A stretch of 44,726 nucleotides of DNA from Acidisphaera sp. S103 (GTDB lineage: Bacteria; Pseudomonadota; Alphaproteobacteria; Acetobacterales; Acetobacteraceae). Below the pieces are notes generated by a model that was not told the DNA's origin, ran no database searches, and saw only the letters and a program-made list of their open reading frames with translations. The translations under genes were made by a program, and so were the position numbers. This document shows, piece after piece, positions 1 through 44,726 of the stretch; position 1 is the stretch's first letter, and the number at the start of each line of letters is the position of its first letter. Location: the NCBI RefSeq assembly GCF_009765975.1, contig NZ_LMUJ01000031.1, positions 113,554 to 158,279 of the forward strand. Reading direction: 5' to 3'.

Positions 1-786
1 TGGGGGGCGAGCGGCCTGGGTGACGCGGTCTACCGGGCGCTTGCCGACAGTATGGCGGTGCTGCTGAGCGAGGCCCCAGCCCTCGATACACTGTGTTCGG
101 AGACGGTGGCGGATTTGTTGCCGCCGACGGCCGAGACTGTCGCTGCCTTGTTGGGGCGGGTCGTGAAGGCAAACCGGTCGGCTTTGCCGATGATGATCAC
201 CCTGCTGCTGGACCGGCTGCCGGAAGTGGCCGGACTGCTGCCCACCGTGCGTGAGGGACAGCAGGCCGCCGCGATCCAGGCGGCGACGGACGAAGCGGCC
301 GGTCTTCTGCTCCGGCAGCTCGACCAGCCGGTTGGCGGCGTCCAGACGCGCATCGCCGCCGGCACGCTGGTGGACGCCGGTGCCGCGGCCGGCCGTATCG
401 CGACTCTGCTGACGCATCTGGACACGCCGGATGCCAAGCCGGGGCGGCGCGAGCATCTGCGGGCGGTGCGCCAGCGGCTGAATGCTGGCTGCAAGGCCAG
501 GTTCGTGTCGGGGTTGCAGGATGAACTGCTGGCGCGGTTGCGGCCAGCGTCCGATCCGGTGGACATCGTGGCGCTGGAGACGGCGGCCCGGGGACTGCGG
601 GTGCTGGAGAGCGAGGCGCGGGCGGTGGGCGGCGGGGCTACCTATGACCTGCTGCTGGGCAAGGCGGCGGAGGCGATTGGGTGCGATGCCATGCGGGACC
701 GGCTGACGCGGGTGGAGCAGGTCCGGCTGGTGGAAATTCTCAGCGGATCGGATGCGGCGCTGGCGATGGCTGACGAGTTGGGGTGA
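1..786 (+). CDS. Unrecognised alanine-rich protein, 5'-truncated by window edge
   Basis: The reading frame is open from the first base of the window to a TGA at 784-786. The first in-frame ATG (position 52) has no Shine-Dalgarno sequence in front of it, so the true start probably lies upstream of the window and this is a C-terminal part of at least 261 residues. The visible part is mostly helical in composition, rich in Ala, Leu, Arg and Asp, with no membrane segment, no signal peptide and no metal-binding cluster. I do not recognise the family. The hicAB promoter begins 15 bases after its stop, so it is not co-transcribed with the toxin-antitoxin pair unless by read-through. Confidence 0.6.
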   Translation, partial: WGASGLGDAVYRALADSMAVLLSEAPALDTLCSETVADLLPPTAETVAALLGRVVKANRSALPMMITLLLDRLPEVAGLLPTVREGQQAAAIQAATDEAAGLLLRQLDQPVGGVQTRIAAGTLVDAGAAAGRIATLLTHLDTPDAKPGRREHLRAVRQRLNAGCKARFVSGLQDELLARLRPASDPVDIVALETAARGLRVLESEARAVGGGATYDLLLGKAAEAIGCDAMRDRLTRVEQVRLVEILSGSDAALAMADELG

Positions 787-800
787 GTGGGTTTTGCGCC

Positions 801-829
801 TTGATGTGGGATTGTTCTGTGCATATATT
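801..829 (+). promoter_or_regulatory. Predicted sigma-70 promoter of hicAB
   Basis: TTGATG at 801-806 matches four of six bases of the -35 consensus and TATATT at 824-829 matches five of six of the -10 consensus, with exactly 17 bases between. This is the most convincing promoter in the window. Transcription would start near 836, followed by GGAGGG at 840-845 and the TTG start of the toxin at 854. Confidence 0.6.
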
Positions 830-834
830 TGCAC
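819..834 (+). promoter_or_regulatory. Imperfect 16-bp palindrome over the hicAB -10 box, candidate HicB operator
   Basis: The sequence GTGCATATATTTGCAC is a 16-bp palindrome with one mismatched base pair. It covers the -10 box of the predicted hicAB promoter. HicB proteins with a ribbon-helix-helix domain are known to repress their own operon from such palindromes, so this is the obvious candidate operator. The role is inferred from position and symmetry only. Confidence 0.5.
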
Positions 835-853
835 GTGACGGAGGGCCATAAGG

Positions 854-1045
854 TTGGCCAAACCGGAAACGAGCCGAAACAAGGTCGTCGCACGCCTCGA
901 ATCGGAAGGATGGAAGAACGAAGGCGGGGGCGCCGACGACAAATTCACCAAGCCGGGAGCCGCTTACCCTGTGCTGGTGCCGCGGCACCGGACGCTGAGC
1001 CCGGGTGTTGCGCGCAGCATTGCCAAGGCGGCGGGATGGATTTGA
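854..1045 (+). CDS. hicA: HicA-family mRNA interferase toxin
   Basis: This 63-residue protein has the size and the beta-alpha-beta-beta-alpha layout of HicA, a small dsRBD-like ribonuclease that cleaves mRNA and is neutralised by HicB. Recognisable parts are the first helix (VVARLESEGW), the central strand with DDKFTKPG, and the closing helix SPGVARSIAKAAGW. The start is TTG at 854, eight bases after GGAGGG; no ATG gives a full-length product. The hicB start follows 31 bases later. The odd point is the catalytic loop: families with GSHHxF or DHDKF carry a histidine there, and this protein has GADDKF with no histidine. Its only histidine is in VPRHR. It could be a weakened or inactive toxin, or the alignment of that loop could be shifted by one residue. 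Confidence 0.8.
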   Translation: MAKPETSRNKVVARLESEGWKNEGGGADDKFTKPGAAYPVLVPRHRTLSPGVARSIAKAAGWI

Positions 1046-1076
1046 GCCGGCCGCCGGAATCATCAGGAGGACAAGT

Positions 1077-1487
1077 TTGACGCGCTACATTGCTCTCATT
1101 GACGGTGGCCCTGGCGGATACGGAGTGGCGTTTCCCGATCTTCCGGGGTGCACCGCCATGGCGGACACGCTCGATCGGGCGATGGCCTCGGCTGGGGCTG
1201 CGCTGGGGGACTGGATCAATACTGTCGAGAGTGGTGGCAACCCGATTCCGGCCGCCAGGACGGCGGAGACACTGCGCCACGATCCGGAGGTTGCGGAGGC
1301 GTTGAGCGAGGGCGCGAGCCTGGCTGCGATCCTGGTGGTGCGGTCGACGGGAAAGCCGGTAAGGGCGAACCTTTCGCTGGACGAGGGTATCGTTTCGGCC
1401 ATCGACGCCGCCGCCCGCGCCCGGGGCATCACCCGATCGGCGATGGTGGAGGTGCTGGCTCGGGAACATTTGTTTGAACTGACGTAG
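1077..1487 (+). CDS. hicB: HicB-family antitoxin with ribbon-helix-helix domain
   Basis: This is the antitoxin partner of the preceding HicA. Residues 1-60 form the degraded RNase-H-like HicB domain (RYIALIDGGPGGYGVAFPDL, then PGCTAMADTLDRA), which binds and blocks the toxin. The C-terminal segment, with NLSLDEGIVSAIDAAARA and GITRSAMVEVLARE, is a ribbon-helix-helix DNA-binding domain expected to repress the operon. I chose TTG at 1077 because AGGAGG at 1065-1070 stands six bases before it and the HicB fold begins right there. An in-frame upstream start would add residues that overlap hicA and match nothing. The protein is 136 residues. The 819-834 palindrome is a plausible binding site. Confidence 0.87.
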   Translation: MTRYIALIDGGPGGYGVAFPDLPGCTAMADTLDRAMASAGAALGDWINTVESGGNPIPAARTAETLRHDPEVAEALSEGASLAAILVVRSTGKPVRANLSLDEGIVSAIDAAARARGITRSAMVEVLAREHLFELT

Positions 1488-1566
1488 TGCTGTCGCCCTG
1501 GCTATCCAAGCGTTATGCCGGCGTATTCAGGTCTTGTTGGACGGACGGCTTTGGGCGGGCGAACGG

Positions 1567-2142
1567 TCAACGGCGTGAGTCGCGGTCCAAGACGGAAGCA
1601 TCTCGATCCGCCGCGAGACACACATCGATGGACGGAACCGACGAACCGATCGCGAGACATGGCCGTTCGGAGCGTCCGATCTCGTCAAAACCGAGCTTGG
1701 CCAAAACGCGTCCGGACACGGGATTGTCAGCAAAATAGCCGGAGGTGATCGTCCGCAGGCGCAAGCCTTGGAAACCGTGGCCGACGACCGCCCTCGCGGC
1801 CTCGGTGGCAATGCCCTGCCGCCAATGCGCGCGGCCCACGTAGTAGCCCAACTCGGCGACCCCCGGTTCGCGGTCCGGTGTAAGCCCGACGATGCCGACG
1901 ACTTCATCCGAGACCCGCAGCGTGACGGCCCATACCCACTCATTGGGCACGATCATGTCGAGGAAAAACCGAGCGTCCTTCTCGCCGTAGGGATGCGGCA
2001 CGCGGGCAAGGCGGCGAGCGACCTCCCAGTCCCCCACGATTGCTATGATCGAGCCAATATCGCCGGCGTTCGGCTTCCGAAGCAAAAGCCGTTCGGTTTG
2101 CAGCACCGGGCGGTCTTTTGGTGGTCCTTCGCCATTCTGCAT
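1567..2142 (-). CDS. GNAT N-acetyltransferase, RimJ/RimL type
   Basis: This 191-residue protein has the GNAT fold that transfers acetyl from acetyl-CoA to an amine. The N-terminus LQTERLLLRKP is the usual first strand and helix of the RimJ/RimL-like subgroup. The acetyl-CoA-binding motif appears as GYYVGRAHWRQGIATEAA (compare R/Q-x-x-G-x-G/A), followed by the late NPVSGRVLAKLGF element typical of this group. The ATG at 2142 is preferred because GAAAGG lies seven bases upstream; a TTG five codons earlier has no such site. The substrate cannot be told from sequence. It is the downstream member of a minus-strand pair with the sulfotransferase, 111 bases away. Confidence 0.85.
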   Translation of the reverse strand: MQNGEGPPKDRPVLQTERLLLRKPNAGDIGSIIAIVGDWEVARRLARVPHPYGEKDARFFLDMIVPNEWVWAVTLRVSDEVVGIVGLTPDREPGVAELGYYVGRAHWRQGIATEAARAVVGHGFQGLRLRTITSGYFADNPVSGRVLAKLGFDEIGRSERPCLAIGSSVPSIDVCLAADRDASVLDRDSRR

Positions 2143-2253
2143 AGTCGCGCCTTTCAATCTGGGGCGTTAGCTGTCCACAAGGGACACGCGCCACGCAACT
2201 CGATCGGCGCTTGCGGTCCGGCCGATAGCCCGGGACCGCCTACAGGATACAGC

Positions 2254-3075
2254 TTACACGATCTGCACCGACGACGGCATGCGCGCCGGATCGTTCCAGA
2301 AAGCGTCACGCTCGTATCGTTCGAACAGATCGGGCGGCAATATCGTCGGTCTCGTCTCCGCGCGTACCACGGACCGTACGTGATGCAACCCGGGCGTGCC
2401 GAGCCGCGCGTCAAAGTCGATCATGTCGTAGGTCGGCTCGATATGGGTTGGATCGTGAGCGAACGGCGGCTCGCCAATGGCTTCGTAGACCGCGGCCAGT
2501 GCGCGGAGCGGGTCCGTCGTCAGCGTCTCATACCGGACTAACAGCAGTTTTTCCGCCAGGCCGCCGAACACAGCCTCCCGCAGTCCGTTCCAGGCGAAGC
2601 CGATCATGCCGTCGCCTTTGCTCAATCCTTCCACACGGGAATAGACGGTACCGCTCGTTTCGTAATTGAAGATGGCCGACAGTTCGAACGCGTTATGCCT
2701 GATCAGCCGTTCGATGCTGTCGACCACCCAGGCCGGATTGCGGACGCAACAGATCACGCGGGATCGAGGGAACAGCATGGCCAGCGCACTCAATTTCGTT
2801 GTCCATTGACGATTGGTATCGAACACCAACTGACTCGGATGGATGTCGGCGTAGTAGGCCTCGAAACACGCGCGCAGCAGCCGGACCCTCTGGGTCTCGT
2901 CGATGAAAACCGAACTTTCGTTGCGTTGGCTCATCGCCGCGGCCATGGCGTTGAACAGGCTTCCAACCGGGCTGGTCATGCCGGCAGAGAAACGCGGGTT
3001 CTGCCGCAGCAACGCGGCAAGCAGGGTCGAGCCCGCACGGGGCAGGCCAGAGATAAAGTGAATGCCGTTTTGCAA
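2254..3075 (-). CDS. Sulfotransferase family protein
   Basis: Members transfer a sulfuryl group from PAPS to a hydroxyl or amine. The 5'-phosphosulfate-binding loop is visible as [13 protein letters not shown] near the N-terminus and the 3'-phosphate-binding segment as [18 protein letters not shown] in the middle of the chain, in the expected order. A later segment, [16 protein letters not shown], is also typical of bacterial members. I chose the TTG at 3075, because AAGGA stands eight bases upstream and bacterial relatives begin close to the PAPS loop. An ATG at 3108 would add 11 residues. The acceptor is unknown. It is divergent from the FAD oxidoreductase gene (267 bases between starts), with no PAPS synthesis genes nearby. 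Confidence 0.82.
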
Positions 3076-3341
3076 TGCACAGGTCCTTTGGTCCGTCCTG
3101 GATGGCATCCCTTATGGCACCGTTTGGCAGATGCAGCCCACCCTTCCACCCGTCCAATCCTCTGTGCAGAGGTGTACCAACCGGAACCATGTCGCCGCAA
3201 GGTCGCCGTCCAGCCGTTACGCCGGACCGTGTAAAGGCACCGACAAAGCGCAACCCACCACCGCCCAAACCCAGCCCGTATGGACTCCCGCTCGCCGCCA
3301 GCCTAACCGGTGCGTGGATTTGCCGTCGGGAGGAAGCAGGC

Positions 3342-4451
3342 GTGGAGGAAGTCGATTGCGTCGTGGTGGGGGCCGGGGTTGTCGGGCTCGCGGTGGCTCG
3401 GGCGTTGGCGCTGGCGGGGCGTGAGGTCATCATCCTGGACGCGGCGGAGGGGATTGGCACCGAGACGTCCTCCCGCAACAGTGAGGTCATCCACGCCGGT
3501 ATCTACTATCCCGCCAACAGCCTGATGGCCAGGTTTTGCATCGCCGGGCGGCGGCGGCTGTATGCGTATTGTGCGGAAAAGGGTGTGCCGCACATCAATT
3601 GCGGCAAGCTGATCGTGGCGACCAGCGCGCAGGAAGACGGGATGCTGGCCGGCATCAAGCAGCGGGCGGAAGCCAACGGCGTCGAGGGCATGCGGGTGCT
3701 GACGGCGGCCGAGGCGGTGGCGCTGGAGCCTAACCTGGTGTGCACCAGCGCGCTGCTGTCGCCGCGGACGGGGATCATCGACAGCCATTCCTACATGGTG
3801 GCGTTGCAGGGCGATGCCGAGAACGCCGGCGCGGTGCCGGTGTTTTTCAGCCCGGTGCTGGGCGGCCGGGTGGCTGGGCGCGGAATCGAGGTGGATGTCG
3901 GCGGCGCCGATCCGATGACGCTGCGGTGTCGGCTGTTGGTGAATTCCGCCGGGCTGCATGCGCCGGGACTGGCGGGACGGATCGTGGGGATGCCGCCGGA
4001 TCGGGTGCCGACGGCGTATTATGCCAAAGGAAACTATTTCACGCTGTCGGGGCGGTCGCCGTTCTCGCGGCTGATCTATCCGGTGCCGGTGCCGGGCGGG
4101 TTGGGCGTGCACCTGACGGTGGATTTGGGCGGGCAGGCCCGATTTGGACCGGACGTGGAATGGGTTGATTCGATTGAGTACACGGTCGATCCGTCTCGGT
4201 CGGACAGTTTCTACGCGGCGGTGCGGCGGTACTGGCCGGCGCTGAAGGATGGGGCGTTGCAGCCGGGGTATGCGGGGATTCGGCCGAAGACCGTGCCGAA
4301 AGGTGCGCCGGGACAGGATTTCGTCGTGCAGGGGCCGCAGACGCATGGGGTTCCTGGGCTGATCAACCTGTTTGGGATCGAGAGTCCGGGTCTGACCGCC
4401 TCCCTGGCAATCGCCGATCACGTGCTGGAGGTTTCGCGGACGGAGTCGTAG
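3342..4451 (+). CDS. FAD-dependent oxidoreductase, L-2-hydroxyglutarate oxidase/dehydrogenase type
   Basis: This is a 369-residue DAO-superfamily flavoprotein. Residues 4-20 hold the FAD dinucleotide fold [30 protein letters not shown] follows, a hallmark of the L-2-hydroxyglutarate dehydrogenase (LhgO/L2HGDH) group, and the C-terminal part has GYAGIRPK and the [18 protein letters not shown]-closing segment. Family members oxidise L-2-hydroxyglutarate or related 2-hydroxy acids and pass electrons to the quinone pool or oxygen. The GTG start at 3342 is eight bases after GGGAGG and places the FAD fold at the N-terminus. The next genes downstream, 273 bases away on the same strand, are a phosphonate-type importer, so a phosphorus-containing hydroxy acid is a conceivable substrate, but that is only inference. 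Confidence 0.85.
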
Positions 4452-4724
4452 GGCGCCTGGTCATCGCTGTCCGTCCGGCGTCACCTTCGCGCATGACGGC
4501 CGCCCCTTCATGTGGACGGCGCGGGCGTTTCAGGTTGACCGGAGCCGCACTCCGAAGCGTGTGATCGCCGGCCAGACCGAATGACTCCGCGAGTGATCCG
4601 GCCCTAATACTTGGTGATCCGCAAAAGTGCAGTCCGGGCGGTAATGTTCATCCGCTTGTCATCCACTGGCGCAAACGGTGCCCTAGAAAGTCCCTGGCTA
4701 AAAAATCATCCCAGGGGTTCGAAA

Positions 4725-5645
4725 ATGCAAAAGCAACCGCAACGCATTCGTGCGCTCGCGGCCGGTGTGGCCATCGCGGCTGCGGTCGTGGCGATGGCAC
4801 CGGCGGCACGCGCGGCCAACGCCGCCGATTGTCCCAACGACGGCGTCGTTCGCTTCGGCGTCGAACCTTTCGATACCTCGGCCAAGCTGGTGCCGATTTA
4901 CGACCATATCGGCAAGCTGCTGGGCGAAAAAATCGGCTGCGAGGTGAAAATCTACGTCGCCACCAACTACAATGCCGAAATCGAAGCGATGCGCAGCGGC
5001 AAGCTGGAAATCGGCGAATTCGGACCGTTGGGCTATGTCCTGGCGCACCAGATCGCCAAAGCCCAGGCCGTCGCGGCGTTCAGCAGCAAGGACGGCAAGC
5101 CCGATACCTATTGGGCCAGCCTGGTCACCTACCCCAGCTCCGGCATCAAGACCGTGGCGGAAATCCGCGGCCACTCCTTCGCCTTCTCCGACCCGGCCTC
5201 GACCTCGGGCCATCTGTTCCCCGCGTATGGATTGCGCAAAGCCGGTATCGATCCGGACAAGGACATCAAGGCGCTCTACGCCGGCAGCCATACCGCGTCC
5301 TATGAGGCGCTGTACAACCACAAGGTCGACGCCGGCGAACTGAACAGCGAGCAACTGGAATCGGCGACCCAGCGCGGGCACTACAAGGAAGGCGACATCG
5401 TCTTCCTGTGGAAGTCCAACCCGATCCCCACCGATCCGATCACCGTGCGCGGCGACCTGGCCCCGGCCTTCAAGGCTCGGGTGACCCAGGCGCTGCAGAC
5501 GCTTGATCTCAGCAGCCTGCCCGAGGCCGACCGCAAGATCATGGGCCTGGGTGGCGCACGCTTCGTGCCGCAGACCGATGGTGCCTATGACGGCATCCGC
5601 GACCTGGTCAAAACCCTGCACATCGACCTGGACAAACTCAGCTGA
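4725..5645 (+). CDS. phnD: Phosphonate-type ABC transporter, periplasmic substrate-binding protein
   Basis: This 306-residue protein opens with a signal peptide: basic QPQRIR, a hydrophobic run, and a likely cleavage after ARA near residue 30. The mature part carries PhnD landmarks in order: RFGVEPFDTSAKL near the start, GEFGPLGYVLAHQ, then FSDPASTSGHLFP, which in this family shapes the phosphonate or phosphite pocket. The ATG at 4725 was chosen because it starts the signal peptide and AGGGG lies a few bases upstream; an upstream in-frame start would bury it. phnC follows after 14 bases. No C-P lyase, phosphonatase or phosphite dehydrogenase gene is in the window, so the ligand (phosphonate, phosphite or another oxyanion) is open. 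Confidence 0.9.
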   Translation: MQKQPQRIRALAAGVAIAAAVVAMAPAARAANAADCPNDGVVRFGVEPFDTSAKLVPIYDHIGKLLGEKIGCEVKIYVATNYNAEIEAMRSGKLEIGEFGPLGYVLAHQIAKAQAVAAFSSKDGKPDTYWASLVTYPSSGIKTVAEIRGHSFAFSDPASTSGHLFPAYGLRKAGIDPDKDIKALYAGSHTASYEALYNHKVDAGELNSEQLESATQRGHYKEGDIVFLWKSNPIPTDPITVRGDLAPAFKARVTQALQTLDLSSLPEADRKIMGLGGARFVPQTDGAYDGIRDLVKTLHIDLDKLS

Positions 5646-5659
5646 GCAGTAAGGAACAA

Positions 5660-6415
5660 ATGCCCGACGCACGGCTTTCCGTGCGCGGGCTGGGCTTGCG
5701 CTACCCAAACGGCACGCATGCGCTGCGCGGCGTCGATCTGGAGGTGCGAGCGGGTGAGTTGCTGATCGTCCTCGGCGGCAACGGTTGCGGCAAAACCACG
5801 CTGTTGCGCTGCGTCACGCGGGCCTTGGCGCCGACCACCGGGGAAGTATGGCTGGGTGGGCAGAACCTCGCCAGCCTGAACGGTGAGCAACTCCGCCGAG
5901 CGCGTCAGGCCCTGGCGCTGATCGGCCAGCATGCGGCGCTGGTGCGGCGCCGCAGCGTCATCGCCAACGTGGCGTGCGGTGCGTTGGCGCGGCACAAGAC
6001 GATCTGGACCAATTTGGGCGGCTTGCCGTCCTCAGAACTGCCCGGCGCCCTTACGTGTCTCGGTCAGGTCGGACTGTCCGACCTGGCGGAACGCCGAGCC
6101 GGCAATTTGTCGGGCGGCCAGGCGCAGCGTGTCGCGATCGCTCGGGCGCTGCTGCAACACCCCCTGGTGCTGCTGGCCGATGAGCCGGTCGCCAGCCTGG
6201 ATCCGGAAGCGGCGAACGAGATCATGCGGCTGCTGCGCCGGCTGGCGCACGACCAGGGTCTGGCCGTGCTGTGCGTGCTGCATCAGGTGGACCTGGCGTT
6301 CGCCTATGCCGATCGCGTCGTCGGCATGCGTGATGGGCAGGTGGCGTTCGACCGGCAACGCGCACACCTCGCCATGGACGACGTCCAAAGCCTTTACACC
6401 GCGAGGGCAGCATGA
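5660..6415 (+). CDS. phnC: Phosphonate-type ABC transporter, ATP-binding subunit
   Basis: This 251-residue ABC ATPase powers import by the PhnD-PhnE system on the cytoplasmic face. Walker A is GGNGCGKTT (residues 39-47), the ABC signature is LSGGQAQR, Walker B is LVLLADEP, followed by SLDPEAA and the switch histidine in VLHQVDLAF. The length is usual for PhnC. AAGGA at 5651-5655 lies just before the ATG. The stop overlaps the phnE start by four bases (ATGA), which implies coupled translation. The IANVACGALARHKTIW stretch after the Q-loop is typical of PhnC rather than of other ATPases. Confidence 0.92.
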   Translation: MPDARLSVRGLGLRYPNGTHALRGVDLEVRAGELLIVLGGNGCGKTTLLRCVTRALAPTTGEVWLGGQNLASLNGEQLRRARQALALIGQHAALVRRRSVIANVACGALARHKTIWTNLGGLPSSELPGALTCLGQVGLSDLAERRAGNLSGGQAQRVAIARALLQHPLVLLADEPVASLDPEAANEIMRLLRRLAHDQGLAVLCVLHQVDLAFAYADRVVGMRDGQVAFDRQRAHLAMDDVQSLYTARAA

Positions 6416-7236
6416 GTGCCAACAACCCGGGTTTCACCGCCGACGCGCCGGCCATGCTGGTTCCCGGCTGGGCACGATCGATGGCGATTGCCACGCGGGC
6501 GGTGTTCATCGTGCTGGGCATGGCGATCCTGGTGCAGGCGCTGTTCGTCGTGCAGGCAAGGCCGCAGGACCTGGTGACCGGCTTCCACGGCATGGTGGAC
6601 ATCGTACACCGCTCCATGCCGCCCGATTTCTCGGCGCTGCCGGATGCCGCCTGGCCGGCGCTGGAGACGATCGATATCGGCCTGTTCGGCACCATCATGG
6701 GCATCATTCTGGCGGTGCCGCTCTCTGTTCTCGCCGCCGCGAACGTGACGCCGTCGCGCTGGCTGTATTACGTGTCGCGGGCCGTTATCGGCTTCACCCG
6801 AGCGGTGCCGGACCTGGTGTGGGCGCTGCTGTTCGTGACGGCGGTGGGGCTTGGCCCCTTCCCCGGCGGACTGGCGCTGGCGGTCCATTCGGTGGGCATG
6901 CTTGGCCGGTTGTTCGCCGAAACAATCGAGAACATGGACATGGCCCCGATCGATGCGCTGTCGCTGACCGGGGCGAGCCGGTTGCAGGTGTTCACGCACG
7001 GCGTGGTTCCGTCGGTGCTGCCGGCGCTTGCCGGGATCGGCCTGTACCGCCTCGACGAAAATATCCGGTCTTCGCTGGTGCTGGGCTTCGTCGGCGCCGG
7101 CGGCATTGGCTTTCAGTTGTTGACGGCGATGAATTTGTTCCAATATCGGCAAGTATCGCTGCTGCTGATGGTGGTGTTCGTTATCGTCTTCGCGGCCGAA
7201 CGTCTGTCAGCCGTTTGCCGGGAGCGGCTGGCTTAA
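6412..7236 (+). CDS. phnE: Phosphonate-type ABC transporter, permease subunit
   Basis: This 274-residue protein has about six hydrophobic membrane segments. The conserved PhnE start of the transport domain is visible as PALETIDIGLFGTIMGIILA, and the EAA-type loop that contacts the ATPase appears as IDALSLTGASRLQVFTHGVVP, followed by RLDENIRSSLVLGFVGAGGIG, a strong PhnE signature. It forms the channel for the ligand delivered by PhnD. Only one permease gene is present, so the channel would be a homodimer. Its last 30 bases overlap the 3' end of the convergent alpha-glucosidase gene (7207-7236), and no terminator is seen between them. Confidence 0.92.
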   Translation: MSANNPGFTADAPAMLVPGWARSMAIATRAVFIVLGMAILVQALFVVQARPQDLVTGFHGMVDIVHRSMPPDFSALPDAAWPALETIDIGLFGTIMGIILAVPLSVLAAANVTPSRWLYYVSRAVIGFTRAVPDLVWALLFVTAVGLGPFPGGLALAVHSVGMLGRLFAETIENMDMAPIDALSLTGASRLQVFTHGVVPSVLPALAGIGLYRLDENIRSSLVLGFVGAGGIGFQLLTAMNLFQYRQVSLLLMVVFVIVFAAERLSAVCRERLA

Positions 7237-8880
7237 CCCAGATGGCCCATGCCGCGGTGTTGGGGCGGTCGTTGCCGCGAGTTGCGTGAACAGCACACCG
7301 TACGGCTGCAATCGACCGTCGCCATCGAGGCAATCCTCGAACCCGCTGCCCTCCATCGCATGATGCAGCGGCCCGTCGAGCAAAGCCACATGGTCCGACA
7401 GGTTGAACACCGCCAGCACGCGCTGTCCGTCGTGTTCCCGAATGAAACCAACCAGGGGCGAGGACAACTCGACAACCCGTAACGTCCCATGCACCAGCGC
7501 CGGCACGCCGCGCCGCCAGTGCAGGAATCGCCGGAACGCATGCAGTAACGACGACCCATCGGCTTCCTGCACGTCCACCGCCAGCGAACGATGCGCGTCC
7601 GGTACCGGCAACCAGGGTGCCTCCGCCGTGGTGAACCCGCCATGCGCCGCCTGGGCGCGCCACGGCATCGGCGTCCGGCTGCCGTCCCGTCCTCGAAACT
7701 CGGGCCAATAGGCGATCCCGAACGGGTCGCGCAGGTCGCCTTCGGACAACACCGCTTCGGTCAGACCAAGCTCTTCCCCCTGATACAGACAGACGCTGCC
7801 GCGTAACGACAGCAGCAGCGCCATCAACAGGCGGGCAAACGCCGGGTCGGGCGTCCGTCCGGGGTAAGGGTTCCACCGGCTGACCGCGCGTTCGACGTCG
7901 TGGTTGCTGAACGACCAGCAGATCCAGCCATCGGTTCCGGCACCGGCCAGATCGCGTAGCAGGCCGTTGACCGTCGCCCAGTCGAACCCGCCGCGCAACG
8001 GCCGCAAGGTATAGGCCATGTGCAGCCCGTCGGCTCCGCCCGTGCTGCCCACCACACGCTGAAACGCGTTCGGCTGGCTGGAGATCTCCCCCAGCGTCAC
8101 GGTCCCCGGATAGGCGTCCAACAGGCCCCGGATGCGCGCCAGCAGCCCCATCGCCTCCGGCTGCAACATGTCATGGACGTGAAGCTGCATCCCGAACAGC
8201 TTCGCCGGAACGACCTCGGGCGCCGGCGCGGCCGGGTTCGACCGCAAAGCCGAGTCGTGCAGCAGGAAGTCGATCGCATCCAGGCGGAATCCGTCCACGC
8301 CGCGATCCAGCCAAAACCGCCCGGTCTGCAGCAGCGCATCCATCACCACCGGATTGTGCAGGTTCAGCGCCGGCTGGTGATCGAGGAAATGGTGCAGGAA
8401 ATACTGCCGCCGCCGCGGCTCCCACGTCCACGCGGCGCCGCCGAACACCGACAGCCAGTTGTTGGGCGGTGTCCCATCCGGGCGGGGATCGGCCCACACA
8501 TACCAGTCCGCTTTGGCCGCTGTTCGGCCGGAGCGGCTGTCCAGGAACCAGGGGTGCCGGTCGGACGTGTGGCTCCAGACCTGGTCGATCAGCACTTTCA
8601 GCCCCAGCGCATGGGCGCGGGCCAGCAGCGCGTCGAAATCCGCCATCGTGCCGAACAACGGGTCGACATCGACGTAGCTTGCGACGTCATAACCGAAGTC
8701 TCGCTGGGGCGACACGAAGAACGGGCACAGCCAGATGGCGTCGGCGCCAAGCCGAACGACGTGGTCGAGCCGATTGGTGATTCCGGGAAGATCGCCGATG
8801 CCGTCGCCGTTGCTGTCGAAGAAGCTGCGCGGATAAATCTGATAGATGATCGCCCCGCGCCACCAGTCCCCGTTCGCCAT
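7207..8880 (-). CDS. GH13 alpha-glucosidase / oligo-1,6-glucosidase
   Basis: This 557-residue glycoside hydrolase family 13 enzyme cleaves alpha-glucosidic bonds with retention. The N-terminus WWRGAIIYQIYPRSFFDSNG is the standard opening. The TIM-barrel regions include GFRLDAIDF with nucleophile Asp201, TLGEISS with acid/base Glu265, and FSNHDVE with Asp328. DSNGDGIGDL near residue 22 is the usual calcium-binding loop. There is no signal peptide, so the substrate is processed in the cytoplasm, probably a maltose-, sucrose- or trehalose-type oligosaccharide. The ATG at 8880 was chosen because AGGGAG lies six bases upstream; ATG 8886 and GTG 8895 are alternatives. No sugar transporter is adjacent. 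The 3' end overlaps phnE. Confidence 0.9.
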   Translation of the reverse strand: MANGDWWRGAIIYQIYPRSFFDSNGDGIGDLPGITNRLDHVVRLGADAIWLCPFFVSPQRDFGYDVASYVDVDPLFGTMADFDALLARAHALGLKVLIDQVWSHTSDRHPWFLDSRSGRTAAKADWYVWADPRPDGTPPNNWLSVFGGAAWTWEPRRRQYFLHHFLDHQPALNLHNPVVMDALLQTGRFWLDRGVDGFRLDAIDFLLHDSALRSNPAAPAPEVVPAKLFGMQLHVHDMLQPEAMGLLARIRGLLDAYPGTVTLGEISSQPNAFQRVVGSTGGADGLHMAYTLRPLRGGFDWATVNGLLRDLAGAGTDGWICWSFSNHDVERAVSRWNPYPGRTPDPAFARLLMALLLSLRGSVCLYQGEELGLTEAVLSEGDLRDPFGIAYWPEFRGRDGSRTPMPWRAQAAHGGFTTAEAPWLPVPDAHRSLAVDVQEADGSSLLHAFRRFLHWRRGVPALVHGTLRVVELSSPLVGFIREHDGQRVLAVFNLSDHVALLDGPLHHAMEGSGFEDCLDGDGRLQPYGVLFTQLAATTAPTPRHGPSGLSQPLPANG

Positions 8881-9058
8881 GCGCATCTCCCTCACGGCCG
8901 CGTGTACAGGGAGGAGACGCGTTTATTCAACCGCGATTTCGTGAAAGCGCCGATCGCCGGATGGCCTGGCCGGGAGGGCGGCGTTTGGGCCGTGCCTTCT
9001 GCCGCCGAGTGAAATCCGTTATCACGCCCGCGCCGATCAACGACGGGTATCATCTATT

Positions 9059-9316
9059 ATGACGAACACGACCACGATGCTGCTGGTGCCATTCATCATC
9101 GCCTTTCTGGTGTTCGTCTTTCGTTTCTACAGCCGGGAAAGTGCGTCCTCGATCGGGAATCCCAGCTTTGTGCTGGCCATTCTGACGGTGCTGATCGCGT
9201 TCAGCTATCTGATCCTGGGTGTGATCGGGATGCTGCCGCCGTACGCCACGATCGGCTACCTGATGGTGGGGCTGATCCTGCTGGCCACGGCGATCACCCG
9301 CATGTTCATGATCTGA
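9059..9316 (+). CDS. Small three-helix membrane protein of unknown function
   Basis: This 85-residue protein is made almost wholly of three hydrophobic helices, at roughly residues 7-24, 35-56 and 64-82, with a short basic FRFYSRES loop between the first two. No catalytic motif or known family was recognised. It is divergent from the alpha-glucosidase gene, 178 bases away, and followed by repeat copy A. The ATG at 9059 is the only start that keeps the first helix. No clear ribosome-binding site precedes it, and the AT-rich CATCTATTATG directly at the start leaves open a short leader. Confidence 0.65.
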   Translation: MTNTTTMLLVPFIIAFLVFVFRFYSRESASSIGNPSFVLAILTVLIAFSYLILGVIGMLPPYATIGYLMVGLILLATAITRMFMI

Positions 9317-9386
9317 CTGCTGCTTTTCCGGTCACGCCGGCCGTGCGGGTTGTATTGAGATTCGGTGGCGTCGAAACGTCGGTCTC

Positions 9387-9657
9387 GTCATGGACCGGCG
9401 AAGTCCAGGCCATCCGCCACGGTAAGGCTTCGTGCATAAACAAATGCTTCGATGTTGGCACTGTCGCCCAGTCCCGTCATGGCAGGCGTAGGCCTGCCAT
9501 CCACGCCTTTTCCGAGACCTACACAGCAAGGCGTGGATGGCGGGCATTCGCCCGCCATGACGATAAGAGGCCGGCGGCGTTCGCCGGACAATTCGCTTAT
9601 TCCCCGGCGAGTCCTAAGGTGCTGGAGCAGATGGACCGGACTTCGCCGGTCCATGAC
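9387..9657. repeat. 271-bp composite element: copy A bracketed by a perfect 20-bp inverted repeat
   Basis: The 20 bases at 9387-9406 (GTCATGGACCGGCGAAGTCC) recur as an exact inverted complement at 9638-9657. Between them lies the 194-base repeat copy A. The right-hand inverted repeat is itself part of a hairpin, ATGGACCGG / CCGGTCCAT at 9631-9654. No target-site duplication is visible outside the ends, and no transposase frame exists inside, so the element resembles a MITE or nested palindromic repeat. The gene-free stretch 9317-9783 otherwise shows only short imperfect direct repeats of a CATGAyGAATCGCT-like unit at 9652-9690. Confidence 0.65.
9425..9618 (+). repeat. Dispersed structured repeat, copy A
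   Basis: This is a 194-base unit found again at 14643-14836 with seven differences and no gaps. Its core is two 34-base arms, 9476-9509 and 9528-9561, which pair with each other across an 18-base loop with four mismatches. Each arm is also a hairpin on its own: ATGGCAGGC/GCCTGCCAT with loop GTAG, and ATGGCGGGC/GCCCGCCAT with loop ATTC. The remaining bases, including the conserved ATAAACAAATGCTTCGATG run on the left, are outside the hairpins. Open reading frames across it are by-products of the repeat. Confidence 0.85.
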
Positions 9658-9783
9658 GAATCGCTGGGACCAGGTCATGATGAATCGCTAACGCTGGACG
9701 CTGACAAATCGTGGCGGCGGTCCATAACGATCGCTGGCGCCGGGCCCTGGCCACTCAGTGGTCGGCCTCAGCCGCCGCTGGCA

Positions 9784-10464
9784 TTACTTCCGCAGCAGGC
9801 GTGACCAGAAGCCGGTCGTGGCACGCTTGCCGTGCGAGACGTGTGGTGCATACGCGGGCGGCGGCAATGCGCTGCTGATCAGATGGCGGCCGATGTCGCG
9901 CGCCGCGATCCGAACCCGCTGGAATCCGATGATCGATCGACCCAGTTCGTCCGCCCCACGCTCGGTCAGGACCGTCGCCCACGCTTCCGCCGCCTCGAAC
10001 AGCCCGGCTCGGCGCAGGACGTCCAGCCTTCGCAGCCCCAGTTCCACATCGTCGGTGCCGTCCCACAACGTTGCGACCTCAGTTCGCAGCCTGGCGGCCT
10101 CTGCCATCGCCGCGGCATCGTCGGCCGCCCACGCCGCTTGCAAAAGCGCCTCCGCCTGCCCTGCCCGATCCCTCGAACCGGCCAGAATCAGCGCCCAGCG
10201 ACGGAACGGCAGCGTCTCCTCCAGGACCGATGTGCTCAGCATCCGGTACTCGTCCGATTCAACGACAGGCCGTGCGGAGGGCGGCACCGCGGCCAGATCC
10301 GGTGCGGCCGCGCCACAGTTCGGACAAACCAGGACCCAATCGCGCAATGTGGAGCGCGCCGGTTCCCCCGGGCGCATATCCAGATCGGGCGCGATCTCCG
10401 GCTGCGGTGCCCGAAACGCCGAGCGCACGGCGGTCCCGCAAACCCCACACTGTGCCGCACTCAT
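9784..10464 (-). CDS. Hypothetical protein with an N-terminal zinc-ribbon-like domain
   Basis: This 226-residue protein has two CxxC knuckles, CGVC at residues 6-9 and CPNC at 47-50, spaced as in a zinc ribbon, with a following region reminiscent of DUF2225-type proteins. The rest (residues 70-200) is helical and may form TPR-like or coiled repeats, with segments such as RRWALILAGSRDRAGQAEAL and LRRAGLFEAAEAWA; a basic tail, GKRATTGFWSRLLRK, ends it. Its ATG overlaps the aminotransferase stop by four bases, so the two are translated together. A role as a metal-binding or regulatory accessory is a guess; no function is assigned. Confidence 0.65.
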   Translation of the reverse strand: MSAAQCGVCGTAVRSAFRAPQPEIAPDLDMRPGEPARSTLRDWVLVCPNCGAAAPDLAAVPPSARPVVESDEYRMLSTSVLEETLPFRRWALILAGSRDRAGQAEALLQAAWAADDAAAMAEAARLRTEVATLWDGTDDVELGLRRLDVLRRAGLFEAAEAWATVLTERGADELGRSIIGFQRVRIAARDIGRHLISSALPPPAYAPHVSHGKRATTGFWSRLLRK

Positions 10465-11624
10465 GATGATCCCATCTCCGCTCGAATGCCGTCGCGCAGA
10501 CGCTGCATCGCCCGCTCCATCAACCCGGCGGATTGGGCGAAACAGACCCGCAGCCAGCCTTCCCCGGCCGATCCGAATGCGACGCCGGGTGCGACAGCAA
10601 CGCCGTGGCGCGTCACCAGTTTCTTCGCCAGATCAAGGCTGTCGTGCAGTCCGTCCACGGCGAGGAATGCATAGAACGCCCCGACGGGCGGGCGGTAACG
10701 CACGAAGTTCAGTTCGGCGAGCGCCTGGCTGGCCAGGTCACGACCCACGGCGCAGTGGGTTCGGAACCGCTCCATCGTCTCGGTATCGGCGATCGCCGCC
10801 ACGCCGGCCCGCTGGATGAAGGGGGCGACCCCGGAATGCACGGCTTCCACGATATCGACGATGTGTTCCGCGGTCCCTTCGGGCACCACCAGCCAGCCCA
10901 GGCGCCAACCGGTCATCACCCAGGTCTTCGAGAAGCTGTTGCATACGATAATACGGTCGTCGGGGTCCGCGATATCCAGCATGGATGGTGCCGCCGCGCG
11001 CCCGTCATAGACCAGCCGGGAATAAACCTCGTCGGCGATCAGCCATGCCCCGTGCCGCCGAGCGATGTCCCGAATGGCGCGCAGTTCCGCCTCGGTCGCG
11101 GTCCAGCCGGTCGGGTTGCCGGGTGAGTTCAGGACGAACACGCGGGCGCCCGCCATCATCGTGTCCAACCGGTCCAGATCCAGCCGGAATCCGCCATCGG
11201 GTTGGGCGTCGAGGTCGATTTCCTCCACCACCGCGCCGCGCAACCGGGCGGCGTTGGCGATATTGGGCCAGGTCGGGCTGTGGATCACGACGCGGTGGCC
11301 GGCGCGCACCACCGCCGCCATGGCGATCGAGACCGCCGCCATGCCCGACGCCGTCACCTGGATACGGCTCTCGGGCACGGGTTTCGCGTGCAGCCCGGTC
11401 AGATAGCCGGACAGAGCCTGCCGCAACGCCGGCAATCCGCGCACATCGGGATAGCGGGTCTCTCCGTCGGCCAGGGCCTGCGTCGCTGCCTGGCGCGCGG
11501 CCGCCGGGCTGGGCTGGTCCGATTCGCCGAAGCAAAGGAAATCCACGTCGGGCGTGGTGAAGGCGAGGCGGGCGACCTCGACGATGCGGGAGCCCGGGAT
11601 GATGGTAAGGTCCATGCCCTCCAT
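10461..11624 (-). CDS. Class I/II PLP-dependent aminotransferase
   Basis: This 387-residue protein belongs to the fold-type I aspartate-aminotransferase superfamily. PLP-site residues are in place: NSPGNPTG (166-173), ADEVYSRL (Asp198, Tyr201), the Schiff-base lysine Lys233 in NSFSKTWVMTGWR, and the substrate-carboxylate arginine in LRVCFA near the C-terminus. The family moves amino groups between amino acids and 2-oxo acids; the exact substrate cannot be read off. The ATG at 11624 lacks a clear ribosome-binding site, and an ATG three codons later is equally possible. It is the first gene of a two-gene unit with the zinc-ribbon protein. Confidence 0.9.
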   Translation of the reverse strand: MEGMDLTIIPGSRIVEVARLAFTTPDVDFLCFGESDQPSPAAARQAATQALADGETRYPDVRGLPALRQALSGYLTGLHAKPVPESRIQVTASGMAAVSIAMAAVVRAGHRVVIHSPTWPNIANAARLRGAVVEEIDLDAQPDGGFRLDLDRLDTMMAGARVFVLNSPGNPTGWTATEAELRAIRDIARRHGAWLIADEVYSRLVYDGRAAAPSMLDIADPDDRIIVCNSFSKTWVMTGWRLGWLVVPEGTAEHIVDIVEAVHSGVAPFIQRAGVAAIADTETMERFRTHCAVGRDLASQALAELNFVRYRPPVGAFYAFLAVDGLHDSLDLAKKLVTRHGVAVAPGVAFGSAGEGWLRVCFAQSAGLMERAMQRLRDGIRAEMGSS

Positions 11625-11649
11625 ATAGGCATTTCGCGGCGAGTCGGGA

Positions 11650-12552
11650 CTATCCCCGGCGCGCTTCCCGCCGCAAATACCGCTGGATGTAGATAAACAG
11701 CGAGAGTGCCCCGATGGCCGCCACGATCGCGCCCGCGACCGGAATCACTGTGTCGGAGGCCCAAAATCCGAACTCGGTTCGCGCCTTGTGCAGCGAATCC
11801 AGACCCATCGCGCCGGCAAGTTCGCCGGGCGCCCGTTTGTCGGCCGGCAAGGCATCGCCATAGGCCTTGCCCGGGCGGAAATTCAGTCCATCCAGGAAAT
11901 TGTCAGCCATCTGACCGATTTCGTCGGCCTTTTCCACGCTGGTGAGGACCGTAAGCTCGATGTAGCCTTCCCGGCCGAAACTGATCGCGTGAAAGGTGAC
12001 TTCGCCATCGGATTCACGCGGCGCGCTTTTCGGCAGGATCAGCGCGGCCCAGGACAGTTGGTGCGTTTCCGGGTTGTAGCGTGGCGCCCGAACCCAGCGC
12101 CGTGCTTCTCGTTCCTCCAGGTTTTGTTTGACCAGGTCGGCGTTTTTGCGGGCCACCGTGTCCCGAAGGCTGGACAGGAAGTCGTCGGGCGTCCAGGCGA
12201 GCGCGGCGTTCGAATCGATGAATCCGGCCGGAACGAACCGAATGTATCCCGGCATATCCATACCTTCGGGGCCGAGCAGCAGAGCCTGGAACCCGGGTGG
12301 AACCGTGATATCCGAGACGGCCAGCAGGCGGGCGGCAGGTTCCCGCGGAACGAAGATCAAAGTGTCTTCCAGTCGCACCGTGGCCTGGTCGCCGAGGTCC
12401 GCCTGAGCGGGCGCGCCAATGGACTGGTGCAGCGCGGTGACAAGGATCTGGTCGGGTGTTTCGTTCCCATTGGGCGTCGAACCGGTGTCGAGGGGCGCGG
12501 CAAGGGCACTGGCCATGCTGAACAGGAGCGCCGCCAGAACGGTTCGAAACAA
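11650..12552 (-). CDS. DUF2167-like exported membrane-anchored protein
   Basis: This 300-residue protein has an N-terminal signal peptide (FRTVLAALLFSMASALAAP), a long extracytoplasmic domain and one C-terminal membrane helix near residues 268-290 followed by a basic tail YLRREARRG. The body contains the landmarks of DUF2167 proteins: TVRLEDTLIFVP, a GFIDSNAALAWTPDDFLSSL stretch, and YNPETHQLSWAALI followed by a VTFHAISFGREGYIELTVLT run. No function is established for the family. I chose the TTG at 12552, since AGGGAG stands six bases before it and it starts the signal peptide exactly; a longer frame would put 34 unlikely residues in front. Confidence 0.8.
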   Translation of the reverse strand: MFRTVLAALLFSMASALAAPLDTGSTPNGNETPDQILVTALHQSIGAPAQADLGDQATVRLEDTLIFVPREPAARLLAVSDITVPPGFQALLLGPEGMDMPGYIRFVPAGFIDSNAALAWTPDDFLSSLRDTVARKNADLVKQNLEEREARRWVRAPRYNPETHQLSWAALILPKSAPRESDGEVTFHAISFGREGYIELTVLTSVEKADEIGQMADNFLDGLNFRPGKAYGDALPADKRAPGELAGAMGLDSLHKARTEFGFWASDTVIPVAGAIVAAIGALSLFIYIQRYLRREARRG

Positions 12553-12785
12553 GGCCGGCTCCCTTTGCTTCCAGGCGGGTCGAGGCGGGAAAATCACCCC
12601 AGGATGGCGACCCTGCTTTGACAAAAAATGGCTTCGGCGGAAATGCCCCGCCATTTGCCAACGGCAGGATATAGAGCAGCCTGGATCAGTCTGTCACAGG
12701 ATTCGATCTCGCTTCCGAGGTAATTGGATACCGAACCGAAAGAGGGGCACTTCGTCCCCCTGCCTTCGCGAGCCTGTGCTGAATG

Positions 12786-13142
12786 CTATTGGTGCGCGGG
12801 GAGTGGAACGGGCGAACCAGTCTCATCGCGTTCGGCACCGGTGCCGGTGTTGCGTACACAATTGTCGACCATCCGGTCATGCGCGAACAGGTCGGACAAC
12901 CCGCGATTGGAAGAGTCGGGGACGTAGTTGGCTGAGTAGGGCGTGTTGACCGATAGCGGCGGGCTGTAGATTTCGGCCCGATTTTGCTGTTCGTAGGCTT
13001 GCTCGGCGCGTTGCTGACACGCCGCCCGCGTCTGGGCATCCGCCAGGGCTTGCCCGCTCGCGGGCGGTGCGTCGCAACCGGACAGCATGATGGCGCTGGC
13101 AAGGAGAGCGAGGCCCGTTGCGACAAGATGGGGGCGGTTCAT
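12786..13142 (-). CDS. Small lipoprotein of unknown function
   Basis: This 118-residue protein starts with a lipoprotein signal: a short basic-polar start, a hydrophobic run LVATGLALLASAIM, and the lipobox LSGC with lipidated Cys23. The mature part, from DAPPASGQALADAQTRAA onward, is polar, with an EQAYEQQNRAEIY segment and a Pro-rich C-terminus; it has no known domain. Lipidation would anchor it in a periplasmic leaflet. The ATG overlaps the stop of the upstream gene by four bases, so it is translated from the same transcript as the 189-residue protein before it. Confidence 0.72.
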   Translation of the reverse strand: MNRPHLVATGLALLASAIMLSGCDAPPASGQALADAQTRAACQQRAEQAYEQQNRAEIYSPPLSVNTPYSANYVPDSSNRGLSDLFAHDRMVDNCVRNTGTGAERDETGSPVPLPAHQ

Positions 13143-13708
13143 GAATGGGCTCCTGAAAGGCGCTGGGCCGCCTGTGGGGCTTCGATCTGGAAGCCGGTGA
13201 TGAAACGCGACAGCCGCATCTGAAATCCCGCTTCGTCGAATCGGGCCTCTCGGGTCAACGGCTGACTCGCGGCGGCTTTTAGCAGAGCCGGATGGAATTC
13301 GGCACCATCCCGCGCCAAGTGGAACAGCGATCGTGCCCAGGGTGCGTGCGCCAGCAGGTCGATCAAGGCCAGCAGCCGCAGGCATAGGGACAGGCCGGTG
13401 GCATTGGCGATCCCCACGGACCGATCGACGGCACCGACCCAGCAGCGGGCATCGACGTCGGCGAGGGCAAGGTCGGTGTGGCTGCCGTCCGGACGGTGGA
13501 AGCGGAAGCCGCGCACCGCGCCCTGACGTTCCGCCAATGCCGCCTCCCTGGCCGCATACCAGGCGCGTTCCAGGTCTCGCCTGGCAACGCTGGGCAACGC
13601 TTCCGGCGGCAGGTCGACCAGGTAGGTCATCAGCCCGTCGGGGTCGCCACCGACGCGGATGGTTCCGCCGGGCGCTTCCTCGCCGGTGTGCTGTCGGTGC
13701 GCGTTCAT
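13139..13708 (-). CDS. Unrecognised cytosolic protein, 189 residues
   Basis: No family was recognised. The protein has no signal peptide. Residues 15-60 are polar, with DLPPEALPSVARRDLERAWY; a central region holds FHRPDGSHTDLALADVD, and a hydrophobic helix LSLCLRLLALIDLLAHAPW near residue 120 may be buried or membrane-associated. The C-terminal RLSRFITGFQIEAPQ ends in a Ser-rich tail. Codon use looks like that of the neighbours, which supports a real gene. The ATG at 13708 is tentative, since no clear ribosome-binding site precedes it and the frame stays open upstream. It is translationally coupled to the downstream lipoprotein. Confidence 0.6.
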   Translation of the reverse strand: MNAHRQHTGEEAPGGTIRVGGDPDGLMTYLVDLPPEALPSVARRDLERAWYAAREAALAERQGAVRGFRFHRPDGSHTDLALADVDARCWVGAVDRSVGIANATGLSLCLRLLALIDLLAHAPWARSLFHLARDGAEFHPALLKAAASQPLTREARFDEAGFQMRLSRFITGFQIEAPQAAQRLSGAHS

Positions 13709-14180
13709 GGTGGTCAGGATGGACCGGCGCGCATCGCTGCGCCAGTGTTGCCTTGTTCCAAGAGCGTTGCAGGGTTCGATGGGGAGGGCTTGGTCAGCCC
13801 GAGCGGCAGATCCAGGCCCGGGTTGATGGCGCCCGACCGGGATCCACCGTGTTTCGTGTGTCATGGCGTGCTATATTCGCCAGGTGACTGAAGGCGGTCA
13901 GATGGCCGACGTGATCGGAACCGACCTGACCACGGATTGCCATGGTGGCCGAGTCCGTCTCATTTGTCCCGCTGGGCGAGCGCGACTCATTGGGGCCGTG
14001 GTATTTTGGCATTTTGCATGCCGACAGCGCGTTCGGTGTCGTTGTCTTTCCTTGCCATCCATCTCGTTTGGTCCACCATTCCGCCGAATCGCACATTAAA
14101 TTTTCGTGCGGGTACATTACGAATATCGGCGGACGGTTTGGTTATACCAACGATATGACTCCTCGACGGCAGGAGGCTTT
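13709..14180. other. 472-base stretch without a convincing gene
   Basis: Overlapping short frames exist on both strands (13942-14184 plus, 13794-14117 minus), but neither has a recognisable domain or a ribosome-binding site. The right half is visibly richer in A and T than the surrounding genes, with an inverted repeat CGCAC/GTGCG around ATTAAATTTTC at 14090-14110. It probably holds the promoters for the minus-strand pair and for the dodecin unit, but no box pair with good spacing was found. Confidence 0.5.
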
Positions 14181-14255
14181 ATGACACCGATCAGGAGCGA
14201 TTGCCCCACCATTCATACGCCAGGAGCGGCTGGCAACGCGCCCGACAAGTTATAG
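14181..14255 (+). CDS. Possible 24-residue leader peptide upstream of dodecin
   Basis: An ATG at 14181 stands four bases after a perfect AGGAGG (14171-14176) and opens a frame of 24 residues beginning MTPIRSDC and ending at TAG 14255. No similarity is recognised. It ends 126 bases before the dodecin start. A full-strength ribosome-binding site in front of such a short frame suggests a leader peptide or a small protein, but composition alone cannot prove translation. Confidence 0.35.
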   Translation: MTPIRSDCPTIHTPGAAGNAPDKL

Positions 14256-14381
14256 CCGCAAACACGATCAGTTTGCTTTTCCGGAGTTGCGGTTCGGAGC
14301 AATGTGGCGAGGCCCGCCATGCCCCTGGGCATGTCCATGCGAAGCCGGGAGACGTCCAACGTTCCTTTTGGGAGGCGTGAA

Positions 14382-14585
14382 ATGGCAATCGTCCGCAACA
14401 TAGATGTCACAGCGCAGTCCGAGTCGAGCTTCGACGACGCCTGTCGCACGGCGGTCATAGAAGCGGCCAAGACCCTGCGTGGCATCATGTCGTTCCGCAT
14501 CAGCGAATCAGAGTGCGTGGTGGAGCATGACAAAATCATCGCATATCGTGTGACAGGGAAAATCGTGTTCCAGGTCGAGCGGTAA
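14382..14585 (+). CDS. Dodecin family flavin-binding protein
   Basis: This 67-residue protein has the length and pattern of dodecin, a dodecameric hollow-sphere protein that stores riboflavin or FMN in stacked pairs. The family pattern is followed through: an N-terminal strand VRNIDVTAQSESS, the helix SFDDACRTAVIEAAKTLRGI, the strand SFRISESECVVE, and the closing strand AYRVTGKIVFQVE. The tryptophan that stacks on flavin in archaeal dodecins (in the R-W-F motif) appears replaced by Met-Ser here (GIMSFRI), so the ligand may differ. GGGAGG at 14370-14375 lies six bases before the ATG. Repeat copy B follows 57 bases downstream. Confidence 0.85.
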   Translation: MAIVRNIDVTAQSESSFDDACRTAVIEAAKTLRGIMSFRISESECVVEHDKIIAYRVTGKIVFQVER

Positions 14586-14642
14586 TCGCACTGAAATCGG
14601 CAACTGGCTCGATTGCCTGAATACGCTCAGGCCGGCGTGGTT

Positions 14643-14836
14643 AGGCTTGGTGCATAAACAAATGCTTCGATGTTGGCACTGTCGCCCAGTCCCGTCATGG
14701 CAGGCGCAGGCCTGCCATCCACGCCTTTTCCGAGACCTACACAGCAAGGCGTGGATGGCGGGCCTTCGCCCGCCATGACGATGAGAGGCCGGCGGCGTTC
14801 GCCGGACAATTTGCTTATTCCCCGGCGAGCCCTTAG
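14643..14836 (+). repeat. Dispersed structured repeat, copy B
   Basis: This unit is the same 194 bases as copy A with seven substitutions and no insertion or deletion. The paired arms are at 14694-14727 and 14746-14779, with hairpin loops GCAG and CTTC, so the hairpin stems are unchanged and only loop bases and spacer bases differ. It lacks copy A's outer 20-bp inverted repeat but is flanked by a shorter one, CCGGCGTGG at 14632-14640 and CCACGCCGG at 14842-14850. Confidence 0.85.
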
Positions 14837-15118
14837 CTGACCCACGCCGGGCGTTCCCTGGGGCTGTCGTCGACTTCGACCTTTGCCGTGGTCGGCCTTG
14901 AGACCGCGGCCGATGCTGCCGCCAAGACGGCACCTGGTCGCCAATCCCTCATCCGGTTCGTGCTGAGAGGTCACTGGACGGCAGTGGTCGTAATGGGCAA
15001 TCGACCAGGCATCTTGTCACGACCGTCCCTGACGACGTTCGACAGGGCGGGGTCCGGCGGCGGGAAATCTGGTGCCATAATATTTTTGGGGTCATAATTT
15101 TCGAAAAGGAATTACCAC
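14837..15118 (+). promoter_or_regulatory. Upstream region of the amidase gene
   Basis: Nothing codes here. The last 50 bases turn AT-rich and contain CATAAT twice, at 15076-15081 and 15093-15098, each able to serve as a -10 box; no good -35 box is seen at the right distance from either. AAGGA at 15106-15110 is the ribosome-binding site for the ATG at 15119. Confidence 0.35.
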
Positions 15119-16387
15119 ATGCCCGATCCCGCCGATCTGACCGCAACCCAGGCCGTCCGTCTGATCCATGATGGCAAGCTCGATCCGATAGATCTGATGG
15201 ACGCTTATCTTGACCGTATAGCCGAGCGGGAGCCGGCCGTTCGGGCGTTCGCCTGCTTCGATCCGAATCAGGCCCGGCGGGCGGCTCGCAACACCCTTTC
15301 CGGGCCATTGCAGGGCATTCCGGTCGGCGTGAAGGACGTCCTCGACACCGCCGACATGCCCAGCCAGTACGGCTCCCCTATCTGGGCCGACTGGCGTCCG
15401 AGGGCCGATTCCGCCCCCGTCGCCTGGGCACGCGCCGCGGGTGGTGTCGTCATCGGCAAGACCGTCACCACCGAATTCGCCACTCGCAAGCCTGGCCCGA
15501 CCATGAATCCGGTCAATCCGGGCCATACGCCCGGAGGCTCATCCTCCGGTTCCGCTGCTGGTGTTGGCGCGGGGCTGTTTCCGCTCGCGTATGGCACGCA
15601 GACGGCCGGCAGCGTGATCCGTCCGGCCGCTTTCTGCGGCGTTGTCGGCTACAAGCCCACTTTCGGGACGATCAGCCGCATCGGCATGAAGGTCATGGCC
15701 GACAGTCTCGACACGGTTGGCGTCATTGCCCGCACCGTTGCCGATTGCGCGCTGTTCGCCGGCGCCGTCTCCGGCCGGGACCTTGGCGATCCGGACTCCA
15801 GACCGGGAACAGCACCGCGGATCGGCATCTGCCACTCACCCGTCTGGGACGCCGCCGCGCCGGAGACCCAGGCGCTGCTGGCTCGAGTGACCGGGTCCCT
15901 GTCGCGCGCCGGCGCCAGCGTCACCCATCGCGAACTGCCAGAGAGCTTCAACGCCCTGGTCGAAGCCCATCCCATCATCATGAACAGCGAAAGCGCCCGA
16001 GCCCTGGGCTGGGAACTGGCCAACCACCCCGATCAGCTCAGCGAGGGCCTGCGCGAACGCATGACATTCGGCCTGAATCAATCCGAATCGGCGGTCCAGA
16101 ATGCCTATGCGGTGTTCGAATCCATGCAGCGCGCCTTCCCTGGCGCGGTGGACGGCCTGGACATCCTGGTCACGCCGTCAGCCCCCGGCGAAGCCCCCAA
16201 GGGCCTGGAATGGACCGGCGATCCGGCGTTCAACTCCATCTGGACGTCGTTGCACGTTCCCTGCGTCACGGTTCCCGCCGGCACCGGTCCCAACGGTCTG
16301 CCGCTGGGTATCCAGATCGTAGGCCGCCAGGGTGACGATCGCGCGGTCCTGGCATGGGCGCGATGGGTGGAGGCTGCGATTGGCTGA
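15119..16387 (+). CDS. Amidase-signature family hydrolase
   Basis: This 422-residue enzyme hydrolyses amides through a Ser-cisSer-Lys triad, all of which can be placed: Lys72 in IPVGVKDVLDT, Ser141 in the PGGSSSGSAAG loop, and nucleophile Ser165 in GTQTAGSVIRPAAFCG. The Lys-Ser and Ser-Ser spacings (69 and 24) equal those of malonamidase E2. The usual GTDTGGSIR is altered to GTQTAGSVIR. It is shorter than GatA, and there is no gatB or gatC, so a catabolic or detoxifying amidase is more likely than tRNA amidation. The next gene starts inside its stop codon region, seven bases before the end. Confidence 0.9.
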   Translation: MPDPADLTATQAVRLIHDGKLDPIDLMDAYLDRIAEREPAVRAFACFDPNQARRAARNTLSGPLQGIPVGVKDVLDTADMPSQYGSPIWADWRPRADSAPVAWARAAGGVVIGKTVTTEFATRKPGPTMNPVNPGHTPGGSSSGSAAGVGAGLFPLAYGTQTAGSVIRPAAFCGVVGYKPTFGTISRIGMKVMADSLDTVGVIARTVADCALFAGAVSGRDLGDPDSRPGTAPRIGICHSPVWDAAAPETQALLARVTGSLSRAGASVTHRELPESFNALVEAHPIIMNSESARALGWELANHPDQLSEGLRERMTFGLNQSESAVQNAYAVFESMQRAFPGAVDGLDILVTPSAPGEAPKGLEWTGDPAFNSIWTSLHVPCVTVPAGTGPNGLPLGIQIVGRQGDDRAVLAWARWVEAAIG

Positions 16388-17063
16388 AGGGCCGATCCTG
16401 TTCGCCGGCGATCCGCACCGCAACTTCGCCCCGATCCTGCGTGCCTGCCATGCCCATCCACCCGGCACACTCATCTTGCTGGGTGACTGCGACTGCCAGG
16501 CGCCGCTGGCGCACATCCTTGCGCCTGTCATCGACAACGGTTGGGACGTGCGCTGGATCCTGGGCAACCGCGACACCGAAACCGAGGCCGCATACGACAA
16601 CCTGACCAGCCACAAGGGCGACCTGGGCCTGCGGGCCGCGCCAATCGGCGGTTTGTCCGTGGCCGGCCTGCCAGGCGTGTTCAAACCCAGGGTGTGGCAT
16701 CCGCTGGAAGGGCCGCCGTCCTACCAGACGCGCGCCGCCTTCCAGGCCGCCTTGCGTCCAGACGAACCCTGGCGGGGCGGTTTGCCGCTGTTCCATCGCG
16801 ACACGATCTTTCCGGAGGATTTTGACCGGGTTGCCGCGCTGCCATGCGACATCCTGGTGACCCACGAAGCCCCGTCCAGCCATCCCCACGGCTTCGCGGT
16901 CATCGACGCGCTGGCGGAACGCTGCGGTGCGCGCCTGATCGTGCATGGTCATCACCACCAGTCCTACGCGGCGATTCTGCCGAACGGGATCAGGGTCCGT
17001 GGGCTGGGCCTGGCGGAGCCGTGGCTACTGGACCTTGCGGACCCGCCGCCGCACCGTCTGTAG
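16380..17063 (+). CDS. Calcineurin-like metallophosphoesterase
   Basis: This 227-residue protein has the metal-binding motifs of the superfamily in order: GDPHRN (Asp11, His13), LLGDCD (Asp36), LGNRDTE (Asn63), a THEAP motif and VHGHHHQSY. It should hydrolyse a phosphate ester using two divalent metals. The GNHD/E motif reads GNRD, so the histidine that acts as general acid in many members is Arg here. The TTG at 16380 was chosen because GGAGG lies six bases upstream; it overlaps the amidase end by eight bases, implying coupling. The last 39 bases overlap the convergent PEP-CTERM gene. The substrate is unknown. Confidence 0.82.
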   Translation: MAEGPILFAGDPHRNFAPILRACHAHPPGTLILLGDCDCQAPLAHILAPVIDNGWDVRWILGNRDTETEAAYDNLTSHKGDLGLRAAPIGGLSVAGLPGVFKPRVWHPLEGPPSYQTRAAFQAALRPDEPWRGGLPLFHRDTIFPEDFDRVAALPCDILVTHEAPSSHPHGFAVIDALAERCGARLIVHGHHHQSYAAILPNGIRVRGLGLAEPWLLDLADPPPHRL

Positions 17064-18065
17064 CCCCGCGAGTGCAACGGCGAACACCGCCAGCGCGGCT
17101 GGCTCCGGCACGCCGTTATAGCCGATCGACTCCAACATCTCATATTCCGGCGAGCCGACGTTGTAGGTCGCCACGAGGCCGCTGCAACTGAACGCCGACT
17201 GGACATTGTCGCAGGTGCTGAAGTCGGCGAGGTCGCCGCTGCTATCCTGGTTGAAGCCGACGATGTCGGTCACGCCGCCATCCACCGAGAAATATGAGGT
17301 GACGGCGTCCGACGTGCTGAAGCTGGCAACGCCGGGTGCCGAATAGCGGTAAAGATCCAGCACGCCCCGGTCGTTCGCGTAATTGCCATTGGCGACACAC
17401 CCGGTGTTGGCGGGGTTGGCGAGGCAGAACACGATCTGGTTCAGCGTCGATCCTTGACCTCCGCCGCCCAGGATCTCGTTGATTTCGTGTTCCATCGCGT
17501 CGATCGCGCTGTAAGCGCCGCTGACCGGGGTTTTGGTATAATTCAGCGGGACGCTCGGGTTGTTGGTCAGTGTGACCACCCCGTCGTAGGCTTGGCCGCA
17601 ACTGCTGACGAAAGTGCCGGCGCTGTTGAAGCAGCCGGTGGCGTTCGCCGCGCCGAGCGCCACACGGGCGTCGGCCGAGGTCAACAGCACCGACCCGCCG
17701 GCGCCGGGCTGGTTGCCGGAGGACAGGTTGGCGATTGCGATGGACAGGACTGTGTTCGTCGGTTCGGCTTGTGAAACCGCCGCCAGGGCGGCGGTGTAGT
17801 TCGCATAGCTGTCTGTGTAGTCGGCGGTCTCGCTCTGACCCACGAAGTTGCCGTTGGCCTGGCTGAAGACGATCCCGACGGTGCCGGGGTTGGTGTATAG
17901 CGACTCGATGGTGCCGATGGCATCGTCGATGGCGCTTTCGACCTCTGTCTGGTCGGTGGCGCCGACGATCGAACTGTCGAACAGGGGCGTGATCGTCAAC
18001 GCGGCGGCCGGATGGATGGTGGTTACCGCGGCCAGCAGGGCACCGCTCCAGATCAGGCAACGCAT
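17025..18065 (-). CDS. PEP-CTERM sorting-domain protein, metalloprotease-like
   Basis: This 346-residue secreted protein has a signal peptide (MRCLIWSGALLAAVTTIHPA) and a C-terminal PEP-CTERM signal, VPEPAALAVFAVALAGL followed by QTVRRRVRKVQ, that exosortase would process for surface display or export. Residues 193-203 read HEINEILGGGG, close to the HExxH zincin motif found in related PEP-CTERM proteins, but the second His is Glu. Four or more cysteines in the body (CFNSAG, SSCGQ, FCLANP, GCVANG) suggest disulfides in the exported form. The ATG at 18065 begins the signal peptide, although no strong ribosome-binding site precedes it. No exosortase gene lies in the window. Confidence 0.78.
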   Translation of the reverse strand: MRCLIWSGALLAAVTTIHPAAALTITPLFDSSIVGATDQTEVESAIDDAIGTIESLYTNPGTVGIVFSQANGNFVGQSETADYTDSYANYTAALAAVSQAEPTNTVLSIAIANLSSGNQPGAGGSVLLTSADARVALGAANATGCFNSAGTFVSSCGQAYDGVVTLTNNPSVPLNYTKTPVSGAYSAIDAMEHEINEILGGGGQGSTLNQIVFCLANPANTGCVANGNYANDRGVLDLYRYSAPGVASFSTSDAVTSYFSVDGGVTDIVGFNQDSSGDLADFSTCDNVQSAFSCSGLVATYNVGSPEYEMLESIGYNGVPEPAALAVFAVALAGLQTVRRRVRKVQ

Positions 18066-18335
18066 GGGGCGGACGAGGACGGGCAAGTTTCGTTCTTTCA
18101 GGCTGGCAGTGCCAGGACATGCCGGGGAGATGGACCGGAATATTAGCAAAAATCATACCGGATAGGAGTTCATTTTGTAAACAGAAGCTTGCCGGGCGGC
18201 GTCCAATCGGGCCTGCCTCAACCTGTCAAGAATCCCGACACGACGCATGCAAGAGGTCCGCAACCGGCATTGGCCTTCCCTGTCATCGTATCGTAGTCTG
18301 CGCCCGCGACGCCCTTTTCAGACAACGAGACCCCA

Positions 18336-19415
18336 GTGACCCAGATCGCCATCACCCGGACCGCCACGCCCAAGCAAACGCCCGCCGACGAGACGCTGGC
18401 GTTCGGAAAAGTCTTCTCCGACCACATGTTCCTGATGAACTATGAGGACGGGAAGGGGTGGCATAACCCGCGCATTGAACCATATGCGCCGTTCACGCTT
18501 GACCCCGCGACCTGCGTCCTGCACTACGGCCAGGCGATTTTCGACGGCCTGAAGGCATTCCGCGGCCCCGACGGGCAGGTGCGCCTGTTCCGCGTCGGCG
18601 ATCACGCGCGCCGGCTGAACAAGTCGGCACACTATCTGTGCATTCCCGAGATGGATCCCGCCATGGTCGAGGAATCGATCCGCGCCTTGGTCGAGGTTGA
18701 CCGGCGCTGGGTTCCGTCACTGCCCGGGACGTCGCTGTATATCCGGCCCACCGTCATCGCCACGGAGACATTCCTGGGCGTGCATCCGTCCCACAGCTAC
18801 CTGTATTACGTGATCGTCGGTCCGGTTGGGGCGTACTACAAGGAAGGCATGAACCCGGTCAGCATCCTGGCCTCCGACCAGTATGTCCGTGCCGTGAAGG
18901 GGGGACTGGGGGCAGCGAAAACCGCCGGCAACTACGCCGCCTCCCTGTACGGCGCCGAGGAAGCCCAGAAGGCGGGCTACACCCAGGTTCTGTGGCTGGA
19001 TGGGGTTGAGCACAAATACCTCGATGAGGTCGGCACGATGAACATCATGCTGAAGATCGGCGACGAGGTGATCACGCCACCGCTGAACGGCGCCATCCTT
19101 GCCGGCATCACTCGCGATTCCGTGCTGACCCTGCTGCGCGACTGGGGCTTGCGGGTGTCCGAACGTCCCATCTCCATCGACGACGTCCTGGCCGCCGCCA
19201 AGGCGGGCACGCTGGAAATGTGGGGCACCGGTACCGCCGCGGTCATCTCTCCGGTGGGTGAACTCGGCTACAAGGGTGAGCGCTACGTCATCAACGGCGG
19301 GAAGACCGGCGCCCTGACGCAGAAGCTGTATGACACGATCGTCGGCATCCAATACGGCACCGCCCCCGACCCGCACGGCTGGGCCCGGTTGCTGGGGAAT
19401 CGTTTGGGCGGATAG
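18336..19415 (+). CDS. ilvE: Branched-chain amino acid aminotransferase
   Basis: This 359-residue fold-type IV PLP enzyme makes the last step of valine, leucine and isoleucine synthesis and the first of their breakdown. The typical BCAT path is present: YGQAIFDGLKAFRGPDG, RLNKSA, the phosphate and substrate loop SLYIRPTVIATE, the Schiff-base lysine Lys195 in GGLGAAKTAGNY, and WLDGVEHKYLDEVGTMNI. Its length matches the longer BCAT group. The start is GTG at 18336, with only a weak GAGA in front. It is divergent from the PEP-CTERM gene, 270 bases away, and its stop lies in a small hairpin. Confidence 0.93.
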   Translation: MTQIAITRTATPKQTPADETLAFGKVFSDHMFLMNYEDGKGWHNPRIEPYAPFTLDPATCVLHYGQAIFDGLKAFRGPDGQVRLFRVGDHARRLNKSAHYLCIPEMDPAMVEESIRALVEVDRRWVPSLPGTSLYIRPTVIATETFLGVHPSHSYLYYVIVGPVGAYYKEGMNPVSILASDQYVRAVKGGLGAAKTAGNYAASLYGAEEAQKAGYTQVLWLDGVEHKYLDEVGTMNIMLKIGDEVITPPLNGAILAGITRDSVLTLLRDWGLRVSERPISIDDVLAAAKAGTLEMWGTGTAAVISPVGELGYKGERYVINGGKTGALTQKLYDTIVGIQYGTAPDPHGWARLLGNRLGG

Positions 19416-19431
19416 GGTAAAGGCCTATCCG
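19409..19431 (+). terminator. Hairpin over the ilvE stop codon
   Basis: CGGATAGG at 19409-19416 pairs perfectly with CCTATCCG at 19424-19431 around a seven-base loop. The ilvE stop TAG lies inside the left arm. There is no T-run after it, so intrinsic termination is doubtful; it may stabilise the 3' end of the transcript. Confidence 0.3.
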
Positions 19432-19564
19432 TCGCTGACGAGGATCTTCAGGCGCTCGGGCCTATCATGCCTTGCGCCTTCTCGTGTGGCGGCCATGCGT
19501 CGCACCGTCCTCGCGGTTTGGATGTGCCGGAATGAGTCAAATACGTTCATGATCTGACGCGCTT

Positions 19565-21205
19565 ATGCTCCGCCTGACCGAACTCAAACTCCCCCTCGAC
19601 CACACGCAGGACGTCCTGCGTGACGCCGTGCTGGCGCGCCTTGCGATCGCTCCCGAAGACTTGCTGACCCTGACCGTTGCCCGCCGCGCCTACGATGCCC
19701 GCCGCCGCTCCGCGATCAGCCTGGTCTACGCCGTTGACGTCACGCTCCGGGACGAAGCCGCCGCCCTGGCCGCCGATCCGACCTTGCGCCCAACTCCGGA
19801 TACAGAGTATCGCCCGCCCGTCCACGTCCAATCGCCGATGAACCGCCCTGTCGTTGTCGGCACCGGCCCATGTGGACTGATGGCCGCGCTGACCTTGGCG
19901 GAGATGGGGTTCCGGCCGTTGATCCTGGAACGTGGGCAACCGGTTCGGCAGCGCACCAAGGACACCTGGGGGTTGTGGCGGCGCGCTGTCCTTAATCCGG
20001 AATCCAATGTCCAATTTGGCGAGGGCGGGGCGGGCACGTTTTCCGACGGCAAACTCTACAGTGGCATCAAGGACCCCAGGCACCTGACGCGCAAACTGCT
20101 TACGGCGTTCGTGGAAGCCGGTGCGCCCGAGGACATCCTGACCAACAGCAAACCCCATATCGGCACGTTTCGCCTTGTCACCGTGGTGGAAGGTATCCGC
20201 GCCAAGATCGAGGCGTTGGGCGGGGAATATCGTTTCTCGGCCCGGGTCGAGGATATTCGGTTGGACGCCGCCCGGCATATCCGCGGGTTGACCCTGGCGA
20301 GCGGGGAAGAAATCGACGCCGATCACGTCATCCTAGCTGTCGGTCACAGCGCCCGTGATACCTTTGCCATGCTGCACCGGAACGGCGTTCATATCGTGGC
20401 CAAACCGTTCTCGATCGGGGCGCGTATCGAGCACCCGCAGTCCCTGATCGATCGGGCGCGGTTCGGGGCGTTCGCGGGGCATCCCATGCTGGGGTCCGCC
20501 GACTACAAGCTGGTGCATCACGCCGGTAATGGCCGGTCCGTCTACAGCTTCTGCATGTGTCCCGGGGGCCGTGTCGTTGCAGCGACGAGCGAGCCTGGAT
20601 GTGTCGCCACCAATGGCATGAGCCAATATTCGCGCGCCGAGTTCAATGCCAACGCCGGCATCGTCGTCGGGATCACGCCGGCGGATTATCCCGGCGATCC
20701 CCTGGCCGGCATCGCCTTCCAACAGGTGTGGGAACAACGCGCGTTCCTGGCCGGGGGCAGCACCTATGCCGCGCCAGCCCAGCGCGTCGGCGATTTGCTC
20801 GGTGGTCGAGCGTCGGTGGCACTGGGGCAGGTCGAGCCGTCATATAAACCCGGGGTGGTTCCCGCCGATCTGGCCGCCTGTCTGCCAGAGTTCGCTGTCG
20901 AGGCTATCCGCGAGGCATTGGGGAAGTTCGATCGCGAAATCCCCGGCTTCGCCATGCATGACGCGGTACTGACCGGCGTGGAAACCCGCACGTCCAGCCC
21001 GATCCGGATTGGCCGGGGGACCGATGGGATGAGTTTGAACACGCCAGGGCTTTTCCCGGCTGGCGAGGGCGCGGGCTATGCCGGGGGCATCATGTCGGCC
21101 GGTGTGGACGGCATCAGGGTGGCTGAGGCGGTGGCGTGTCGTTTGACGGAGAGTCCCCTTGTGGAGCGGATGACGCGGGGACAGGGGGTGGTGGCGTACG
21201 GGTAG
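19565..21205 (+). CDS. Uncharacterised FAD-dependent dehydrogenase, COG2509 type
   Basis: This 546-residue flavoprotein has an N-terminal domain of about 90 residues (MLRLTELKLPLDHTQD onward) that is characteristic of the COG2509 group, then the FAD-binding fold VVVGTGPCGLMAALTLAE at 96-113. FGEGGAGTFSDGKLYSG and PAGEGAGYAGGIMSAGVDG near the C-terminus are strong family marks. Members are predicted NAD(P)/FAD-dependent enzymes with no settled substrate. It stands 149 bases after ilvE and 89 before hprK, on the same strand. It may be transcribed with either, but the spacing argues for its own promoter. Confidence 0.88.
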   Translation: MLRLTELKLPLDHTQDVLRDAVLARLAIAPEDLLTLTVARRAYDARRRSAISLVYAVDVTLRDEAAALAADPTLRPTPDTEYRPPVHVQSPMNRPVVVGTGPCGLMAALTLAEMGFRPLILERGQPVRQRTKDTWGLWRRAVLNPESNVQFGEGGAGTFSDGKLYSGIKDPRHLTRKLLTAFVEAGAPEDILTNSKPHIGTFRLVTVVEGIRAKIEALGGEYRFSARVEDIRLDAARHIRGLTLASGEEIDADHVILAVGHSARDTFAMLHRNGVHIVAKPFSIGARIEHPQSLIDRARFGAFAGHPMLGSADYKLVHHAGNGRSVYSFCMCPGGRVVAATSEPGCVATNGMSQYSRAEFNANAGIVVGITPADYPGDPLAGIAFQQVWEQRAFLAGGSTYAAPAQRVGDLLGGRASVALGQVEPSYKPGVVPADLAACLPEFAVEAIREALGKFDREIPGFAMHDAVLTGVETRTSSPIRIGRGTDGMSLNTPGLFPAGEGAGYAGGIMSAGVDGIRVAEAVACRLTESPLVERMTRGQGVVAYG

Positions 21206-21294
21206 GGTGAATCGGATGCTACACTCGAAGTTTGTAGTGACAGGGTGTCGATAAGCCGCTTCCTTTTCGCGAGTGATGCGATCAGAATGTTCCA

Positions 21295-21729
21295 ATGCAC
21301 AGCCAACGGCGCATGCACGGAAGCTGCGTAGCAAGAGATGGAGACGGGATTCTGATGGTTGGCCCGTCGGGATCCGGAAAATCCGATCTTGCCCTGAGAC
21401 TTCTTTCACGCGGCTTCGAACTGGTGGCGGACGATCAGGTGGACATCGCGGACGGCATCGCCTCTTGCCCCGCTGAACTGGCCGGGTTGTTGGAAGCGCG
21501 CGGGATCGGCATCGTGCGTTTGCCGAACCGGCCCCAGGCACGCCTTGCCTTGATCGTCGCACTAGACGGATCCGCCGACCGGCTGCCTGAGCCGCGTCGA
21601 CATCCGGAATTGGGGCTGCCGGTGGTGCGGATCGACGCCACCGCCGCCTCGGCCGCGGATAAGGTGGTTCTGGCGTTGGATTGCGCCCTCGGGCGGATCA
21701 GTCAGGTGGCCGGAGCGTTCGTCGCATGA
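21295..21729 (+). CDS. hprK: HPr kinase/phosphorylase, C-terminal-domain-only form
   Basis: HprK phosphorylates HPr on a serine using ATP, and reverses it with phosphate. This one is 144 residues, half the size of the Firmicutes enzyme, and contains only the catalytic domain: the Walker A motif GPSGSGKS (23-30), LRLLSRGFELVADDQV, and EARGIGIVRLPN, the HprK signature region. Loss of the N-terminal domain is usual in alphaproteobacteria. It opens the regulatory PTS cluster and overlaps rapZ by four bases (ATGA). In other alphaproteobacteria the gene often follows a two-component pair; here a COG2509 flavoprotein is upstream instead. Confidence 0.92.
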   Translation: MHSQRRMHGSCVARDGDGILMVGPSGSGKSDLALRLLSRGFELVADDQVDIADGIASCPAELAGLLEARGIGIVRLPNRPQARLALIVALDGSADRLPEPRRHPELGLPVVRIDATAASAADKVVLALDCALGRISQVAGAFVA

Positions 21730-22709
21730 GCAGCCTGGCCGTCGTCATCGTCAGTGGCCTGTCCGGCGGCGGCAAGGCCTCGATTCTGCGGGCGCTGGAG
21801 GATGTCGGCTATGAAGCGGTGGACAACCCGCCATTGACGATGCTGGAGGAAATGATCTGCCGCGGCGACCGTAAGCTGGCGGTGGGTATCGACGCCCGCA
21901 CCCGCGGCTTCGATGCTAACGACGTGCTGAACGCGATCACGCGTCTGCAGACCAATCCCGGCCTGCGCATTCAACTTGTCTACGCCTGGGCCGACGACAG
22001 CACCCTGCTGCGCCGCTACACCGAGACCCGCCGCCGTCATCCACTGGCGCCGCAGGGGGTGGTCGCCGATGGTATCGCGGCGGAAGTCGTGCTGACCGAA
22101 CCGCTGCGCGAGCACGCCGACCTGGTGGTGGATACGTCCGGCCTGCCGATCGCCAACCTGCGCCGCCTGATCGAGCGGTATTTCGGTGCTGGCTCCGACC
22201 AGGCGCGCATGGTTGTTTCCCTGGTCTCCTTCGCCTATCCCAAAGGCCTGCCGCGGGAAGCAGACCTGGTATTCGATGCACGCTTCCTACGGAACCCGCA
22301 CTACGATCCCATATTGCGGCCCAAGACCGGAATGGACCGCGATGTCGCGGCTTATATCAAGGCCGATCCCGACTTCGCGAAATATTTTTCGCTGCTGACG
22401 GGCCTCGTCGAACTTGCCTTGCCGCGGTTCGTGCAAGAGGGCAAGAGATACGCTACGATCACGATTGGGTGTACGGGAGGCCGTCACAGGTCCGTCTATC
22501 TGATTGAAAAATTAGCAAAGCATCTCACTTCGTGCGTCACGGCGAAGAGTGCCGATCGGACTGACGATCCCTGCTGGCAGGTGTTCGTCACCCACCGGGA
22601 ACTGGCGAGCGAGGGAAACGGGAACAGTTTTCTATCGGACCGCCCGGTTGCGCGCCGGGACGAATCCGACCTAGATAGAATTGCGCAGGGTTTGTCGGTT
22701 CAGGCGTAG
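21726..22709 (+). CDS. rapZ: RNase adapter / nucleotide-binding protein RapZ
   Basis: This 327-residue P-loop protein belongs to the RapZ/YvcJ family, which in enteric bacteria guides RNase E to small RNAs controlling glucosamine-6-phosphate synthase, and elsewhere acts as a GTPase. Family marks include LEDVGYEAVDNPP, DARTRGFD, a YTETRRRHPL motif and the C-terminal TITIGCTGGRHRSVYLIEKL. The P-loop is GLSGGGKAS: the Ser/Thr expected directly after Lys is Ala, with Ser one position later, so nucleotide binding may differ. It overlaps hprK at its start and is followed, after 107 bases, by the EIIA gene. Confidence 0.93.
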   Translation: MSSLAVVIVSGLSGGGKASILRALEDVGYEAVDNPPLTMLEEMICRGDRKLAVGIDARTRGFDANDVLNAITRLQTNPGLRIQLVYAWADDSTLLRRYTETRRRHPLAPQGVVADGIAAEVVLTEPLREHADLVVDTSGLPIANLRRLIERYFGAGSDQARMVVSLVSFAYPKGLPREADLVFDARFLRNPHYDPILRPKTGMDRDVAAYIKADPDFAKYFSLLTGLVELALPRFVQEGKRYATITIGCTGGRHRSVYLIEKLAKHLTSCVTAKSADRTDDPCWQVFVTHRELASEGNGNSFLSDRPVARRDESDLDRIAQGLSVQA

Positions 22710-22816
22710 GAGGCCTGATACAGTACGATGGGCACATCGAACGCTTACGGATTGGCTCGCCCGCTCATGCTCTGGTCGGCCTGCCCGCATACGCACCGGG
22801 ATTCCATGGTTCGCTC

Positions 22817-23239
22817 ATGATCGGTATGATCCTGGTGACGCATGGGCATCTCGCGGACGAATTGCGCCGGGCCATGGAACATGTGGTCGGGGCCCAGCGA
22901 AACGTCGACACGGTCTGTATCGGACCGGAAGACGACATGGAAAACCGCCGAGCCGAGATAGAGGCTTGCATCGGGCGGTGCGATACCGGCGACGGGGTCG
23001 TGCTGCTGACCGACATGTTTGGCGGAACCCCCTGCAACCTCGCCATCTCCATGATGGAAAAGAAAGGTGTGGAGGTTATCGCCGGCGTCAACCTGCCGAT
23101 GCTGGTTAAATTGGCGAAAGTCCGGTCAAAGCAGCCGCTGGCCGATGCGGTCACCTGCGCCGAGGACGCCGGGCGAAAATACATCGCCGCTGCGTCCCAT
23201 ATCCTGCACGGCTGCAAGGCGAACGGGTCCTGTGGATGA
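22817..23239 (+). CDS. PTS EIIA component, mannose/fructose family
   Basis: This 140-residue protein has the EIIA-Man fold. The phospho-accepting histidine is His9 in VTHGHLADEL, and the second landmark, GVVLLTDMFGGTPCNLA, is clear. In this gene context the protein receives phosphate from HPr and acts as a signalling output, since no EIIB or membrane EIIC gene is present. The ATG at 22817 has no good ribosome-binding site, but no other start gives the required N-terminal strand. It overlaps the HPr gene by four bases (ATGA). Confidence 0.92.
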   Translation: MIGMILVTHGHLADELRRAMEHVVGAQRNVDTVCIGPEDDMENRRAEIEACIGRCDTGDGVVLLTDMFGGTPCNLAISMMEKKGVEVIAGVNLPMLVKLAKVRSKQPLADAVTCAEDAGRKYIAAASHILHGCKANGSCG

Positions 23240-23538
23240 GTGATTCGTCGTCGCCGAGTGGGCAACCTATCCTCTCGCGCGTCGTCACCATCTGCAACAA
23301 GCGCGGCCTGCATGCCAGGGCGGCCGCCCGGTTCGTCACCCTCGCCGAACAGTTCGGCGCTTCGGTAGACGTACTGCGGGACGGGCAGGTCATCTCCGCC
23401 CGGTCCATCATGGGGCTGATGATGTTGGGCGCCGGGCGTGGTGCCGAGATCGAGTTGCGTGCCGAAGGCTGGGATGCCAAGGAGGCGCTGGACGCCCTGG
23501 CAACCCTGGTCGAGGCCGGCTTCGATGAACAGGATTGA
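23236..23538 (+). CDS. ptsH: Phosphocarrier protein HPr
   Basis: This 100-residue protein carries both HPr regulatory sites: His26 in KRGLHARAA, phosphorylated by enzyme I, and Ser57 in SARSIMGLMML, the site used by HprK. Residues 1-12 are a polar extension compared with E. coli HPr. The presence of the serine site beside hprK shows that the kinase/phosphorylase has its partner here. The start overlaps the EIIA stop, and its last 14 bases overlap the enzyme I start, so the three are translated as a block. Confidence 0.94.
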   Translation: MSDSSSPSGQPILSRVVTICNKRGLHARAAARFVTLAEQFGASVDVLRDGQVISARSIMGLMMLGAGRGAEIELRAEGWDAKEALDALATLVEAGFDEQD

Positions 23539-25399
23539 CCCGCCACCCCCACAACACCAGCGACTGGCCGGTACCGCCCTCGCTGCCCCCCAGGCACGTA
23601 CAGAGCAACTGTTCCAGGGAATAGCGGTCTCGGCGGGTGTGGCGATCGGGCCGGTGTTCGGCACCACCGAACCGGAAGCCGTGATCACCCGGCAGAAAAT
23701 CCAGGCTTCCGACATTGGCGCCGAACGGTCCCGGCTGGAAGCGGCGATTGCCCAGTCCCGCAAGCAATTGGCGAAACTGCGCGCCAGGCTGGCGGTGCTG
23801 CCGGAGGAAAGCCAGACCGAAATCGCCCCGCTGATCGATGCCTACATCCGTATGCTTGGGCCGTCCCGCCTGGTGCGTGGAGTACGGCAACGGATCGAGG
23901 AAACCCTGCTGTCTGCCGAAGCCGCGGTGATGAGCGAAACCGAAGCCATCGCCGAGGCGATCATGGCGCAGGCGGAACCGGACCTGTCGGCGGAGGATCT
24001 GGCGGGTTTGCGCCGGCGCGCGGATGAAATCGGCGAAATCGCCCGGCGGCTGGTGCGGAACCTGACGCGGTCGCCGTTCCGCAGCTTCGCGGGACTGCCG
24101 GAAGGCTCGATCCTTGTGGCGGAAAATCTGCGGCCGGCGGATGCGGCGTTGCTTGACCCATCCCGGCTGGCTGGGGTGGTGACCGAGGAAGGCGGTTCGG
24201 ATGGCCATACCGCGGTGATGCTGCGGGCTTTGGGCGTGCCGGCGGTGCTGGGCGTGGCCGGGCTGGCGCATGCGATGCGGCCGGGCGACGTCGCGGTGGT
24301 AGATGGAAGCACCGGAACCGTCATGCTGAACCCCTCGGCCACGATGATGACGGCCGCCAAGCGCGCGTTGACGGCGTTCGCGCGGGAGCGGCAGCGGTAT
24401 GCAAGGCTGCGGCGGTTGCCCGCCGTGACACAGGACGGCGTGTCGGTGGAATTGCAGGCCAATTTGGAGCTGCCGGTCGAGCTGCCGCTGATCGTGCAAT
24501 CCGGCGCGGTGGGTATTGGTCTGCTACGAACCGAATTCTTGTTCATGAATCGGGAGACCATTCCTGACGAGGCGACCCAGACCGAAAGCTATCGGACGAT
24601 CGTCGAGGCGATGCACGGCGATCCGGTCACCATCCGCGTGCTGGACTGGGGTGGCGAGAAGGAGATCGAGGCGCTGACCCTGGCCGGCGTTGTGCCGGAG
24701 ATCGCCGATACCAACCCGGCGCTGGGCCTGCGTGGCATCAGACTGCTGCTGCGCCGGCCGGAATTGCTGGAAACGCAGTTGGCGGCGATCTTGCGTGCCT
24801 CGATGGCCGGGCCGGTGCGGGTGCTGCTGCCGATGGTTACCACTGTCAGTGAAGTCCGAGCGGCGCGGGAGGTGTACGAACGCGTTGCTAGGCGGTTGCG
24901 GCGGCGGGGCGATCGGATTCCGGAAAAATTGCCGCCGCTGGGGATCATGATCGAGACTCCCGGGGCCGCGCTGTCGGCTGACGCGCTGGCGCTGGAGGCG
25001 GATTTCTTCGCCATCGGCACCAACGATCTGACGGCTTACACACTGGCTGTGGACCGGGGGGAAAGCGACGTCGCGGACCTCTACGACCCGATGCACCCGG
25101 CGGTGCTGCGGCTGATCCAGTTCGCGACCGAGGCGGCGCTGCGGATGCGCATGCCGGTGTCGATCTGCGGCGAGGTGGCGGCGGCGCCCCGCTTGACCCC
25201 GTTGCTGCTGGGGCTGGGTGTGCGATCGCTGAGCATGAACGCCTCCGCCGTGCCGAAGGTGAAGCAGGTGATCCGGTCGGTGGGGATCGATGCCTGCGTG
25301 CGGTTTGCCCGGCGGGTGATGGAGCAGGGGGATTCGGAGAAGATACAGGCGATGGTGGACGGGTTTGGGCGGACGGACTCGCCGGCGGCGGCCCCTTGA
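23525..25399 (+). CDS. ptsI: Phosphoenolpyruvate-protein phosphotransferase (enzyme I)
   Basis: This 624-residue enzyme takes phosphate from PEP and passes it to HPr. The phospho-histidine is His228 in EGGSDGHTAVMLRALGVPAV, and the PEP-binding domain shows LLRTEFLFMNRE, MIETPGAALSAD, FFAIGTNDLTAYTLA and the catalytic cysteine in SICGEVAAAP. There is no N-terminal GAF domain, so it is a standard EI rather than EI-Ntr; the first 30 residues are a Pro/Gln-rich tail without known role. The ATG at 23525 lies inside the HPr gene. It closes the regulatory PTS cluster, followed by 111 non-coding bases. Confidence 0.93.
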   Translation: MNRIDPPPPQHQRLAGTALAAPQARTEQLFQGIAVSAGVAIGPVFGTTEPEAVITRQKIQASDIGAERSRLEAAIAQSRKQLAKLRARLAVLPEESQTEIAPLIDAYIRMLGPSRLVRGVRQRIEETLLSAEAAVMSETEAIAEAIMAQAEPDLSAEDLAGLRRRADEIGEIARRLVRNLTRSPFRSFAGLPEGSILVAENLRPADAALLDPSRLAGVVTEEGGSDGHTAVMLRALGVPAVLGVAGLAHAMRPGDVAVVDGSTGTVMLNPSATMMTAAKRALTAFARERQRYARLRRLPAVTQDGVSVELQANLELPVELPLIVQSGAVGIGLLRTEFLFMNRETIPDEATQTESYRTIVEAMHGDPVTIRVLDWGGEKEIEALTLAGVVPEIADTNPALGLRGIRLLLRRPELLETQLAAILRASMAGPVRVLLPMVTTVSEVRAAREVYERVARRLRRRGDRIPEKLPPLGIMIETPGAALSADALALEADFFAIGTNDLTAYTLAVDRGESDVADLYDPMHPAVLRLIQFATEAALRMRMPVSICGEVAAAPRLTPLLLGLGVRSLSMNASAVPKVKQVIRSVGIDACVRFARRVMEQGDSEKIQAMVDGFGRTDSPAAAP

Positions 25400-25510
25400 T
25401 CCCCTTCGCCTGACGGGTGACGATGATCCCCGCGTAGAGTTTGTTCGCGTGATTCACGCCTTCCGGCCTTCGGCCTTGGGCGATCACGCTCTGACCGGGG
25501 GGAAACACAT

Positions 25511-26263
25511 ATGCCACGCCTTGAAGGCAAGGTCGCTGTCATCACCGGCGCGGGGACCGGGATCGGACGCGCCACCGCCAGGCTGTTTGCCGCGGAAGGC
25601 GCCCGCGTTGTGATTGCCGAAGTCAATGCCGCGGCCGGGGAACAGACCGCGCAACTGATTGTCCAGGAAGGTGGCCAGGCCATCGCCATCACGACCGACG
25701 TCACCGAACCCGACAGCATCCAGGCCACCATCGACAAGGCGGTCCAGCACTATGGCGGGCTGCATGTGCTGCACAACAACGCCGGGGGGTCGACGGCGCG
25801 CGACAGCAACGTGACCGAGGCGCCGCTGGAGGAGTTCTGGCGGGTGATCAAGCTGGATCTGTTCGGCACGTTCCTGGGGTGCCGTTTCGGCATTCCGGCG
25901 ATCGTCCGGTCCGGCGGCGGATCGGTCATCAACATGTCGTCCAACGTTGCATTGATGGGCGTCCCGGGGCGCGATTGCTACACCGCGGCGAAGGGCGGGG
26001 TCGCGGCGATGACCCGGTCCATGGCGGTCGAGTTCGCGCCGAAGGTCCGCGTCAATGCCATCGCGCCGTCCGCCACGATGACCGACCGGGTGCGGACGCT
26101 CGTTGCCGGCAACGCGGCCCTGGGCAAACTGGCGGAGTCGCACCTGGTCGGGTTGATCGAGCCGGAGGACATCGCGTCCATGGCGTTGTTCCTGGCGTCG
26201 GACGAATCCAGCAAGGTGACCGGACATATCTATCCCGTGGACAGCGGCGTCATTATTTCCTGA
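25511..26263 (+). CDS. SDR-family oxidoreductase
   Basis: This 250-residue classical short-chain dehydrogenase has the cofactor motif TGAGTGIG (12-19), NNAG (89-92), the catalytic serine in NMSSNVAL, and Tyr157/Lys161 in YTAAK. The acidic residue after the second strand (VIAEVN) favours NAD over NADP. The C-terminal IYPVDSGVIIS is a common ending. The substrate is unknown. It leads a series of metabolic genes, with the VOC gene 17 bases downstream, so the pair are probably one transcript. Confidence 0.9.
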   Translation: MPRLEGKVAVITGAGTGIGRATARLFAAEGARVVIAEVNAAAGEQTAQLIVQEGGQAIAITTDVTEPDSIQATIDKAVQHYGGLHVLHNNAGGSTARDSNVTEAPLEEFWRVIKLDLFGTFLGCRFGIPAIVRSGGGSVINMSSNVALMGVPGRDCYTAAKGGVAAMTRSMAVEFAPKVRVNAIAPSATMTDRVRTLVAGNAALGKLAESHLVGLIEPEDIASMALFLASDESSKVTGHIYPVDSGVIIS

Positions 26264-26280
26264 ACAGCGGAGTCGTAACG

Positions 26281-26688
26281 ATGAAGATCAAGCGCGTGGA
26301 ACATATCGCTATCGCCGTCGATTCGATGAAGCAATCGCTGGATCTGATGCGCGACGCATTCGGTCTGGACCTGGAATATGAGGAACAGATCGGCCAGACC
26401 AAGTTGGCGATGCTGCCGGTCGGGCAGTCGTACATTGAATTGTTGGAAGGACAGGGGCCGGAATCGGGCGTCTCGAAATGGATCGCCGAGAAGGGCACGG
26501 GCCTGTTCCATATCTGCTTTGAGGTCGAGGATATCGAGGGCGCGATCGCCGAATTGAAGGCCAAGAATGTGAAGCTGCAAAGCGACACATGGCGAACCGG
26601 GCATGGTGGGTCGAAGATCATCTTCCTCGACCCGTCCGCCACGGGGAATGTGGTGATCGAGCTCGCCGAACTCGTGGCGGGACATTAG
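26281..26688 (+). CDS. VOC-family protein, methylmalonyl-CoA epimerase-like
   Basis: This 135-residue protein has two beta-alpha-beta-beta-beta modules of the vicinal oxygen chelate fold. Metal ligands can be placed at His8 (VEHIAIAV), His77 (FHICFEVED) and Glu127 (VVIELAE), with Gln or Glu in the TKLAML/YIELLE strands as the fourth. The HICFEVEDI and SATGNVVIELAE segments are close to methylmalonyl-CoA epimerase, but no mutase or carboxylase gene is nearby, so glyoxalase-like roles remain possible. It lies between an SDR and a sulfurtransferase gene with only three bases to the latter. Confidence 0.85.
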   Translation: MKIKRVEHIAIAVDSMKQSLDLMRDAFGLDLEYEEQIGQTKLAMLPVGQSYIELLEGQGPESGVSKWIAEKGTGLFHICFEVEDIEGAIAELKAKNVKLQSDTWRTGHGGSKIIFLDPSATGNVVIELAELVAGH

Positions 26689-26691
26689 GCC

Positions 26692-27558
26692 ATGCCCGGT
26701 TTCGTTCATCCGGAGTTCCTGGTCGAGACCGATTGGCTCGCCGGGCATCTTGACGATGTGGTCCTGCTGGATTGCACCGTCCATCTGATCCCCGACCCGA
26801 AAACCACTTATGTCGTGAAGCCGGCTCGGGAGGATTATGAGAAAGGCCACATTCCCGGCGCGCAGTTTTGCGACGTGTCGCGGGACGTGTCGGACACGAC
26901 ACAGACGTTGAATTTCATGCGGCCGAAGCCGGATGATTTCGCCGCCGCGATGCGTCGTTTCGGTATTAGCAATGGCTCGCGGGTGGTGACCTACAGCACC
27001 GGCAATCCGTGGTGGGCGACGCGCGTGTGGTGGTTGCTGCGCGAATTCGGTCACGACAACGCGGCAGTGCTGGACGGCGGCTGGCAGAAATGGACGGCGG
27101 AAGGGCGAGGCGTCGAAACCGGGCCGGGCGGTTCGCGTCCGGCTGGCGATTTCACGGTGCGCGAGGTCCTGAACCTGATGGTGGGCAAGGAGGCGGTGAA
27201 GGCCGCTATCGGCGACGCGGGGGTCTGCACGTTGAATGCGCTTCTGCCGGCGCAACATAATGGCACTGGCGGCAACAGCTATGGGCGTCCGGGGCGCATC
27301 GCCGGCAGCGTCAACGTGCCGGCGGCACACCTGCTCGATCCGGCGACGAATGCATTCCTGCCGGCGGATGAGTTGCGCCGCCGCCTGGGGGCGGTCGGTG
27401 CGTTGGATCGGCCGGTCATCGCGTATTGTGGCGGTGGCATCGCGGCCAGTGCCGACGCTTTGGTCCTGACGATGCTGGGGCATCGCGATGTGAAGATCTA
27501 TGACGCGTCGCTGTCGGAATGGGCCAAGGACGAAAATCTGCCGATGGAGACTGGCTGA
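26692..27558 (+). CDS. Thiosulfate/3-mercaptopyruvate sulfurtransferase (two rhodanese domains)
   Basis: This 288-residue protein has an inactive N-terminal rhodanese domain (LLDCTVHL, then EKGHIPGAQFCDV) and a catalytic C-terminal one with Cys246 in AYCGGGIAAS. GRIAGSVNVPAAHLL is the matching second-domain segment. The CGGGI loop resembles the thiosulfate type more than the CGSGVTA mercaptopyruvate form. It transfers sulfane sulfur to cyanide or a thiol. The start follows the VOC stop by three bases, so the SDR, VOC and sulfurtransferase genes look like an operon; what joins them chemically is unclear. Repeat D begins 18 bases past the stop. Confidence 0.9.
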   Translation: MPGFVHPEFLVETDWLAGHLDDVVLLDCTVHLIPDPKTTYVVKPAREDYEKGHIPGAQFCDVSRDVSDTTQTLNFMRPKPDDFAAAMRRFGISNGSRVVTYSTGNPWWATRVWWLLREFGHDNAAVLDGGWQKWTAEGRGVETGPGGSRPAGDFTVREVLNLMVGKEAVKAAIGDAGVCTLNALLPAQHNGTGGNSYGRPGRIAGSVNVPAAHLLDPATNAFLPADELRRRLGAVGALDRPVIAYCGGGIAASADALVLTMLGHRDVKIYDASLSEWAKDENLPMETG

Positions 27559-27576
27559 ACGGCAACACGCGACGCG

Positions 27577-27660
27577 GTCATGCCGACGCAGGCCGGCATC
27601 CACGCCTTGTGATGCCTGGTTGCGCAAAGGCGTGGATGGCAGGCCTTCGCCTGCCATGGC
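27577..27660. repeat. Dispersed structured repeat, short copy D
   Basis: This copy keeps only the paired core: arms at 27577-27608 and 27627-27660 joined by an 18-base loop unrelated to that of copies A and B. The right arm is a perfect hairpin, ATGGCAGGC/GCCTGCCAT with loop CTTC, where copies A and B have a G-C pair in place of its A-T pair. The left arm is ATGCCG/CGGCAT. The shared inner stem CCACGCCTT/AAGGCGTGG is intact. Confidence 0.75.
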
Positions 27661-27703
27661 GGGGGTGGTGCGGTCGTCAATTCGATAGCAGGAGGAAACA
27701 ACA

Positions 27704-28483
27704 ATGCGATTGAAAGACAAAATCGGCATCGTTACGGCCGCGGCGTCGGGGATGGGCCGAGCAGGGGCGATTCGTTTCGCGAAGGAAGGGGCGTCGGTCG
27801 CGGTGGTGGATCTGAACAAGGAAGCCACCGACACCGTGGTACGGCAGATCACCGCCGCGGGCGGCAAGGCGATTGGCCTGTCCGGTGACCTGACCAGCGA
27901 CGATTTCGCCCGCGACATCGTGCGGCAGACGGCGAAGCATTTCGGCGGCCTTGATTTCGTCTGGAACCATGTTGGAACACCTGGTCCGGCGTCTATCGAA
28001 GGCCTGGACTGGAAGGAGTTCGACTTCGCGATGGACCTGAACGTCCGTTCGGTATTGGTGACGACCGAGGCGGCGTTGCCGGAACTGCGCGCCCGCGGCG
28101 GCGGATCGATCCTGTTCACGGCCTCGACCTCGGGTCTGCAAGGGTCACCGTACAGCCCGGTCTATAACATCGCCAAGTTCGGCGTGGTTGGACTGGTGAA
28201 GGGTCTGGCCAAACGCTACGGACACGAAAACATCCGGGTCAACGCGGTTTGTCCGGGTACCACGGACACGCCCATGCTGCGGGTGTTCGTTGCGCGTCCA
28301 GACAGTCAGTTACCGCCGGGCGAAACGCCCGAAACGCTGGTGACCAAGCGGGGCGGCCTGAACCCGATGCGCCGGGTGGCGCAACCGGAGGAGATCGCCA
28401 ACGCCGCCCTGTTCCTGTTGTCCGACGAGGCGTCGTTCGTCAACGGCGTTGCCTTACCGGTGGATGGCGGTTCGACGGCTTAG
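27704..28483 (+). CDS. SDR-family oxidoreductase
   Basis: This 259-residue classical SDR has the cofactor loop TAAASGMGRA, where the usual TGxxxGxG has lost its first glycine, and NHVG in place of NNAG. Catalytic residues are Ser in TASTSG, Tyr154 and Lys158 in YNIAK. A VVDLNKE stretch with Asp after the second strand points to NAD. The C-terminus FVNGVALPVDGGSTA is standard. AGGAGG lies a few bases before the ATG. It is separated from the sulfurtransferase by repeat D, so it may have its own transcript. Confidence 0.88.
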   Translation: MRLKDKIGIVTAAASGMGRAGAIRFAKEGASVAVVDLNKEATDTVVRQITAAGGKAIGLSGDLTSDDFARDIVRQTAKHFGGLDFVWNHVGTPGPASIEGLDWKEFDFAMDLNVRSVLVTTEAALPELRARGGGSILFTASTSGLQGSPYSPVYNIAKFGVVGLVKGLAKRYGHENIRVNAVCPGTTDTPMLRVFVARPDSQLPPGETPETLVTKRGGLNPMRRVAQPEEIANAALFLLSDEASFVNGVALPVDGGSTA

Positions 28484-28694
28484 GACAGTCGTGGGTGGCC
28501 TGGACAAGCCCGGCCATGACACAGATGAGCCACCTACTCCGTCTCAGGAGTTCACCTCGCCGGTTCAATTTCGGCCGACGGTGTACCCGGGCCGAATACC
28601 CCAGAAAAGCCACGCTCTCCGAATCACCTGCGGCGTCGTCTCCTGGTAGGATAACGATCCTTCACGCCAGCTGACATAGGGCGCCAACAGAGCC

Positions 28695-29381
28695 TCAACC
28701 GAGCGGCGGAATTTTATTCGGGGGCGGATTGTGCTCGGGATCAAGCTTGTGCAGCATCGCTGCCATTGCGGGGTCACGCCTGTGCCAGGCTAACGTCACG
28801 ATCTCAGCGGCGAATGCTACTCTTTTGTCCCCCAGCACTTTGCCGCCAATTTTTTCCCACAGATGGCCTGCTTTACCCACTGTCGTAAAGTCGAACACGG
28901 CTTCTGTCCCATCGCCCAGTCCGACGCGGATGTCCGGTCGTGCCCCGGCGCTATAAAAATCGATTGGGAATAATGACGGACGCTCCCCGGAACGTTCAAC
29001 CAAAAAGCCGCCGACATTTCCGGCATCGACTTGACCCCTCCGCCGCACGGCATTCCAGCACTGTACGGCTCCACCATATCTTTCGTTGTACTGTTGTGCC
29101 AGAAACTCCGGTGTCAACCAGTCTTCGATCGCATGGCCGAGACGCATCGCTTCCCGTTTTCCGGCTTCCAACGCGATCTTCGGATCAATACTGTTCATAC
29201 GCAACCGATCATCGTGCAACGGCCCTGTATAACGCTTGCCCAGCGAGGAATCGGTGTTGAGTACCTTCGCCCCGGCTAACATGACGGCAGACTCAAGTGT
29301 CCGCAGCCACTGGAACGCGATATCGCCTCCCTTGGAAGAGGAGAACCGGTTGATGCCGAGATTGACGCTTCTCTCTTTCAT
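28695..29381 (-). CDS. Unrecognised protein in a lower-GC patch
   Basis: No family was recognised in this 228-residue protein. It has no signal peptide or membrane helix. The middle reads ALEAGKREAMRLGHAIEDWL, and the C-terminal third holds ARPDIRVGLGDGTEAVFDFT followed by TVGKAGHLWEKIGGK, a pattern that might be a nuclease core but does not fit PD-(D/E)xK cleanly. It ends in a Pro-rich tail. Base composition is visibly lower in GC than all neighbours, which suggests acquisition. ATG 29381 is preferred because GGAG lies nine bases upstream; ATG 29426 is possible. Whether it is an effector, toxin or phage remnant cannot be told. Confidence 0.55.
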   Translation of the reverse strand: MKERSVNLGINRFSSSKGGDIAFQWLRTLESAVMLAGAKVLNTDSSLGKRYTGPLHDDRLRMNSIDPKIALEAGKREAMRLGHAIEDWLTPEFLAQQYNERYGGAVQCWNAVRRRGQVDAGNVGGFLVERSGERPSLFPIDFYSAGARPDIRVGLGDGTEAVFDFTTVGKAGHLWEKIGGKVLGDKRVAFAAEIVTLAWHRRDPAMAAMLHKLDPEHNPPPNKIPPLG

Positions 29382-29426
29382 CGGCGGCAGCTCCACAGAT
29401 CGTTGTGAGCCGGCAAAATAAATCAT

Positions 29427-29758
29427 CGAATGATAGATACAGAGCCAGAACTGTCAAGTTCTCTGTTCAGTTCAGGCAGGGGAATCGCGCTTGAAACTGC
29501 GTGGCTGCCGCCTCGATGCTTGCGCGGCTCGGAGGTGGTCGATTCTACCCCTCGGCATGTACACTATGCCGCAGGAGGTCGTTTTGATCGGTTTATCACT
29601 TGCTCGGCAGGAACTGGGGATCTGGTAGATCGCGTCGCGACGAGCTTCTTCGGCCAAGCCCTCGATCCCGCCTCTTGGTAGAGCCGATACTAGGCGCGGA
29701 TTGTGTCGTCGTCCGGCAGAGTGTGGCCCGGGTCACCCGGCCACACTCCGACGCAACC
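29427..29758. other. 332-base stretch with at most a weak small gene
   Basis: Between the two minus-strand genes the only frame of note is 29430-29681 on the plus strand, described separately. Base composition stays lower in GC than the rest of the window up to about 29700. No tRNA, repeat or terminator was found. Confidence 0.4.
29430..29681 (+). CDS. Possible 83-residue protein, doubtful
   Basis: This frame begins ATG at 29430, divergent from the 28695-29381 gene, and ends TAG. The product starts MIDTEPELSSSLFSSGRG and ends VATSFFGQALDPASW. The amino-acid make-up is protein-like, but there is no ribosome-binding site and no recognised similarity. It sits in the lower-GC patch and could be the remains of a transferred gene. 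Confidence 0.25.
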   Translation: MIDTEPELSSSLFSSGRGIALETAWLPPRCLRGSEVVDSTPRHVHYAAGGRFDRFITCSAGTGDLVDRVATSFFGQALDPASW

Positions 29759-30109
29759 CTACTTGCAGGCGGTGATCATAATCTCCACCAGCACCTCGGG
29801 CGCGGCCATCTCGGCCTGGACGCAGGCGCGGACCGGGGCGCCGTCCTTTGGCAGCCACGGGGTCCAGACTTCGTTCATCGCGCCGCGCTGCTTGATGTCC
29901 TTCACCCAGATCGTCGCCTGCAGCATGCGGGTCTTGTCGGTGCCGTGATGCTCCAGCATCGCGTCGATCTGCGCCAGGACGTCGGCGGTCTGGCCCTTGA
30001 TGTCCTGCTTGGTGTCGCGCGCGGTGATGCCCGGCAGATAGACGAACCCATGGTATTCGACGGCCTTGGAGAGGATTGCGCCGGGTTCGGTGCGGATGAT
30101 CTTGCTCAT
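29759..30109 (-). CDS. RidA-family protein
   Basis: This 116-residue protein belongs to the YjgF/YER057c/UK114 family, whose best-known member deaminates reactive enamine/imine intermediates made by PLP enzymes. VRACVQAEMAAPEVLVEI holds the arginine that binds the substrate carboxylate, and MLQATIWVKDI and GFVYLPG are family segments. It is a trimer in known members. AGGAG lies six bases before the ATG. It is divergent from the ketopantoate-reductase-like gene with 120 bases between, a spacing that suits shared control. Several RidA subfamilies have other substrates, so the exact reaction is open. Confidence 0.9.
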   Translation of the reverse strand: MSKIIRTEPGAILSKAVEYHGFVYLPGITARDTKQDIKGQTADVLAQIDAMLEHHGTDKTRMLQATIWVKDIKQRGAMNEVWTPWLPKDGAPVRACVQAEMAAPEVLVEIMITACK

Positions 30110-30229
30110 GGACGGCTCCTGGTTGGAAATGATCGCAGCTTTCTAAGCCAAGACCCCGCCTTGGACCAGACCATGGCTTGACCTGCCGCCCGGTCCTGGC
30201 GTCCGATGCCGCCATCAGAGAGGTTCACC

Positions 30230-31207
30230 ATGAAAATATGCATCTATGGGGCCGGCGCGATCGGCGGCCACCTCGCCGCGCGCATGTACAAAGCCGGCGT
30301 CGAGGTCTCCGTCATCGCCCGTGGCGCGCATCTGGCCGCCATCCAGGCCAACGGCCTGACCGTCCATGCCGTGGATGGGGAACACCACGCGCCGGTGCGG
30401 GCATCCGCCGATCCGGCCGAACTTGGGCAACAGGACGCCGTGTTCGTCACCGTCAAAGCCCCCGCGCTGCCTGCCGTCGCCGCCTCCATCAAGCCGCTGC
30501 TGGGTCCCGACACATCGGTCGCCTTCGTCATGAACGGCATCCCCTGGTGGTATTTCGACCACCTGCCCGGCCCGCACGAGGGCACCCCGTTGCCGCGCAT
30601 CGACCCCGACAACGCGTTGCGCCGAGCCCTCGGGCCAGGCCGGACGATCGGCGGCGTCGTCTATTCCGCCAGCGCCGTCACCGAACCCGGCGTCGTCGAG
30701 GTCGAGCAGCCGAAAAGCCGCTTCATCCTGGGCGAACCCGACGGCACGTTGTCGGAACGGGTGCAAACGCTGGCGGGCCTGATCACCAAGGGCGGCGTCA
30801 GCGGAGAGGCGACGCCGGCGATCCGCACCGAGATCTGGAACAAGCTGATCAGCAACCTTGCCGGCGGCACGCTGGCGGTGCTGTCTGGCAGTGCGCCCAA
30901 GGGGGTCTATGTCGAACCCGCGGCCGAACAGGCCAGCCTGCGGATGATGCAGGAAGCCACTGCCATCGCGCAGGCGCTGGGCGCCGATCCGACGACGGAC
31001 CATGCGCGGCGGGTCAATGGGCAACGTTCGATGGATCACAAACCCAGCATTCTGCAGGACCTGGAACTTGGCCGCCCGATGGAAATCGACGGCATGTTCG
31101 ATGCACCTCTGGCCCTGGCGCACCTGGCCGGTGTCGAGGTGCCCACGCTGGAACTGCTGGTCGCCCTGTGCAAACTGCGCGCCCGCACCGCCGGACTTTA
31201 CAATTAA
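30230..31207 (+). CDS. Ketopantoate reductase (ApbA/PanE) family protein
   Basis: This 325-residue protein has the NADP-binding loop GAGAIGG (7-13), VKAPAL, the catalytic lysine in EIWNKLISNLAGG and a C-terminal helical domain with HKPSILQDLELGRPMEIDGM, the standard PanE segment. PanE reduces ketopantoate in pantothenate synthesis, but many paralogues act on other 2-oxo or branched acids. With no panB or panC in sight and catabolic enzymes around, a paralogue is possible. The ATG at 30230 has AGAGAGG six to seven bases upstream. Repeat C fills the gap to the next gene. Confidence 0.85.
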   Translation: MKICIYGAGAIGGHLAARMYKAGVEVSVIARGAHLAAIQANGLTVHAVDGEHHAPVRASADPAELGQQDAVFVTVKAPALPAVAASIKPLLGPDTSVAFVMNGIPWWYFDHLPGPHEGTPLPRIDPDNALRRALGPGRTIGGVVYSASAVTEPGVVEVEQPKSRFILGEPDGTLSERVQTLAGLITKGGVSGEATPAIRTEIWNKLISNLAGGTLAVLSGSAPKGVYVEPAAEQASLRMMQEATAIAQALGADPTTDHARRVNGQRSMDHKPSILQDLELGRPMEIDGMFDAPLALAHLAGVEVPTLELLVALCKLRARTAGLYN

Positions 31208-31260
31208 GGGAACGCTGAGAAATAAACGACCCGCTTGGCGAGCGTCGCTAACCCCGCGCC

Positions 31261-31397
31261 GTCATGGCGGGGGAAGGCTCGCCATCCACGCCTTGCGGTG
31301 TGAGTCTCGGAAAAGGCGTGGACGGCAGGCCTACGTCCGCCATGACGGGACTGGGCGACCGAGCCAACATCGAAGCATCGATTTATCCACGAAACCT
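31261..31397 (-). repeat. Dispersed structured repeat, copy C (inverted)
   Basis: This copy runs opposite to A and B. The arms are at 31261-31294 and 31313-31346. The flank that corresponds to the left end of copy A follows, recognisable by CCAACATCGAAGCAT and ATCCACGAAACCT. It has diverged further than B. The first arm keeps ATGGCG/CGCCAT; the second, GGCAGGC/GTCCGCC, has lost full pairing. It fills most of the 204-base gap before the aldo/keto reductase gene. Confidence 0.75.
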
Positions 31398-31411
31398 AAA
31401 GGAAAACGAAC

Positions 31412-32404
31412 ATGGAAACACGCATATACGGCCGCTCCGGCCTGCGACTCTCGATCCTCGGTTTCGGCTGCGGCGCCGTCGGCGGCCTGATGGTACGCGG
31501 CTCAGCCGTCGATCAGGACAAGGCCATCGGCCTCGCGCTGGACGCCGGCATCAACTATTTCGACACCGCCGTGCAGTACGGCAACGGCGTGTCAGAAACG
31601 AATCTCGGCCGCGTCATGGCCGGCGGCCGCCGAACGAACGTTGCCGTCGGCACCAAGGTCCGCATCCCGAATTTCGGCGCCATCGCCAAAACCGTCACCG
31701 ACTCCATCGACGGCAGCTTGCAACGCCTGAAAATGGACCACGTCGATATCTTCCACCTGCACAACCCCATCACCGTGGGCGGCGGTGGCGAAAGCATCAG
31801 CGCCGCACAAGTGCTTGGTGAAGTCGTTCCGGCCTTCGAAGCGTTGCGCAAAGCGGGGAAAACCCGCTTCCTCGGCATCACCGCGGTCGGAGACACCGAT
31901 GCGCTGCACCAGGTGATCGATGCCCAGGTGATCGACAGCGCCCAGGTCAGCTACAACATGCTGAACGCCTCCGCCGCCACCGCCCTGCCGCCCAACTATC
32001 CGGCGCAGGATTACGGCCGCCTGTTCGATCACACCCAGAAGGCCGGCGTCGGCGTGGTCGGTATCCGCGTCCTGGCCGGAGGCGCCCTGACCGGCACCGC
32101 CGAACGCCATCCGATCGCCAGCCCGCCGCCGGCACCCATCGGCTCCGCCCACACGCATGAGATGGATCTGGAACGGGGCCGCCGGCTGATGCCGCTGGTG
32201 ACCGAGGGCTTCGCCGGCAGCCTGGCCGAGGCGGCCACGCGGTTTGCCATCACGCACAAGGCGATGGGCTCGATCCTGGTCGGGATGGCAACGGTGCAGG
32301 AATTCGAGGCCAGCCTCGCCGCCGTGCTGAAAGGGCCGTTGCCGCAGGCCGCGCTTGATCGCCTCGGCGCGCTGACCGCCGGTTTCTCTGGTGAGGCGCG
32401 ATAG
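31412..32404 (+). CDS. Aldo/keto reductase
   Basis: This 330-residue (alpha/beta)8 NADPH-dependent reductase has its catalytic tetrad in place: Asp51 and Tyr56 in FDTAVQYGNG, Lys82 in GTKVR and His117 in FHLHNP. The N-terminal GRSGLRLSILGFGCGAVGG is typical of the group that includes YghZ- and YajO-type enzymes. The substrate is presumably an aldehyde or ketone. The ATG follows repeat C by 14 bases, with AAAGGA nearby as ribosome-binding site. A strong hairpin stands 13 bases after the stop. Confidence 0.9.
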   Translation: METRIYGRSGLRLSILGFGCGAVGGLMVRGSAVDQDKAIGLALDAGINYFDTAVQYGNGVSETNLGRVMAGGRRTNVAVGTKVRIPNFGAIAKTVTDSIDGSLQRLKMDHVDIFHLHNPITVGGGGESISAAQVLGEVVPAFEALRKAGKTRFLGITAVGDTDALHQVIDAQVIDSAQVSYNMLNASAATALPPNYPAQDYGRLFDHTQKAGVGVVGIRVLAGGALTGTAERHPIASPPPAPIGSAHTHEMDLERGRRLMPLVTEGFAGSLAEAATRFAITHKAMGSILVGMATVQEFEASLAAVLKGPLPQAALDRLGALTAGFSGEAR

Positions 32405-32417
32405 CAGAAGCCTTCTG

Positions 32418-32460
32418 TCCATGTGCCACCCAGCGCAGAGGGTGGGACATGGATATTTTA
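32418..32460 (+). terminator. Intrinsic terminator after the aldo/keto reductase
   Basis: A 14-base arm at 32418-32431 pairs with 32440-32453 with one mismatch around the eight-base loop AGCGCAGA. TATTTTA follows directly. This is the clearest intrinsic terminator in the window and separates the metabolic run from the chemosensory operon. Confidence 0.65.
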
Positions 32461-32484
32461 CAGCGGAATGAAACCAGGTACCCG

Positions 32485-32520
32485 GGCCATCAGTGCGAGC
32501 GTGCATCGCGACTGATGGCC
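32485..32520. other. Second long hairpin upstream of the chemosensory operon
   Basis: GGCCATCAGT at 32485-32494 pairs with ACTGATGGCC at 32511-32520, extended inward by GCGA/TCGC with one bulged G. No T-run follows. It sits between the terminator and the AT-rich stretch at 32636-32665, where TAAAAT (32649-32654) could be a -10 box of the chemosensory operon without a convincing -35 partner. The whole gap 32405-32758 holds no gene. Confidence 0.5.
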
Positions 32521-32758
32521 CCTTCGGACGCCCCATTCCTGGCAGGGGTGGCCTTTCATGGCGCAACGACGAACCCTGCCTGGAAGCGGCCTCCCCGGCC
32601 AAGATGAAATCGCAAGTCCTTCCTATCTGTCGTTCAGAATTTGTTAACTAAAATGCCCTATTCTGTATGCGGTTGACCCGAACCGCACCGGAAGGTTCGC
32701 GCCAACCCTCGATGTTTTGCCGTCCGGCTGGCGCCGCCACCATTTTATCGGGATTTTC

Positions 32759-33250
32759 ATGCGTTTTTCAGCGGCCCTCGGCGACGGTGCCCATGGCGGA
32801 CAGGACAATTGGTTGCTGTGCCGCGCCGGATCGTTCCTGTGTGCCCTGCGGCTGGCGGACGTGGTCGAAATCATGCGGCTGCTGCCCAGCGAACCGATCG
32901 CGGACGCGCCAACATTCGTCCGCGGCCTGTCGATCATTCGCGGCATGCCGACGCCGGTCGTCGATATCGCGCTTTTGCTCAGCGGACGCACGGCGTCGCT
33001 CCGGCGGCTGATCACAGTCAAATCCGGCACCCGCATCGTTGCCCTGGCAGTCGACAGCGTACTGGGCGTCAGGTCGATCGAGACCGAAGGGACAGCCGAA
33101 TCCTTGCCGCCACTGCTGCGGGAAGCCGCCGGCGACATGGTCTCGGCGATCGGGCGCCTCGACGCCGATCTGCTGCTGTTCCTCAATACCGCCTGCATCG
33201 TTCCGGAGGCACTGTTCGAGCGTCTCGACGGCGCCGAGGCCGTCGCATGA
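32759..33250 (+). CDS. cheW: CheW-like coupling protein (WspB/D-like), first copy
   Basis: This 163-residue protein is a CheW domain that links receptors to the CheA kinase. The order of segments fits: WLLCRAGSFLCALRLADVVEIMR, the RGLSIIRGMPTPVVDIALLL loop with the conserved Arg-Gly and Pro-Val-Asp pieces, and ALAVDSVLGVRSIE. The ATG at 32759 is the best placed start, with GGGA five bases upstream. An in-frame start 42 bases earlier is possible. It is the first gene of the seven-gene operon and overlaps cheR by four bases (ATGA). Confidence 0.82.
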   Translation: MRFSAALGDGAHGGQDNWLLCRAGSFLCALRLADVVEIMRLLPSEPIADAPTFVRGLSIIRGMPTPVVDIALLLSGRTASLRRLITVKSGTRIVALAVDSVLGVRSIETEGTAESLPPLLREAAGDMVSAIGRLDADLLLFLNTACIVPEALFERLDGAEAVA

Positions 33251-34752
33251 ACGGCTTGATCGACCACGATGAACTGGAACGGTTTCGAACCACGATTGCG
33301 GTCCGGATCGGCCTGCGGTTCGACGACGGCAAACTTGGTTTCCTCGGCAACGTGTTGCGGCGCCGGCTGAGCGATCTTGGGCAAACGAGCGACGCTTACC
33401 TCGATGCTCTTGAGCAAAGGCCGTCGGCCGCCGAAATCAGCACCCTCGCCGGCGAACTCACGGTCTGTGAAACTTATTTCTTTCGCAACGGCGAGCAATT
33501 CCGGGCCTTGGCGGAGGTCGCCTTGCCGGAGCGCATGCGTGCCCGCAGGACGCCAGGCGAGTTGCGCCTGCTTTCGGCCGGCTGTGCGTCGGGCGAAGAG
33601 GCGTATTCGCTGGCGATCGTTGCGCGGGAGACGATTACCGATCCCGCCTGGGATATCCGGGTACGGGCGATCGACATCAATCCGATTGCGTTGGCGAAAG
33701 CCGCCGCCGCGCGCTACTCCCCCTGGGCGCTCCGGGATACGCCGCTCAGCCAGCAGCAAAAATGGTTTCGTCCGGACGGGCGGGACATGCGACTGGACGA
33801 AACGGTGCGTCGCTCGGTGCGGATCGAGGCCGGAAACCTGGTCAGGGATGACCCCGGTTTGTGGCAGCCCGCGAGCTACGACGTGATCTTCTGCCGTAAT
33901 GTACTGATGTACTTCGCACCGGAGCAGATGCGTCTCGCGATCGCTCGGATCGCGCGTTCGCTGGCACCCGGCGGCTTCCTTTTTCTTGGGCACGCGGAGA
34001 CGCTGCATGGCGTCTCGGACGCATTCTACCTGCACCACACGCACAGTACCTTCTATTACCAGCTTCGGGAAGGCGGCCGGTCCGTGAGCCCGCCCGCCAT
34101 GTCCGGATTCGAGATCGCAGCGGAACCGCCGCGGGCGCCGATCGCCGCGTTGGGTGAAACCTGGTTCGAAACCATCCGATCGGCCACCGAACGCGTCGCG
34201 GCGCTGGTTCCGCCCGAACCGGTGGAAACCATCCCGAGACCCGGGGTTGCCTGGGACCCGGCCCCGGTGCTCGATCTTCTGCGCAGGGAGCGTTTTGCAG
34301 ATGCGCTCGACACCCTGCGCGGCCGGCCGCCGGCGTCGGTCGATGATCGCGACACGTTGTTGCTCGAAGCGGCCTTGCTGGCGCACAGCGGCCAACTGCC
34401 GGCGGCAGAGGTCGCCTGCCGGCGGCTGATCGCAATCGACGCGGCGAATGCCGGCGCCCATTATGTGTTGGCGCTTTGCCGCGAGCACGCCGGCGACCTG
34501 GACGGTGCCGGAGAGTCCGATCGAACCGCCGTCTGGCTTGACCCCGCCTTTGCCATGCCCCGTTTGCATCTGGGCCTTCTCGCTCGGCGCGCCGGCGATC
34601 CGAAGGCGGCGCTACGCGAACTGAAACACGCCCTGATCCTGCTGAAACGTGAGGAGACATCGCGGATTCTGCTGTTCGGTGGCGGTTTCAACCGTGAAGC
34701 GCTGGTGGCGCTGTGCAACTCGGCGCGACAGGAATGCGAGGGCCGGCCATGA
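33247..34752 (+). CDS. cheR: CheR methyltransferase with C-terminal TPR region (WspC-like)
   Basis: This 501-residue protein methylates receptor glutamates using S-adenosylmethionine. It has the CheR N-terminal helical domain (residues 1-70), the TYFFR motif (76-80), the SAM-binding [14 protein letters not shown] (111-124), and the [10 protein letters not shown] motif near 218. After about residue 330 come TPR-like helices: [40 protein letters not shown] and [20 protein letters not shown]. That TPR tail is the mark of the WspC class rather than of flagellar CheR. The ATG at 33247 overlaps the cheW stop, and its own end overlaps the next cheW. Confidence 0.92.
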
Positions 34753-35303
34753 GCGAGATTGCTGTGACGGATGGCTTGCCGCGCGCAGCGGCACGGGCGG
34801 CGGTGTTGCGTGCCGCGTTCGACCGTTCCTTCGCCGAACCATCCCGCCTCGATATGAACCTCATGGAGGATCTGCTGATGGTTCGGGCCGGAGACGACGT
34901 CTTCGCCATTCGCTTGTCCGACATCGCGGGGCTTTACGCCGACAAGAAGATAACGCGGGTGCCGGGCGGCGATCCGGCGTTGCTTGGTATCGCCGGTTTC
35001 CGCGGCACGATCCAGCCGGTCTATGGCCTGACCACCCTGCTTGGCCGCCCGGCCGAGGCTGCGCCGCGCTGGCTGGTGATCGCGGCGGCGGCGCCGATCG
35101 CGCTCGCGTTCGATGGTTTCGACGGTCATCTGCGTGTGGCGTCGGAGACGATCCGGCCGACCGACGCGAGCGCGAAAGAGCTGCCCTTCGCCCGGGATTT
35201 CGTCCCCGTTCAACAGTTTGTCCGACCCATCCTGCACCTGCCGTCGATCCTCGACGCGATCAGAACGCAGCGGCAAACGGTCGCGCCAGGAGAGAATCAA
35301 TGA
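34749..35303 (+). CDS. cheW: CheW-like coupling protein (WspD-like), second copy
   Basis: This is a second CheW domain, 184 residues long, with an N-terminal extension of about 40 residues ([20 protein letters not shown]) as in WspD. The core is [40 protein letters not shown] and the [16 protein letters not shown] strand. Two different CheW proteins flanking cheR is the Wsp arrangement, where one may couple a subset of receptors. The ATG at 34749 overlaps the cheR stop, and the MCP start overlaps its own stop. Confidence 0.85.
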
Positions 35304-36778
35304 AGATGTTTGCGAATTGGACGGTCGGGAGAAGGCTGATCGCCGGTTTTGGCCTGGCTGGACTCACACTGCTGCTGGTTGTCTTCGTCTCCTATCGAAA
35401 CATCGTCAGCCTGATCGAGAATGACGCCCTGGTGGAACACAGCCACCAGGTTCGGGTCGAACTCGCCGATCTGTTGTCGGAGTTGAAGGATGCCGAGACC
35501 GGACAACGCGGCTATCTGCTCACCGGCATCGACAGCTATCTCGCGCCTTATGAAGCCGCGTTGCCGGCGATCAAGGTCACGTTCGCCAAGGTGGTCGAAT
35601 CCACTGCCGACAATCCGCTGCAGAAACCACGCATGGCGAGACTGTCGCAACTGATCGACGCCAAACTGGCGGAACTGAAGAAGACGATCGAGTTGCGGCG
35701 CACCCAGGATATGGGGTCCGCCCTCAAGGTCGTGCTGGACAATACGGGCAAGATCGTCATGGACCAGATCCGAGAGCTGATCGGTCAGGCGGATCAGGAA
35801 GCCGTGGATCTGCTGAAGCGGCGGGCCGAGGAGGCGCGCGCCAGTGCCGACATGACCACGACGATCATCATCTGGGGTGGGCTGCTGGGTGCCATCGTGG
35901 TGGCTATAATCGGCTGGTTCATCTCCCGCTCGCTGTCCCAGCAGATCGGTTCGGCTGTCCTGCAGATCCAAAGCTCTTCGGCGGAACTGCAGATTGCCGC
36001 CAGTCAGCAGGCATCCGGCGCGAAGGAACAATCGTCGGCGATGACGGAGATCAGCACGACGATCAGCGAATTGCTGGCGACCACGCGGCAGATCGCCGAA
36101 AGCGCCCGCCGGGTGGCCCGGAATGCCGAACAAACGGCGGTTTCCGCCAGCTCGGGCCATGGGACGGTCGATTTGACGCATGAATCGATCGCGGGCATCC
36201 GGCGGCAGGTCGATCAGATTGTCGCCCACATGCTGGAACTGGGGAAGAAATCCCAGGAAATCGGCGCCGTCGTCGAAATCGTGTCGGAACTGGCCGAACA
36301 GACCAATATCCTGGCCATCAACGCGACGATCGAAGCGGCCGGCGCAGGGGACAGCGGCAAGCGGTTCGCGGTGGTCGCGGATGAGATCCGTAAACTCGCC
36401 GATCGGGTCGCCGGTTCGGCCAAGGAAATCCGCACGCTGATCGAAGACGTCCGCAGCGCGGTGAATACCACGGTCATGGCCACCGAAACCGGATCGAAAG
36501 CGGTCGATGCCGGGTCTCGCCAGTTTGGCGACGTGGCGTCGGCGTTCAAGCAGATCGCCGGGCTCGTTTCGACCACGACCGAGGCGTCACGCGAGATCGA
36601 GCTTTCGACCACGCAGCAATCGACCGCCGTCGAGCAGGTCAACATCGCGATTTCCAGCGTCGCCCAGGCCTCGGCGGAGATGGAGACGAGTGCGGGCCAG
36701 ACATCGAAAACAGCCACCCAACTGGCCGAATTGCCCCGCGATCTGCTGCGCATCATTCAGCCGCATATGGCGGCCTAA
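35300..36778 (+). CDS. Methyl-accepting chemoreceptor with CHASE3-like sensor (WspA-like)
   Basis: This 492-residue inner-membrane receptor has TM1 near residues 15-31 and TM2 near 188-208, with a periplasmic domain of about 155 residues. The segment [20 protein letters not shown] (65-84) is a CHASE3 mark. The signalling tip, [20 protein letters not shown] (326-345), then [17 protein letters not shown], is standard and would bind CheA and CheW. No HAMP domain can be made out: after TM2 the chain runs straight into the coiled coil. The C-terminus lacks the NWETF-type tether for flagellar CheR, so the TPR of the local CheR may replace it. It starts inside the preceding stop. Confidence 0.9.
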
Positions 36779-36781
36779 AGC

Positions 36782-38818
36782 GTGGCCGCCGATCCCTACC
36801 GCTATTTCCGGCTGGAAGCGCGCGAACTTTTGGACCAGTGCGCGCAGACCGTGCTCGAGCTGGAGAAAGGCGGCCCGGCGGCAACGCTGGTACAGCAGTT
36901 GCTGCGCCTGGTGCATACGCTCAAAGGAGCGGCGCGAGTTGTCAGACAGGCTGGTATCGCCGATGGGGCCCACGCGATCGAGGACGCACTGGCGCCGCTT
37001 CGTGACGCGACGGCCGGTGTCACGCGTGACGCGCTTGGTCCGATCCTCGATCATTTGGACAGCATCGACCACCAACTGCGCATGCTCTCACCGGTCGAAC
37101 CGGTGGCATCCGCCGCGGCCAATTCGCTTCCGGACGAACCCTGGCGGGCCGTCCGGGCCGACGTGGTCGAGATGGACATGGTTCTCGACGGGGTGGCGGA
37201 GACCCATGGGTTGTTGACCCGGCTGCGCGATGCCGAGCGCGGGCTGGAACAGGCCCAGCGGCTGGCGGAGGTGCTGAAGGCCCAGTTGGCGGTCCAGCGG
37301 CATCACGGGGGTGCGTCGGAACGGCTGCTCGCGATCGCCGACGAATTGCAACGCAAGGTCGGAACGGTCGAACGTGGGCTGGGCTCGACCGTCGACCAGA
37401 TGGATCGGGAGTTGCAGCAACTGCGTGACGCGGCCGAACGGCTGCGCCTGGTGCCGGCGGGAAGCCTGTTCACCGTGCTGGAGCGGACCGCGCTCGACGC
37501 GGCCCGGACCTTGGGCAAGCAGGTGAAATTCCGCGCCGAAGGCGACGAGATGCGGCTCGATTCGCACATGCTTGGCGCGATACAGAGCGCACTGATCCAA
37601 CTGATCCGCAACGCCGTGGCGCATGGAATCGAGGCCGCCGACGTGCGGCGGCGTGCCGGCAAGCCGGAGATCGGCGATGTCGGCATCAGCATCTCGCGCC
37701 GGGGCCGGCGGGTGGTGTTCGAATGCCGCGACGACGGGGGTGGCCTCGATCTCGAGTCCATCCGGCGCGTCGCGTCACGGCGTGGCGTATCGGGCCCCGA
37801 TGTCCGGCACGCCGATGCCTCCGCCCTTGTTCAGTTGCTGCTTCGGGGCGGCATCACGACGTCGGAGACGGTGACCGAGGTGTCCGGGCGCGGAATCGGG
37901 CTCGACGTCGTGCGTGCCGCGATCGAACGGCTTGGCGGCGAGGTGGTGGTGCGCACCGAACGCGGCTGGGGAACGGTCTTTGAACTGGTGGTGCCGTCGT
38001 CGCTCGCGGCGCTTGAAGTGTTGATCGTGGAGGCGGGCGGCAGCGGCGCGATCGCGATCCCGCTCGATGCGGTCCGTGGCACGGTTCGGATCGGCGCCGG
38101 GGATATCTTGCCGTCGGCACCCGGCACCGCGGTGCTGTACGGGCAGCAGGCGGTTACCTTCATGGCGCTGTCAACCATTCTGGGGGGCGCACATCAGTCG
38201 GTTCGGGACCGTTCGAGCATGGTCCTTCTGGCTGGAGCCGACGGCCTGGCCGCGATCGGCGTCGATCGGCTGCTGGGAACGGCCAACCTGGTCGTTCGGC
38301 CGTTGCCGGACAACCTGCATGTGAGCGCGGTCGTCGCCGGCGTGGCGTTCGATGCCGAGGGGAATCCCCAATTGATCCTCGATCCGGACGGTATCGTCTC
38401 CGCGGTTCGGCACAGCGCACCGGGTTCGTCCGACATCGTGCCGGCGACGGCACGGACACGGATCCTGGTGATCGACGATTCGCTGACGACCCGGATGCTG
38501 GAGCAAAGCATTCTCGAATCGGCAGGCTATGAGGTCGATGTCGCGCTGTCGGCGGAGGAAGGGCTGAAAGCCGCGCATCGCACGCGTTATGCGCTGTTCC
38601 TGGTCGACGTCGAGATGCCGGGGATGGACGGCTTCACCTTCGTCGAACAGGTGCGTGCGGACCCGGCGCTGCACGAAATTCCCGCGATCCTGGTGACGTC
38701 CCGTGCGGCACCGGAGGACCTGCAACGTGGCCGTGCCGTTGGCAGTCAGGGATATATGATCAAGAGCGAGTTCGACCAGTCCAGGCTTCTCGCGTTGATC
38801 AAGCCGCTGGTGAGATAG
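36782..38818 (+). CDS. cheA: Hybrid CheA histidine kinase with receiver domain (WspE-like)
   Basis: This 678-residue kinase contains an HPt domain with phospho-histidine His45 in LVHTLKGAARVV, a linker, the ATPase with N-box LIRNAVAHGIE, G1 box CRDDGGGLD and G2 box GRGIGLDVV, then a CheW-like regulatory domain (about 400-530), and a C-terminal receiver with Asp609 in LFLVDVEMPGMDGF. The fused receiver is the WspE type. The protein lacks a clear CheY-binding P2 domain. It starts with GTG four bases after the MCP stop, with no clear ribosome-binding site, so coupling is likely. The receiver may act as phosphate sink or as the relay to the RRR kinase. Confidence 0.92.
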   Translation: MAADPYRYFRLEARELLDQCAQTVLELEKGGPAATLVQQLLRLVHTLKGAARVVRQAGIADGAHAIEDALAPLRDATAGVTRDALGPILDHLDSIDHQLRMLSPVEPVASAAANSLPDEPWRAVRADVVEMDMVLDGVAETHGLLTRLRDAERGLEQAQRLAEVLKAQLAVQRHHGGASERLLAIADELQRKVGTVERGLGSTVDQMDRELQQLRDAAERLRLVPAGSLFTVLERTALDAARTLGKQVKFRAEGDEMRLDSHMLGAIQSALIQLIRNAVAHGIEAADVRRRAGKPEIGDVGISISRRGRRVVFECRDDGGGLDLESIRRVASRRGVSGPDVRHADASALVQLLLRGGITTSETVTEVSGRGIGLDVVRAAIERLGGEVVVRTERGWGTVFELVVPSSLAALEVLIVEAGGSGAIAIPLDAVRGTVRIGAGDILPSAPGTAVLYGQQAVTFMALSTILGGAHQSVRDRSSMVLLAGADGLAAIGVDRLLGTANLVVRPLPDNLHVSAVVAGVAFDAEGNPQLILDPDGIVSAVRHSAPGSSDIVPATARTRILVIDDSLTTRMLEQSILESAGYEVDVALSAEEGLKAAHRTRYALFLVDVEMPGMDGFTFVEQVRADPALHEIPAILVTSRAAPEDLQRGRAVGSQGYMIKSEFDQSRLLALIKPLVR

Positions 38819-38821
38819 GCG

Positions 38822-39907
38822 ATGCCGAAGATCCGCGTTCTTGTCGTCGAAGATTCCATGACGGTGCGTATGCGCCTGATGGAAATCCTGTCCGGCGATC
38901 CCGAAATCGAGCTGGTTGGGGCGGCACCGGATGGCAAGCGCGCCATCGAATTGTGCTTGTTGCATCGGCCCGATCTGATCACCATGGATATGATGCTGCC
39001 GGTGATGACCGGTCTTGCCGCGACCGAATACATCATGGCGCATTGTCCCACGCCCATTCTGATTGTTTCGGCATCGATCAATCGTGGCGAGTTGTTCCGG
39101 ACTTATGACGCACTGGCCGCCGGGGCGGTCGACGTGCTGGAAAAGCCGACAGGGACCGAGGCCGACGGCATCTGGGAACGTCGCTTCATCGTGACGGTGA
39201 AGCTGGTCTCGCGAATCCGTATCATTCCGCGTCTGTATGCACGTCCGGTGGACCCGCCCTTGACGACGATCGTGGCACGCGCGCCGTTGTTGCCGCTGCC
39301 GCGCGGGTGCCGGATGGACCGGCGGTTCGATTTGGTCGCGATCGGCGCATCGACCGGCGGCCCGAGTGCGATCGTCGAGATATTGCAGGCGTTACCAGCC
39401 GATTTTCGGCTGCCGATCGTGTTCGTTCTGCATATCAATGAACCGTTCGGGTCCGCCTTCGCCGATTGGCTCGACGCGCAGATCGGCCGGCCGGTGGCCC
39501 ATGCAAGGCAGGGGGACCCGGTGGCGTCGGCCGCCGGGCGGGTCGTCATGGCCCCGCCTGGCCGACACCTCACGGTGCGCGACGGCCGGTTTCACCTCAC
39601 CGCCGATCCCGAACGCCATTCGTGCCGGCCTTCGGTGGATGTGCTGTTTGAGTCTGTATCCCAATGTTATGGCCCATCGGTTGTCGCGTGCCTTCTGACG
39701 GGCATGGGGCGGGACGGTGCATCCGGCCTGCTGAAACTGCGCGAGGCCGGCGCCCTGACCATCGCGCAGGATGAGGCGACATCGACCATCTATGGCATGC
39801 CGCGCGAGGCGGCCCTGCTTGGTGCCGCTGTCGAGGTACTCCCACTGCAGGAGATCGCCGGCCGGCTTATGTCGCTCCAGCCGTCCGGATCGGAGATGCC
39901 GCGATGA
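38822..39907 (+). CDS. cheB: Chemotaxis methylesterase CheB (WspF-like)
   Basis: This 361-residue response regulator removes methyl groups from receptor glutamates. The receiver domain has Asp56 in DLITMDMMLPVMTG, and the esterase domain shows its triad: Ser177 in IGASTGGPSA, the histidine in VLHINEPF and the aspartate in LTGMGRDGASG. The second part also has the SAGRVVMAPPGRHL-type segment ending at the Asp-Gly loop. The usual LQH-M/I-PP motif reads VLHINEPF. It begins four bases after the cheA stop and overlaps the next gene by four bases (ATGA), so it belongs to the same operon. Confidence 0.92.
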   Translation: MPKIRVLVVEDSMTVRMRLMEILSGDPEIELVGAAPDGKRAIELCLLHRPDLITMDMMLPVMTGLAATEYIMAHCPTPILIVSASINRGELFRTYDALAAGAVDVLEKPTGTEADGIWERRFIVTVKLVSRIRIIPRLYARPVDPPLTTIVARAPLLPLPRGCRMDRRFDLVAIGASTGGPSAIVEILQALPADFRLPIVFVLHINEPFGSAFADWLDAQIGRPVAHARQGDPVASAAGRVVMAPPGRHLTVRDGRFHLTADPERHSCRPSVDVLFESVSQCYGPSVVACLLTGMGRDGASGLLKLREAGALTIAQDEATSTIYGMPREAALLGAAVEVLPLQEIAGRLMSLQPSGSEMPR

Positions 39908-41880
39908 TCGGCCCGGTTCTTGTCGTCGATGACAGCCTGACGGTTCGGATGGATCTTTTGGAGATCCTGGAAGCGGCCGGCCTGCAAGCGCAAGCCTGCG
40001 AGACCGTGGCCGCCGCGCGGCAGGCGCTCGCCCGGGAGCAGTTCGCGCTGGTTATCCTCGATGTCCTGTTGCCGGATGGCGACGGCATCGAACTGCTCAA
40101 GGAGATTCGCGCTATGCCGTCGGCCGCCGGTACAGCGGTCATGCTGCTGTCGACCGAAGTGGAAATCCGCGATCGCATTCACGGCCTGACGACGGGGGCC
40201 GACGACTATGTCGGCAAACCCTATGAGCCTGTCTACCTGGTCGCGCGGGCGCGTGAACTGGTCCGCGGCAGCGGCGACGAAACGGCGTCCGCGCCGCTGA
40301 CCATTCTGCTGATCGACGACAGCATCACCTTCCGCGAGGCACTGAAGGACATTTTGGAAGGCGAAGGATATCGCGTGCTGGTCACCGGCACCGGTGAGGA
40401 CGGGTTGCGGGTGGCCGCCGACCAGCGACCGGCGGCGATCATCGTCGATGGTCAACTGCCCGGCATCGACGGTGCGACGGTCATCCGGCGCGTCCGGCTC
40501 GACGCGGCGTTGCGCCGCTTGCCCTGCCTGCTGCTGACCGGGTCGGAGGACCACAGCGCGGAAGTCCGTATCCTCGATGCCGGCGCCGACGCATTCGTGC
40601 GGAAGGAGGCAGACGTCGATGTCATCCTCGCCCGATTGAACGCCATGCTGCGGAGCGCCGGCACGCAAAGCGTGGGTCCGGGCACGCCGAGCCTGCTTGG
40701 ACCGAAGAAGATCCTGGCGGTCGACGACAGCGAAACCTATCTGCAGGAGCTTGCCGTTGCGTTGCGCGCGGACGGCTATGAACTGGTGTTGGCCCGCTCC
40801 GGCGAGGAGGCGCTCGACCTGCTCGCCGTGCAGCAGGTCGATTGTTTGTTGCTCGATCTGATGATGCCGGGGATCGGCGGCCTGGAAACCTGCCGGCGGG
40901 TGAAAAGCGTGCCGGTGACACGCGATATTCCCATCGTCATGCTGACGGCGCTGGAAGATCGCACGGCGATGATCGAGGGGCTGAGTTCGGGTGCCGACGA
41001 TTACGTCGCCAAATCGGCCGAATTCGATCTGCTGCGCGCACGCGTGCTCGCCCAGATACGGCGCAAGCAGTTCGCGGATGAGAACCGCATGATGCGTGAG
41101 CAATTGCTGCTGACGCAGTTCGAAGCGGCCGAAGGGCGGGCGGCCCGGCAACTCGCGGAGATGCGGGCGGCGCAACTGGTGGCGGAGAGCGCGGCACGCC
41201 GGCGGGTGGAGGGGGAGATGCATGCCCTTATCCATGTCGCGTCGCACGACCTGAAGGCGCCGCTGCTGGCGATCATGCATTTGGCGCAATGGATTGGCGA
41301 AGACATCGGGCCGGCGATGAGCCCTGAGACGGTCGAACATCTGGGGCTGCTGCGCAGGCGGGTGGCTCGGCTGCAGATGCTGATGGATGGATTGTTGGCC
41401 TATCTGCATGTCGGCAGCGTCGATTGTTTCGTCGAGGACGTCGACATCGCCGAGTTGGTGAACGACATCGTGGCCATGCTGGCGCCGTCGCCGGGCTTCG
41501 TCGTGACCTACGACGGCAGCCTGACGATGCTGCGCACCTATCGCAGGCCGATTCGTGTGATCCTGGAAAACCTGATCGGCAACGCGTTGAAACACCATGA
41601 CCGAGCCGAAGGCCGCGTTGTCATTTTGGCGAGACTGGCCGCCGGTGTGGCGGAATTCCGTGTTAGCGACGATGGACCCGGCATATCGCCGCGGTTCCAT
41701 GATCGCATTTTCGTCATCTTCCAGACCCTGGCGGGTCGTGATGACCTGGAATCGTGTGGTATTGGCCTGGCCATGGTCAAGAAGATCGTCGAAAGCCATG
41801 GCGGCCATGTGCAGGTGGAAAGCGCGCCACCCGCACGCGGCACGACGTTCGTCTTCACGTGGCAGGTGACCGCGTCATGA
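39904..41880 (+). CDS. Histidine kinase with three tandem receiver domains (REC-REC-REC-HisKA-HATPase)
   Basis: This 658-residue cytosolic protein has no membrane helix. Receivers lie at about 4-120, 133-250 and 268-388, with phospho-acceptor aspartates Asp53, Asp182 and Asp318 and acidic pairs at the start of each (DDS). A coiled stretch (390-440) leads to the HisKA helix with His448 in VASHDLKAPL, then the N-box ENLIGNALKHH, G1 SDDGPGIS and G2 ESCGIGLAMVKKI. It is thus a kinase controlled by up to three phosphorylation inputs and takes the place of the WspR GGDEF protein. No DNA-binding or GGDEF domain is present. The target of its kinase is unknown. It ends the operon and abuts nhaA. Confidence 0.9.
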   Translation: MIGPVLVVDDSLTVRMDLLEILEAAGLQAQACETVAAARQALAREQFALVILDVLLPDGDGIELLKEIRAMPSAAGTAVMLLSTEVEIRDRIHGLTTGADDYVGKPYEPVYLVARARELVRGSGDETASAPLTILLIDDSITFREALKDILEGEGYRVLVTGTGEDGLRVAADQRPAAIIVDGQLPGIDGATVIRRVRLDAALRRLPCLLLTGSEDHSAEVRILDAGADAFVRKEADVDVILARLNAMLRSAGTQSVGPGTPSLLGPKKILAVDDSETYLQELAVALRADGYELVLARSGEEALDLLAVQQVDCLLLDLMMPGIGGLETCRRVKSVPVTRDIPIVMLTALEDRTAMIEGLSSGADDYVAKSAEFDLLRARVLAQIRRKQFADENRMMREQLLLTQFEAAEGRAARQLAEMRAAQLVAESAARRRVEGEMHALIHVASHDLKAPLLAIMHLAQWIGEDIGPAMSPETVEHLGLLRRRVARLQMLMDGLLAYLHVGSVDCFVEDVDIAELVNDIVAMLAPSPGFVVTYDGSLTMLRTYRRPIRVILENLIGNALKHHDRAEGRVVILARLAAGVAEFRVSDDGPGISPRFHDRIFVIFQTLAGRDDLESCGIGLAMVKKIVESHGGHVQVESAPPARGTTFVFTWQVTAS

Positions 41881-43077
41881 GGGACGTCCATGGCCCTGTC
41901 GGCGGCGTCGATCGCCTCTGGCAGGGGTGTCAGTTCCGTTCGCCGGCGCTGTAAACGCCAGCCATACCAGACCCAATACGGCGGAAATCACCGACCCGGT
42001 GAACACGGCAAGCTTCACCTCCGGCTGGATGGGCGTGCCGTGGAAGCCGAGGTCACCGATGAACAGGCTCATGGTAAAGCCGATGCCGCACAGCAGCGCC
42101 GCGCCAAACAGCCGCGGCCAGGTCAGCCCGGCCGGCATCCGAACCCAGCCAAGCCGGACCGACAGCCAGATGGCGCCGAACACGCCGATGGGTTTGCCGG
42201 CGACCAGGCCCACTGCGACACCCAGCATGACCGGTGTGCCGAAGTCCGCCGGCGAAAGTCCGCCCAGCCGTAATCCGGCGTTCGCCAGTCCGAACAGGGG
42301 CAAGACCATCCAGGTGACCCAATGTCCCAGGCCGGCTTCCATCCGGTCACCGGTGTCGTCCATCGGCACCACGAAGGCCAGGGCCACACCGGCGATGGTG
42401 GGATGGACGCCCGATCGCAGCACGCACGCCCATAGCAGCACGCCGCCAACCGCGTAGGCCCAGACCGACCGCACACCGGCTCGATTCAGGCCGTATAAAA
42501 CAGCACAGACCATGCAGGCCGCCAGCAGTGCCGGCAGATCCAGCCTCGCGGTGTAGAACAGGGCGATCACCACGATCGCGCCCAGGTCGTCGATGATCGC
42601 CAGCGCCGTCAGGAACAGTTTCAACGCGATCGGCACGCGCCGGCCCAGGACCGACAAAGCCGCCAGGGCAAACGCGATATCTGTCGCGACCGGAACCGCC
42701 CAACCGCGCAGCCGGGCCGGGTCCGCGTGGTTGAAACCGGCGAAGATCAGCGCCGGCACCACCATGCCGCCCAGCGCGGCGAATCCTGGCGCGGCGATCT
42801 GCCGGAACGACGACAATTGGCCGTCGGTCATCTCCCGCCGTATCTCCAGGCCTACGGTCAGGAAGAACAACACCATCAGCCCGTCGTTGACCCAGCCGTC
42901 CACCGGCAGGATCCACAACGGCGTCGCCAGCAGCCGGAAATACTGGTCGGCGCCGGACGCGTTCGACCAGACCAGGGCCACGGCCGCGGCGATGATCAGC
43001 GCCAATCCGCCGGCGGTCTGGCTGCGCAGGAATGCCAGCAGCGCGGCGTAGCGCCGGTTGGGGGGCGTTGCCGTCAT
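41875..43077 (-). CDS. nhaA: Na+/H+ antiporter NhaA
   Basis: This 400-residue protein has about twelve membrane helices and the ion-binding aspartates of NhaA: VATDIAFALAALS and ALAIIDDLGAIVVIALFY. The N-terminal SQTAGGLALIIAAAVALVW and FLTVGLEIRREMTDGQL are also typical. It exports sodium in exchange for protons and controls pH and salt. The ATG at 43077 has AGAGGG five bases upstream. Its last six bases overlap the end of the RRR kinase gene tail to tail in TCATGA, with no terminator between. The polar C-terminus, rich in Arg and Gly, is somewhat longer than in E. coli. Confidence 0.94.
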   Translation of the reverse strand: MTATPPNRRYAALLAFLRSQTAGGLALIIAAAVALVWSNASGADQYFRLLATPLWILPVDGWVNDGLMVLFFLTVGLEIRREMTDGQLSSFRQIAAPGFAALGGMVVPALIFAGFNHADPARLRGWAVPVATDIAFALAALSVLGRRVPIALKLFLTALAIIDDLGAIVVIALFYTARLDLPALLAACMVCAVLYGLNRAGVRSVWAYAVGGVLLWACVLRSGVHPTIAGVALAFVVPMDDTGDRMEAGLGHWVTWMVLPLFGLANAGLRLGGLSPADFGTPVMLGVAVGLVAGKPIGVFGAIWLSVRLGWVRMPAGLTWPRLFGAALLCGIGFTMSLFIGDLGFHGTPIQPEVKLAVFTGSVISAVLGLVWLAFTAPANGTDTPARGDRRRRQGHGRPS

Positions 43078-43138
43078 GCGGTCCCTCTGACTCGCCCGTT
43101 CGTTGATGATCCGACCTGTTCCATGCCACCATCGGGCA

Positions 43139-43543
43139 ATGAACCTGTACGCAGCCATACGAGCCATCCCGCACGACGCCGTGGTCAACATACTCGACCT
43201 GATCGCGTTCGTCCTGATCACCCCCGAACTCATCGGTGAGGCGCGGCTGAACCTGCTGACGTCATGGATCAAGCGTATCCTGGGTGGCCAGAACCGGACC
43301 CTGGTGATCGTGGCATCGTTGTTCATCGCCGGCCGGATCGCAGGCTATTTCGGCATCCCGCGCGGCTATGGCCATTTCCTGTTCCTGGCGGGGGTCGCGT
43401 TCCTGATCGCGACGCTGTTCACGCTGATCAACAACTACGTCAAAACCACGCCGTCCCGTCAGGTGATGCTGCTGCTCGGCGCGGCGCTGTTCGTCTGTGC
43501 TCGTATGATCGGAATTTTCGCCGCCCTTCAGAACGCGGAATGA
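43139..43543 (+). CDS. Small membrane protein of unknown function
   Basis: This 134-residue protein has about three or four hydrophobic segments: NILDLIAFVLITPELIG, TLVIVASLFIAGRIAGY, FLFLAGVAFLIATLFTLI and VMLLLGAALFVCARMIGIF. No known domain was recognised. It is divergent from nhaA with 61 bases between the two start codons, so the two share a control region. No strong ribosome-binding site precedes the ATG. The protein may have a membrane-associated accessory role, but nothing in the sequence proves it. Confidence 0.65.
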   Translation: MNLYAAIRAIPHDAVVNILDLIAFVLITPELIGEARLNLLTSWIKRILGGQNRTLVIVASLFIAGRIAGYFGIPRGYGHFLFLAGVAFLIATLFTLINNYVKTTPSRQVMLLLGAALFVCARMIGIFAALQNAE

Positions 43544-43572
43544 CCCCCCGATGGCCGGGATCGCGCGCATGG

Positions 43573-43602
43573 TGTAGCAACCTTGCTGCACCCGCGAAGG
43601 TT
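43573..43602 (+). promoter_or_regulatory. Two mutually exclusive pairings in the zwf leader
   Basis: TGTAGCAA at 43573-43580 can pair with TTGCTGCA at 43583-43590, and AACCTT at 43579-43584 can pair with AAGGTT at 43597-43602. The two pairings share bases, so only one can form. They end nine bases before the AGGAGGG (43611-43617) of zwf. This could control translation, but stems are short. Confidence 0.3.
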
Positions 43603-43624
43603 ATCTGACCAGGAGGGCTGATGG

Positions 43625-44726
43625 ATGCCGAAGATCATTCCCGTTGCCATTTTCGACTGCGTCGTGTTCGGCGCGACCGGCGACCTGACACTTCGAAAAC
43701 TGCTTCCCGCGCTGTATTACCGCTTCCGCGACGGCCAAATGCCTGCCGAATCCCGCGTCGTCGGCGCCGCCCGCTCCAAATTGACGGACGAGGATTTTCG
43801 CGGCCGAGCGACCAAGGCGCTGGAACAGCACGTCGCCCGCGCCGATCAGGACCCGGAGATCATGCACCGCTTCCTGGCGCAACTGCACTACGTCTCGATC
43901 GACGCCACCGAACCCGATGCCGATTGGAGCCGCTTTCGCGACCTGCTGGACCCGGACCGCATACGGGTTTTCTACCTCGCCACCTCGCCGGACCTGTATG
44001 GGCCCGTCTGCCAGGCGCTGGCCACCAGCGGGCTGGTCACCGAACAGTCCCGCGTCGTGCTGGAAAAGCCGATCGGCCACGACCTCGCCTCGGCCAAGGT
44101 GATCATCGATGAGGTCGGAAAAGTGTTCACCGAGGCACGGACCTTCCGCATCGACCACTATCTGGGCAAGGAGACAGTGCAGAACCTGATGGCACTGCGC
44201 TTCGCCAACACGATCTTCGAGCGTTTGTGGACCGCCGACGTGATCGACCACGTGCAGATCACGGTAGCCGAAACGGTCGGGCTGGAGGGACGCGGCGGCT
44301 ACTACGATAAATCCGGTGCCATGCGCGACATGGTGCAGAACCACATGCTGCAACTGCTGTGCCTGATCGCCATGGACCCGCCGGTGTCGCTGGATGCCGA
44401 CCGCGTGCGCGACGAGAAGCTGAAAGTGCTGCGCGCCCTGAAACCCATGGAGCCGCATGAGGTCGCCACCCTGACGGTGCGCGGCCAATACACCCAGGGT
44501 GCCATCGACGGCAAACCGGTGCCCGGTTACCTGACGGACCTCGGTTCGGACGACGCCTCCGGCACCGAGAGCTTCGTCGCGCTGAAGGCCGAGGTGCGCA
44601 CATGGCGCTGGGCCGGCGTGCCGTTCTACCTGCGCACCGGCAAGCGGCTGCCGTCAAAAGTGTCCGAAATCGTCATCCAGTTCCGCGCCCCGCCGTTCTC
44701 CATCTTCCCGCCCGAGGCGGCGGAAT
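43625..44726 (+). CDS. zwf: Glucose-6-phosphate 1-dehydrogenase, 3'-truncated by window edge
   Basis: This gene gives the first 367 residues of an enzyme that usually has about 490. It oxidises glucose-6-phosphate to 6-phosphogluconolactone with NADP, the entry to the pentose phosphate and Entner-Doudoroff routes. Visible are the nucleotide-binding VFGATGDLTLRKLLPALYY, the FYLATSPDLYG segment, EKPIGHDLASA and the active-site RIDHYLGKETVQNLMALRFAN with its Asp-His pair. The later FYLRTGKRL is also in place. The ATG at 43625 is eight bases from AGGAGGG, better spaced than the ATG at 43621 in another frame. The frame runs to the last base of the window. Confidence 0.95.
   Translation, partial: MPKIIPVAIFDCVVFGATGDLTLRKLLPALYYRFRDGQMPAESRVVGAARSKLTDEDFRGRATKALEQHVARADQDPEIMHRFLAQLHYVSIDATEPDADWSRFRDLLDPDRIRVFYLATSPDLYGPVCQALATSGLVTEQSRVVLEKPIGHDLASAKVIIDEVGKVFTEARTFRIDHYLGKETVQNLMALRFANTIFERLWTADVIDHVQITVAETVGLEGRGGYYDKSGAMRDMVQNHMLQLLCLIAMDPPVSLDADRVRDEKLKVLRALKPMEPHEVATLTVRGQYTQGAIDGKPVPGYLTDLGSDDASGTESFVALKAEVRTWRWAGVPFYLRTGKRLPSKVSEIVIQFRAPPFSIFPPEAAE

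Follow-up and report, generated by a model that had tools for sequence, protein, structure and literature searches.

The seven-gene chemosensory operon in the window (the whole stretch of 44,726 nucleotides of Acidisphaera sp. S103 that was analysed) ends in a gene whose product is, judged by comparison of its parts, a natural hybrid: its receivers come from the lineage of the operon and its histidine kinase from another family. The best explanation of the whole, to which we give a probability of about 70%, is an ACF-type operon with a swapped kinase, rewired to an Rcp1-like regulator of the type encoded on contig C81 of the same genome (C81-type). Non-swimming chemosensory operons that end in a kinase are known; what is new is the exchanged kinase inside the last protein.

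The order of open reading frames and Pfam matches give cheW, cheR-TPR, cheW, mcp with CHASE3, cheA-REC, cheB and REC-REC-REC-HK (32759–41880, forward strand), with gaps of −4, −4, −4, +3, +3 and −4 bases, which bears out the gene order, strand and tight joints described in the sequence-only reading. The operon is followed by the convergent gene nhaA, which shares 6 bases with its end. Residues 379–466 of CheR match TPR_17, TPR_11, TPR_19 and others, all below Pfam cut-offs; Pfam gave no match to HAMP in the chemoreceptor or to a P2 domain in CheA. In the last protein it recognized three REC domains, an HATPase and a weak HisKA (E = 0.0013), with no match to PAS; the protein has no photosensory domain. 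Its residues 53, 182 and 318 are aspartates, as had been read, and the H-box (SHDLKAP) histidine is residue 448. A Pfam scan of 20 window proteins showed GGDEF in none of them, and an Rcp1-like receiver profile (E ≤ 1e-6) matched only CheA and the last gene in the window, in agreement with the earlier observation that no cheY is present there.

Table 1. Coordinates of the operon genes and of the segments of the last protein within the window.
Feature	Position	Strand	Support
cheW1, coupling protein	32759..33250	+	Pfam CheW, E 4e-16
cheR with C-terminal TPR-like region, WspC type	33247..34752	+	Pfam CheR, E 8e-43
cheW2	34749..35303	+	Pfam CheW, E 4e-12
Chemoreceptor, CHASE3 sensor and MCPsignal	35300..36778	+	Pfam
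cheA: Hpt, HATPase, CheW, C-terminal REC	36782..38818	+	Pfam; CheA tree
cheB: REC and CheB_methylest	38822..39907	+	Pfam; two NCBIfam CheB models above cut-off
REC-REC-REC-histidine kinase, chimeric output protein	39904..41880	+	Pfam, segment identities, trees
REC1 (Asp53)	39904..40278	+	74% / 73% identical to L009 / L032; Asp in 27/27 rows
REC2 (Asp182)	40288..40689	+	75% identical to L009 and L032; Asp in 27/27 rows
REC3 (Asp318)	40702..41079	+	81% identical to L009 and L032; Asp in 23/27 rows
Coiled-coil linker, holds swap junction	41080..41202	+	Alignment; coiled coil is a reading of the sequence
Replaced kinase module (DHp and ATPase), His448	41203..41877	+	Identities, kinase tree, AU test

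The receivers of the last protein are 49–74% identical to those of other loci of this operon type. Its kinase module is 20–33% identical to the other operon kinases (27–30% for L009 and L032) and 49–61% identical to PAS-HK and bacteriophytochrome-type kinases from the same genome and genus; bacteriophytochrome kinases are among its best matches. In the kinase tree, the window protein and nine other hybrids fall inside the PAS-HK/phytochrome-type clade (support 100/100), closest to P0122 and P0183 and not to C81_PAS, and a single clade of hybrid and canonical operon kinases is rejected (AU test, p = 4e-6). In the receiver tree, the hybrids are nested among canonical proteins as sister to canonical P0029 (99/93), so that the two phylogenies conflict. 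The kinase half is thus foreign to the operon lineage, a feature that the sequence-only reading had overlooked. The junction is not marked by GC3 (0.80 in the receiver part, 0.77 in the kinase part). The linker differs in its spacing to the H-box histidine, which is 54 in most canonical proteins and 58 in the window type (in 26 of 27 measured hybrids, counting that of the window).

Of the 26 loci with a last gene that matches over the receivers, 14 have all seven genes in this order, which argues against chance. Eleven more fetched loci have part of the order, the incomplete ones lying at contig ends or having a cheW that scored too low; in L030 and L034, CheA lies directly 5' of the last gene and CheB has no match. 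Related loci do exist in other alphaproteobacteria, as had been supposed, but they are not confined there: the operon is found in records named Myxococcales, Planctomycetota (partial loci only), Opitutia, Terriglobia and Dactylosporangium. The last protein was matched in its own genome alone among 397 genomes of the family (E ≤ 1e-100, with none in a set of 328 genomes) and among 385 genomes of the class (E ≤ 1e-80), the rows shown for these searches having three scored candidates per genome. At E ≤ 1e-60, the receivers were matched only in its own genome among 33 genomes of the genus, G004 matching in the kinase only. Among plasmids, the receiver part matched 10 records at 27–37% identity, none of them a true relative.

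Three further swaps, in Sphingomonas, Polyangiaceae and another pseudomonadote, have the same coiled-coil linker as their junction. That a neighbouring gene supplied the kinase of the other swapped loci (L014, L022, L023, L030 and L034) is unsupported by the open reading frames fetched, with flanks of up to 10 kb: among the nine best matches of each, the only one from its own locus was the gene itself, and the best identity was 46%, the paired loci L022/L023 and L030/L034 aside.

The canonical kinases often have a regulator beside them. An Rcp1-like regulator lies within 100 bases downstream of the kinase in 9 of the 19 canonical loci with downstream sequence and 3.2 kb downstream in one more; the other nine have none there (two of them with only about 1 kb of sequence), nor do any of the five swapped loci. 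This regulator (S-type) is absent from the window. Across genomes, an S-type regulator reaches at least 100 bits in 19 of 19 canonical genomes, the genome of the query being excluded, and in 2 of 6 genomes with a swapped kinase (Fisher p = 0.0012, a statistic that ignores relatedness); in an independent-pairs test the pairs were too few for significance. Absence is less sure for L022 and L023, because 150 of 200 and 150 of 181 candidates, respectively, were scored in their genomes. Swap and regulator loss need not go together: L030 and L034, whose kinase is a different one, retain strong Rcp1-like regulators (12 and 10 matches). In the Acidisphaera genome the best match to the S-type regulator has 37% identity and 77 bits; at 97% completeness the assembly may lack a regulator.

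This genome encodes three kinases of the new type, the next best kinase being 29% identical, and a single Rcp1-like regulator (245 bits; next best, 65). The regulator (G000:C81:133526-133927) sits between genes for a PAS-HK and an ETR1-like HK, which are the only other new-type kinases of the genome, on a different contig from the operon. Rcp1, RcpA and a bacteriophytochrome regulator are among the best structure matches of the C81-type and the S-type regulators alike. In relatives, equal contig sizes suggest, indirectly, that a C81-type regulator lies near the hybrid gene: among the matches listed, P0005 and P0229, P0016, P0165 and P0232, and P0007 and P0211 share sizes. The longer hybrid contigs P0003, P0018 and P0026 share no size with those contigs, and we discarded P0098/P0210 as linkage, their shared size of 1660 being too short for both genes.

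An unlikely rival accepts the swap and gives the kinase another partner, namely a different receiver of the genome, the receivers of the same protein or CheA-REC, in a phosphorelay or with these as a sink. There are 41 places in the genome that match the Rcp1 profile (E ≤ 1e-6), and in M. xanthus the RodK kinase phosphorylates its own third REC, as recounted in PMC3868531. Against this, the kinase's relatives appear to be encoded with C81-type regulators, with 17 equal contig sizes among the matches listed versus 0–3 in shifted controls.

Control of flagellar chemotaxis by the operon is highly improbable. The genome does contain FlhA, but it has two other che clusters, and in one of them (C92) the CheA is F5-like, with two CheW domains. 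An unrooted tree has a branch (100/99) that separates the operon CheA and those of 22 related loci from the CheAs of E. coli and Bacillus, from C92 and C11 of the same genome, and from Wsp-type CheAs. The operon CheA is thus distinct from the flagellar and Wsp-type references in this tree. We class the operon as non-flagellar and ACF-like; its output regulator is multidomain, with three receivers and a kinase. Together with the restriction of CheY-like profile matches in the window to CheA and the last gene, this upholds the suggestion that the pathway is probably not for swimming. The label 'Wsp-like' stands for the parts but not for ancestry, as the Wsp-type CheAs L146 and L148 (labelled by gene order) are apart from the operon CheAs (100/99), nor for output: the operon ends in a kinase rather than a WspR diguanylate cyclase, whereas an unannotated Cupriavidus locus, Wsp-type by gene order, has a GGEEF gene after cheB.

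Still less credible is an ordinary kinase-ended ACF operon with its partner unchanged and a kinase that merely diverged fast. The seven-gene order and receivers are indeed unchanged, but the kinase is nearer to another family than to any operon kinase compared, the AU test rejects one clade, and the receivers of the same protein show no speed-up. P0029–P0038 have receivers 74–90% identical to those of the window protein, yet canonical kinases at 29–33%, and among the 120 matches listed kinase identity is at least 60% in 29 (including the window's own protein and four fragments or partial matches) and 40–60% in none. An assembly chimera, conceivable in a draft of 116 contigs, is refuted, because at least 24 database proteins share the full-length hybrid at 76–82% identity to the window protein, and the spacing of 58 recurs in 26 of 27.

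Under our preferred reading of a swapped kinase with a C81-type partner, the CHASE3 receptor and two CheW proteins would control CheA-REC, with CheR-TPR and CheB adapting the receptor. CheA would pass phosphate to the receivers of the last protein, most likely REC1 and/or REC2, and these receivers would steer the kinase through the coiled-coil linker. In the window lineage, the original kinase module was replaced at this linker by one of PAS-HK/bacteriophytochrome type, which probably phosphorylates the C81 regulator, so that chemosensory input would join the PAS-HK/ETR1-like HK pathway. We infer each phosphotransfer step and the partner's identity; the anatomy, chimera, missing regulator and single Rcp1-like candidate are borne out by the sequences. 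A broader reading, on which we are evenly divided, makes the receiver array a socket for interchangeable kinases: by the best tree, four lineages would have exchanged the kinase at one linker, and here the chemoreceptor signal, its old regulator absent, would have moved to the Rcp1-like regulator of PAS-/ETR1-type kinases, while a linker longer by four residues may also flip the sign of control.

The closest described system is R. centenum Che3, which acts in cyst control (PMC3868531). Its eight genes include two cheW, cheR, mcp, cheB, cheA-REC, one for a single-domain regulator (CheY3) and one for a second hybrid kinase (CheS3) that carries receivers at its N terminus. Biochemical work showed that REC1 of CheS3 receives phosphate from CheA3 and that the CheS3 kinase in turn acts on CheY3. 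This wiring makes it probable, by analogy, that CheA feeds the receivers of the last kinase and that this kinase acts on a further regulator, as first proposed. By its description rather than by alignment, CheS3 differs in its REC-REC-PAS-HWE architecture and in having a REC2 without the Asp (PMC3868531), whereas the window protein has three receivers with Asp, no PAS and a PAS-HK/phytochrome-type kinase; cheY3 is in the R. centenum cluster, whereas the profile search found no regulator gene in the window operon. In Burkholderia cenocepacia Wsp, according to PMC8552884 and PMC4324302, a receiver-histidine kinase, WspH (WspHRR), is the output instead of WspR, and a separate regulator, RowR (Bcen2424_1436), was found through suppressors; wspH appears to be transcribed separately, upstream, and a kinase there replaces a GGDEF output, whereas in the window one kinase replaces another. 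The abstract and text portions of PMC3447774 describe multidomain regulators in cheR-TPR clusters, with about 40% of response regulator sequences carrying HisKA-HATPase, and contain no case of a kinase exchanged inside a single conserved operon. Novelty of the wiring, claimed at first, thus gives way to these kinase-ended clusters already in print. Rcp1/RcpA phytochrome response regulators are matched by the C81-type and S-type regulators, although the window protein is without a photosensory domain. Titles and abstract openings, mostly outside subscription journals, yielded no published case of kinase modules exchanged inside a chemosensory operon.

That a sensor can be exchanged ahead of a retained kinase is textbook knowledge. 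In the window protein it is the input that stays and the kinase that has been exchanged, within a gene order conserved across phyla, and the old partner can be traced through the presence or absence of the S-type regulator. The swap in the window also names a candidate partner that is testable by phosphotransfer. With input kept, kinase exchanged and old partner traceable, these loci therefore lend themselves to natural comparisons of pathway rewiring and of the features that the linker between receivers and kinase must retain.

The seven genes of the operon lie on the plus strand where the sequence-only reading had placed them (cheW, cheR-TPR, cheW, mcp, cheA-REC, cheB and REC-REC-REC-HK), joined by four 4-base overlaps and two 3-base gaps, and the domains read there were recovered with added detail for the receptor, CheA and CheR. 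The CHASE3 input of the chemoreceptor implies an extracytoplasmic signal; no HAMP match lies between its membrane helix and signalling domain. CheA gave no P2 match, CheR has a weak TPR part, and the Asp is present in each of the last protein's three receivers. The next gene, nhaA, is convergent and overlaps the last gene by 6 bases. No functional tie to the operon was seen among the surrounding proteins scanned, a subset of ORFs.

The last protein is a hybrid. Residues 1–392 are 49–74% identical to those of 26 other loci, whereas residues 435–655 are only 20–33% identical to the 25 comparable ones; the 20 kinases of canonical type are 41–89% identical among themselves. Domain by domain, the receivers of the window protein are 73–81% identical to those of L009 and L032. 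For its kinase the figures are 57% and 49% against two kinases on contig C81 of the same genome, with 61% and 54% against two from a genus mate. Close to the phospho-accepting His, the hybrid shares 56% identity with the C81 PAS-HK and 15–34% with operon kinases of both the canonical and the swapped kind. In a 67-row kinase tree, the window protein and nine database hybrids group as a single clade (100/100) amid PAS-HK and phytochrome-type kinases, and a constraint that places the hybrids with the canonical kinases carries a penalty of 242 log units (AU p = 4e-6). In the 44-row receiver tree, by contrast, hybrids nest within canonical proteins, adjoining canonical P0029 (99/93). An artefact is ruled out by whole-length identities of 76–82% to 24 database proteins. 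Among the 120 matches listed, the kinase was at least 60% identical in 29 (the window protein, 24 full-length hybrids, and the shorter P0026–P0028 and P0098, P0026 aligning over 45 residues only), none fell between 40 and 60%, and the other 91 were at or below 40% (28–34% for those printed).

A search of named genomes using the last protein retained 79 loci; the match spans the receivers in 26 (L009–L034), and the remaining 53 are more distant or partial. The gene-order search proposed in the sequence-only reading found all seven genes in order in 14 of the 26 (L009, L013–L015, L018–L020, L023–L026, L028, L032 and L033). Fewer are visible in L010–L012, L016, L022 and L027 because contigs end, and fewer were counted in L017, L021, L029 and L031, where one cheW or both score under 55 bits. 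L030 and L034 differ in layout: CheA immediately precedes the last gene, which itself has a fourth Pfam receiver match, and CheB gave no match. The record names include Hyphomicrobiales, Sphingomonas, Azospirillum, Myxococcales, Polyangiaceae, Planctomycetota (partial loci), Opitutia, Terriglobia and Dactylosporangium, among others; the majority of these records are metagenome assemblies. In the genomes searched near the window's own, the last gene is rare: its own genome stands alone among 397 of the family and 385 of the class, a separate draw of 328 genomes gave no match, and no other of the 33 genomes of the genus matches over the receivers. A Rhodopila sp. database protein is 80% identical to the last protein.

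The kinase is readable in 25 of the 26 loci (L027 stops within the gene). Five keep the receivers and carry other kinases (L014, L022/L023 and L030/L034), 22–25% identical between the three types. The best receiver tree needs four kinase-state changes, two forced by starred branches alone. In the alignment, the join in every swapped protein falls in a helix-like stretch downstream of REC3.

Coordinates of the operon, its surroundings and related features
Feature	Location	Strand	Observation
Chemosensory operon	window:32759-41880	+	seven genes
Chemoreceptor	window:35300-36778	+	CHASE3 input
Surroundings	window:1-32404, 41875-44488		scanned proteins resemble ordinary metabolism (amidase, aminotransferase, PEP-utilising enzyme, ketopantoate reductase-like, aldo/keto reductase, NhaA)
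Further natural kinase exchange, same protein family	L014:10001-12019		first type
Further natural kinase exchange, same protein family	L022:3555-5627; L023:9731-12082		second type
Further natural kinase exchange, same protein family	L030:10506-13721; L034:10394-13579		third type
Extra hybrid kinase past Rcp1-like regulator, canonical operon	L009:12453-14021		REC-HK-REC
Extra hybrid kinase past Rcp1-like regulator, canonical operon	L010:7111-9069		REC-HK-REC, with PAS
Candidate partner locus (G000:C81)	L133:8335-12992		consecutive genes for a PAS-HK, an Rcp1-like regulator and an ETR1-like kinase with an ethylene-receptor N-terminal domain; divergent REC-HK-REC gene adjoining

Downstream sequence is available for 19 canonical loci (L019 ends within the gene). 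In nine of them a single-domain Rcp1-like regulator starts at most 100 bases past the end of the canonical gene, and in a tenth it lies 3.2 kb away; the other nine show no such regulator, L017 and L031 extending just about 1 kb beyond the gene. The five swapped loci all lack one downstream (L030 offers only 953 bases), and the window has none either. Genome-wide, the regulator of L032 found matches of at least 100 bits in all 19 other canonical genomes (weakest L028, 44% identity). The L014 genome gave no match at E 1e-15, those of L022 and L023 reached 63 and 62 bits (150 of 200 and 150 of 181 candidates scored), and the window's own genome 77 bits (37% identity; next 55 bits). L030 and L034, with 157 and 160 bits, are a plain exception to this pattern of swap with regulator absence. 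Fisher's test (p = 0.0012) treats genomes as independent, and the tree offers 2 to 4 independent pairs, too few for a test.

A candidate new partner lies on C81. Three kinases in this genome belong to the new type: one from the window and two on C81 (58% and 49%; next 29%). Between the C81 pair sits the genome's one Rcp1-like regulator. It scores 245 bits with profile A1, built including this regulator and close kin, where the next best reaches 65; with the L032 regulator alone the two figures are 77 and 55. Equal contig size was taken to mean the same contig. Among the matches listed, 17 sizes are common to the 92 kinases nearest the hybrid module (mostly PAS-HKs) and 120 C81-type regulators, against 0–3 when lengths were shifted. 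Also among the matches listed, two sizes (14971, 20754) recur between the 28 hybrids and the regulators, and two usable ones (20754, 22428) between the hybrids and the nearest kinases; across 40 shifts the totals were 2 and 4, respectively. Canonical proteins shared none (0 of 91), a weak control because these proteins may belong to different organisms.

Across the genome (8.37 Mb, 116 contigs), CheW domains occur on C11, C92 and the operon's contig. The C92 CheA is F5-like with two CheW domains, an F5 trait according to passages of PMC10782961; FlhA lies on C110, and C63 gave another match that is partial. The operon's parts do look Wsp-like, as first read, but its ancestry differs: the CheA tree (without L012, L016, L026 and L027) sets the window and 22 loci apart from 11 references, Wsp-type included, across one branch (100/99), which argues that this is not a Wsp system. 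Nor is the wiring novel, as had been supposed, since chemosensory operons ending in a kinase are already known (CheS3; WspH; cheR-TPR clusters).

In R. centenum, CheA phosphorylates a second kinase's receiver, tuning its activity toward a single-domain regulator (PMC3868531). By analogy, CheA would phosphorylate a receiver of the last protein and so tune its kinase toward such a regulator. The Asp is kept in 27 of 27 proteins in REC1 and REC2 and in 23 of 27 in REC3, making the first two likelier acceptors on conservation; L025, L026, L030 and L034 have Ala or Glu in REC3. The extra hybrid kinases of L009 and L010 suggest longer relays.

The nearest printed idea, in passages of PMC4324302, is Burkholderia Wsp, in which WspR's cyclase is replaced by a kinase, whereas here kinase replaces kinase. 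Repeated kinase-for-kinase exchange behind a constant receiver array, where three of the four swapped lineages lack a strong match to the former regulator, was described in none of the titles, abstract openings and passages searched. All 20 canonical loci keep a spacing of 54, 61 or 75 (5 modulo 7) between the RRKQF-type motif and the H-box His. Among the 87 canonical database proteins measured, 86 have 54 and one has 64; among the 27 hybrids, the window protein included, 26 have 58 and one has 32, 6 of the 120 matches listed having been skipped. The spacing is 75 in L030/L034, 69 in L014 and 77 in L022/L023. Whole-heptad steps suit coiled-coil control of the kinase, as shown in passages on YF1, a LOV kinase whose response can be inverted by linker length (PMC6798134). 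We speculate that the 4-residue linker difference alters the sign of control in the hybrid.
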